DNA from: Nitrospira sp.
GTDB taxonomy: Bacteria; Nitrospirota; Nitrospiria; Nitrospirales; UBA8639
Direction of reading: 5' to 3'
Length of the DNA stretch: 39,461 bases
NCBI GenBank assembly: GCA_028819435.1
Contig: JAPPLK010000114.1
Span: 53,823 to 93,283 of the forward strand
Numbering within the stretch: position 1 is the first letter of the stretch; each line of letters starts with the position of its first letter. The notes beneath the pieces are model-generated. The model ran no database searches. It was not told the DNA's origin and was given only the letters and a program-made list of their open reading frames with translations. Shown here in pieces: positions 1 through 39,461 of the stretch. Position numbers and translations under genes: made by a program.

Positions 1-977
1 TCCTCCACCGCGTCCGGGGTCCCGCCCCGTAATCCATGCCCGGTGTGGGCGACGAACACGTCATCGAGTCGGGGCCGATGGTATTCGATCCCATCCAGGC
101 TGCAATCGAGGCGTTGGGCCGCTTCGATCACCGCGGGCAGGGATTTTTCCGGAGATTCCACGAGAATATCCAGCCCGGTAGGGTTGAGGCGCACGTCCCG
201 GACCAGGGGTAAAGCCATGATCCCTTCACGCAGGCGAGGCAGTTTATCCGTTTCGTGTTCCTTGATCGTCACCGATAGGCTGTCGCCCCCCAGCCCGGTC
301 TTCAATTCCAGGGGCGACCCGCTGACTCGAATGGTCCCGCCGTCGATAATCGCCAGTCGATCGCACAGTTGATCGGCTTCTTCCAGGTAATTGGTCGTCA
401 TGACGATGGTGATGCCGTTCTCACGGAGTTGCCGGATGTAGTCCCATATCTTGAGCCGGCTTTGGACGTCCAGCCCCAGGGTCGGTTCATCCAAAAACAC
501 GATCTTGGGATTGGGGAGCAACCCGCAGGCAATATCCAGTTTGCGTTTCATGCCCCCGGAATAGGTCTTGGCCACGCGGTCCGCGTGCTCTTCGAGATTG
601 ACGAGCTTCAACAGTTCGTCGATCCGCGCGTTCGTTTCCGTCCGGGAGAGATGGTAGAGTCCCCCCAACAGTTCGAGGTGTTCGCGACCGGTGAGAAACC
701 GGTCGACGGCGCGTTCCTGCGGCACGTAACCGATCAGGCTCCTGACGGTATCCGCCTCCCTGACGACGTCGTGGCCCAGCACCGTCGCCGTGCCGGTGGA
801 TGGGGGCAGCACGGTGATCAGCATCCGCAGGGTCGTACTTTTCCCGGCGCCGTTGGGGCCCAGGAGTCCGAAGATTTCACCGGCGTGCACCGTGAACGAC
901 AGGTCCTCGACGGCCGTTACCGGACCGAAGGTTTTCCCCAAACGTGCGACGTTGATCACCACGGAGGGATCCATCAT
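1..977 (-). CDS. ABC transporter ATP-binding protein, DrrA/CcmA-like (3' end outside window)
   Basis: This is the ATPase subunit of an ABC exporter and would power a membrane permease that is not in the window. Reading right to left it has Walker A (GPNGAGKST, about residue 40), the Q-loop (YVPQ), the signature YSGGMKRKLDIA, Walker B with IVFLDEPTLGLD, and a C-terminal extension of about 100 residues with the RLDDVF motif typical of DrrA-type proteins. The frame is open to base 1, so the C-terminus is missing. The ATG at 977 overlaps the stop codon of the upstream LON-domain gene in an ATGATG/TGA arrangement, which implies translational coupling. Oddity: the H-loop reads MTTNYLEEA, with Asn where His is usual. 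DrrA-type ATPases vary at this site, so activity is not excluded. The substrate is unknown. Confidence 0.93.
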   Translation of the reverse strand, partial: MMDPSVVINVARLGKTFGPVTAVEDLSFTVHAGEIFGLLGPNGAGKSTTLRMLITVLPPSTGTATVLGHDVVREADTVRSLIGYVPQERAVDRFLTGREHLELLGGLYHLSRTETNARIDELLKLVNLEEHADRVAKTYSGGMKRKLDIACGLLPNPKIVFLDEPTLGLDVQSRLKIWDYIRQLRENGITIVMTTNYLEEADQLCDRLAIIDGGTIRVSGSPLELKTGLGGDSLSVTIKEHETDKLPRLREGIMALPLVRDVRLNPTGLDILVESPEKSLPAVIEAAQRLDCSLDGIEYHRPRLDDVFVAHTGHGLRGGTPDAVE

Positions 978-1642
978 CCCCACCCTGATAATTGAGTTTC
1001 ACCGTCGAGTTTGAACTTCAGGAAGTCGATCAGGCGGCGGGTTTGTTGGTGCAGGCTTTCGGCTTCGAGCAAGAACTGTTTTTCCAGCGGCGTCAAATCC
1101 AGGCACGAGGAAAGCCCGTTGACAAGGACGCGATCCGTCATGGCTTCATCGGTCACAAGTTCGCAGAGTTTATCGGCCTTCCGGGATCGAAGGTAACGCG
1201 TTGCCAACGCGGTGAGGGTGGTGCGGACAGGCCCCTCGGCAATCGTTTGAAACGGCTCACTCGGTCCCAGCGTGATTTTGGCCTTGCGATACCGGGCGTC
1301 AAAATATTCCTCTTGAATCGTATACCGAGACAAGCCTTGCAGGATCAGGTTTGACCGGCCATCCTGTAGCGGTTCGATATGGGTCATGCGACCGACGCAT
1401 CCCAGGGAAAAGATCGGGGGATTGCCGTAATACTGGCCTTCCCATCCCTGTTTGAACAACGCCATCCCGATGCAGGAGCCTTCACGGCTGGCATCGGCCA
1501 CCATTTCCCGGTAGCGTGGCTCGAAAATATGCAGGGGCAAATAGGTGTCCGGAAACAGGACGACGTTGGGAAGCGGAAAGATCGGGATGATCCCAGGAAT
1601 CGGAAAGGCCTTTGAAGAAGGCGTGTCATTTACTGCAGGCAT
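974..1642 (-). CDS. LON substrate-binding (N-terminal) domain protein
   Basis: A 222-residue stand-alone LON domain, homologous to the substrate-binding N-domain of Lon protease but without ATPase or protease domains. The N-terminal hallmark is visible: PIFPLPNVVLFPDTYLPLHI followed by FEPRYREMV, then IGMALF and GCVGRM. Such proteins are common in bacteria and of uncertain role, probably peptide or protein binding. I chose the ATG at 1642 (MPAVNDT...). The frame stays open further upstream to about 1960, but that part reads through repeat DNA and gives low-complexity sequence unlike the family. No strong Shine-Dalgarno site is visible. The stop overlaps the start of the ABC ATPase gene, so the two are probably one operon. 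Confidence 0.88.
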   Translation of the reverse strand: MPAVNDTPSSKAFPIPGIIPIFPLPNVVLFPDTYLPLHIFEPRYREMVADASREGSCIGMALFKQGWEGQYYGNPPIFSLGCVGRMTHIEPLQDGRSNLILQGLSRYTIQEEYFDARYRKAKITLGPSEPFQTIAEGPVRTTLTALATRYLRSRKADKLCELVTDEAMTDRVLVNGLSSCLDLTPLEKQFLLEAESLHQQTRRLIDFLKFKLDGETQLSGWG

Positions 1643-1756
1643 GCGGTACGATAGCCGACGCTCAAAATTCCTGTCAACGTGGTGATTCCGGGAAGGATTG
1701 GTTGATGAATAACGAATTGTCTCTCTTGAAAAGGCGATCGCGTGTTGCCTGTTCGC

Positions 1757-1782
1757 GGGACGGCACGGGGGCCGTCCCCTAC
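1757..1782. repeat. GTAGGGGACGGCCCC-type palindromic repeat (minus orientation)
   Basis: GGGACGGCAC then GGGGGCCGTCCCCTAC forms a GC-rich inverted repeat. The same consensus, roughly GTAGGGG-ACGGCCC-CGTGCC-GTCCC, recurs at about 4693, 16929, 16990, 20553, 20604, 20783 and 32343. Here it ends one base before the Shine-Dalgarno site (GGAGGAGG, 1783-1790) of the lipocalin-like gene, so its hairpin could affect that leader RNA. Confidence 0.7.
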
Positions 1783-1800
1783 GGAGGAGGGTGACACACC

Positions 1801-3012
1801 ATGCCGGGATTTCGTCATGGGGTGATGGGACTTGTTTGTGTACTGCTGATTTTTCTCCCTCTCCTCCCGGGAGAGGGCCGGGGTGAGGGTGTTTTTTCTT
1901 CTCCGTCTGCAGACCCCACGGGTGCTGCTTCCATCTCGTCGCAAGGCCTGGTCCCGGCACGGCCGGGGTACGTCTATGCGTTCCCCCGAGATCACGGTTC
2001 CCATGATGACTACGGCTTGGAGTGGTGGTACTTCACCGGTCACCTCTACGATCAATCGGCGAGACGGTTCGGCTATGAAGTCACATTTTTTCGCAAGGCC
2101 ATAGATGACGTGCGCGTCCGCGAACACCCTTCCCGTTGGGCGTTGCGGCACCTGTATTTCGCGCACCTGGCCTTGACCGACGTGGAAAGGGCCACCTTTT
2201 CCTTTTCCGAAAAATTCAGTCGCGCGGCCTTTGGGAAAGCCGGCGCCGATCCCGGGCGGATGAAGGTTTGGATCGACCGCTGGAACCTGGAACCCGTGAC
2301 CGAGGAACATCGGCAGTTGCGTCTCACGGCCCACGATGCAAGCCTCGGGGTGGACCTGACGCTCACCCTGAACAAGCCACCCGTGATCCATGGCCGGGAA
2401 GGCATCAGTCGCAAGGGTGCTAACCCCGGTCAGGCGTCGCATTATTATTCACTCACGCGCCTGGCGACGCGAGGCACGGTCCGGGTTCGTGGCGAACCGT
2501 TCCAGGTCACCGGTACCAGTTGGATGGATCATGAGTTCGGGTCCGGTAGCCTAGGCGAGGATCTGGTCGGGTGGGATTGGTTCAGCGTGCAATTTGATTC
2601 GAACGTCGAATTCATGCTGTATCTCTTGCGGAAACGGGACGGGTCCCATGATCCGGCGTCCAGCGGGACGTTGATCCTTCCGGACGGCACGAGCCGGCAC
2701 CTGACGCGCGCGGACTTCGTGGTTCGAGCGACGGATCAATGGCTCAGTCCACACAACCGCGTGCAGTACCCGGCGAAATGGATTGTAGAGGTCCCGTCCG
2801 TCCCGCTCGAGGTCACGATCACGCCGGTATTGCCCGATCAGGAACTGCGGACTGAAAACAGCACCCGGGTGACGTATTGGGAAGGGGCCGTGGACGTACG
2901 CGGGCATTACCGGAATATGCCCGTCACCGGGACCGGATACGTGGAACTCACCGGATATGCGAACCCCGTGGGCTTCGATTATCATTCACGCAAACCTCAC
3001 CTGAGCCGATGA
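1801..3012 (+). CDS. Secreted lipocalin-like protein (AttH/CrtC family, COG5621 type)
   Basis: A 403-residue exported protein of the AttH/carotenoid 1,2-hydratase-like lipocalin superfamily. The hallmarks are EWWYFTGHL near residue 73 and SWMDHEFG near residue 240, on a two-lobed beta-barrel scaffold. Other members act on lipophilic substrates; the substrate here is not known. The start is ATG 1801, ten bases after a strong GGAGGAGG. A hydrophobic core (GLVCVLLIFLPLL) is followed by LLPGEGRGEGVF, which is translated REP repeat DNA (1855-1891), so the signal-peptide region has been reshaped by a repeat. Cleavage somewhere after SSPSA is plausible. The stop codon overlaps the start of the next gene (ATGA), so the two are coupled. 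The family call is firm; the function is not. Confidence 0.88.
   Translation: MPGFRHGVMGLVCVLLIFLPLLPGEGRGEGVFSSPSADPTGAASISSQGLVPARPGYVYAFPRDHGSHDDYGLEWWYFTGHLYDQSARRFGYEVTFFRKAIDDVRVREHPSRWALRHLYFAHLALTDVERATFSFSEKFSRAAFGKAGADPGRMKVWIDRWNLEPVTEEHRQLRLTAHDASLGVDLTLTLNKPPVIHGREGISRKGANPGQASHYYSLTRLATRGTVRVRGEPFQVTGTSWMDHEFGSGSLGEDLVGWDWFSVQFDSNVEFMLYLLRKRDGSHDPASSGTLILPDGTSRHLTRADFVVRATDQWLSPHNRVQYPAKWIVEVPSVPLEVTITPVLPDQELRTENSTRVTYWEGAVDVRGHYRNMPVTGTGYVELTGYANPVGFDYHSRKPHLSR
1855..1891. repeat. REP-like palindrome inside a coding sequence
   Basis: CCCTCTC (1857-1863) pairs with GAGAGGG (1871-1877), followed by the tail CCGGGGTGAGGG. This is the reverse-oriented form of the CCCTCACCCCAGCCCTCTCCC-N-GGGAGAGGG repeat found at 6585, 16524, 16584, 36538 and 37253. 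It is translated within the leader of the lipocalin-like gene. Confidence 0.8.
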
Positions 3013-4043
3013 AGACCGTTATTCGACGTGCCGTTGTGTTTTCGATAGTGGCGGGTCTGCTGCTGGGATGCACCCAGCGCAGCGATCGAGTAGTCGCGGT
3101 CGTCATTCATCCGACCAAATCGAAGTTGGTGTACGTGGCGACGGAGGAAGCCGTGTATAAGACCCGGGACGGGGGACAGTCGTGGAAGCGGTTGTCGGAG
3201 GGGTTGACCCGCGTTCGGGTCATGAACCTGGTCATCGATCCGAGGCTCCCGGCGAACGTGTTTGCCGGGACGCTGGCCGACGGGGTGTACAAGAGTCCCG
3301 ACGGCGGGCGACGTTGGCTCCCGCGCAATGCCGGCATTCAGAAAGGGACGATCTCGGCCAACGTGAATGAACTGGTTTTCGATCCGCTGGACTCGCAAGT
3401 CCTGTACGCGGCCACGACCGTGGGGGTGTTCCGGACAAAGGACGCCGGCCAGTCCTGGACCGAACGTATGCGAGGCATGAACGAAATCAATTTCATTGTG
3501 GCGTTGGCCGTCGACCCGGTCAGCCCCAATATTCTCTACGCGGGGACGAGCGGTGGGGTCTATCGGAGTTTTGACGGCGCTGATCACTGGACAAAGACCA
3601 ATAACGGGCTTGTGCCCGACGATGCCAAAATGGCGTCCATGGCCTTGGGCGTCAATCGTTTGTTGATCGATCCTGCCAATCCGGACGTGGTCTACGCGGG
3701 TACCACCCAAGGCGTGTTCAAGACGCTCAACAAGGGTGAGACGTGGGGAAGGCTGGCTGCCGATCTCGGTGAACTCTACGTGAGCAGTCTGGTGTTGGAA
3801 CCGGGAAACGGGCAACACCTCTACATGGGAACCAGCACGGGCATCTTTCAAAGCCAGGACAGCGGGCAGACGTGGAAAGCGACGAACGAAGGGTTGGCCA
3901 ACCTGAATATTCGGGCGATTGCCATGGACCCACAGGATTCACGGGTCCTGTATGCGGGTACGAACGGCAGCGGTCTTTTCCGCAGTCAGGATGGCGGCGA
4001 GTCCTGGACCCATCTCCCTTTGACGGCCAAGGCTCAGGAGTGA
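3009..4043 (+). CDS. Lipoprotein with seven-bladed BNR/Ycf48-like beta-propeller
   Basis: A 344-residue predicted lipoprotein. After MKTVIRR comes a hydrophobic stretch ending in the lipobox LLLGC, so the mature protein should be lipid-anchored. The rest is seven repeats of about 45 residues, each with the pattern LYAGT-GV(Y/F)(K/R)S-DGG-SW, characteristic of Ycf48/sortilin/BNR propellers. These propellers usually scaffold protein or glycan interactions; photosynthetic Ycf48 helps photosystem II assembly, but nothing here suggests that role. The start is ATG 3009, which overlaps the stop of the lipocalin-like gene by four bases. That makes a secreted two-gene operon and suggests the two proteins work together in the envelope. 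The ligand is unknown. Confidence 0.9.
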   Translation: MKTVIRRAVVFSIVAGLLLGCTQRSDRVVAVVIHPTKSKLVYVATEEAVYKTRDGGQSWKRLSEGLTRVRVMNLVIDPRLPANVFAGTLADGVYKSPDGGRRWLPRNAGIQKGTISANVNELVFDPLDSQVLYAATTVGVFRTKDAGQSWTERMRGMNEINFIVALAVDPVSPNILYAGTSGGVYRSFDGADHWTKTNNGLVPDDAKMASMALGVNRLLIDPANPDVVYAGTTQGVFKTLNKGETWGRLAADLGELYVSSLVLEPGNGQHLYMGTSTGIFQSQDSGQTWKATNEGLANLNIRAIAMDPQDSRVLYAGTNGSGLFRSQDGGESWTHLPLTAKAQE

Positions 4044-4100
4044 CGGAGAGGAAATTATGGCGAGGATAAAAACTTCTGGTAGTTGTCACGCCGGCGGATT

Positions 4101-6542
4101 TCAATTACCGTTTTTGTGATTCTCGGAATCGAGGACCGGGAGTTCGACGGGTAAGGCTTCGGCGCCTTTCAGGGTTCCGCGTTTGAAGAGCGCGTGGCCT
4201 TTGCCCCCGCGGCTGACGGGTTGGCACTTCCTTGTTGTGATGGTGAACGGGCCGCCGTCCTGTTTGAGGACCACCAATTGGTCCTGCTTCCGGGACAACA
4301 GCCGCATGGCGACGACCCTGTCCGTGGGGTCGAGTTTGATAACCATCACCCCTCGTCCCGGACCGGAGAGGACACCCACTTCCCCGGCGTGGCACAGGAG
4401 CACGCGGCCCCGTTGCGAGGCGACTGCGAGGATGGGCATGGCCGCGGACGGGTCCAAGGTTTCGACGCTGACGACTTCTTCCTGGTCCCGGAGTTTCATG
4501 AATTTTCGACCCAGTCGGGTCGAGGGTTCCTTGAAGGGACCCAGGTCGAAGCGTACGCCCATTCCGGCCGTTGATACGGCGAGTCCTTGCCCAAGGTCAG
4601 CGGGGGCGTTTTCTTCCATTGCTGATCCGTCGAAGAGCGGGAGCGCCGAAGCCGCGGGTTGTCCGACCGAGGCAGGTGATCGAGAATCCGGAGGGCCGCC
4701 ACGTAGGGCGGCCCCTACAAGGGCCACGATGATGCGTTCCCCGTCCTTGAATTTGAACAGCTTCTGCGCGGGGTCTCCGTAGCCGCTTCGTGCCGGCTGC
4801 AGATCGCCGATGCGAATGGTATACGCACTGCCGAAGTTCGAAAAGCACACGATGGTATCCACCGTGCTGCCGATCAAGGCGGTCAGCAGGGTATCCCCTT
4901 CCCGGAGCCGTGTTTTCGACAGGTCCTTGACCATCCCGACCCGGCGAATCCACCCGTCCGTTGAAATCGTGACCACGGCGTCTTCTTTGACGATGTAGGC
5001 CTCGGGGTCGAATTCGACTTCCTCACTCTGGCGCCGCCCGACCCTGGTCCGGCGTTTGTCGCCATACGTCTCGGCGAGTTTCTCAAGCTCTTCTTTGACG
5101 ACCTTCCATAATCGCGGTTTCGAGGCGAGGAGGGCCTTGAGGTCCTTGGCCTGCTTCGTTTTGTCGGTCAGTTCGTCCAGCATTTTCCTGACCTCGGTGC
5201 GAGACAGTTTGTAGATCGGCGTTTCCAGGATCGCGTTGGTTTGCGCGTCGTCGAGGCGGAAGCGGGCTTTCAGTTTTTCCGCGGAGTCCGCCTTGCCGTC
5301 GCTTTGGCGGATGATGGCCAGCACCCGGTCCAGCGCGTCGAAAATGATTTGAAAGCCCGACAGGATGTGGATGCGTTGCTCCAGGATTCTCAGGTCATAG
5401 GAGAACCGGCGCGTGATCGTGTCAAAGCGAAAGTCGATGAACTGTTCGAGGATTTCTTTCAGGTTCAGGCGCCGGGGTCGCGTGGTTGCGGTGCCGGTAA
5501 CCGGAATCAGACACGTCAGGTTGACGGAAAAATTATTCTGGAGCGGGGTGTTCTTGAACAGGTAAGCCATGGCCAGGTCGGCATCGGCATCCTTCTGCAA
5601 CTCCAGCACGATGTTGACGTCGGTCGTGGATTCGTCGCGGACGTCGACCAACTGCGGTACTTTTTTGGCGGCGATGAGTTCGCCGATGCGTTCCACAATC
5701 GTGGCCTTGTCCACGGCAAAGGGGATCGAGGTCACGACGATTTGCGATTTGCCGTACGAACCCGGGACCACCGTGAATTCCCCGCGCACGCGCACGAGTC
5801 CCTGGCCGTTCTCATAGATCTCCCGAAGCTCGGACTTCGTGTTCAGGATTTCTCCGCCTGTGGGAAAATCCGGCCCTTTGATCGACTTCATGAGGTCGGA
5901 AACCGTGCGCGTCCGGTTGTCGATCAGGGCCACGGCGCCGTTGACGACTTCTCCGAGGTTGTGTGGCGGCACGTTGGTGGCCATGCCCACGGCAATGCCC
6001 GTGGACCCGTTGACCAAAAGGTTGGGAAACGGGGCGGGCAGGACCAGGGGCTCTTCATCCTTGCCGTCGTAATTGGGCTGGAAGTCGACCGTGTCCTTGT
6101 GCAGTTCGTCCAGCAGTACTACGGCGACCGGGGTGAGTTTGGCTTCGGTGTACCGGTAAGCCGCGGGCGGGTCGCCATCCAGGCTGCCGAAGTTGCCATG
6201 GCCGTCCACGAGGGGAGCGCGCAGGGACCACCATTGCGCCATTCGCGCCATGGCGTCATACACCGCAGAGTCGCCGTGGGGATGCCATTCCCCGATCACC
6301 GATCCGACGACCTTCGCGCTTTTGATGGGCGGCCGGTCCGGCGAGAGCCGGTGGTTGTGAAACATGGAAAAGAGAATGCGCCGCTGCACTGGTTTCAGGC
6401 CGTCCCGCACGTCGGGCAAGGCGCGGGCGGTAATGACGGACAGCGCGTAGTTGAGGTACCGCTGGCGCGTGGTTTGATCGAGCGGCACCGTGGTAACGGG
6501 TGCCGGGCGCTTGCTTGGCGTGTGTGCTTGCGGTCGTGCCAT
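4101..6542 (-). CDS. parC: DNA topoisomerase IV / gyrase subunit A
   Basis: The DNA-cleaving subunit of a type IIA topoisomerase, which passes one duplex through another. Visible in order: [16 protein letters not shown], the [12 protein letters not shown] helix (Ser92 and Asp96 correspond to quinolone-target residues in GyrA), the active-site Tyr131 in AYRYTEAKL, the coiled-coil/tower region, and a C-terminal propeller. No canonical GyrA box is seen, only SRGGKG near the C-terminus, so ParC is preferred over GyrA. At 813 residues it exceeds the usual ParC length (about 750). A low-complexity insertion at about residues 609-652, partly encoded by repeat DNA, explains most of the difference. 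I chose ATG 6542, preceded by GGAAGA; a GTG at 6575 is an alternative. No partner ParE/GyrB gene is in the window. Confidence 0.93.
4693..4720. repeat. GTAGGGG-type palindromic repeat inside parC
   Basis: On the minus strand the sequence reads TTGTAGGGGCCGCCCTACGT then GGCGGCCC, matching the dispersed intergenic repeat. Here it is read in frame as [11 protein letters not shown] in the propeller domain of the topoisomerase subunit. Confidence 0.75.
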
Positions 6543-6584
6543 CAATCGTCTTCCAGGTCCCTGTCGGTTGACCACGGCTATGCC

Positions 6585-6617
6585 CCCTCACCCCAACCCT
6601 CTCCCAGTGGGAGAGGG
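6585..6617. repeat. REP-like palindrome between parC and the M23 peptidase gene
   Basis: The sequence has the leader CCCTCACCCCAACC followed by CTCTCCC-AGT-GGGAGAG, a near-perfect hairpin. It is a complete member of the REP family seen at 1855, 16524, 36538 and 37253. It lies in the 100-bp gap upstream of parC. Confidence 0.85.
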
Positions 6618-6642
6618 AGAGAACGACTTGCAGGTTGGACCC

Positions 6643-8088
6643 TCAAGAGGGTGGTGAACCCCTGCGGTTTGAAGGAACTGGCGTTTGCGGAACCTGCTCC
6701 GGGGTAGTGACGTCGTTCGTGCGCACGGGGACACGATGAAGAGGGGCGTTGACGTGGGATTGTACCCACTGGCCATCCCACCATTCCATGGGATTGACCT
6801 GGACTCCGTGAAGCAGCAGGCTGAAATGCAAATGATCGCCTGCGGCCAAACCCGTCATGCCTGACCGTCCGATGATTTGCCCCTTGCGGACGTCGTCTCC
6901 CTTCTCCGCGGCGAACGAGGAGAGATGGGCATACAGCGACTGGAGCCCATAGCCGTGATCAATCACGATGGTGTTTCCGTAAATACCGAAAAACTCGGCC
7001 AGCACGACGGTTCCGTCATTGGCCGCTTCCACCGGGTAACGTTTGGTGACGGCCAGGTCGAACCCCAAATGGTATTGTGTATCCACGACGTTTCCGTTGT
7101 AGCGATATTCGCGGTGATCGGCAAATACCGCCTCTACCTGGGAGTTGGATAATTGGATAAAGGCTCCGTTCCATAGGAACTCGGGCCGGCTGTCCGAGGC
7201 CAGGGCCGTCAATTGCTCGGCCGTTCGTTTACGCAATACGTTGTTGACCTGCAGGAAATTGCGAAGCGGATCGTCCAGGTCCTCGATCTCAGGGGTTTGC
7301 GCAATGATGGGGCGAATGGTCCGTTCGATGAAACGGTCGGAAATCGTGATGGTTCGGGATCGCCATTTTTTGGCGACGACGGGGACGTCGATCCGCTGTT
7401 CCGCGTGATTGCCCAAGTCGTCGTCCGCGACGAGTAGTACCGGGGCCGAAGCGGGGTGGTCATGAGGAAAGGCAAAGAGGGAGAACGCGGTGAAGGCGCG
7501 GTCGGGGCTGGGGTAGCCCGGGAAAAACGTTTCGCCGATTCGGACTCCGTATCGTTGCGCATCATCGGAGACGCGGTAGACCACGGCACCCGCTCCGCCT
7601 TGCGAAACGGGTAGGGGGCTCGACAAGACTTCCATCCGTGGAGGCGTAAATTTCACGGTGACGTCCTGTTCAATCCTTGCCCAATTCCCCTCGAAAAAAC
7701 CTCGCCAGGAATAATCTCGTGCCGTAATGACAAGCGTGACGACCCCCCGGCGTTTGGGGATGGTGTCGTCGCCGAACGGGACGAGATTGAGGTTGTAGCT
7801 GTTATCGGCGTGACCACCGATGGAAAGGGGGGATTGCGCGACAAACTGTTCTTGCGCCAGCGTGTAACTCTCGAGATTTTGCACAAGGCGGACGGTCACC
7901 TCCTGGAGACCCGTTTCGGCATCCTCGACGTGAAGGACCAACGGGGTCGTCGGGCCGGCTTGGGTGAAGGGCTCCACCAGCGTGATCCGGGGCGGCGTCC
8001 CGTCTCCCCAGCGATAAAAGGCCGTCATGGCCAAGTAGAAGGCGACAATTGCGAGCGCAATCGCGTAAAGGAGGCTTTTCTTATTCAC
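6643..8088 (-). CDS. M23 family metallopeptidase (membrane-anchored, LytM-like)
   Basis: A 481-residue peptidoglycan endopeptidase or amidase-activator type protein. One N-terminal membrane segment (LLYAIALAIVAFYLAMTAF) anchors a long periplasmic region. The M23/LytM domain occupies roughly residues 330-440 and carries YHLGFDL (first zinc ligands H and D), HGYGLQSLYAHLS, and HLHFS. All metal ligands appear intact, so catalysis is likely. The last 35 residues are proline-rich and unstructured. I chose the GTG at 8088 (MNKKSLLY...), just before the membrane helix; the frame is open 22 codons further to a TTG, but that extension would add a second hydrophobic segment. No good Shine-Dalgarno site supports either start. 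Substrate cross-link specificity cannot be read from sequence. Confidence 0.9.
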   Translation of the reverse strand: MNKKSLLYAIALAIVAFYLAMTAFYRWGDGTPPRITLVEPFTQAGPTTPLVLHVEDAETGLQEVTVRLVQNLESYTLAQEQFVAQSPLSIGGHADNSYNLNLVPFGDDTIPKRRGVVTLVITARDYSWRGFFEGNWARIEQDVTVKFTPPRMEVLSSPLPVSQGGAGAVVYRVSDDAQRYGVRIGETFFPGYPSPDRAFTAFSLFAFPHDHPASAPVLLVADDDLGNHAEQRIDVPVVAKKWRSRTITISDRFIERTIRPIIAQTPEIEDLDDPLRNFLQVNNVLRKRTAEQLTALASDSRPEFLWNGAFIQLSNSQVEAVFADHREYRYNGNVVDTQYHLGFDLAVTKRYPVEAANDGTVVLAEFFGIYGNTIVIDHGYGLQSLYAHLSSFAAEKGDDVRKGQIIGRSGMTGLAAGDHLHFSLLLHGVQVNPMEWWDGQWVQSHVNAPLHRVPVRTNDVTTPEQVPQTPVPSNRRGSPPS

Positions 8089-8209
8089 GGCTGATGCGTC
8101 GAAGGAGAACAAACAAAATACAAGCGGAAGAACAAGATACCATGATTCCGTCAACTAGACAAAGAAGAGGAAATGGGCAGTCGGCGGTTCTGCGGGTGGG
8201 GCGACGGCT

Positions 8210-9391
8210 TTACTGTTTCGTGCTTGCGGAGGTGATCCTGTAGATGCTTCCTCCGTGATCCACGACGTACAATTCGCCTGCTTCATCCTCACCGAAGGAA
8301 GAAATCCGTAACCCCGAAGCCAGAAGGACGAGCGGTTGTCCGTCGATCAAGCCCATGATCCGGCCGCTGCAGTAATCGCCGAATACGTAGGTGCCTCGTA
8401 GGAAGCCCACGCATATTCCCCGATACACGTATCCACCCGTGACGGCACAGGAAGGTGATTGATTGCGATATTCCGCCACGGGGAGCGTCAGCCCGGTTGT
8501 ACGACAACCCCGGGGAGGCAGAAAACAATGGTTTCCTTCCATGATCCGCCAGCCATAGTTGTTCCCTGCTTCCACCACGTCGATTTCTTCCCATTGATTC
8601 TGTCCCACGTCTGCGGCCCATAATCGGCCCGTCTGCCGGTCGAACGAAAATCGCCAGGGATTCCGGAAGCCCAGGGCAAAGATTTCGCGTCCACTTTGTT
8701 GCTTGGCAAAGGGGTTGTCGGGGGGGATGCCATACGGGTCGCCCTGGTCCACGTCGATGCGTAACATTTTGCCAAGCAGGGTGTTCGGGTTTTGCCCTCG
8801 ATTTTCCGGATCGCCGCCTGCTCCGCCGTCTCCCGTGGCAATGTACAGGTAGCCGTCCGGACCGAAGGCCAGCATCCCGCCGTTATGATTCGTATACGGC
8901 TGTGGAATCGTCAGCAGGATTGTTTCGTTGTGAAGGGCGCGGTCGGGGTTTTGCGAAACCTGAAATTCGGCCACGACCGTGGCCCCATCCGGTTTTCTTG
9001 TGTAATTGATGAAGAACCGTCCGGTTTCCGCAAAACGGGGGTGGAACGCCAATCCCAGAAGCCCCATTTCCCCACCGAAGTCAACACGGCCGGAAATATC
9101 CAGAAATGGCGAAGCGTTCAGGGCGCCGTTTCGAAAGATCCTGATTCTTCCCGGTTGTTCCAGGATAAAGAGCCGATGGCTGTGGTCACCCGCGTGCCTG
9201 ATGAAAACCGGTTGGACGAGCCCCTGCGTGAGGATGGGAGTCAGGGCGATTCGCGCGGAAGGAGGTCGTTGAGATAATGCCCCTGCGGGATGCGCGGACA
9301 GCAGCAAGACGAAAACGCCGAACGCGGCGAGGATTGCACACCGTTTGACGTCCTTGTTATAAGGAAGTCTTACGTTTGCCGGGAAAATCAT
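8210..9391 (-). CDS. PQQ-dependent sugar dehydrogenase (GSDH/sorbosone dehydrogenase family), exported
   Basis: A 393-residue beta-propeller of the soluble glucose/aldose sugar dehydrogenase family, which oxidises sugars in the periplasm with PQQ. Visible motifs are YTNHNGGMLAFGPDGYLYIA (catalytic His of the family), GDGGAGGDP, GFRNPWRFSFD (PQQ-binding Arg region) and WAADVGQNQWEEIDVV. An export signal follows a basic start: KRCAILAAFGVFVLLLSAHPAGA. I use ATG 9391 because no later in-frame start precedes the signal peptide. This start overlaps the start codon of the divergent small gene by two bases, so both would share one very compact promoter region. No PQQ biosynthesis genes are in the window. 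Some family members lack tested activity, so the substrate is open. Confidence 0.9.
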   Translation of the reverse strand: MIFPANVRLPYNKDVKRCAILAAFGVFVLLLSAHPAGALSQRPPSARIALTPILTQGLVQPVFIRHAGDHSHRLFILEQPGRIRIFRNGALNASPFLDISGRVDFGGEMGLLGLAFHPRFAETGRFFINYTRKPDGATVVAEFQVSQNPDRALHNETILLTIPQPYTNHNGGMLAFGPDGYLYIATGDGGAGGDPENRGQNPNTLLGKMLRIDVDQGDPYGIPPDNPFAKQQSGREIFALGFRNPWRFSFDRQTGRLWAADVGQNQWEEIDVVEAGNNYGWRIMEGNHCFLPPRGCRTTGLTLPVAEYRNQSPSCAVTGGYVYRGICVGFLRGTYVFGDYCSGRIMGLIDGQPLVLLASGLRISSFGEDEAGELYVVDHGGSIYRITSASTKQ

Positions 9392-9584
9392 GATTCTCAA
9401 ATATGAAAATGATCCGTTGGATTCCGAACATGCCGGTGGACACTTTTATCACGTTTGTCAGGGACGGGTCCAGGAGACGGAATTGTCCGTCCCCCCGCCG
9501 GATCAACCCTATGAATGTCCGGAATGCGGCTTGGACCTTGAGACGGAAGATTTCTTCCTGGCCCAACAACGCGGCTGGTCGTAA
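9390..9584 (+). CDS. Small conserved-looking protein with a CPEC motif
   Basis: A 64-residue acidic protein. Its C-terminal half contains YECPECGLDLETEDFF, and an HFYHVC segment precedes it, so Cys and His could form a small zinc site. I do not recognise the family. The ATG at 9390 overlaps the start of the divergent dehydrogenase gene, which is unusual. Either the dehydrogenase or this gene might start elsewhere, but the frame has typical coding composition. A second cysteine-rich mini-protein follows. Confidence 0.55.
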   Translation: MILKYENDPLDSEHAGGHFYHVCQGRVQETELSVPPPDQPYECPECGLDLETEDFFLAQQRGWS

Positions 9585-9727
9585 CGGCCTCTGCGGTTGT
9601 GGAAGAGCACGTTGAAAAAGACGGATGCCGTGGTTGAAACAAGCGTGAGACGTGATCGATGCCGGGGACGCGGTGCCCTATGACCGGGAGCCACGGTCGG
9701 AAAACCGTCTCGGTGATGCGTGGTATC

Positions 9728-9889
9728 ATGATGTTGTGTGACGTCTGTTACCAGGACGTGCTCGATGAACAATTAGCAGACAACCGGAATTACGTGGAAA
9801 ATTATGAGGCGCTGTTCGACGTCTTATGCCCGGGTTGTGAAGATATCAATCGTCCGTTGGTCGATGACATGTTAGGCAGTTCCGAGTAG
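9728..9889 (+). CDS. Small protein with two CxxC motifs
   Basis: A 53-residue acidic protein with CDVC near the N-terminus and CPGC about 30 residues later, spaced as in a zinc ribbon or knuckle. I chose the ATG pair at 9728/9731 because the cysteine motif begins at once. The frame is open to 9659, and ATGs at 9659 and 9716 are alternatives without better ribosome-binding sites. It ends six bases before the MlaA-like gene, so co-transcription is likely. The function is unknown. Confidence 0.5.
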   Translation: MMLCDVCYQDVLDEQLADNRNYVENYEALFDVLCPGCEDINRPLVDDMLGSSE

Positions 9890-9895
9890 AGCTTC

Positions 9896-10873
9896 ATGGG
9901 TATGGAAATAGCTCGCGCCACCCCGAATCTGTCATGCCTTGGTGTGCTGACGACCCTCCTCTTGTGCGTTTCGTGGCTTCCATCAGTCGTTCTGGCCGAA
10001 CCCGTCAAATCTCAGACCATCCAACCGGCTATTGCCGCACCGCTGGCGCATTCGACGGAAAAGGTTGCCGTTGAACCTGCGAGGTCGCGCTCTTCCGTGG
10101 AACTGGTTGCGCTGCAGTATTTTCCGCCGGGCCCGGACGGTAGTCCCGGTAAACCGAACGAGCGCAAACCTTTCGGGGACGTGGACAATGATAAAGACGA
10201 CGTTCAACTCATGGAGGAAACGGTCGTCGAGAGTACGTTTGGTGATCCCTTTGCGACCGAGAGCGAGCCGGTTCAGGATTCCTGGGAGCCATTCAATTCG
10301 AAGATCTTTACCCTCAATTACAATCTCGATCGCTACGCGCTGAAACCGGTGGCCAGGGTGTATTCCGGCGTCGTGCCGCCCGACCTTCAGGATTCTTTGT
10401 CCAATGCATTTGATAATTTGGGGTTCGCCTCACGATTTCTCAATAGCATCTTCCAAGGGAAATTCGACCGGGCCGGGGTCGAAATGAATCGGTTTCTTCT
10501 GAATTCGACCCTCGGTGTGGGAGGGCTCTTTGACGTGGCCAAGTACATGTTCGGAATTGCAGCTCCGCCGCCGGAAGATACAGGTCAGACCCTTGCGACA
10601 TATGGGATGGCTTCCGGGCCTTACCTGATGCTGCCGTTGCTTCCTCCGATGACGGTTCGGCATGCGGTGGGAATTGCCGGTGATATCTTTATGAATCCCG
10701 TCAACTATTTTATGCCGTTTACCCCGAACCTGGGTATGAATGCGGGGGGGCGCGTGAATGATCGTGCCATCAACCTCGACACGTTCGAGAAGCTTGAAGA
10801 GTCCACCGTTGATCTGTATGGAGCGACCCGGTCAGGTTATATGGAGCGTCGAGCCAGAGACATTGAGGAGTAA
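9896..10873 (+). CDS. mlaA: MlaA/VacJ-family outer-membrane lipid asymmetry protein
   Basis: MlaA extracts mislocalised phospholipids from the outer leaflet of the outer membrane and passes them to the Mla pathway. The family core is clear from about residue 125: DSWEPFNSKIF, LDRYALKPVARVYS, FLNSIFQGKFDRAG, RFLLNSTLGVGGLFDVA and TLATYGMASGPYLMLPLLPP. The protein has 325 residues, longer than usual, because about 110 low-complexity acidic residues precede the core. A signal peptide is present (LLLCVSWLPSVVLAEP), but the cysteine is not in a standard lipobox (Leu at -1). The protein may therefore be secreted rather than lipidated, unlike E. coli MlaA. No mlaBCDEF genes are nearby. The start is ATG 9896; ATG 9902 is possible. 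Confidence 0.9.
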   Translation: MGMEIARATPNLSCLGVLTTLLLCVSWLPSVVLAEPVKSQTIQPAIAAPLAHSTEKVAVEPARSRSSVELVALQYFPPGPDGSPGKPNERKPFGDVDNDKDDVQLMEETVVESTFGDPFATESEPVQDSWEPFNSKIFTLNYNLDRYALKPVARVYSGVVPPDLQDSLSNAFDNLGFASRFLNSIFQGKFDRAGVEMNRFLLNSTLGVGGLFDVAKYMFGIAAPPPEDTGQTLATYGMASGPYLMLPLLPPMTVRHAVGIAGDIFMNPVNYFMPFTPNLGMNAGGRVNDRAINLDTFEKLEESTVDLYGATRSGYMERRARDIEE

Positions 10874-10903
10874 TTTCCCGTTGCCTTTCACGGCCTCTTT
10901 GCT

Positions 10904-11005
10904 GTTGTAGTAGCCCGGCAATCCCTGCTCGGGGGCAGGGACATGCCTTATGCCGCTTGGAGAGGCCGCCACAAGAAGAAGCGCCATGAGATGGCGCAGC
11001 TACAA
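10904..11005. repeat. Structured intergenic repeat with nested hairpins
   Basis: Outer arms TTGTAG (10905-10910) and CTACAA (11000-11005) enclose a CCCTGC/GCAGGG stem (10923-10939) and a perfect GCGCCAT-GAG-ATGGCGC hairpin (10981-10997). The end GCGCAGCTACAAAT resembles GCGCGGCTACAAAT near 36601. It fills most of the 194-bp gap between the mlaA-like gene and the next gene, and it may also act as a transcription terminator or RNA-stability element. Confidence 0.6.
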
Positions 11006-11067
11006 ATACAAGGAAAAACACCACGAATTGTCAACGGATGAGTGAACGCAGACAGGGATGACCCGAG

Positions 11068-11337
11068 ATGTTTGAAGAAGAAAAAACGTTTATTCTTCGA
11101 TTTAATCTCGTCGCTCAATTTCCTGAGGACTATGAGGGCGACGAAGACGGGTACGCGTGGCTCCATGATTGGGAGACCCGGATCAAACCTGAATTGTTCA
11201 AAACCGTGGTGGCGTCCCTGCGAGTTCATCCCTCGTGGTCCGTGCACGTGCGCAATCGGGGGACGGCTGCGACTGATGAAGTGGAAATCGCTTTAAAAAA
11301 AACGTTTTCAACGGACGAGCGGTCGTTGCCGGAGTGA
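11068..11337 (+). CDS. Hypothetical protein, 89 residues
   Basis: A small soluble acidic/basic mixed protein beginning MFEEEKTFILRFNLVAQFPEDY. It has no signal peptide, no membrane segment and no cysteine motif. It contains aromatic residues (WLHDWETRI, HPSWSVHVRN) in a mixed alpha/beta pattern typical of a folded domain. I do not recognise the family. It ends 22 bases before the FG-GAP protein and may be co-transcribed with it. Confidence 0.6.
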   Translation: MFEEEKTFILRFNLVAQFPEDYEGDEDGYAWLHDWETRIKPELFKTVVASLRVHPSWSVHVRNRGTAATDEVEIALKKTFSTDERSLPE

Positions 11338-11359
11338 TCGACCAGAGGAGTTGCACGTC

Positions 11360-12853
11360 ATGCTCGGGTGTGTCAGACGCACGTTGAACCCATGGACAGT
11401 ATGCATCGCGGTGGTGTTTGTTGTTGCCGGTCCTGTTTTTGCACAAAACCTCGTCTTCACCCCGGTTCTGTCGGCACCCGTCGGCGCCCATCCGGAAGGC
11501 CTCACGGTCGGCGATTTCAACGAGGATGGCCACTTGGATATTGCGACGGCGAACAGTGAGTCGGACGACGTTTCGGTCTTGTTGGGCAATGGAAACGGTA
11601 CGTTTCGCTCCGGCTATTCCTTCGGCGTGGGACAGAGTCCGATGTTTCTGTCCGCGGGAGACCTGGACCGGGACGGGACGTTGGATTTAGCCGTGGCCGA
11701 AACCGGGGTCGACCGCGTTGTCGTCCTGTTGGGCAAGGGGAACGGGTTTTTCCAGGAACCCGTTCCGTATCCGTCGGGAAAAGGTCCGACGTTTCTCGCG
11801 CTGGGTGACGTGGATGGGGATGAGGATCAGGATATGGTCGTCATCAACAGCGGGCGATTCGGACATTATCCACCATTTAGTTGGTCGGTCCTGTTGAACA
11901 ATGGGAAGGGAGCGTTTGCGTTGGCTCAACACGTCGAAGATCAGGACCAGAACGGTTTGTTCCCAACCGGCGCTTCGCTGGCGGACCTGGATGACGACGG
12001 GCTCCCGGACCTCACGTTGACGTGGAGCCAGCCGAGTTGGCGGACGCCGAACGGATACGTGTCAGTCTTGAGAAACCAGGGTCATGGCACGTTTTCCGCC
12101 TGGAGAACCATTCAAGCCGGGTTCACGCTGAGTGCCGTGACCCAAACGGACGTGGATGCCGATGGAAACCTTGATCTCATGGTGGCCAGTTTGTTTGCCG
12201 ACAGCATCAAGCTGTTGCTGCAACTCAGCCCCGGCAGGTATACGAAGCCTGCCAACATGGCAGTGGGGTTTAGTCCTGTAGCGTTGCGTTACCAGGACCT
12301 GGATGGCGATGGCTATCGCGACCTGATTTCGACTAATCGGGCCTCGAATAGCACTTCGATCCTTCTGGGCCGGGGAGACGGGTCGTTTCAGCCTGCCGGG
12401 CACTATGCCGTAGGCGCCGTGCCGACCGCCATGGGGATCGAGGATTTCGACAACGATGGGTTGCCGGACATTGTGACGGCCAACAGCGGTTCGGATGACG
12501 TGGCGATCCTGTTGAGCGGGAAGGCGGTCATCCCTTCCATCAGCCTGAGTGCCGAGGCTGTCCGGTTTTCATCGGACGAGGATGCGCCGGTTCGGCGCAC
12601 GCATCAATTGACCGTCTCCAACGTTGGACTCGGCTCTTTGAGCATAGACGATATTGTACTGGAAGGATCGCAGGCCTTTTCCATTGAACGGGAATACTGC
12701 GCCGGGGCGACCCTGAAGACGGGGAAATTCTGTGCGTTGCCGATTCATTTCGAGAGCAGGACGCCGGGCCGGCACCAGGCCTTGTTGCGTATTTTCGACA
12801 ATGCGCCGGGCGGTCCCAGAATCGTGACCCTCAGCGGAACGGTCAAGGGCTGA
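11360..12853 (+). CDS. Secreted FG-GAP/VCBS-repeat protein with C-terminal Ig-like domain
   Basis: A 497-residue exported protein. A signal peptide (VCIAVVFVVAGPVFAQ) is followed by about seven FG-GAP/VCBS repeats with Ca-binding-type loops: VGDFNEDGHLDIATA, AGDLDRDGTLDLAVA, LGDVDGDEDQDMVV, LADLDDDGLPDLTL, TDVDADGNLDLMVA, YQDLDGDGYRDLIS and IEDFDNDGLPDIVTA. These form an integrin-alpha-like propeller. The last 110 residues (LTVSNVGLGSLSID... HFESRTPGRHQALLRI) match choice-of-anchor/ASH-type Ig domains. It probably acts outside the cell in adhesion or surface binding. The ATG at 11360 sits nine bases after AGAGGAG; a TTG at 11351 is in frame but overlaps the space that site needs. Confidence 0.9.
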   Translation: MLGCVRRTLNPWTVCIAVVFVVAGPVFAQNLVFTPVLSAPVGAHPEGLTVGDFNEDGHLDIATANSESDDVSVLLGNGNGTFRSGYSFGVGQSPMFLSAGDLDRDGTLDLAVAETGVDRVVVLLGKGNGFFQEPVPYPSGKGPTFLALGDVDGDEDQDMVVINSGRFGHYPPFSWSVLLNNGKGAFALAQHVEDQDQNGLFPTGASLADLDDDGLPDLTLTWSQPSWRTPNGYVSVLRNQGHGTFSAWRTIQAGFTLSAVTQTDVDADGNLDLMVASLFADSIKLLLQLSPGRYTKPANMAVGFSPVALRYQDLDGDGYRDLISTNRASNSTSILLGRGDGSFQPAGHYAVGAVPTAMGIEDFDNDGLPDIVTANSGSDDVAILLSGKAVIPSISLSAEAVRFSSDEDAPVRRTHQLTVSNVGLGSLSIDDIVLEGSQAFSIEREYCAGATLKTGKFCALPIHFESRTPGRHQALLRIFDNAPGGPRIVTLSGTVKG

Positions 12854-12918
12854 CGCCACGCGCCGTCTCCCGCTTCGATTTTGCGCTTCCGGACAAGGTT
12901 CATGAGGCTGTATTTGCG

Positions 12919-14958
12919 ATGAGCCCGGACGACGAACGATCCCCTCTTTCAATCGGCATTGACATCGGCGGCACGTTTACCGATTTCGTGGTGTACGACT
13001 ATGACGCCGGTGCCGTCAAGACCTTCAAGGTGCTCTCGACTCCCGCCGATCCTGCGCAAGCTGTGCTGGAAGGATTGCGGAGACTGTCCCCGGCCACCGG
13101 CCGGAGCGTCGTGCACGGCTCGACCGTGGCTACCAACGCTTTGCTCGAACGCAAGGGGGCGTGTACCGCGTTCATCACGACCCAGGGGTTTCGGGACGTG
13201 TTGCAGGTCGGCCGGCAAACCCGTCGAAATCTCTATGATTGGTTCAGTGGCGGAGCACCCGCGCTCGTGCCTCGAGACCTGTGCCTGGAAGTGCAGGAAC
13301 GGCTCGACCATCGCGGTCGAGTGTTGCAAGCCCTGGCCAAACGCTCGCTGCCGTCCCTCATCAAGGCCCTCCGGGAAAAACGAGTTAAAGCCGTCGCGCT
13401 TTCCTTGCTGTTTTCCTTTGTGAATCCCGAGCATGAACGACACGTCGCGCAGCGCCTCCGGGAAGCGGGCTTCTTTGTCTCCGCCTCGCATGAACTGATC
13501 CCTGAATTCCGTGAATTCGAGCGAGCCTCGACCACGGTCGTGAACGCGTACGTTTCTCCGGTGCTCAACCGATACCTGGAGACCCTTGAAGGATCGCTTC
13601 CCGGCGGTTCCTTCCACGTCATGCAATCAAACGGCGGGCGAATTCGGGCGGCGCAGGTGCGGCAGGAGGGCGTCCGGTCAATCCTGTCCGGACCCGCAGG
13701 AGGGGTGATCGGGGCCGAATACCTTGCCAGGCTGGCTGGGTTTTCGCAGATCATCACGTTTGACATGGGCGGCACGTCCACGGACGTGTCCGTGGTCAAC
13801 GGCGTGATTCACACGACGTCGGAAGCGGAAGTCGCCGGACTGCCGATTCGTGTCCCGGTGCTGGACATTCACACGGTCGGCGCCGGCGGCGGGTCTCTGG
13901 CCCGAGTCGATGCCGGAGGGGCCTTGCGCGTGGGACCGGAAAGTGCCGGGGCCGACCCGGGTCCCGCATGTTACGGACTCGGGGGGCAAGTGGCTACGGT
14001 GACGGATGCCAATGCCTTCCTGGGACGTTTGCCGGCCACGGGACTGTTGGGCGGTGAACGGCCTTTGGATATGGATGCCGCCCACGCGGCTCTGGCTGCG
14101 CTCTCTCGAGATTTGGCAAAGTACGATGCCGGTCCTCATATCGACCAGGAGGAGGTTGCCATGGGCATTCTCCAGGTGGTCAATGCCGAGATGGAACGGG
14201 CCATTCGCGTGACGTCAATCGAGCGCGGGCACGATCCCAGGGAATACACGTTGATCTCCTTCGGCGGAGCCGGAGGGGTGCATGCTTGCGAGCTGGCGCG
14301 ATCCCTCAACGTCGGTCGCGTACTGATCCCCTTGGAAGCCTCGACGTTGTCCGCTCTCGGCATGTTGACGGCGAACGTGTTCCTGGATTACGTCCGAACC
14401 GTGATGTGTCCGGGTGAGACCCCGTTTGAAGAGTTGGAACGCCGGTTCGTTCCCATGGTGGAACTGGCGCACGAAGATCTTGCGATCCAGCAGGTCCAGG
14501 TTTCGGCCCGGCACGTGCATTGTGAATTGGATCTCCGGTATCAGGGACAATCTTTTGAACTGACCGTGCCGTTTTCGCCTGATTTTCAAACGGCCTTTCA
14601 TGAACAACACGCCCGGCGTTACGGGTACAAGGACGAGACCGCCGGCATGGAGATCGTCAATCTTCGGGTTCGGGCAATCGGAGACGTGAGTCCCCCGAGG
14701 ATGGAGGCACAGGACCCCGGTCCTGTCGATTCGTCGGGGGCCGTGTGCCATGAACGTCGCCTCGTGCTTGCTTCCGGACCTCGAAGCGTCCCGTTCTATG
14801 ATCGCAGTCTTTTACGACCGGGGCATCACGTGCCCGGGCCTGCCGTCATCTTCCAGGACGATACCACCATTCTGTTGCCGGAAACCGATCACGCGCAGGT
14901 CGATACATGGCAAAACGTGCTCGTCACCATAGGAGACGCTCGTGCAGAAAGCCGTTGA
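12919..14958 (+). CDS. hyuA: Hydantoinase/oxoprolinase subunit A (HyuA family)
   Basis: The ATP-binding subunit of an ATP-dependent amidohydrolase of the N-methylhydantoinase / 5-oxoprolinase / acetone carboxylase superfamily. Its 679 residues are standard length. Visible motifs are IGIDIGGTFTDFVVYD at the N-terminus, HGSTVATNALLERKGA, the second phosphate-binding loop FDMGGTSTDVSVV, HTVGAGGGSLARVD, and ESAGADPGPACYG. The stop lies 17 bases inside the hyuB frame, so the two subunits are translationally coupled. The actual substrate (hydantoin, 5-oxoproline or another cyclic amide) cannot be decided from sequence. The start is ATG 12919. Confidence 0.93.
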   Translation: MSPDDERSPLSIGIDIGGTFTDFVVYDYDAGAVKTFKVLSTPADPAQAVLEGLRRLSPATGRSVVHGSTVATNALLERKGACTAFITTQGFRDVLQVGRQTRRNLYDWFSGGAPALVPRDLCLEVQERLDHRGRVLQALAKRSLPSLIKALREKRVKAVALSLLFSFVNPEHERHVAQRLREAGFFVSASHELIPEFREFERASTTVVNAYVSPVLNRYLETLEGSLPGGSFHVMQSNGGRIRAAQVRQEGVRSILSGPAGGVIGAEYLARLAGFSQIITFDMGGTSTDVSVVNGVIHTTSEAEVAGLPIRVPVLDIHTVGAGGGSLARVDAGGALRVGPESAGADPGPACYGLGGQVATVTDANAFLGRLPATGLLGGERPLDMDAAHAALAALSRDLAKYDAGPHIDQEEVAMGILQVVNAEMERAIRVTSIERGHDPREYTLISFGGAGGVHACELARSLNVGRVLIPLEASTLSALGMLTANVFLDYVRTVMCPGETPFEELERRFVPMVELAHEDLAIQQVQVSARHVHCELDLRYQGQSFELTVPFSPDFQTAFHEQHARRYGYKDETAGMEIVNLRVRAIGDVSPPRMEAQDPGPVDSSGAVCHERRLVLASGPRSVPFYDRSLLRPGHHVPGPAVIFQDDTTILLPETDHAQVDTWQNVLVTIGDARAESR

Positions 14959-16549
14959 ACGGGAAGTCTTTAAACATTTGTTCAGTTCGGTGGCCGAGGA
15001 AATGGGGGTACGCCTGCAACGGTCGGCGTTCTCTCCGAACATCAAGGAGCGCCGGGATTTTTCCTGCGCCGTGTTCGACGAAGCGGGGCACCTGGTGGCG
15101 CAGGCCGCCCATATCCCGATCCATCTCGGGTCCATGCCGCTTTCCGTGGAAGCCTGTCGCCGGCACCTGACCTTTGAGCCGGGTGACGTGGCGATCCTGA
15201 ATGACCCGTTTCACGGCGGAACGCACCTGCCGGACATCACAATTGTCTCTCCTGTCTTCGTCGGGAACGACAGGCTTCTGGGATTTGTCGCCAATCGCGC
15301 ACACCACGCCGACGTGGGTGGGATGTCGGCGGGGTCCATGCCGTTGTCCAGGGAATTGTATCAAGAAGGGGTCATCATCCCGCCCGTGAAACTCGTGGAA
15401 GCCGGCAATGTGAACCAGGCCCTGTGGGATTTCTTCCTGGCGAACGTGCGGACCCCGCGGGAACGGGCGGGCGATTTACAGGCGCAACTGGCGGCCAACC
15501 GGACCGGGGGGCAGCGGCTTCACGAATTGGCGTCCCGATACGGAGCGGAGCGCGTTCGGGGCAATATGTCCGATTTGTTGGCCTATAGCGAACAACTGAC
15601 CAAACACGGTATCAGGCAGTTGCCGAACGGCACCTATCGGTATGAAGACGTGCTTGATGACGACGGTCTTGAGGACAAACCGATCCCGATTGCCGTGACC
15701 GTGACGATCCGAGATAAAGACGTGGAGGTGGATTTCGAAGGGAGTGCGCCCCAGTGCGAGGGTAGTGTCAACGCGGTCTATGCGATTACGGTGTCGGCCA
15801 CGGCATACGTGTTTCGCTGTCTGCTGGGACTGGACATTCCAGGGAACAGCGGATGCATGAGACCTATCCGCGTCCGTGCGCCTGAGGGGTCGGTTGTCAA
15901 TGCCCGGTTTCCTGCGGCGGTGGCCGCAGGCAACGTTGAGACGGCCCAGCGAATCGTGGACGTCCTGTTGGGGGCTTTGGCGCAGGCTTGCCCCGGCAAG
16001 GTGCCGGCCGCGAGCCAGGGGACCATGAACAACGTGACAATCGGGGGGTGGGATTGCGAAAAGCAACGGCCGTTTGCGTATTATGAAACGTTGGGCGGGG
16101 GCATGGGCGCCGGGGTGGAACGTCCGGGGGCGAGCGGCATCCATTCTCATATGACGAATACGATGAATACGCCGGCTGAAGCCCTGGAGTATGCGTATCC
16201 GTTTCGGATATCCCGGTACGTCATTCGGGAAGGGACAGGCGGTGCGGGAGGCCACGCCGGGGGAAACGGGATCACGCGCGAAATCGAATTCCTGCAGGAC
16301 GCGCAGGTGACGATCATCTCTGATCGACGGGAATCGCAACCGTTCGGGTTGGCCGGGGGAGAGGCGGGGCAATCCGGTCGAAACGTGTTGATTCGCAAGG
16401 GCAAGGAAAAGACGCTCCCGGGAAAAACGGAACTGTTCGTGAAAACGGGGGATCGATTGCGTATTGAAACTCCCGGCGGTGGCGGCTATGGTGCATTGAA
16501 GAAGAAAAAACGTGATAAAATTTCCTCTCCCTTGATGGGAGAGGATTAA
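14942..16549 (+). CDS. hyuB: Hydantoinase/oxoprolinase subunit B (HyuB family)
   Basis: The catalytic partner of HyuA, completing ATP-driven ring opening of a hydantoin- or oxoproline-like substrate in the cytoplasm. It has 535 residues and starts at GTG 14942 after GGAGACG. Family motifs include RLQRSAFSPNIKERRDFSCA, HIPIHLGSMP, NDPFHGGTHLPDI, RAHHADVGG and ETLGGGMGAG. The end is odd: after ETPGGGGYGALKKKKR the frame reads into REP repeat DNA (16524 onward), adding SSPLMGED. The natural stop was probably lost or replaced when the repeat arrived. The overlap with hyuA by 17 bases supports a fixed stoichiometry. Confidence 0.93.
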   Translation: MQKAVEREVFKHLFSSVAEEMGVRLQRSAFSPNIKERRDFSCAVFDEAGHLVAQAAHIPIHLGSMPLSVEACRRHLTFEPGDVAILNDPFHGGTHLPDITIVSPVFVGNDRLLGFVANRAHHADVGGMSAGSMPLSRELYQEGVIIPPVKLVEAGNVNQALWDFFLANVRTPRERAGDLQAQLAANRTGGQRLHELASRYGAERVRGNMSDLLAYSEQLTKHGIRQLPNGTYRYEDVLDDDGLEDKPIPIAVTVTIRDKDVEVDFEGSAPQCEGSVNAVYAITVSATAYVFRCLLGLDIPGNSGCMRPIRVRAPEGSVVNARFPAAVAAGNVETAQRIVDVLLGALAQACPGKVPAASQGTMNNVTIGGWDCEKQRPFAYYETLGGGMGAGVERPGASGIHSHMTNTMNTPAEALEYAYPFRISRYVIREGTGGAGGHAGGNGITREIEFLQDAQVTIISDRRESQPFGLAGGEAGQSGRNVLIRKGKEKTLPGKTELFVKTGDRLRIETPGGGGYGALKKKKRDKISSPLMGED

Positions 16550-16627
16550 GGTGAGGGTGGGTTAAGGTGAAGATGCTGGCCTCCCCCTCACCCAGCCCTC
16601 TACCACTGTACAGACCGGGGGAGAAGG
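16524..16627. repeat. Pair of inverted REP-like palindromes (BIME-like)
   Basis: The first unit, CCTCTCCC-TTGAT-GGGAGAGG (16524-16544) plus tail GGTGAGGGTGG, covers the end of hyuB. The second unit (16584-16627), CCCCCTCACCCAGCCCTCT then a GGGGGAGA arm, is in opposite orientation. Two head-to-head units make a BIME-like arrangement that may stabilise or terminate the hyuAB message. Confidence 0.75.
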
Positions 16628-16646
16628 TTTTAAGGAGTCATGAAAC

Positions 16647-16916
16647 ATGAAAGTCACCGATCCTGAACGGTTGGAAATGTTGTATGAACGATTTTGCGAC
16701 GTCTGTCTGGTTGAGAAAGAAGTGTGGACGGAAATCTTCCTGCCGCGGCAAGTTGAAAAGGGAGTGATCCTGACGAACGTACAGGAGAAATACGAAGTGG
16801 TTATCGACGATCCGGAGATCGAGGATACGCTCGATGCCAACATCCCCCTCGGCAAATCCTCGTTACGCGCGGCCATTCAGGAATACAAGGATCACATCAG
16901 TTTTCACAAAACCTAG
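16647..16916 (+). CDS. Hypothetical protein, 89 residues, downstream of hyuB
   Basis: A small, acidic, soluble protein starting MKVTDPERLEMLYERFCDVC. AAGGAG lies about 10 bases before ATG 16647. It has one CDVC motif, no signal peptide and no membrane segment. I do not recognise the family. It is on the same strand as hyuAB but separated by about 100 bp of repeat DNA, so it may be transcribed separately. Confidence 0.6.
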   Translation: MKVTDPERLEMLYERFCDVCLVEKEVWTEIFLPRQVEKGVILTNVQEKYEVVIDDPEIEDTLDANIPLGKSSLRAAIQEYKDHISFHKT

Positions 16917-16928
16917 GCAGGGCAGGCC

Positions 16929-17018
16929 GGGACGGCATCCTTCGGCTCCGCTCAGGGCAGGCTCGGGCCGTCCCCTACAATGACTGTGATGTAGGGACAC
17001 CCCCCCCGTGGTTGTCCG
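16929..17018. repeat. Tandem GTAGGGG-type intergenic repeats
   Basis: GGGACGGC...GGGCCGTCCCCTAC (16929-16980, with a CTTCGGCTCCGCTCAGGG insert) is followed by a second, opposite-orientation unit, GTAGGGACAC...GTGGTTGTCC (16990-17018). They fill the convergent gap between the 89-residue gene and the TonB receptor gene. No other feature is seen in this gap. Confidence 0.65.
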
Positions 17019-17074
17019 TTGGATTTCAGATTGAGGAAAATGCCGGCGGCTCCGGATGCGTTTATCAAGGCCCT

Positions 17075-19039
17075 TCAGTGCGGCATCTCCCAATTGCCCT
17101 CCACCCCGAAGCGTACCCATGTGCCCGGGGCGCGGAACCCGAGAAAATCCTCGTACCTCACGTTGGTCAGATTGTCCACGGCCCCGAAGAGTTTCCATCC
17201 GTCGTTCAAGGCATAGGTGGTGGCGAGGTCTATTCGATAATATCCGGGCACCCTCGTTTGCGTTGTGGGAATTTGCAGGTCGAAGCGTTTGCCCGTGGCT
17301 TGGAGTTGGCTGCGTATGGTCAACGCGGGCGTGGCTCGTACGCGGATTGCGAAGCCGCCCGATGCCTTGGGACGGTTCCGTAGCGAGGCGTTTGTCCCCA
17401 AGATGCGGGCGTCCAGGTAGGTGAACCACCCTTGGACCGACACGTCCGGCAATGGGTTGGTCGCCACGTTCAATTCGATCCCCTGCGCCTTGACCTGGTT
17501 CAGATTGACCAGAAGGAAAGTCTGTTGTTTGGCAAGCACCGGGTCCAAGTCGATCTGATTGGAAAAGGTATTGTGGAACCAGGTCAGTTGGATTTCACTG
17601 TCCCAGATCGGGCTTGACCGGAGGATGCCCGCTTCCCACGCGGTACTGGATTCGGGAGTGAGGCGAGGATTTCCGATAATGGGATCGCCCAGGGCATTCA
17701 GGCTCGGCAATTTGAATCCTTGACCGTACGTTCCGTGGATAGTTGTTTGAGGGAACGGTTGAACGCTGACCCCAAGACGAGGAGTCGCCCTGAGCGGCAA
17801 ATCTTCCGGGCTGTCCACGCGAAGCCCTGCACTGAGCCGGACCTGCTCGTTGGGGGAAAAGATCGTTTCCAGAACCCCAGCCGGCGTGGCGCGGGATCGC
17901 TCGAAATCCGTGACGACTTGTGACGGCAACCCCAAGACGGTCAGGTCCTGAGTCCCGGTTCGCGTTCCGTTTTCGTGTACCAGTTGAACCCCGCCGGCGA
18001 TTTTCAATAAGCGGTTCAGGGATGCCCGTAGCGTCCAATGGAAACGCATCCGGGTAAAGTCCGTTCGGAACACCGTCGGCGGGATTCGGAACATTCCGGG
18101 TGCGGACAACACGCCAGGGTTGTCGACGCCCTGTTGCCGGTGGAGCACGTTGGCGGTCAGTTGATTCTCCCAGTTCGGCGTAAGCGGCAACGTCAGGTTA
18201 AACCCGGAAACGATTTCGTGCGTTCGTCGCTGTTCCGTCGAACGTAGAATGGCCAGGCGCGGACCGCCGCTGCCTTCGGGAAATGCACGGGTGTCGGTGT
18301 GCGTGTATTGTCCCGTCAGTTCGAGCTTGAACGAATCCGGACGCGACCAGTTCACATGGCCTCCGATGCTTCCGGATGCGAACCGGTTCCCCGTGACTTG
18401 TCCGTCGTCCCGCGTGAAGGCGGCTGACCCGGCGTAACGGAATCGGCCGGCAGCCCCCGACGCTTGGAGCACGCCGCGGGCGTAGCCCCATTGTCCTCCT
18501 TCCGCGCGGGCGACCAGTCGATCCGCCGTGCTTCCTTTTTGCGTAATGACGTTCACCGCGCCTGCCATGGCGTCGGAGCCGTAGAACACGGAGGCCGGGC
18601 CTTTGACGATTTCGATCCGTTCGATCCGTTCGGGCGTCAAGGAGGACAAATCCACGGAGCCGCCGCGCTGGTTCGTCGGATCGTTCAACGGCACGCCGTC
18701 CAACAGCACCATCGTATAGTTCGGATCACTCCCGCGGACGTAGAGTGAACCCAGGCCGCTCCGGCCTCCCATCGCATCCACGAAAATTCCGGGTGTTTGT
18801 TGCAAGAGGGTGCCCAACCTGTTGGGCTGTTGCAGGTCGTAACTCGTTCGCGTGAACACCGTGGTTTGAAGGGGCGTCTGCGATTGGTTCGTCGGAAGAG
18901 CCGTGGCCGTGACCAGCACGGGGTCGAGCGTTTCAACCGGGGGTTCTGCCAGCCCGGCTGACGGCAAGAGACCAAGCAGGCACCACAAGGCATTGATGCC
19001 GGTCAACAAGGATTGCTTACGAAGTTCCTTTCTTCTCAT
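17075..19039 (-). CDS. TonB-dependent outer-membrane receptor (BtuB/siderophore-like)
   Basis: A 654-residue outer-membrane beta-barrel that imports a ligand using TonB energy. A signal peptide (ALWCLLGLLPSAGLA) is followed by a TonB-box-like LDPVLVTAT. The plug domain has LLQQTPGIFVDAMGGRSG, LYVRGSDPNYTMVLLDGVP, LTPERIERIEIVKGPASVFY and GAVNVITQKG. The 22-strand barrel follows and ends NLTNVRYEDFLGFRAPG...VEGNWEMPH. The lack of a terminal Phe is slightly unusual. I chose ATG 19039; the frame continues about 50 codons upstream without family-like sequence and would overlap the divergent transporter gene. The ligand (vitamin B12, siderophore or other) is not apparent, and no ABC importer or cobalamin riboswitch is adjacent. 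Confidence 0.93.
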   Translation of the reverse strand: MRRKELRKQSLLTGINALWCLLGLLPSAGLAEPPVETLDPVLVTATALPTNQSQTPLQTTVFTRTSYDLQQPNRLGTLLQQTPGIFVDAMGGRSGLGSLYVRGSDPNYTMVLLDGVPLNDPTNQRGGSVDLSSLTPERIERIEIVKGPASVFYGSDAMAGAVNVITQKGSTADRLVARAEGGQWGYARGVLQASGAAGRFRYAGSAAFTRDDGQVTGNRFASGSIGGHVNWSRPDSFKLELTGQYTHTDTRAFPEGSGGPRLAILRSTEQRRTHEIVSGFNLTLPLTPNWENQLTANVLHRQQGVDNPGVLSAPGMFRIPPTVFRTDFTRMRFHWTLRASLNRLLKIAGGVQLVHENGTRTGTQDLTVLGLPSQVVTDFERSRATPAGVLETIFSPNEQVRLSAGLRVDSPEDLPLRATPRLGVSVQPFPQTTIHGTYGQGFKLPSLNALGDPIIGNPRLTPESSTAWEAGILRSSPIWDSEIQLTWFHNTFSNQIDLDPVLAKQQTFLLVNLNQVKAQGIELNVATNPLPDVSVQGWFTYLDARILGTNASLRNRPKASGGFAIRVRATPALTIRSQLQATGKRFDLQIPTTQTRVPGYYRIDLATTYALNDGWKLFGAVDNLTNVRYEDFLGFRAPGTWVRFGVEGNWEMPH

Positions 19040-19136
19040 CAACCGCCGATCTGTGTTATACACACCCGTTCTTCCGTAACCGTCCCGCCCTTTCACATCG
19101 GAAAGACCATCTGCCGGGGGTAGTCGAGGTGTCGTC

Positions 19137-20480
19137 TTGAGCAACACCCCATACCGTACAGGGCCCGAACGTTCGAGCCGGATGCCGTCCTGCATTCCGT
19201 TCCTGATCGTGAACGAAGCTGCCGAGCGCTTCAGTTTCTACGGCATGCGTACGATCCTGATCATCTTCATGACCCAATACCTCCTGAATGCTGACGGCGC
19301 CCTGGACGTGATGAGTGAGCCCGAAGCGCGATCCTATTACCATCTTTTTACGTCAGCGGTCTATTTTTTCCCGGTCATCGGGGCCGTGATTGCAGACGTC
19401 TGGTTCGGGAAGTATTGCACGATCATGTCGTTATCGCTGGTATATTGCCTGGGGCATTTGGCCCTCGCAGTGGATCAGACCAGGCTCGGCCTGGCCGTGG
19501 GGCTGACGCTGATTGCCGTGGGTTCCGGAGGCATCAAACCCTGTGTCTCCGCGAACCTCGGGGACCAATTCAGTTCGACCAACAGTCACCTGCTCAGCAA
19601 GGCCTTTTACTGGTTTTATTTTGCGATCAACTTCGGCGCGGGGATTTCCACGCTCCTGACCCCGTGGCTGCTCAACCATATCGGGCCCCACCTGGCCTTT
19701 GGCGTGCCCGGGCTGTTGATGCTGCTGGCGACGTGGGTGTTCTGGTTGGGACGGCGGGATTACGCGCATATCCCAGCCAAGGGAACCGCGTTTCTGCAGG
19801 AATTGTTGACGCGCGACAGCCTGCTGGCCATGTGGCGGCTTACGCCGATCTACCTGTTTGTGGCCGTGTTTTGGGCGCTCTATGACCAAACCGGGTCGGC
19901 GTGGGTCCTCCAAGCCAGAAACATGGATCTCTATTGGATGGGGGTGGAATGGCTCCCGTCGCAAATTCAGTTCGTCAATCCGTTTTTGATCATGCTCCTC
20001 ATCCCGGTGTTTGCCTACGGCGTCTATCCCGCAGTCGACAGGGTGTTTCCCCTGACGCCCTTGCGGAAGATCAGCATCGGGTTTTTTGTGACGGTGATCG
20101 CCTTCGTGATTTCCGCGGTGATCGAGATGCAGATTGTCTCGGGGCTACGGCCGAATATCTCGTGGCAAATCGCGGCGTTCACGGTTATCACCGCTGCGGA
20201 GGTCATGGTTTCGATCACGTGTCTGGAATTTTCCTACACCCAGGCGCCCAAGGCCTTGAAATCGTTCGTGATGGCACTTTTTCTCTTGTCGGTCTCCCTG
20301 GGGAACGCCTTTACCTCGCTGGTGAATTATTTCATTCAGAATGACGACGGCAGCGTACGGCTGGAGGGCCCGGATTATTATTGGTTTTTCACGGCGGTCA
20401 TGCTGGGCGTGTCGATGCTTTTCATCGTCGTAGCCAAGCGCTACAAAGGCCGAACGTATCTTCAGGGCGGGGACGCCTAG
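19137..20480 (+). CDS. POT-family (PTR2) proton-coupled peptide transporter
   Basis: A 447-residue inner-membrane symporter of the major facilitator superfamily, importing di/tripeptides or related solutes with protons. The family signature NEAAERFSFYGMRTILIIF is near the N-terminus, followed by FFPVIGAVIADVWFGKY, GSGGIKPCVSANLGDQF, KAFYWFYFAINFGAG and about 12 hydrophobic segments. The start is taken as TTG 19137 because the following residues (SNTPYRTGPERSSRMPS) match the N-termini usual in this family; the ATG at 19182 is the alternative. The promoter must lie in the 97-bp gap shared with the divergent TonB receptor. Substrate preference is unknown. Confidence 0.92.
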   Translation: MSNTPYRTGPERSSRMPSCIPFLIVNEAAERFSFYGMRTILIIFMTQYLLNADGALDVMSEPEARSYYHLFTSAVYFFPVIGAVIADVWFGKYCTIMSLSLVYCLGHLALAVDQTRLGLAVGLTLIAVGSGGIKPCVSANLGDQFSSTNSHLLSKAFYWFYFAINFGAGISTLLTPWLLNHIGPHLAFGVPGLLMLLATWVFWLGRRDYAHIPAKGTAFLQELLTRDSLLAMWRLTPIYLFVAVFWALYDQTGSAWVLQARNMDLYWMGVEWLPSQIQFVNPFLIMLLIPVFAYGVYPAVDRVFPLTPLRKISIGFFVTVIAFVISAVIEMQIVSGLRPNISWQIAAFTVITAAEVMVSITCLEFSYTQAPKALKSFVMALFLLSVSLGNAFTSLVNYFIQNDDGSVRLEGPDYYWFFTAVMLGVSMLFIVVAKRYKGRTYLQGGDA

Positions 20481-20875
20481 CAATGTTCGGTCATTCGCTG
20501 ACCATTTCCGCTTTTCTTTTTCCGTCTGACGCCGGCACCCGCGGTTTTGCCGTTGTAGGGGACGGCCCCTGTGCCGTCCCGAATGAACCGCATGACCTCC
20601 CCCCGGACAACCACAGGGGGTTGTCCCTACATCATAAGGAACCCCTGATTTAATGCGCTATCGGGCGCATGGCTGCGTTGTGTCCTCACCTATCTCTCTG
20701 ATAGGATTCAGGTTTCGCTCCGGGACGCCTTGCCCTGCATCCCGCTATCACAATAAATCAGAGGTTCCCATAATCATATTTGTAGGGGTGGACCTGCGTG
20801 TCTGCCCTCCCTGCATGCGGTCGGCCCCTGCTTCCGTCAACGAGTATCGGAACACAGACACGTCTGACCGGACAA
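20481..20875. other. 395-bp intergenic region made mostly of repeats
   Basis: This gap between the POT transporter and the DUF6445-like gene has no credible gene. It holds two GTAGGGG-type repeats in opposite orientation (20553-20580 and 20604-20632), a complete MITE-like element (20638-20769), and a further unit, GTAGGGGTGGACCTGCGTGTCTGCCC (20783-20808). The remaining about 65 bp before 20875 shows nothing I recognise. Several transposition or repeat-spread events have stacked in one neutral site. Confidence 0.7.
20638..20769. mobile_element. MITE-like non-autonomous element, 132 bp, with inverted ends and target duplication
   Basis: The left end GGAACCCCTGATTTA (20638-20652) and right end TAAATCAGAGGTTCC (20755-20769) are inverted repeats with one mismatch in 15. 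The element is flanked by a perfect direct repeat CATAA (20633-20637 and 20770-20774), consistent with target-site duplication. There is no transposase gene, so it would need one in trans. The ends resemble IS5-family ends from memory (inference). Its interior 41 nt at 20712-20752 recur exactly, inverted, at 39413-39453. Confidence 0.8.
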
Positions 20876-21676
20876 TCAGGGTCTGGGGTTCTGACTCAGA
20901 TACAGGACCTGGTTGACCCGGAAGGCCTGGGTGTACTGGTCGGTCGTGATGTGCTGTGAATGAAAGCAGCGCCCGTCGAAAATGATCAGCCGGTTGGGCT
21001 TCATGCGGATGAGGAAGAGGAGTTCCCAATAGGCGTTGCCGTCATTGATATAGGTATTGTCCCGGTTGGCGAATAACGGGTTGAAGATCATGCTGTTCTG
21101 AAAATTTTCATACCCCTCCGCACTGTTGAGAAATTCATCGCTGAGTTCCAGCCTGTCGGCCAGTTCGCGGATTTCCCTGTCCGGCACGATGGGTACCCGT
21201 TCCAACCCCGTGGGCACGTGACGGTACAGGCCGGTTCCACCCATGCAGGATTCAGCCGGGTTCAGGTAGACCATGGCGGTCACGTCCTGGTCGATATGGG
21301 GTTGACGTTGCCCGACGTTGAGGCGGTACTGGTGGTTGGTGATGCCCTGAAACACGACCGGCTGGGGGTCGAAAAACGGGTAGAGTTTCATGCCCCAGAA
21401 CTCACTGATCGCATCCACGATCGTCCCGGTCCCGACGTTGACCGAAGCCCGAACGCCGGGAAAGTTGCCGACTATCTCGAAGCGATCGGTATACGGTAAT
21501 TCCAGGGCCCGTTGCAGGACCAGGTCGGGATACAGGTAGAACCCGTCGACCATGACGACCTTGTGGCGGCCTAGGCCGGCGTGTTCGACGGAGACTTGAC
21601 AGTCGGGATTGATCGCAAAGGTTTCAGGGGAGGGTGGCACGAGCGACTCCCTGTCCACGTGACGGGTTTCCGCCAT
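20876..21676 (-). CDS. DUF6445-like putative Fe(II)/2-oxoglutarate-dependent oxygenase
   Basis: A 266-residue cytoplasmic protein resembling the DUF6445 family. It shows the elements expected of a cupin-fold Fe(II)/2OG oxygenase: PHIDQD (His127 and Asp129 as HxD metal ligands), then MVYLNP and GGTGLYRH, a distal His (239 or 242 in RCFHSQHIT) and Arg253 in FRVNQVLYLS as a possible 2-oxoglutarate contact. DUF6445 members are often found with biosynthetic genes, so it may hydroxylate an amino acid, peptide or small metabolite (inference). It starts at ATG 21676, 152 bases from the divergent PLP decarboxylase gene, which suggests a shared promoter region and pathway. No experimental function is known to me. 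Confidence 0.65.
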   Translation of the reverse strand: MAETRHVDRESLVPPSPETFAINPDCQVSVEHAGLGRHKVVMVDGFYLYPDLVLQRALELPYTDRFEIVGNFPGVRASVNVGTGTIVDAISEFWGMKLYPFFDPQPVVFQGITNHQYRLNVGQRQPHIDQDVTAMVYLNPAESCMGGTGLYRHVPTGLERVPIVPDREIRELADRLELSDEFLNSAEGYENFQNSMIFNPLFANRDNTYINDGNAYWELLFLIRMKPNRLIIFDGRCFHSQHITTDQYTQAFRVNQVLYLSQNPRP

Positions 21677-21828
21677 GGTGCGCCATCGGATTCCCTTGCG
21701 TCAACGGGATTGGCTTTGCTACCTCATGGCGTCGCGTCGTCAATCATCGTGGCTCTCCGTGGTACAATAAAGTACCATGCGATTTTGCGTGTCACTCATC
21801 CACGATTTCCTTGAGGAAGGAACAAGGC

Positions 21829-23469
21829 ATGACTGCTCCGTACCGCGACCTGCTGGCCACGATCCGCGTCTGTTTTCCGCAGCCGATTTCCAACCGTGTT
21901 CATGACAGCTATTTTGTCCATAGCGTCATGCGTGCGATGGATGCGGTGGACGCATTGAAAAGCGAGCGGCCTATTCTGGGGCAGCGCACGCCCCTGGATT
22001 ACGACAAGGCCCGGGAAGCGAGTCTTTCCGAGGGCGGGATGAGCGTCGAGGAAGTCACCGCCGAACTGGTGTCGTATTGTTCGGGATTGACCATTCCCGG
22101 ACATCCCCATACGCAACAGAACGTGATCCCTCCACCGACCATCTCCTCGCTGATCGGGGTGCTCCTGGCTTCCTTGTATAACCCCAATCTCGGGTGGGAC
22201 GAATACAGCCATCGCCTGGCCCTGGCAGAAGTGGAGATGGTGGCGATGACCGCGCGTCTCGTGGGATACGAGCCGTCACGCGCAGGGGGAGTGTTCACCT
22301 TCGGCGGGACCGGCACAACGCTCTACGGGGCCAAGATCGGGTTGGAGAAAGCGATTCCCGGCGCCATGGCATCGGGAGTGCAGGAGGGAGCCGTCATTTT
22401 TGCCAGCGAGTCCAGTCATTACTGCCGGTACAACATTGCAGGATGGTTGGGCCTCGGAGCCAACAGCGTCATCACGGTTTCGACGGACTCACGGAACGCC
22501 ATGAACGTCGAGATCTTTCGGGAGCAGGCCAGGGGAGTTCTTCAACGGGGTGGAAAAATCGCCGCGATTATCGTCACCATGGGGACCACGGATGCCTTTG
22601 GACTCGATGACCTGGCCGCCATCGTGGCCGTCCGCGATGAATTGGTGGAAGAATTTCAACTTCCGTACCAACCCCACGTTCACGCTGATGCCGTCATCGG
22701 CTGGGCCTGGTCGGTGTTCAACGACTATGATTTTGAGGGCAACCCTTTGGGATTCCGACCGCGAACTCTTCGTGCGTTGGCAGGGGCTCGTCTTGCCATC
22801 CATGGTTTGTACCTGGCTGACAGCGTGGGGATCGATTTTCATAAATCGGGGTTTGCTCCCTATATCTCGAGCCTGGTGTTGTTCAAGAATTATGACGACC
22901 TGGCCTTGATTCACCGGCCCCAAGAGCAGATGCCGTACCTTTATCAGTTCGGCACCCATCGTCCGGGTATGTACACCGTCGAGACTTCCCGGGCGGGCGG
23001 GGGGATTCTTGCAGCCTTGGCGAACATGAAACTATTCGGGAAGCAAGGCCTGCAAGTCATCATTGGCCACATTGTCGAGATGTCTCAATTGCTCCGTGAA
23101 CATTTGGAGGGGAATAATAGCACCACGGTCCTGAACCGGGAGAATTTCGGCCCGGTGACGCTGTTTCGGGTTTATCCGCGCGGGATCGACACCTTCCGGA
23201 TCAAAGAGGAGGAAAGCACGGACGTGGCCTATCGAGAGACGTTGCAATCGCACAATGAGTATAACCGGAAGGTGTTCCAATACGTCCATCAAGAGGCGAT
23301 GGAAGGTCGGGGCGCGGTGTTGTCCTTAACGGATTGCTATCGCGTCTCGGACTATGGAGAGCCGATCGTGGCGCTGAAGTCCTTTATCCTTTCCCCGTTT
23401 GTGGATGAAGAAGGGATCGAAGTGGTCGTGCAGAAGGTGTTGGAAGCCCGGAACCGGATCGAGGAGTAG
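21829..23469 (+). CDS. PLP-dependent group II amino-acid decarboxylase
   Basis: A 546-residue fold-type I PLP enzyme of the glutamate/tyrosine/aromatic-amino-acid decarboxylase group. It shows GVFTFGGTGTTLYGAKIG (phosphate-binding region), HVHADAVIGWAW (His285 and Asp287 for PLP) and the Schiff-base Lys339 in GIDFHKSGFAPY. It would convert an amino acid to an amine and CO2; the substrate is unknown. I chose ATG 21829, with GGAAGGAA about 8 bases upstream; the frame runs 65 codons further upstream without family-like sequence. It is divergent from the DUF6445-like gene and convergent with the secreted hypothetical, with 17 bases between stops. The GFAPYISSLVLFKN region after the lysine differs from textbook GAD sequences, so this is probably a distinct subfamily. 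Confidence 0.88.
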   Translation: MTAPYRDLLATIRVCFPQPISNRVHDSYFVHSVMRAMDAVDALKSERPILGQRTPLDYDKAREASLSEGGMSVEEVTAELVSYCSGLTIPGHPHTQQNVIPPPTISSLIGVLLASLYNPNLGWDEYSHRLALAEVEMVAMTARLVGYEPSRAGGVFTFGGTGTTLYGAKIGLEKAIPGAMASGVQEGAVIFASESSHYCRYNIAGWLGLGANSVITVSTDSRNAMNVEIFREQARGVLQRGGKIAAIIVTMGTTDAFGLDDLAAIVAVRDELVEEFQLPYQPHVHADAVIGWAWSVFNDYDFEGNPLGFRPRTLRALAGARLAIHGLYLADSVGIDFHKSGFAPYISSLVLFKNYDDLALIHRPQEQMPYLYQFGTHRPGMYTVETSRAGGGILAALANMKLFGKQGLQVIIGHIVEMSQLLREHLEGNNSTTVLNRENFGPVTLFRVYPRGIDTFRIKEEESTDVAYRETLQSHNEYNRKVFQYVHQEAMEGRGAVLSLTDCYRVSDYGEPIVALKSFILSPFVDEEGIEVVVQKVLEARNRIEE

Positions 23470-23486
23470 CTCTCCGCCGTTGCGGC

Positions 23487-24008
23487 CTAGTGCGTGTGAT
23501 CGCTCAACAGGTCGAGAAAGCGCGGCGCCAGGATGCGGCTCTGAATCATCAGCAATCCACGTTCTCCCAGTTCCCGGTAACTCAGGCTGATCTCGGTTTC
23601 ATCGAGACGCCAGGAGTACTCCTGGTTCAGCCCCCGGATCATCGAGCCGCGGTTGTGTTGAAGTTTCCCGTATGCCGATTCCAACGCCTGCTTGATCCGG
23701 TTGTGCGTGTCTTCGCTACGGTACCGGATCATCACCCGGGCAAATTGGGTATCAATGGCATAGAGCTTGATGGCCTCCACCGGTCCATTCGCAAAACGCG
23801 GTAGGCCTTCCTTGTATCCATAAATGTCGACTCGACCATCAGGCTCGACGAGGACAAGTTGAGGAAGTTCCGCCAGCGTACTTCCCCAGGGAATCCCCTG
23901 AAATCCCGGTTCAGGCACGGCCGCCGGCTTTGCAGCGAGAAGCAATGCAGGCAACCAGAGGAAGAAAACCGATAGCGGAACGAGGTACGGAACGCGACGT
24001 GGCGCCAT
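23487..24008 (-). CDS. Secreted hypothetical protein, 173 residues
   Basis: A signal peptide (VPLSVFFLWLPALLLAAKPA) precedes a compact domain beginning GFQGIPWGSTLAELPQL, a pattern common to small periplasmic hypotheticals. It continues with DIYGYKEGLP and an alpha-helical NRIKQALESAYGKL. There are no cysteines in the mature part and no catalytic motif I can name. The start is ATG 24008. The function is unknown; the location is probably periplasmic. Confidence 0.75.
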   Translation of the reverse strand: MAPRRVPYLVPLSVFFLWLPALLLAAKPAAVPEPGFQGIPWGSTLAELPQLVLVEPDGRVDIYGYKEGLPRFANGPVEAIKLYAIDTQFARVMIRYRSEDTHNRIKQALESAYGKLQHNRGSMIRGLNQEYSWRLDETEISLSYRELGERGLLMIQSRILAPRFLDLLSDHTH

Positions 24009-24060
24009 TCCGCTACCCTATCATCCCGGCATAAAAATATCCAGCAACACCCTGAGTTGG

Positions 24061-24142
24061 TCATCCTGAGCGTAGCGAAGGATCTGCTTTTACAAGCGTT
24101 CAATGGCGGCAACGGCGAGATTCCTCGCGACGCTCGGAATGA
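24061..24142. repeat. Dispersed TCATCCTGAGCG...CGCTCGGAATGA repeat
   Basis: The arms TCATCCTGAGCG (24061-24072) and CGCTCGGAATGA (24131-24142) are imperfect inverted repeats enclosing GTAGCGAAGGATCT and GAGATTCCTCGC. This form of repeat is widespread in several bacterial phyla. A related CCTG-GCGTAGCGAAGCGAAGTCGAAGG sequence lies at 32397-32440. Confidence 0.7.
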
Positions 24143-24163
24143 CAATTCGCGTGCGGAAGGGAA

Positions 24164-25108
24164 TCAGAAGGCCGCGTTGGCAGGGACCGGCACGGCATGA
24201 AAGTCATCTTGTCCGATAAGATCGGCCAGTTCGCTGACATACTTCTCCGGAGGTCCAACCAGCGTCCAGGCTTCGCGGTTGTCCATGATCGCCTGGACGA
24301 GTTGCGTATGAAAACGATGGCCTGAGCATTTACCGACAATATGGCCGATGACGTGGATACCCAGCAGAGACAGGTCACCGATGAGGTCCAATACCTTATG
24401 GCGAACGCATTCGTCCGGGAAACGAAGTGCTCCTTCATTCATAATGCCGGTATCCGAAAACACGATGGTATTGTCCAAGGACCCGCCTTGTCCCAATCCG
24501 CGAGCCCATAAGGCTTCAACTTCATGCGAAAACGCAAAAGTCCGGGCATGTGCAATATTGGCTTCGAAGTCCGCCGTCGCCCACTCATGTTCATACGTTT
24601 GTTGCTGGACCAACTCATGATCGAAGTCGATCGTATAGGTGATCTTGGGAAATAAAGCGGGAAGAATGGAAATCCCTCGATTGCCGTCACCGACGTGAAT
24701 GGGTTCTACAATTTTGAGATAGGCCTTAGGGCGTTCCTGTGGGAGAATTCCGGCGAGGCGAATGAGTTTGACAAAGGGGGCCGCACTGCCGTCCATTGCC
24801 GGAACTTCCTCTGAATCGATATCGATGAAGGCATTGTCGACTCCCAATCCCCAGAGAGCCGAGAGCACGTGTTCGGTCGTTTGAATTTGGAATCCATTGG
24901 ACCCAACCACGGTGCAAAGTTCCGTCGATCTTAGATTGCGAATCGACGCCTGGCACGTCTCGACGTGACCGTTGACTTTTCGCCGGAACACAATGCCGTT
25001 GTCCACGGGCGCCGGGGAAAGACTGACCTTCGAAGGACGTCCAGAATGAAGTCCGACTCCGGATGCGGAGATCGTTTGCTCAATGGTCTGTTGCCGTTGT
25101 CCGAACAT
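24164..25108 (-). CDS. lpxC: UDP-3-O-acyl-N-acetylglucosamine deacetylase
   Basis: LpxC is the zinc amidase that commits UDP-acyl-GlcNAc to lipid A synthesis. At 314 residues it has the family length. Motifs visible: ASGVGLHSGRP, TTEHVLSALWGLGVDN with zinc ligand His80, EEVPAMDGSAAPFV, RHKVLDLIGDLSLLG (second zinc His plus the following Asp), and the general acid/base His in GKCSGHRFH. The protein shows the organism makes lipid A. The start is ATG 25108; a TTG 18 bases upstream (25126) is in frame, but GGAGAAG before the ATG supports the shorter form. The 5' region is strikingly AT-rich and contains palindromes described separately. Confidence 0.96.
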   Translation of the reverse strand: MFGQRQQTIEQTISASGVGLHSGRPSKVSLSPAPVDNGIVFRRKVNGHVETCQASIRNLRSTELCTVVGSNGFQIQTTEHVLSALWGLGVDNAFIDIDSEEVPAMDGSAAPFVKLIRLAGILPQERPKAYLKIVEPIHVGDGNRGISILPALFPKITYTIDFDHELVQQQTYEHEWATADFEANIAHARTFAFSHEVEALWARGLGQGGSLDNTIVFSDTGIMNEGALRFPDECVRHKVLDLIGDLSLLGIHVIGHIVGKCSGHRFHTQLVQAIMDNREAWTLVGPPEKYVSELADLIGQDDFHAVPVPANAAF

Positions 25109-25323
25109 GCAGTTCCGCTTCTCCAAATTGGAATAAATATTCCATTAAACAGAATACTCAACTACAAATGCAAATTTCGGGCCAAATAAGATTTATCTTA
25201 ATTTTTTATAAATCATTGAAAATTAAGGATAAATAAAAAATAGATTTTGCACGTTATTGATATTGATGTAAAAAGTCAATAGTTATGTTGTAAAAAAGCA
25301 TCACAGGGGGAGGGCCATACTAC
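25109..25323. promoter_or_regulatory. Very AT-rich lpxC leader with operator-like palindromes
   Basis: About 190 bp is dominated by A and T in an otherwise GC-rich window. TGGAATA-AA-TATTCCA (25129-25144) is a 7-bp-arm palindrome 20 bases before the lpxC ATG. A longer inverted repeat, ATTTATCTTAATTTT (25191-25205) against AAAATTAAGGATAAAT (25219-25234), could be a protein site or a weak terminator for the upstream gene. On the minus strand TTGACT (complement of about 25278) is a -35-like hexamer. I cannot place a definite -10. Confidence 0.5.
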
Positions 25324-25650
25324 TCAGGATCGAAAAGGCTCCAATAAATATCGCAAGGACTCCGGGAACTGGTCAAAGGCATCGGTGTGTGCGAGTCCGG
25401 TAATGATGCCGCGGTGTTTCTTGTGTAGGCCGGAGTCGACAAAGGCCTGCACGTGGAGTTGGCATTTCAAAGCATTATCGCTGAGCACTTGAGCCTGCTT
25501 CTCGGTTGTCTTGGCCTTAAACAGGTTGTCGAGACATCGTATGGTTTTTTCGACACTATCATAAGGCGGAGCCAGTTTCAGCTCGGCATAAAATGCTTCC
25601 AGGTTCTCACGGAATTCGCTGAGGAGGTTCTGGCATTCGCGTTGTGACAT
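25324..25650 (-). CDS. Hypothetical protein, 108 residues, helical
   Basis: A soluble, mostly helical small protein starting MSQRECQNLLSEFRENLEAFY. It carries two cysteines in the first 40 residues and a basic middle region (LFKAKTTEKQ). There is no signal peptide or membrane segment. I do not recognise the family. It lies between ktrA and the AT-rich lpxC leader on the same strand. Confidence 0.6.
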   Translation of the reverse strand: MSQRECQNLLSEFRENLEAFYAELKLAPPYDSVEKTIRCLDNLFKAKTTEKQAQVLSDNALKCQLHVQAFVDSGLHKKHRGIITGLAHTDAFDQFPESLRYLLEPFRS

Positions 25651-25734
25651 GACGGTTACGTAGAGGGAACCTCTGCGTGTCTGCCCGCCCGCCTGAGACG
25701 CCGGGAACGGTAGCGCGATTTCCGTCTTCCTGGT

Positions 25735-26424
25735 TTATTCGGAATTGCTGAATCCGTCCAGGTCATGCTCTTTCCCGATCATGACCAGGACGTCGCCTTT
25801 TTCGATCATATCGCTGGGGGAGGGAGTGAAATTAAAGGTATCCTCCTTCTTGAGCTTTCCCTTGATCATGCGATTGACCTGTTTCTTGATGCCGATGATG
25901 TTGAGGTTGTGCTGTTCGCGGATTTTGGTTTCCTCGATGCTCATGCCGGAAAACCTGTCCGGTACGGCGATTTCCTCAACACTGTACCCGGGCGCTAATT
26001 CGAGATAGTCCAACACCTCGGGCGAAACCAGACGGTGCGCGAGCCGGATTGCGGCGTCCCGTTCGGGGTATATCACTTCGGTCACCCCGAGGTTGCTGAG
26101 GATTTTCCCGTGCACGTTGGTCACAGCCTTGGCGATGATGGATTCGATTCCCATTTCGTGCAACGTCTGGACGATGAGGATACTCGCCTCGATGTTTTCG
26201 CCGATGCTCACCACCGCCACGTCGACGTTCTGGGTGCTGACGGCTTTCAGCGCGCGCTCATCGGTCGCGTCGCATTGGACTGCAAAGGTTGCGATCTCAC
26301 TAATGGCTTGTATTTTGGCCTCTTCGCTGTCGATGGCGAGAACTTCACACCCCTTTTGAACCAACGATTCCGCGACGCTGTATCCGAATCGACCCAGGCC
26401 GATGACTGCGAACAGACGTTTCAT
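25735..26424 (-). CDS. ktrA: KtrA/TrkA-like potassium channel regulatory subunit (RCK)
   Basis: A 229-residue cytoplasmic gating ring subunit for a Ktr/Trk potassium uptake system. The N-terminal RCK_N Rossmann fold shows FAVIGLGRFGYSVAESL and ends its second strand in an acidic residue (VLAIDSEE), fitting NAD or ATP/ADP binding; VIYPERDAAIRLAHRL and a C-terminal RCK_C domain follow. No membrane subunit (KtrB/TrkH) is in the window. The gene is 18 bases after the slipin gene, so it belongs to the nfeD-slipin operon, an uncommon companion. The start is ATG 26424. Confidence 0.92.
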   Translation of the reverse strand: MKRLFAVIGLGRFGYSVAESLVQKGCEVLAIDSEEAKIQAISEIATFAVQCDATDERALKAVSTQNVDVAVVSIGENIEASILIVQTLHEMGIESIIAKAVTNVHGKILSNLGVTEVIYPERDAAIRLAHRLVSPEVLDYLELAPGYSVEEIAVPDRFSGMSIEETKIREQHNLNIIGIKKQVNRMIKGKLKKEDTFNFTPSPSDMIEKGDVLVMIGKEHDLDGFSNSE

Positions 26425-26442
26425 GACGTATGGAACGCAAGG

Positions 26443-27261
26443 CTATTCATCTGACGGTTTGGGCTCCACGTGTTTAGGTGGTGGCGCATCCGATGATTCC
26501 AGGTGTTTCAAGAACGGGGTCAACAAGTCGATAGGGACGGGGAACAGGATCGTGGAATTTTTGTCGCCGGCCACGTTCATGATGGTTTCGAGATATCGTA
26601 ATTGCAGGGCGGCCGGATTCCGGCTCAGGATGTTGGCCGCATCGGAGAGGCGTTGGGAAGCCTGGAATTCTCCTTCGGCGTGGATGACTTTCGACCGTCG
26701 TTCCCGTTCGGCTTCCGCCTGCCTCGCAATCGCCCGCTGCATTTCCTGCGGAAGGTCCACGTTCTTGACTTCCACGGCGGAGACCTTGATGCCCCAGGGT
26801 TCGGTGGCCTGGTCGATAATCCGCTGCAAGTCCGCGTTGATTTCATCCCGTTTCGAGAGCAGGTCATCCAACTGGCTTTGGCCCAGGACGCTCCGCAGGG
26901 TCGTCTGGGCGATCATGGAGGTGGCGTAATAGTAGTCTTCCACCCCGACGATGGCTTTTTCCGAATCCACCACGCGAAAATAGATCACCGCGTTCACCTT
27001 CACCGACACGTTGTCTTTCGTGATGACGTCCTGGGGAGGCACGTCCATGGTCACGGTGCGGAGGCTCACGCGCACCAGTTTGTCGATGAACGGGATGATG
27101 ATGACGACACCGGGTCCGTTCTTGCCGACCAGGCCCTTGGCCAGACGGCCGAACCGGAAAATAACGCCGCGCTCGTATTCCCGCAGGATATAGAACCCCT
27201 TTGAAATCAGGATGATGAACCCAAGCAACAGGATGAACAGCATCATGGGACTGAAATCCAT
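26443..27261 (-). CDS. Slipin (stomatin/SPFH domain, Band 7 protein)
   Basis: A 272-residue membrane-associated SPFH protein. An N-terminal hydrophobic hairpin ([21 protein letters not shown]) is followed by [12 protein letters not shown], the SPFH core with [13 protein letters not shown] and [20 protein letters not shown], a coiled coil ([15 protein letters not shown]) and the slipin-type C-terminal region. Slipins oligomerise in membranes and are typically paired with NfeD proteases that cleave them. Here nfeD sits three bases upstream in the same operon. GGGGAG precedes ATG 27261. Confidence 0.94.
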
Positions 27262-27264
27262 TGG

Positions 27265-28635
27265 CTATGGCTCCCCTTCGTTTTGCGGTTCGAGGGGTTT
27301 CACGTGGACTGTGAGGCCCTCAATTTGGGTGATTTGAATGGATTGCCCTTCGGATACCGGCGCCGAACTGACGGCGTCCCAGATTTCACCCTGGACAACA
27401 ATTTGTCCGTTCGGCGTCAGGTTCGTTTTCGCCGATCCGATGCGGCCGATCATTCCTTCGCTGCCGGTGGGCGTTTGCCGACGCAAGGCACGCACGCCGA
27501 AATTGACCACGAGCAACGTGAATCCGGCCGCGAGGGCGATGACGGGAAGCATAACAGACCAGGAGAGCTGATAATAGGGGAAATCCTGGTTGAAGAGAAA
27601 CAGGGACCCCAGCACCATGGCCGTGACACCGCCGATGGCCAACACCCCGTAACTGGTGACAGTGACCTCCAGGATCAGCATGACGATGCCCAGGATGAAC
27701 AACAGCACCCCCGCGTAGTTTACGGGAAGGGACTGGAGGGAATAAAAGGCGAGGATCAGGCTGATAGCGCCGACCACGCCGGGCAGGATCGCGCCAGGGT
27801 TGTAGAGTTCCGCGATCAACCCGATAGTGCCGATGGTCATGAGCACGTAGGCGATATTCGGGTCGCTGATCGCTTTCATGGTTTCGAGTCGCCAACTCAT
27901 GGGAAAATCGCTCGTACGCGCGTCCCCGGTCCGAAGGGTCACGGACTGTTCCCCAATGGCGAGTTTCCACCCGTCGAGTTGTCGAAACAAGTCATCGAGA
28001 TCCGACGCAATCAGATCGATCACTTCCAATTTCCGGGCTTGCGTGGCCGTGGCCGAGATGCTTTTCTTGACGGCGTTTTCCGCCCATTCGACGTTCCGGC
28101 CCCGGCGTTCTGCAATGGACCGGATATAGGCCACCGCGTCATTCTCTACTTTGGCCTTCATCACCTCGTCCATTTCTCCGCCGCCCATGGCCACGGGGTG
28201 GGCCGCTCCGATGTTGGTCCCCGGCGCCATGGCCGACACGTGCGCCGCCAGGGTGAGGAAGACCCCGGCCGATGCCGCCCGCCCGCCGGTTGGCGCGACG
28301 TATACGACAATGGGAAGTTGGGCACCCGTGATGTCTTTAATCATCGAACGCATCGACGTGTCCAGGCCACCGGGTGTATCGAGTTGAAACACGAGAAACT
28401 GGGCGCGTTCCTGCTCGGCGTGGGCAATGGCTTCGTGGAGATATTCGGCGGCGACGGGATTGATCACGCCTTCATACGCGGCGGTGACCACCAGGGAAGG
28501 CTCGGCTTGGGAGAGGCCGGTATGACAAGAGAAAAACAGAACGATCAGCGCAACGACCGCGCGACCTTTCCAACTGTGCCACGGGGAACTACGAACGGGC
28601 CAAACCGGGGAGGGCGTTGTGCGAAAGATAGTCAA
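27265..28635 (-). CDS. nfeD: NfeD long-form membrane serine protease (ClpP-like plus OB domain)
   Basis: A 456-residue membrane protease, partner of slipin. A signal/anchor segment (VVALIVLFFSCHTGLSQA) leads to a ClpP/SppA-like domain with the nucleophile Ser in GGRAASAG. The putative general-base Lys is in KAKVENDAVAYIR. Four or more membrane helices follow, then the C-terminal NfeD OB-fold (GRIGSAKTNLTPNGQIVVQG). It is thought to cleave stomatin-like proteins in the membrane. The start is a TTG at 28635, chosen because AGGAGG lies 11 bases upstream and no later in-frame start precedes the leader. That AGGAGG forms a perfect GGAGG-TTT-CCTCC stem, so translation may be restrained. Confidence 0.9.
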   Translation of the reverse strand: MTIFRTTPSPVWPVRSSPWHSWKGRAVVALIVLFFSCHTGLSQAEPSLVVTAAYEGVINPVAAEYLHEAIAHAEQERAQFLVFQLDTPGGLDTSMRSMIKDITGAQLPIVVYVAPTGGRAASAGVFLTLAAHVSAMAPGTNIGAAHPVAMGGGEMDEVMKAKVENDAVAYIRSIAERRGRNVEWAENAVKKSISATATQARKLEVIDLIASDLDDLFRQLDGWKLAIGEQSVTLRTGDARTSDFPMSWRLETMKAISDPNIAYVLMTIGTIGLIAELYNPGAILPGVVGAISLILAFYSLQSLPVNYAGVLLFILGIVMLILEVTVTSYGVLAIGGVTAMVLGSLFLFNQDFPYYQLSWSVMLPVIALAAGFTLLVVNFGVRALRRQTPTGSEGMIGRIGSAKTNLTPNGQIVVQGEIWDAVSSAPVSEGQSIQITQIEGLTVHVKPLEPQNEGEP

Positions 28636-28638
28636 CGT

Positions 28639-28651
28639 GGAGGAAACCTCC
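28639..28651 (-). promoter_or_regulatory. Hairpin burying the nfeD Shine-Dalgarno site
   Basis: On the coding strand the sequence is GGAGG-TTT-CCTCC, a perfect 5-bp stem with a 3-base loop that includes the AGGAGG ribosome-binding site 11 bases before the TTG start. Together with the weak start codon, this predicts restrained translation of the operon's first gene. Confidence 0.5.
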
Positions 28652-28733
28652 TACAAAAACCATCTTACGACCCTCTCCCAAGGGTGTCAAGAAAACGCCA
28701 CTCGTTCGGCATGCAGGAAGAACGTGTGAGTTC

Positions 28734-28814
28734 TTATACCAATTCCAAGCGCACTTCGCGCTCCATGGCCGTGGCTGCTTTTTGCAACGTTGCCAGGGTA
28801 TGGCCTTGCCGCAT
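28734..28814 (-). pseudogene. Possible remnant of a small helix-turn-helix type C-terminus
   Basis: A 26-codon frame reads MRQGHTLATLQKAATAMEREVRLELV. Its pattern (TLATLQKAA-AM-xEV-LELV) resembles the last helices of XRE-type regulators or antitoxins. The upstream frame is interrupted by the end of the lipoprotein gene, so any longer gene would be broken. This is a weak similarity judged by eye only. Confidence 0.25.
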
Positions 28815-28825
28815 GAGCAGTGAAG

Positions 28826-29839
28826 TTATTGCTGGTATGCCCCGAAGAAGCCCATAAAAGCCTTGCTGTTGCCGCCATTGCTATTTTCAGATCCGAAGGT
28901 GCCCGTGACGGACGTGGGCAGGTCGGCCCCGTTGCCCAGGAATTCTCCTCCCCATTTTCCAGAGTAAGTCTCTCCTTGGTGGGTTCCGGACGTATCGCCG
29001 GTGAAGAATCCGGCTTGGGTGTTCCCGATAGGTGTCTCACCTAAATTCAAACTGGTTCCTTGGAACGAAAAGGGCTGGTTTGTTTCCTCGTTCCTTGCGC
29101 GAAAACTGGTGACTTGTCCACGTATTGTTCCCATATCAGAGGCGTTGCCAAAGTTTGCGGTCAATTCGACGGTTGCATTGAACAGGCCTCCCTCAAGGGT
29201 ATCTGAGGTTTGTTCAGTGTACAGGCCCATGGCGTCGCCTTCATACCTGGCTTCTCCAGTCAGTCCTTGCAGGTTGGCTTGGAATGGAGCGTTTCCTCTG
29301 GCGAAGGTTCCATACACCACCTCACCAAGATTTATTGAATCATCCGCTTCCCCAGGGACATACATCCAGATTCCGGCGGACAGGTAGTCGGAATCGTTGT
29401 TGTCTTCAATGTCCGAGAAGACAATGCTGTAGACCGTTCCATCCGAATCTTCTTTTTCGAGACTGACGTGTTGCCATTGAGAACTCGTTCCTGAGGGTTG
29501 CGTATCGCAGGATTGGCAGACGCTCCTGCTGAGGTCAAAAAAATCATCGACAATATCCGAAGGGCCCAAGGTTGTCGCACCGTTACGAACGGTTGCTTGC
29601 AGGCTTCCTTGGTTGTAGCTGGACGTGCTGGAAATTCTATCTATTGTGATGCCGTTGTCAGTGTTGGAGGTTTGCGTCACGCTGCCCTGCGAGGGTGTAC
29701 TTTGGGCAGCCTCGATGGCTTGAGTCGCAAGCACCTCGATTGGCAGGCTGTCTGCTTGGCCCCCACTTCCCCCGACGCATCCGAATCCTGTCATCGCGAC
29801 AATCATGATCAAAAAAAAGAAGAGTCTCATTTGTCTCAT
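28826..29839 (-). CDS. Surface lipoprotein, TbpB-like beta-barrel
   Basis: A 337-residue lipoprotein. The leader MRQMRLFFFLIMIVAMTGFGC carries a GFGC lipobox, followed by a Gly/Ser-rich linker. The C-terminal part, with GETYSGKWGGEFLGNG and VTGTFG, matches the eight-stranded barrel end of TbpB-like and factor-H-binding-like surface lipoproteins (pattern only). Such proteins bind host or metal-carrying ligands in pathogens; the ligand in this organism is unknown. AAGGAG lies eight bases before ATG 29839. Codon use is visibly AT-richer than the neighbours, suggesting acquisition by transfer. A G11/C11 run lies about 100 bp upstream. No Slam translocator gene is nearby. Confidence 0.7.
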   Translation of the reverse strand: MRQMRLFFFLIMIVAMTGFGCVGGSGGQADSLPIEVLATQAIEAAQSTPSQGSVTQTSNTDNGITIDRISSTSSYNQGSLQATVRNGATTLGPSDIVDDFFDLSRSVCQSCDTQPSGTSSQWQHVSLEKEDSDGTVYSIVFSDIEDNNDSDYLSAGIWMYVPGEADDSINLGEVVYGTFARGNAPFQANLQGLTGEARYEGDAMGLYTEQTSDTLEGGLFNATVELTANFGNASDMGTIRGQVTSFRARNEETNQPFSFQGTSLNLGETPIGNTQAGFFTGDTSGTHQGETYSGKWGGEFLGNGADLPTSVTGTFGSENSNGGNSKAFMGFFGAYQQ

Positions 29840-30150
29840 TTCATGTTCTCCTTTCTTATGTTGTCTGATATTGCGAAGATAATAAATTGATCCCTGCAGG
29901 AATTGGTCGGTCCCGTCTCTCTGACCGAGAAAACTGGGGGGGGGGGTAGCCTATTTGCTTCTCAGGTAACTCGACGTGCAAGTTTCCTGCTGATAGAGAT
30001 GGGCAAATAATAGCAAATAAAGTGTTAATAGGAAATAAAGTAGGGGGTGTCGGTCATGATGACCTGGAATACGGGGCGGTCTGGCAAATGCGATAGCGGG
30101 TTCAGGAAATTACACATGACAAGTTGCACCCTCAGGGGCAGGCTCCTAGA
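29840..30150. other. 311-bp divergent intergenic region with G11 tract
   Basis: This region separates the lipoprotein gene (minus) from trmI (plus). It contains the homopolymer at 29936-29946, an AT-rich stretch with repeated CAAATAA/GAAATAAAG words (30003-30040) and an inverted repeat GGTCAT-G-ATGACC (30052-30064). No gene, RNA or clear promoter hexamers are evident to me. Confidence 0.5.
29936..29946. repeat. Homopolymeric G11 tract
   Basis: Eleven consecutive G residues lie 97-107 bp upstream of the lipoprotein start codon (C11 on its coding strand). Tracts of this kind can vary in length by slippage and alter promoter spacing; they can also be assembly or basecalling errors. Confidence 0.9.
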
Positions 30151-31041
30151 ATGCGAGCCATGCCGACGTTTCAATCAGGCCAACGCGTCCATCTGGTGGA
30201 CAAAAAGGGACGGCAGTATGCCCTCACGCTCAAGGCCGGTGACCGGTTTCAATACAGCGGTGAGACCATTCCGCATGACGACCTCATCGGTCGGCCTGAT
30301 GGGACCATGGTTCGTCTTTCCGGGGGGAAGACCATGATCGCCTTGAGCCCCACCCTGGCAGAGTACACGCTGAAGATGCCCCGGGGGGCGCAAGTCCTCT
30401 ACCCCAAGGATATCGCCATGATCCTTATGTGGGCCGACGTGTATCCGGGCGCCTCCGTATTTGAAGCGGGGGTCGGTTCCGCGGCGTTGACGCTGGGGTT
30501 GCTGCGCGCAGTCGGCGACCGCGGGCGGGTCGTGAGCTATGAGAAACGGGAAGACTTCGCGCGGACCGCGATGAAGAATATCGAGCGCTTCCTGGGCCCC
30601 GTGACCAACTTCCATTTGGTGCAATGCGATGCCCATGAAGGCATCGGCTGGGAGGTGGACGGGACGCCCCACGTTTTTGACCGGGTGATCCTGGATTTGC
30701 CGGAACCCTGGAACGTGGTGCCGCACGTGCCGTCTGCGCTCAGGTCCGGCGGTATTTACCTGAGTTTTGTCCCGACGGTGCCCCAGGTGGTTCAGACGGT
30801 GACGGCCCTGCAACGGACCAGGGCCTTCGGACTGATCGAGACTTTCGAAACCCTCGTGCGCCATTGGAACATCGACGGGCGTAGCGTCCGGCCTGACTTG
30901 CGAATGATCGCCCACTCGGGATTCATTACCGTGGCCCGGCGCATGGAAAAGGGTGATGGCCCCGTGGGGTCGAACTCGGCCGTTGCATCCGATAACGAAG
31001 GCGAAGGCGAAACAGAAGATCCGGTGTTTGACGGAGGCTAA
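30151..31041 (+). CDS. trmI: tRNA (adenine-58-N1)-methyltransferase
   Basis: A TrmI-type SAM-dependent methyltransferase that makes m1A58 in the T-loop of tRNAs. It has a small N-terminal beta domain (QRVHLVDKKGRQYALTLKAG, DDLIGRPDGTMV). The Rossmann core follows: YPKDIAMILMWADVYPGASV, FEAGVGSAALTLGLLRAVG (SAM loop), VVSYEKREDFA and DRVILDLPEPW (active-site motif). At 297 residues it has an acidic C-terminal tail beyond the family core. I use ATG 30151; ATG 30160 is equally credible and neither has a strong Shine-Dalgarno site. It is followed closely by the receiver and HD-GYP genes. Confidence 0.92.
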   Translation: MRAMPTFQSGQRVHLVDKKGRQYALTLKAGDRFQYSGETIPHDDLIGRPDGTMVRLSGGKTMIALSPTLAEYTLKMPRGAQVLYPKDIAMILMWADVYPGASVFEAGVGSAALTLGLLRAVGDRGRVVSYEKREDFARTAMKNIERFLGPVTNFHLVQCDAHEGIGWEVDGTPHVFDRVILDLPEPWNVVPHVPSALRSGGIYLSFVPTVPQVVQTVTALQRTRAFGLIETFETLVRHWNIDGRSVRPDLRMIAHSGFITVARRMEKGDGPVGSNSAVASDNEGEGETEDPVFDGG

Positions 31042-31092
31042 TGCCGATCCGTGCTCTGTGCGGACCGGCCGTGGACGGAGAGACGGGAGGCA

Positions 31093-31470
31093 ATGCAAAC
31101 ACTTCTCATTGCAGATGATGACCCCGACCTCCGGTTGTTACTGCAAACCACCTTGGAAGATCCTGCCTATCGCATCCTGGAAGCTTCGGATGGGGAGTCG
31201 GCCTTGCGCCTGGTCCGGCAGGAACGGCCTGACGTGGTGATCCTGGACCGGATGATGCCCAAACTCGACGGTCTTGCCGTGGCCCGGACCGTCCTGGCTG
31301 ATCCGGCCATCCGGCATATTCCCCTGGTTCTCCTGACGGCCTTGGAGCCGCCAACGGCAATTGACGTCGAGCCGTCGCCGGAAGTCTTTGCCTATCTCCT
31401 TAAACCCTTTAGCCCCTTACAATTACTCGAAACCGTCCGGCAGGCGCTCGACCGCACGGAAACAACGTAG
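31093..31470 (+). CDS. Single-domain response regulator (receiver)
   Basis: A 125-residue CheY-like receiver. The acidic pocket residues (ADDDPD, Asp9/Asp10), phosphoacceptor Asp52 in VVILDRMMP, Thr82 in LLTA and Lys104 in LLKPF are all present, so phosphorylation should work. GGGAGG precedes ATG 31093 by a few bases. It has no output domain of its own. The next gene, 14 bases downstream, encodes an HD-GYP protein, so the pair may act as a split receiver and c-di-GMP phosphodiesterase. No histidine kinase is in the window. Confidence 0.92.
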   Translation: MQTLLIADDDPDLRLLLQTTLEDPAYRILEASDGESALRLVRQERPDVVILDRMMPKLDGLAVARTVLADPAIRHIPLVLLTALEPPTAIDVEPSPEVFAYLLKPFSPLQLLETVRQALDRTETT

Positions 31471-31483
31471 CCCCTCGTTGCCG

Positions 31484-32326
31484 ATGAAACTCTCTCAGGA
31501 TTTCGTCCCTGATGATGATCTCAACAAACAACTGCGTTTGGCCAAGTCGCAACTTGCCCTGTACGCCAAAGATCTGAAAGCCCTGTTGTCCCGTGAACGG
31601 AAAAAATCATACAAACTGGAAACGACGAACAAGCAGTTGCAGGCCTATGCCCGGGACCTGAAGGCGGCCTATGCAACTCAACAACAGAAGACACGGGAAC
31701 TCGAAAAAGCCTATGCCGATACCGTGGTCCGTTTGACCTTGGCCTCCCGGTACAAGGATGAAGAGACTGGCGCGCACATTCAGCGCCTGAGTCACTACAG
31801 CAAAATCCTGGCGCTGGTCATCGGCCTCGATGAACATGACGTTCAATTGATTTTCGATGCGGCGCCCATGCATGACGTGGGAAAGGTCGGGATTCCCGAC
31901 CGGATCATGCAAAAGCAGGGACCGTTGGATGAAGAGGAATGGGAAATCGTCAAACGTCACCCGGTCCTGGGAGCCAATCTATTGGCTGGTTCACCCTCGT
32001 TGTTGCTACAGACCGCGCGAGACATCGCCCTCACGCATCATGAGCGGTGGGACGGAACCGGCTACCCGCAAGGCTTGAAAGGCGAAGCCATTCCCTTGGG
32101 CGGGCGCATGGTCATGTTGGGGGATACCTATGACGCGCTTCGGAGCGTGCGACCGTATAAACCGGCTCTACCCCATAAGAAGACGTGCGACATCATCCTG
32201 AACGGCAACGAGCGAACCAAGCCCGGCCATTTCGATCCGATGCTCCTCGAAGCCTTTCGGGATAAGCATTCGGAGTTCGATCAGATTTTTTCGGAGATCA
32301 GGGAGGAAGAACACGTTCGATCATAA
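31484..32326 (+). CDS. HD-GYP domain protein (c-di-GMP phosphodiesterase)
   Basis: A 280-residue protein. An N-terminal coiled coil (about residues 10-80, [20 protein letters not shown]) precedes an HD-GYP domain. His130-Asp131 lie in MHDVGKVGIPDRIMQK, followed by THHERWDGTGYPQGL with the intact GYP signature, and GGRMVMLGDTYDALRS. These are the residues of active c-di-GMP hydrolases that give pGpG or GMP. The start is ATG 31484, inside what would otherwise be an open frame from 31361 overlapping the receiver gene. It probably receives its signal from the adjacent receiver by protein contact (inference). Confidence 0.93.
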   Translation: MKLSQDFVPDDDLNKQLRLAKSQLALYAKDLKALLSRERKKSYKLETTNKQLQAYARDLKAAYATQQQKTRELEKAYADTVVRLTLASRYKDEETGAHIQRLSHYSKILALVIGLDEHDVQLIFDAAPMHDVGKVGIPDRIMQKQGPLDEEEWEIVKRHPVLGANLLAGSPSLLLQTARDIALTHHERWDGTGYPQGLKGEAIPLGGRMVMLGDTYDALRSVRPYKPALPHKKTCDIILNGNERTKPGHFDPMLLEAFRDKHSEFDQIFSEIREEEHVRS

Positions 32327-32342
32327 TCTCTTCCCCTTGGAT

Positions 32343-32451
32343 TGTAGGGACAGGCCCCTGTGCCTGTCCGTAGTGGTCGGATTACGCTACGCCTGTCCTG
32401 GGCGTAGCGAAGCGAAGTCGAAGGAAGCGTAGTCGAAGGGCTAATCCGACC
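32343..32451. repeat. Compound intergenic repeat downstream of the HD-GYP gene
   Basis: A GTAGGGACAGGCCCCTGTGCCTGTCC unit (32344-32369) is followed by an inverted repeat GGTCGGATTA (32375-32384) / TAATCCGACC (32442-32451) enclosing AGCGAAGTCGAAG and AGCGTAGTCGAAG direct copies. It separates convergent genes and may serve as a bidirectional terminator. Confidence 0.65.
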
Positions 32452-32478
32452 TGCGGTATATTCGCGGAGGGCAAACGC

Positions 32479-32907
32479 TCAGCGCCGCGGGAAATCGACC
32501 GGATACCCGGCTTCGTTCCAGGCGTTCATGCTCCCGGCGACGTTATACACGTATTGGTACCCGAGGCCGGCCAGAGTTTCGGCGGCGACGTTGCTCCGGT
32601 GACCGGATTGACAGTACACGACAATATGATCGTCGAGCTTTGCACCGAGTTCCACGTGGCGACGGCCAATTTCCCGAAAATCGATATTGTAATCGGTGCC
32701 GGGAATGAAGCCCGTCACGTGTTCATCGTCGGTGCGGACGTCAATCAGAATAAACCCTTTCTGCTGGAGGCTCGGGACTTTTTGGAGTCCTTTGTTCAAC
32801 TCCTGAACGGTCAGTACGTACGTTTGTTGGGCCGAAACGGAACCACCCAGTACACCCAACGCAAGTGAGAGACCTATGAAACCACTGAGTATTGCCCGGA
32901 TCTTCAT
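32479..32907 (-). CDS. Periplasmic rhodanese-domain protein
   Basis: A 142-residue exported single rhodanese domain. A signal peptide (ILSGFIGLSLALGVLGGSVSAQ) precedes the domain, which shows FILIDVRTDDEHVTGFIPG and the active-site loop VVYCQSGHRSN with Cys99. The cysteine is present, so sulfurtransferase or persulfide-carrying activity is possible; many periplasmic members have only binding roles. GGAGGTG lies a few bases before ATG 32907. The divergent lipoprotein gene starts 68 bp away. Confidence 0.9.
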   Translation of the reverse strand: MKIRAILSGFIGLSLALGVLGGSVSAQQTYVLTVQELNKGLQKVPSLQQKGFILIDVRTDDEHVTGFIPGTDYNIDFREIGRRHVELGAKLDDHIVVYCQSGHRSNVAAETLAGLGYQYVYNVAGSMNAWNEAGYPVDFPRR

Positions 32908-32974
32908 ACAACACCTCCGTGTCGACAAAATGTGGAGGAAAATCACAAACCAATGCCTGCGTCTGGAATATCCT

Positions 32975-33292
32975 ATGCCCGTTTTCGGAAGCTGGTCAAG
33001 AGTGGGTACGGTTCTCTTCGTCGCGCTGGGGGGGTGTGGCGGCGGCGTTGAGGTCATTCGGGAGAGCCCGGACGCCGGAGTCGTCCGGTACCTGTACAAA
33101 GGAACTGACGGGCACCTGTACACCTCCAAGCGCCAAGAAGCGTTTGACAGGATTGACGAGTTTTGTGGCGGTCCGTACCAGGTGCTCAAGGAAGGAAAAA
33201 CCAAAAGCCGGCAACGGGTCGTCGAGGGCATGGGAGGCACCGAAGTCGTGACCGAAGACTGGTGGGGCATCCGGTTTCAATGCCTGCCCTGA
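32975..33292 (+). CDS. Small predicted lipoprotein
   Basis: A 105-residue protein with a short leader VGTVLFVALGGCGGG, where GGC fits a lipobox, followed by a small domain with paired cysteines (DEFCGGPYQV ... RFQCLP). I chose ATG 32975 because it places the hydrophobic segment at the N-terminus; ATGs at 32876 and 32930 would give a long non-signal extension and overlap the rhodanese leader. I cannot assign a function. It is probably anchored in the periplasm or outer membrane. Confidence 0.65.
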   Translation: MPVFGSWSRVGTVLFVALGGCGGGVEVIRESPDAGVVRYLYKGTDGHLYTSKRQEAFDRIDEFCGGPYQVLKEGKTKSRQRVVEGMGGTEVVTEDWWGIRFQCLP

Positions 33293-33353
33293 CCGAAGCC
33301 GAAGGTGATGGAGGCTATTGTCTCGCGATTGTATAAATAAGGATGGAGGCAAC

Positions 33354-33653
33354 ATGATGACAGGACAGCGTTCCTTGCCAGCCGACGTAGAGGCCCATGG
33401 CAAAACACCCGTGTTCACGAACGAAACCGTTCCCGACAAGATCCTGAACCATCATGACTTGCAAGCTGGAACGTGGGGCCTGCTCACGGTCGAATCCGGC
33501 ACGGTAAGCTTTTTCCTGAAAGGCGACGATGCCCCGCTTGCGGTGATTGCATCGGGAGAGACGTTCGTCATCCTGCCGGAAGAAATTCACTACGTGCGTT
33601 TGGCTGAAGCCACCAAATTTTCCGTGACGTTCTACAAACGTCCCAAGAGCTGA
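33354..33653 (+). CDS. DUF1971/TehB-like cupin-type small protein
   Basis: A 99-residue protein similar in layout to the DUF1971 family linked to tellurite resistance in other bacteria: SLPADVEAHGKTPVFTNETVP, then AGTWGLLTVESGTVSFFL and ILPEEIHYVRL in a cupin-like beta arrangement. GGAGG lies just before ATG 33354/33357. No tehB methyltransferase or other tellurite gene is adjacent, so the role is open. Confidence 0.7.
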   Translation: MMTGQRSLPADVEAHGKTPVFTNETVPDKILNHHDLQAGTWGLLTVESGTVSFFLKGDDAPLAVIASGETFVILPEEIHYVRLAEATKFSVTFYKRPKS

Positions 33654-33694
33654 CCTGGAAAAATAAGAATGAAGGCTCGGTACGGTCAGCGGCG

Positions 33695-34942
33695 TCAGTC
33701 TGCCGGAATGGAAAAGATGATCACATACGCGAGTATGAGAGCAAGGCATACAAACAGGATTTCATTGATCACCGTCATTCTCGCCGTCGGTGGACAATCC
33801 TTGTAACTGTAGATGAGGGCAAGTAGCGTCTGCAGGAAGTAATAGGTTGCGAACGCCCGGGAGGCCAGCGTAATAATCTCGAAGAGGTCAACCGCCCACA
33901 CCAGCAGAATTGCGCAGACAGAGACCGATACATATCCCATCGCGGTCGACAGACGGTGATGGCTGTTTTCCCGCAACAGGCCGCCTCCCCCACCCATGTC
34001 CGCCACTGCCGCGCTGAACTGACTCATGAGCGCAGCCACCATCAACATCAAGGGCAGAATGACGGCCACCGGCTGCATGGCATTGATGATCTCCGACAGC
34101 TCTATATCCATGAGGTTTATCTGTTGTACGACCGGCAGCAACAGAATCACCGACACGACGTAGAGGATGCCGGAGATGATTTGAGCGTTCCGCATGCTCG
34201 ATATACGAATTTCCCTGCTGTATTTGTCCCCGAGAAAACGGGACGTCTCAAAGCCTTGGACTATCAGGAGAACGCCGGCGAGCATTTGGAATTGTGTCGA
34301 TACGTCTCTTTTTGGGTAGTCGAAATGTATGTCCATGCCCAGCAGGAAGTCGATGCTGAAGATAGCCAGTCCGACTATCAGGGAAGATATGACGGCAAGT
34401 TGGATGATCACGGAGAACGATTCCAGCCGTTCGAGGCCGCCCAGCCCTTTAAAATAGCCAACTCCGGTGATGAAAAGAATGATGGCCGTCGTGAGCAAGC
34501 GTTCGAGATTCGGGTTGGAGATACCCAGGTAGTGCAGGAGAAAGTCTGACAGCAGTGAAAGGTAGAAGGCGACTGCGACCACGTAGGCCAGGACGAGGGC
34601 GATGCATGAGAGATACTCAATTTCCTGTGAGTGTCTGGACAGTTGTCCGCTGGCGATACGGGGTTCAACGTGTAAAATATTGAACCTGATGACGTGGCCG
34701 ATTGCATAGGCCAGGGCCACGATGCCCAGTATGGTGATCGGCGAACGGATTCCTACTATACTGGCGAGCAGGGGAGCCATGATCAGGAATCCGCTCCCAA
34801 TGATGGAGGAGAGAGGAGTCAGGGTCGCCTGCCAGAGTTCGCCCTTCAGCATTCGTGAGCGCATCAGAGCGAAGCCCACAGCAAGGCACGAAAGGAGAAG
34901 GAAAAAATTGAATGTGAGGTTTGAAGCAAGCACTTCTGCCAC
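33695..34942 (-). CDS. Multi-pass inner-membrane permease, APC-superfamily-like
   Basis: A 415-residue hydrophobic protein with about 11 predicted membrane helices. The SSIIGSGFLIMAPLLASIVG segment near the N-terminus resembles the glycine-rich unwound helix 1 of APC/LeuT-fold amino-acid permeases. GFETSRFLGDKY in mid-protein also suits that fold. No close family name comes to mind, and the substrate is unknown. The start is near 34942; the VapC-like gene ends nine bases upstream on the same strand. Confidence 0.7.
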   Translation of the reverse strand: MAEVLASNLTFNFFLLLSCLAVGFALMRSRMLKGELWQATLTPLSSIIGSGFLIMAPLLASIVGIRSPITILGIVALAYAIGHVIRFNILHVEPRIASGQLSRHSQEIEYLSCIALVLAYVVAVAFYLSLLSDFLLHYLGISNPNLERLLTTAIILFITGVGYFKGLGGLERLESFSVIIQLAVISSLIVGLAIFSIDFLLGMDIHFDYPKRDVSTQFQMLAGVLLIVQGFETSRFLGDKYSREIRISSMRNAQIISGILYVVSVILLLPVVQQINLMDIELSEIINAMQPVAVILPLMLMVAALMSQFSAAVADMGGGGGLLRENSHHRLSTAMGYVSVSVCAILLVWAVDLFEIITLASRAFATYYFLQTLLALIYSYKDCPPTARMTVINEILFVCLALILAYVIIFSIPAD

Positions 34943-34950
34943 TTACAGTT

Positions 34951-35361
34951 TCACGCTTCCGGCTCCCATCGCCTTACTTCGTCAAATTGATCAAAGTCCT
35001 TGTCAAAGGTCGCCACGTGGTCGCCGGAGGCCGCAGCCAGGGAGGCCAGATAGCAATCCAGAAAGTCGCATTTTGTTGAGGCAAAGCGATTCAGGGCATC
35101 AAGCATTTCGTCACGCTTCATACAGCGGACACCGGCACTCAGGGTGACTTTGCTCAGCCATTCTGTAATCGCGTTCCGCTTGACGTTGTAGAAGGAATGC
35201 AGTACCCACACTGCTTCGGCCACAGCCACTTCGGTCAGGATCAACGTGCATTTTCCATCACAAGCCTCGCCAAACAGTTTCCGGGCCGCCGGGGAGTGTG
35301 TGTCATGGTTGCCGAGGAGGAAGCGGATCAGGACGTTAGTGTCCAAGAGATACTTGGTCAT
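34951..35361 (-). CDS. vapC: PIN-domain toxin, VapC family
   Basis: A 136-residue PIN ribonuclease. It has the acidic residues expected of the active site: LLDTNVLIRF (Asp7), TEVAVAEAVWVL, KCDFLDCYLAS and VATFDKDFDQF. VapC toxins cleave tRNA or rRNA when released from their antitoxin. ATG 35361 overlaps the antitoxin stop codon (ATGA), the usual coupled arrangement. The RNA target is not predictable here. Confidence 0.92.
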   Translation of the reverse strand: MTKYLLDTNVLIRFLLGNHDTHSPAARKLFGEACDGKCTLILTEVAVAEAVWVLHSFYNVKRNAITEWLSKVTLSAGVRCMKRDEMLDALNRFASTKCDFLDCYLASLAAASGDHVATFDKDFDQFDEVRRWEPEA

Positions 35362-35600
35362 GTATATCTCGAACCCCTTGCTTTGCGTGCTGCCGCTCGC
35401 TCTTCGGATTTAGAAGCAGGCGGCTGGTCGCTTGCAAGACAGGCATACAGGTCCTTGAGTGTTTCGGGTTGAGGCTTCACCACAACGGCGCCGTCAACCA
35501 TTTCATAAATGAGCTGCTGCCGAGGCTTGAGGTGAAGCGCCTTGCGGACTTCGGCCGGGATAGTGGTTTGCCATTTATCGGTTAACGTTGACTTGATCAC
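35358..35600 (-). CDS. vapB: AbrB/MazE-type (SpoVT-AbrB) antitoxin
   Basis: An 80-residue antitoxin. The N-terminal swapped-hairpin DNA-binding domain shows STLTDKWQTTIPAEVRKALHL and QQLIYEMVDGAVVV. The C-terminal half, rich in Lys, Arg, Ala and Glu, would wrap the toxin. The start is GTG 35600, preceded by GAGGT. It should repress its own promoter, and matching operator repeats lie directly upstream. The coupled toxin follows with a four-base overlap. Confidence 0.92.
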   Translation of the reverse strand: MIKSTLTDKWQTTIPAEVRKALHLKPRQQLIYEMVDGAVVVKPQPETLKDLYACLASDQPPASKSEERAAARKARGSRYT

Positions 35601-35613
35601 AGGACAACCTCAA

Positions 35614-35656
35614 TTCATTGTTATTATAAGTTCATTGTATTATATATAACAATGAA
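35614..35656 (-). promoter_or_regulatory. Antitoxin operator and promoter region
   Basis: Perfect inverted arms CATTGTTAT (35616-35624) and ATAACAATG (35646-35654), plus a third half-site CATTGTAT (35633-35640), give repeated TTCATTGT words. On the coding strand a TATAAT hexamer sits inside this block, with TTGCGC upstream as a possible -35. Bound antitoxin would cover the -10 element. Confidence 0.65.
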
Positions 35657-35661
35657 AAATG

Positions 35662-35882
35662 TTGCGCAAGCATGGCGCCACTGAGGGTCTCCCCAAAAAC
35701 TGAGCCACGAGAGATGTGATTTCCGGCAGACTTGGACTTGCCTCCCTCGCGCCTCCGCTTCGCTTCGGTCACCCCATGAAGGGGGCGCACCCCCTTCAGA
35801 TCCCCCGTTCGAATCCCGCCCTCATCTACGGCCAATGGGTGAGGTTGTGGTTCCAATCCGCAAATCACCGCTTTTGATGGTG
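35662..35882. other. Non-coding region with tRNA T-arm-like fragment
   Basis: This 221-bp gap contains a strong hairpin TGAAGGGGG-CGCA-CCCCCTTCA (35776-35797) and then CGTTCGAATCCCGCCCTC (35806-35823), which resembles a tRNA T-arm and 3' acceptor. Its 5' T-stem strand does not pair, so it is not a functional tRNA. CCCCAAAAACTGAGCCAC (35689-35706) resembles sequence found at IS21-type ends, from memory only. It may be the scar of an integrated element next to tRNA-Ser. Confidence 0.35.
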
Positions 35883-35970
35883 TGGCGGAGAGGGTGGGAT
35901 TCGAACCCACGGACCGTTGCCGGTCAACGGTTTTCGAGACCGCCCGATTCGGCCACTCTCGCACCTCTCC
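35883..35970 (-). tRNA. tRNA-Ser (anticodon CGA)
   Basis: The 88-nt sequence folds as a type II tRNA. The acceptor GGAGAGG pairs with CCTCTCC, there is a D-arm, the anticodon stem GCGGT/ACCGT encloses CTCGAAA (anticodon CGA), then a long variable arm, T-arm GTGGG-TTCGAAT-CCCAC, and an encoded 3' CCA. It reads UCG codons. The flanking 3' region is where integrating elements often insert. Confidence 0.95.
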
Positions 35971-35986
35971 GTCTATCGGTAAGCTT

Positions 35987-36490
35987 TTAGTTCATGGCGA
36001 GGGGCTGGTCCTGCCTGAGCCGTTGAAAGAAGCGCTGCAGCAGGTCGCGACTTTCGTTTTCCAATATGCCGTACGTGACGGCGATTTGGTGATTCAAGCG
36101 GGTATCCTGATGGATCGCAAAGAGGGATCCGCATGCCCCGGCTTTGGGATCCCACGTGCTGAAAACCACGCGAGGAATCCGCGCTTGAAGAATGGCGCCG
36201 GCACACATGAGGCAGGGTTCCAGCGTCACGTATAGGGTTGTGCCAGTTAATCGCCAGGATTGCAACTGTTCGGCGGCTTCCCGGATCACGATGAGTTCCG
36301 CATGAGCCGTCGGATCCTGTTGGCGTTCCCTGGTGTTTCGTCCGCTGGTTACGATGGTATTCTCACGCACGAGTATCGCCCCCACGGGGACCTCGCCTTC
36401 GGAGGCGGCTTGCTCTGCTTGCCGCAGCGCTTCGCGCATGAAGGCTTCATCGGCCAGGAGATGGTGCTTCGCGTCTGCTTCAGGGACCAT
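35987..36490 (-). CDS. tadA: tRNA-specific adenosine deaminase
   Basis: TadA converts adenosine 34 of tRNA-Arg(ACG) to inosine. The 167 residues show the zinc/catalytic motifs: His63 and Glu65 in TAHAEL, and Cys93/Cys96 in TLEPCLMCAGA. EGEVPVGAILV and FSTWDPKAGACGSLF also match. The start is ATG 36490. It lies beside tRNA-Ser on the same strand with 16 bp between, so tRNA-Ser may be read from the tadA transcript (inference). Confidence 0.95.
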   Translation of the reverse strand: MVPEADAKHHLLADEAFMREALRQAEQAASEGEVPVGAILVRENTIVTSGRNTRERQQDPTAHAELIVIREAAEQLQSWRLTGTTLYVTLEPCLMCAGAILQARIPRVVFSTWDPKAGACGSLFAIHQDTRLNHQIAVTYGILENESRDLLQRFFQRLRQDQPLAMN

Positions 36491-36537
36491 GTTGTTCCTG
36501 CTAGAAATACTTTCTACCTCGAGTCAAGCCTAATGCT

Positions 36538-36573
36538 CCCTCACCCCAGCCCTCTCCCAGCGGCGGGAGAGGG
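36538..36573. repeat. REP-like palindrome between tadA and the SprT-like gene
   Basis: CCCTCACCCCAGC then CCTCTCCC-AGCGGC-GGGAGAGG is a textbook member of the REP family in this window, located in the 165-bp divergent gap. Confidence 0.85.
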
Positions 36574-36655
36574 CGCAAAAAGGAGGGGAATAAACGGGTG
36601 GCGCGGCTACAAATTTACGCGGCAATCATGGTACCATAGCGGCGTCCCATACTCC

Positions 36656-37324
36656 ATGAGGACCCGTGTCGAGAACATGGCGCTTCGTACCCCTGGCAAC
36701 GTTCCCCTTTCGGTCGAACACCTTCAGGCGATCTGGCGGGAGTTGAATGGTTCGTATTTTCAGAACCGGCTGCCGGCCATCGAGATTCAATGGAGTAACC
36801 GTCTGACGGCTTCGGCTGGTCTCTTTCGCAGCCGGACGGGTCCGCGCACTTCTTGGGTGGCTTTGGAGGAACGGCATGGCAAGGGGCGGGTGATTCGTTT
36901 GTCGGTCCCGCTTCTTTCCAGACAACCCTTTGAAGAGATCCGGGGCACCTTAGCCCACGAGATGATTCATCAATGGCAGTTCGACGTGAAGAAATGGTGT
37001 CCGTCGCACGGGCGGGAATTTCGGAGGATCATGGCCCTGATGAACAACGACGGCTTGGGGATCACGATTTATCATACACTCGGCGAGGACGCCAGAGTCT
37101 CCGTCAGGTTTACGTGGCGCTGTGTCTGGTGCGGGCACGCGTATCATCGCCACCGCAACACACTTTCGACAAAACGGCATCGCTGCGGGTTGTGTCGGGG
37201 GCCTCTTCAGGAAATTGTTGACCGCACGACGGGTGGGGAGTCCTCATCCCGACCCTCACCCCAACCCGCTCCCAGAGGGAGCAACAAGCAGGGCGGCCTT
37301 ATTCAACTGGCGTTTCAGTTTTGA
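36656..37324 (+). CDS. SprT-like zinc metalloprotease domain protein
   Basis: A 222-residue SprT/SPRTN-like protein. The metallopeptidase motif HEMIHQWQFD (HExxH) is followed by SHGREFRRIMALMN. A C-terminal zinc ribbon has CVWCGHAYHRH and CGLCRGPL. In eukaryotes, related SPRTN cuts DNA-protein crosslinks; bacterial SprT function is poorly known. I chose ATG 36656 (MRTRVENMALR), with ATG 36677 as alternative. The last 30 residues include SRPSPQPAPRGSNKQ, which is translated REP repeat DNA at 37253-37282, so the C-terminus has been extended by a repeat. Confidence 0.85.
   Translation: MRTRVENMALRTPGNVPLSVEHLQAIWRELNGSYFQNRLPAIEIQWSNRLTASAGLFRSRTGPRTSWVALEERHGKGRVIRLSVPLLSRQPFEEIRGTLAHEMIHQWQFDVKKWCPSHGREFRRIMALMNNDGLGITIYHTLGEDARVSVRFTWRCVWCGHAYHRHRNTLSTKRHRCGLCRGPLQEIVDRTTGGESSSRPSPQPAPRGSNKQGGLIQLAFQF
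37253..37282. repeat. REP-like palindrome inside the SprT-like coding sequence
   Basis: CCCTCACCCCAACCC then GCTCCC-AGA-GGGAGC is read in frame near the C-terminus of the SprT-like protein. It is a variant of the repeat at 36538 just upstream of the same gene, so the gene is bracketed by two copies. Confidence 0.8.
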
Positions 37325-37329
37325 TAGGA

Positions 37330-37482
37330 TCACCGGCGAAAGGCGTCTTTGCCTTTCACAATGTTGGAGAGAAGTTCATCGGCTTGTTTGGCCGCCTTGC
37401 GTCGTCGCCACCATTGGATGCCGAATCGGCAGGCCAGCAATCCGGCCAGACAACCCAGGATGATTCCCATCTCATCATTCAT
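37330..37482 (-). CDS. Small single-pass membrane protein, 50 residues
   Basis: A short frame encoding MNDEMGIILGCLAGLLACRF, then IQWWRRRKAAKQADELLSN and a basic end. The pattern is one membrane helix with two cysteines (GIILGCLAGLLAC) followed by a positively charged cytoplasmic tail, typical of genuine small membrane proteins. No strong Shine-Dalgarno site is visible. It converges on the SprT-like gene, with five bases between stops, and is divergent from the CaCA exchanger. The function is unknown. Confidence 0.5.
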   Translation of the reverse strand: MNDEMGIILGCLAGLLACRFGIQWWRRRKAAKQADELLSNIVKGKDAFRR

Positions 37483-37568
37483 GACGATAGTTTAGTGCAC
37501 CCGCACGCCATGAGCAAGGTTCACCGAACCATGTGACGGATGGCGGCTCACCAAGGAAACCTCTTTCT

Positions 37569-38573
37569 ATGGAATTGTGGATTCTATTCATTTCGTTGGT
37601 CGTGATCCTGGTCGGCGCAGAAACGTTTACCAACGCGCTCGAACATTTCGGAGAGCGGCTACACATTTCCGAGGGGGTTACGGGGTCGGTGTTTGCGGCC
37701 GTGGGAACGGCTTTGCCCGAGGCGATGATTCCGGTGGTGGCGGTGTTGGCCTCCTCCGGGGATTTGTCGGTTCGCCATGACGTCGGGGTGGGAGCTATTT
37801 TAGGCGCGCCGCTTATGCTATCGACCATTACATTGTTCTTAATGGGAACGTTTGCCGCCCAGCGTCGTGGTTGGACGCAAGCCCTTCGTCCCGAGCCTAC
37901 CGGTGTGCACCGGGACCTGGATTGGTTTCTCTTTGCCTTTGCATTGGCGGCCCTCACAATCTTCGTGCCTTCAGAATGGCAATGGGCTCGTGTGTCGTTG
38001 GCGTTAGTCTTGATCCTGAGTTATTTCGTCTATTTGCTGTTGACCATTCGCGCATCCGGGAAATTGGTTGAGCAGGGCCATGGCACCGAGGCGGATCACC
38101 CCCTGTTTTTGAGCCGGTTACGGATACCCGAGAACCTTGTCACGATCCTCCTGCAATTGCTTATCGGATTCGGGCTGATCGTCGGAGGGGCCAAGGGTTT
38201 CGTGTACGGCGTGGAGCATTTGGCCGCCTGGCTTGGGCTTTCCACCTTGGCTTTGTCGTTGTTGATCGTACCGGTAGCCACCGAACTGCCGGAAAAAGTG
38301 AATAGTATTATTTGGGTGCGGCGTGGCCGGGATACCTTGGCCTTCGGCAACATCACCGGAGCGATGGTGTTTCAAGGCAGCCTGCTTCCGGCTTTGGGAG
38401 TCTTGTTGACGCCGTGGGTTCCGCGAAAGGAAGCCCTGTGGGGCATCGGCTTGACGTTCCTTGCCGCGGGGTACCTGAAACTTCGTTTACGGTCCCATGC
38501 CTTGAGGCCCTATCACCTGATTTTCAACGGCCTGTGCTATCTTGCGTTTGGCTTGCTCATTGCCTTTGGATAA
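37569..38573 (+). CDS. Sodium/calcium exchanger family (CaCA, YrbG-like) membrane protein
   Basis: A 334-residue inner-membrane antiporter of the cation/Ca2+ exchanger superfamily with about 10 helices. Both alpha-repeats are visible: GTALPEAMIPVVAVLAS in the first half and ATELPEKVNSIIWV, followed by GNITGAMVFQGS, in the second. The acidic PE residues are the cation ligands. I chose ATG 37569, with AAGGAAA upstream. Whether it moves calcium or another cation is not clear from sequence. Confidence 0.9.
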   Translation: MELWILFISLVVILVGAETFTNALEHFGERLHISEGVTGSVFAAVGTALPEAMIPVVAVLASSGDLSVRHDVGVGAILGAPLMLSTITLFLMGTFAAQRRGWTQALRPEPTGVHRDLDWFLFAFALAALTIFVPSEWQWARVSLALVLILSYFVYLLLTIRASGKLVEQGHGTEADHPLFLSRLRIPENLVTILLQLLIGFGLIVGGAKGFVYGVEHLAAWLGLSTLALSLLIVPVATELPEKVNSIIWVRRGRDTLAFGNITGAMVFQGSLLPALGVLLTPWVPRKEALWGIGLTFLAAGYLKLRLRSHALRPYHLIFNGLCYLAFGLLIAFG

Positions 38574-38720
38574 GGGGTGGGCGCAAGGTTGCGGGAGCCG
38601 CACGTTGGATAAAAGGTTTGTAGTCTCACTCCGATTCTTATACAATGGCCGTCTTTCTACCATTCTTGCCGTGTTTCCCTTTTACTTTTCATCCGAAACT
38701 TGCATGTTTTTGAGGGGCGT

Positions 38721-39341
38721 ATGAAATCACCCGTGGTGACGTGTTTGGATATGGAAGGAGTCCTGACTCCGGAGATCTGGCTGGCTTTGGCCGAAAAAAC
38801 GGGGATTACCGACTTGAACGTCACCACCAGGGACATTCCCGACTATGACGAACTCATGAAGCTACGCTTGGCCATCCTGGCTAAATTTGATCTCAAGCTG
38901 TCGGACGTTACCGAGGTGGTGGCGGGGCTGAAACCCCTGGATGGCGCCGTGGAATTTTTAACGTGGTTGCGAGAGCGTTGTCAGGTCATTATCTTATCAG
39001 ACAGTTATTATGACCTGGTTAGTCCCCTGATGAAGCAACTTCACTATCCTTCCATATTTTGCCACACCCTGGAGATTGACGATAAAGGCTACATTCGGAA
39101 TTATGCGCTTCGGCAGCAAGACCAGAAACGGCACGCGGTGGCCGCAGTCAAGAATCTGAACTTCCACGTGTTGGCGGCGGGAGATTCCTATAATGATCTA
39201 TCGATGTTGCAGGAGGCCGATGCCGGGTTTTTCTTCCGCCCACCGGATTCGATCTGTTCCGAATATCCTCAATTTCCGGTTACCCGCTCGTACCCCGAGT
39301 TGATGGAACGTTTCGTAAGTGCCGGAGGATTCAGTCATTGA
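38721..39341 (+). CDS. thrH: Phosphoserine phosphatase / homoserine phosphotransferase ThrH
   Basis: A HAD-superfamily enzyme of 206 residues, the usual ThrH length. ThrH dephosphorylates phosphoserine and can transfer the phosphate to homoserine, linking serine and threonine synthesis. Motifs are VTCLDMEGVLTPEIW (nucleophile Asp), TTRDIPDYDELMK, LSDSYYDLV and AAGDSYNDLSML (Mg-binding Asp). GAGGGG precedes ATG 38721. A TATACAAT sequence about 75 bases upstream (38641-38648) might be the -10 element. Confidence 0.95.
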   Translation: MKSPVVTCLDMEGVLTPEIWLALAEKTGITDLNVTTRDIPDYDELMKLRLAILAKFDLKLSDVTEVVAGLKPLDGAVEFLTWLRERCQVIILSDSYYDLVSPLMKQLHYPSIFCHTLEIDDKGYIRNYALRQQDQKRHAVAAVKNLNFHVLAAGDSYNDLSMLQEADAGFFFRPPDSICSEYPQFPVTRSYPELMERFVSAGGFSH

Positions 39342-39368
39342 GTGAGCATCGACGGCCGTTTAATGTAA

Positions 39369-39461
39369 GGAACCTCTGATCCCCGATTAAGAACGTCGAG
39401 GACAGGTTTAGTGTGATAGCGGGATGCAGGGCAAGGCGTCCCGGAGCGAAACCCGAAGCTT
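39369..39461. mobile_element. Partial element related to the 20638 MITE, at window edge
   Basis: It begins GGAACCTCTGAT (39369-39380), matching the MITE end, then differs, then has 41 nt (39413-39453) identical to the reverse complement of 20712-20752. It runs off the window, so it could be a longer relative or the edge of a parent insertion sequence. Confidence 0.65.

Follow-up and report, generated by a model that had tools for sequence, protein, structure and literature searches.

T4-like cyanophages carry several proteins of the 2OG-Fe(II) oxygenase superfamily (PMC3037559), and some cyanophage proteins are relatives of the DUF6445 protein described below. In Gammaproteobacteria, DUF6445 genes can adjoin a tryptophan halogenase and a TonB-dependent receptor (for example in Catenovulum; L182). 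Our literature search returned no paper naming DUF6445 and nothing relevant on this halogenase neighbourhood. For group II PLP-dependent decarboxylases, a tyrosine instead of a phenylalanine in the catalytic loop favours simple decarboxylation over aldehyde synthesis (PMC11308512).

Here we analysed a window of 39,461 nucleotides from a 2.62 Mb Nitrospira assembly, whose nearest relatives are Nitrospira and Nitrospirales genomes, mostly MAGs. The first-pass annotation of this DNA had pointed to a divergent pair of genes, one for a DUF6445 protein and one for an amino-acid decarboxylase, and had proposed that both enzymes work in one small pathway. Both open reading frames are real and lie 152 bp apart, where that annotation had placed them (Table 1). 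The joint pathway did not hold up, and we conclude that the pair is in all likelihood two independent enzymes that remain divergent neighbours by inherited synteny in one Nitrospirota family. A longer decarboxylase reading frame of 611 aa from position 21634 runs over the start of DUF6445 and is unlikely to mark the true start. Elsewhere in the window, hydantoinase/oxoprolinase A and B genes (PF01968, PF02538) stand in tandem at positions 12919-16549; their closest NCBIfam models are caprolactamase subunits, with scores well under the cut-offs.

Table 1. Features of the locus, in window coordinates
Feature	Position	Strand	Remarks
TonB-dependent receptor	17075-19195		
POT/PTR2 family peptide transporter	19137-20480	+	Convergent to DUF6445
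DUF6445 (PF20043) protein, predicted Fe(II)/2-oxoglutarate-dependent oxygenase	20876-21676	-	266 aa
Arg253 codon, predicted 2-oxoglutarate anchor	20918-20920	-	Invariant in alignment
His239 codon, predicted third metal ligand	20960-20962	-	Invariant in alignment
Family-specific insert of ~45 aa (residues ~166-212), candidate substrate lid	21041-21181	-	From conservation
His127-Ile128-Asp129 codons, predicted HxD metal ligands	21290-21298	-	His and Asp invariant in alignment
Divergent intergenic region	21677-21828		152 bp
TGGTACAATA, extended -10-like element directed at the decarboxylase	21760-21769	+	Kept in close relatives
Group II PLP-dependent amino-acid decarboxylase	21829 (ATG) to 23469 (stop)	+	546 aa
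Lys339 codon, PLP Schiff-base lysine in DFHKSGFAPY	22843-22845	+	Invariant in 30/30 homologues
Tyr370 codon, probable tyrosine of the catalytic loop (favouring decarboxylase over aldehyde synthase)	22936-22938	+	Invariant in 30/30 homologues
Hypothetical gene HYP173	23487-24008		

The DUF6445 protein and its relatives

The DUF6445 protein matched PF20043 well above the curated cut-off of 24 bits (E 2.6e-20, 73.8 bits). We aligned 13 proteins of the family from Nitrospirota, Gammaproteobacteria and cyanophages, which share 22-31% identity with the window protein except for three close orthologues. Ten columns were invariant: G74, P126, H127, D129, G147, T148, N228, R229, H239, and R253. A complete 2-His-1-carboxylate facial triad of the HxD...H type (H127, D129, H239) is therefore present in all 13 divergent proteins, together with a distal 2-oxoglutarate-binding arginine (R253), which lies 14 residues past H239 in the window protein. 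The HxD...H...R arrangement read from this DNA before is thus borne out for His127, Asp129, His239, and Arg253, while His242, which had been offered as an alternative to His239, is unconserved and replaced by Tyr in most orthologues; the predicted third metal ligand is His239, not His242.

This residue set makes it very probable that the protein is a 2-oxoglutarate-dependent Fe(II) oxygenase, a member of an uncharacterised branch of a known superfamily. In the mechanism that we propose, H127, D129, and H239 would bind iron and R253 would anchor 2-oxoglutarate; activation of O2 would then lead to hydroxylation or another oxidation of a small substrate and would yield CO2 and succinate as side products. 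The enzyme class is supported by the sequence; the reaction and the substrate we infer. DUF6445 has had no described function, and its link to the 2OG-Fe(II) oxygenases, together with the list of invariant residues, turns it into a testable enzyme.

Orthologues within the same Nitrospirota family are 65-94% identical and share an insert at residues ~166-212, flanked by the GGT and H...R strands. Among these orthologues the insert is as conserved as the catalytic core (mean column conservation 0.86), whereas most other DUF6445 proteins lack it. It may act as a lid over the substrate.

The cyanophage proteins also suggest the superfamily link. A tblastn search with the window protein found cyanophage proteins annotated as prolyl-4-hydroxylase or 2OG-Fe(II) oxygenase, the best of them (26% identity over 91% of the length, E 3e-10) as a prolyl 4-hydroxylase Fe(2+) 2OG dioxygenase domain protein. 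One cyanophage protein (L193) scored above the cut-off for PF20043 (38.6 bits) and also matched PF13640 (2OG-FeII_Oxy_3) at E 2.2e-4, where its 22.6 bits fall short of the cut-off of 27; the window protein itself did not match the PF13640 profile directly. We set aside the PHROG label 'minor coat protein' (phrog_1644) as carried-over annotation, because the cyanophage members of this group have the catalytic residues and are called 2OG oxygenases in other records. A search of viral contigs with the DUF6445 alignments gave no confirmed match.

Neither single-sequence nor profile searches of the PDB with the DUF6445 protein found a significant homologue, and its AF2 model was poor (pLDDT 47), which made the Foldseek matches of this model meaningless. 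When the poor model was realigned to 223 chains, the sole match with Z of at least 2 was PolD (PDB 9blq), an iron- and succinate-bound 2OG enzyme, at a weak Z of 3.9; we take this as suggestive, a hint and no more. With no solved homologue by sequence and no confident model, DUF6445 might be read as a degenerate, non-catalytic cupin-like protein. We consider this highly improbable, given that even very divergent proteins show no substitution at any of the four catalytic residues and that the gene is under strong purifying selection, with dN/dS of 0.08-0.13 among three relatives (G028, G030, and G035).

The same genomes also carry a second, distant DUF6445 paralogue next to a gene that by eye looks recN-like. 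In the window's own genome this paralogue lies on contig C109 (L139:6479-7147) and encodes a 2OG-oxygenase candidate of ~222 aa. It is kept in more than 30 relatives, another family of the order included, and one genome (G023) has two more decayed partial copies near it.

A canonical group II decarboxylase

The product of the divergent gene is a canonical group II PLP enzyme, in agreement with its earlier assignment. It matched PF00282 above the curated cut-off of 27 bits (E 3.5e-14, 52.8 bits), and its AF2 model was good (pLDDT 87.7), with fold type I and the Sphaerobacter protein 4rj0 as the best structural match (Z 43.4, rmsd 2.4 over 458 residues). Lys339, Asp287, His197, and Tyr370 are invariant in 30 of 30 homologues from bacteria and archaea. 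Acting on its own, the enzyme would convert an L-amino acid to the amine and CO2, with Lys339 forming the aldimine, His197 stacking on the cofactor, Asp287 contacting the pyridine nitrogen, and Tyr370 serving as proton donor. Tyr370 aligns with the PY of 8zpi and 6ebn and by this alignment is probably the Tyr/Phe switch residue of PMC11308512.

The sequence around the lysine had been called unusual, which is only partly right. DFHKSGFAPY fits DxHKxGxxPY, the signature of 6ebn, a fungal non-canonical aromatic decarboxylase (ncAAAD) that has IDPHKAGYVPY at this place, and the motif is therefore not strange. Scores against the NCBIfam equivalogs (PanP, RhbB, TyrDC, MfnA, GAD) all stayed far under the cut-offs, the best at 85.5 bits against 606, so that these models single out no substrate for the decarboxylase.

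In the decarboxylase tree, Nitrospirota sequences fall at two distinct places, both well supported, and are intermixed with other phyla, a pattern suggestive of horizontal spread. The gene has probably passed from one phylum to another, and it is often lost. No recurring partner accompanies it in other phyla; the one recurring cluster, c9, lies on the opposite strand, and we read it as an antisense shadow ORF. The decarboxylases of a Lentimicrobiaceae genome (L120:5617-7629) and a Cloacimonadota genome (L123:1195-3186) have an N-terminal extension that by eye resembles a STAS domain, which would be an unusual fusion in this enzyme class. An Acidobacteriota-like decarboxylase also occurs in a record under the name Bifidobacterium breve (L126), probably a mislabelled or contaminated bin.

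Distribution of DUF6445, the decarboxylase, and the POT transporter

We compared the occurrence of the two genes across about 110 genomes in all. The order-level sample comprised 60 genomes, the window's own included, and 32 of them carry DUF6445, all from one Nitrospirota family. An intact decarboxylase is present in 19 of these 32 and missing from 13, and the counts for the family as a whole (both genes intact, DUF6445 without an intact decarboxylase, decarboxylase alone, neither) are 19/13/0/5. What is left of the decarboxylase in four genomes (G020, G028, G030, and G035) is a fragmented remnant adjoining an intact DUF6445 gene. Selection on DUF6445 was not relaxed by this loss, since dN/dS is similar after the decay: comparisons of the window gene with genomes holding an intact decarboxylase gave 0.10-0.22, against 0.08-0.13 among G028, G030, and G035. 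The in-place decarboxylase pseudogenes at L145, L148, L149, and L151, with frameshifts and deletions, come from two genera and indicate repeated loss in this family.

Outside the family, PF20043 was found in none of 50 decarboxylase-carrying genomes, which came from Poribacteria, Planctomycetes, Acidobacteria, Gemmatimonadota, Rhodothermales, archaea, two order-level Nitrospirota, and others; the same search does pick up DUF6445 in the genome that holds the window and, for another class, in 5 of 274 genomes. By protein search, the two order-level relatives have an intact decarboxylase and no DUF6445.

These counts bear on the proposal that decarboxylase and oxygenase act sequentially on a single amino acid, with a hydroxylated amine as the product. 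In its favour, the genes are divergent neighbours 152 bp apart in the window, they are likewise divergent and adjacent in most close relatives and in most genomes that have both, and DUF6445 accompanies the intact decarboxylase wherever it occurs within the family. The latter means that there may be a facultative functional link in those genomes. Against a joint pathway stand the genome-wide co-occurrence, on which the first-pass annotation had meant the idea to be judged (none of 50 outside, 13 of 32 without an intact decarboxylase inside), the four remnants decaying beside a DUF6445 gene that stays under selection, and the different evolutionary histories implied by the decarboxylase tree. 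We regard the pathway as very unlikely. Divergent adjacency, even when conserved within one family, did not imply a shared pathway here, which is a caution for similar cases.

The intergenic region agrees only in part with what had been described as a shared promoter region. The 152-bp geometry is right, but the sole conserved promoter-like element, TGGTACAATA, faces the decarboxylase. It is present in eight of eight close relatives, in one of them as TGATACAATA. No promoter-like counterpart was recognised on the DUF6445 side, and a sigma-70 scan found no site near either start, with counts at chance level.

More plausibly than the decarboxylase, the POT transporter is a candidate partner for DUF6445, and we offer it as a lead. 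In the 60-genome sample it is present in 32 of 32 DUF6445 genomes; outside those, we found one fragment, in a 64%-complete genome, and the other three sampled families are without it. The transporter is retained when unlinked from DUF6445: in G011, for instance, whose genome is a single contig, it lies ~45 kb off, and in G014 it is on a different contig. The controls, HYP173 and the DUF6445 paralogue, have distributions unlike that of DUF6445. As a separate observation, a 97%-complete congener (G006) lacks POT, DUF6445, the decarboxylase, and HYP173 together but still has the DUF6445 paralogue, which looks like loss of the entire island or its fall into an assembly gap.

A tentative reading, to which we give rather less than an even chance, is that a peptide or peptide-like compound is imported by POT, possibly after uptake through the TonB-dependent receptor, and that the oxygenase then modifies the compound or an amino acid derived from it. 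The identical distribution in the 60 genomes speaks for it, as does the persistence of POT both in genomes where it is unlinked and in those that have lost the decarboxylase, and gammaproteobacterial DUF6445 genes can likewise adjoin a TonB-dependent receptor, there with a tryptophan halogenase. On the other side, all genomes with POT and DUF6445 belong to one taxonomic family, so the match could reflect a single co-acquisition; the genes are convergent and form no operon; and we recognised no POT gene close to those DUF6445 genes of Gammaproteobacteria that we looked at. This reading refines rather than excludes the conclusion of two independent enzymes. Because POT is the closest linked gene, a peptide-like or amino-acid-like compound is the best guess for the DUF6445 substrate. 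That the Nitrospirota-family branch of DUF6445, with its own nearly invariant ~45-aa insert, and the ever-present POT form an undescribed route for uptake and oxidation of a peptide-like compound in Nitrospira-like bacteria is a more speculative idea, which we think improbable.

Comparison with known enzymes

Independent enzymes, as we take them to be, the two proteins each resemble a different described group. The decarboxylase shares its fold, the Lys/His/Asp set, and the probable loop tyrosine with 4rj0, DfoJ (5o5c), ncAAAD (6ebn), TyrDC (7cwx/5hsi), and MfnA, and the DxHKxGxxPY motif with 6ebn, but its identity to known group II decarboxylases is ~22% or less.

A tryptophan-halogenase context was considered for the window's DUF6445 gene and rejected, as its own genome gave no halogenase match. 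The gammaproteobacterial, halogenase-associated DUF6445 proteins belong to the same Pfam family and have the same invariant residues, but are only ~22-25% identical, and the Nitrospirota gene is without an adjoining halogenase. With the 2OG-Fe(II) oxygenases at large, the DUF6445 protein has in common the HxD...H...R arrangement, with GGT and NR signatures in between, and homology to the annotated cyanophage members; it differs from them by the conserved ~45-aa insert before the second metal-binding histidine.
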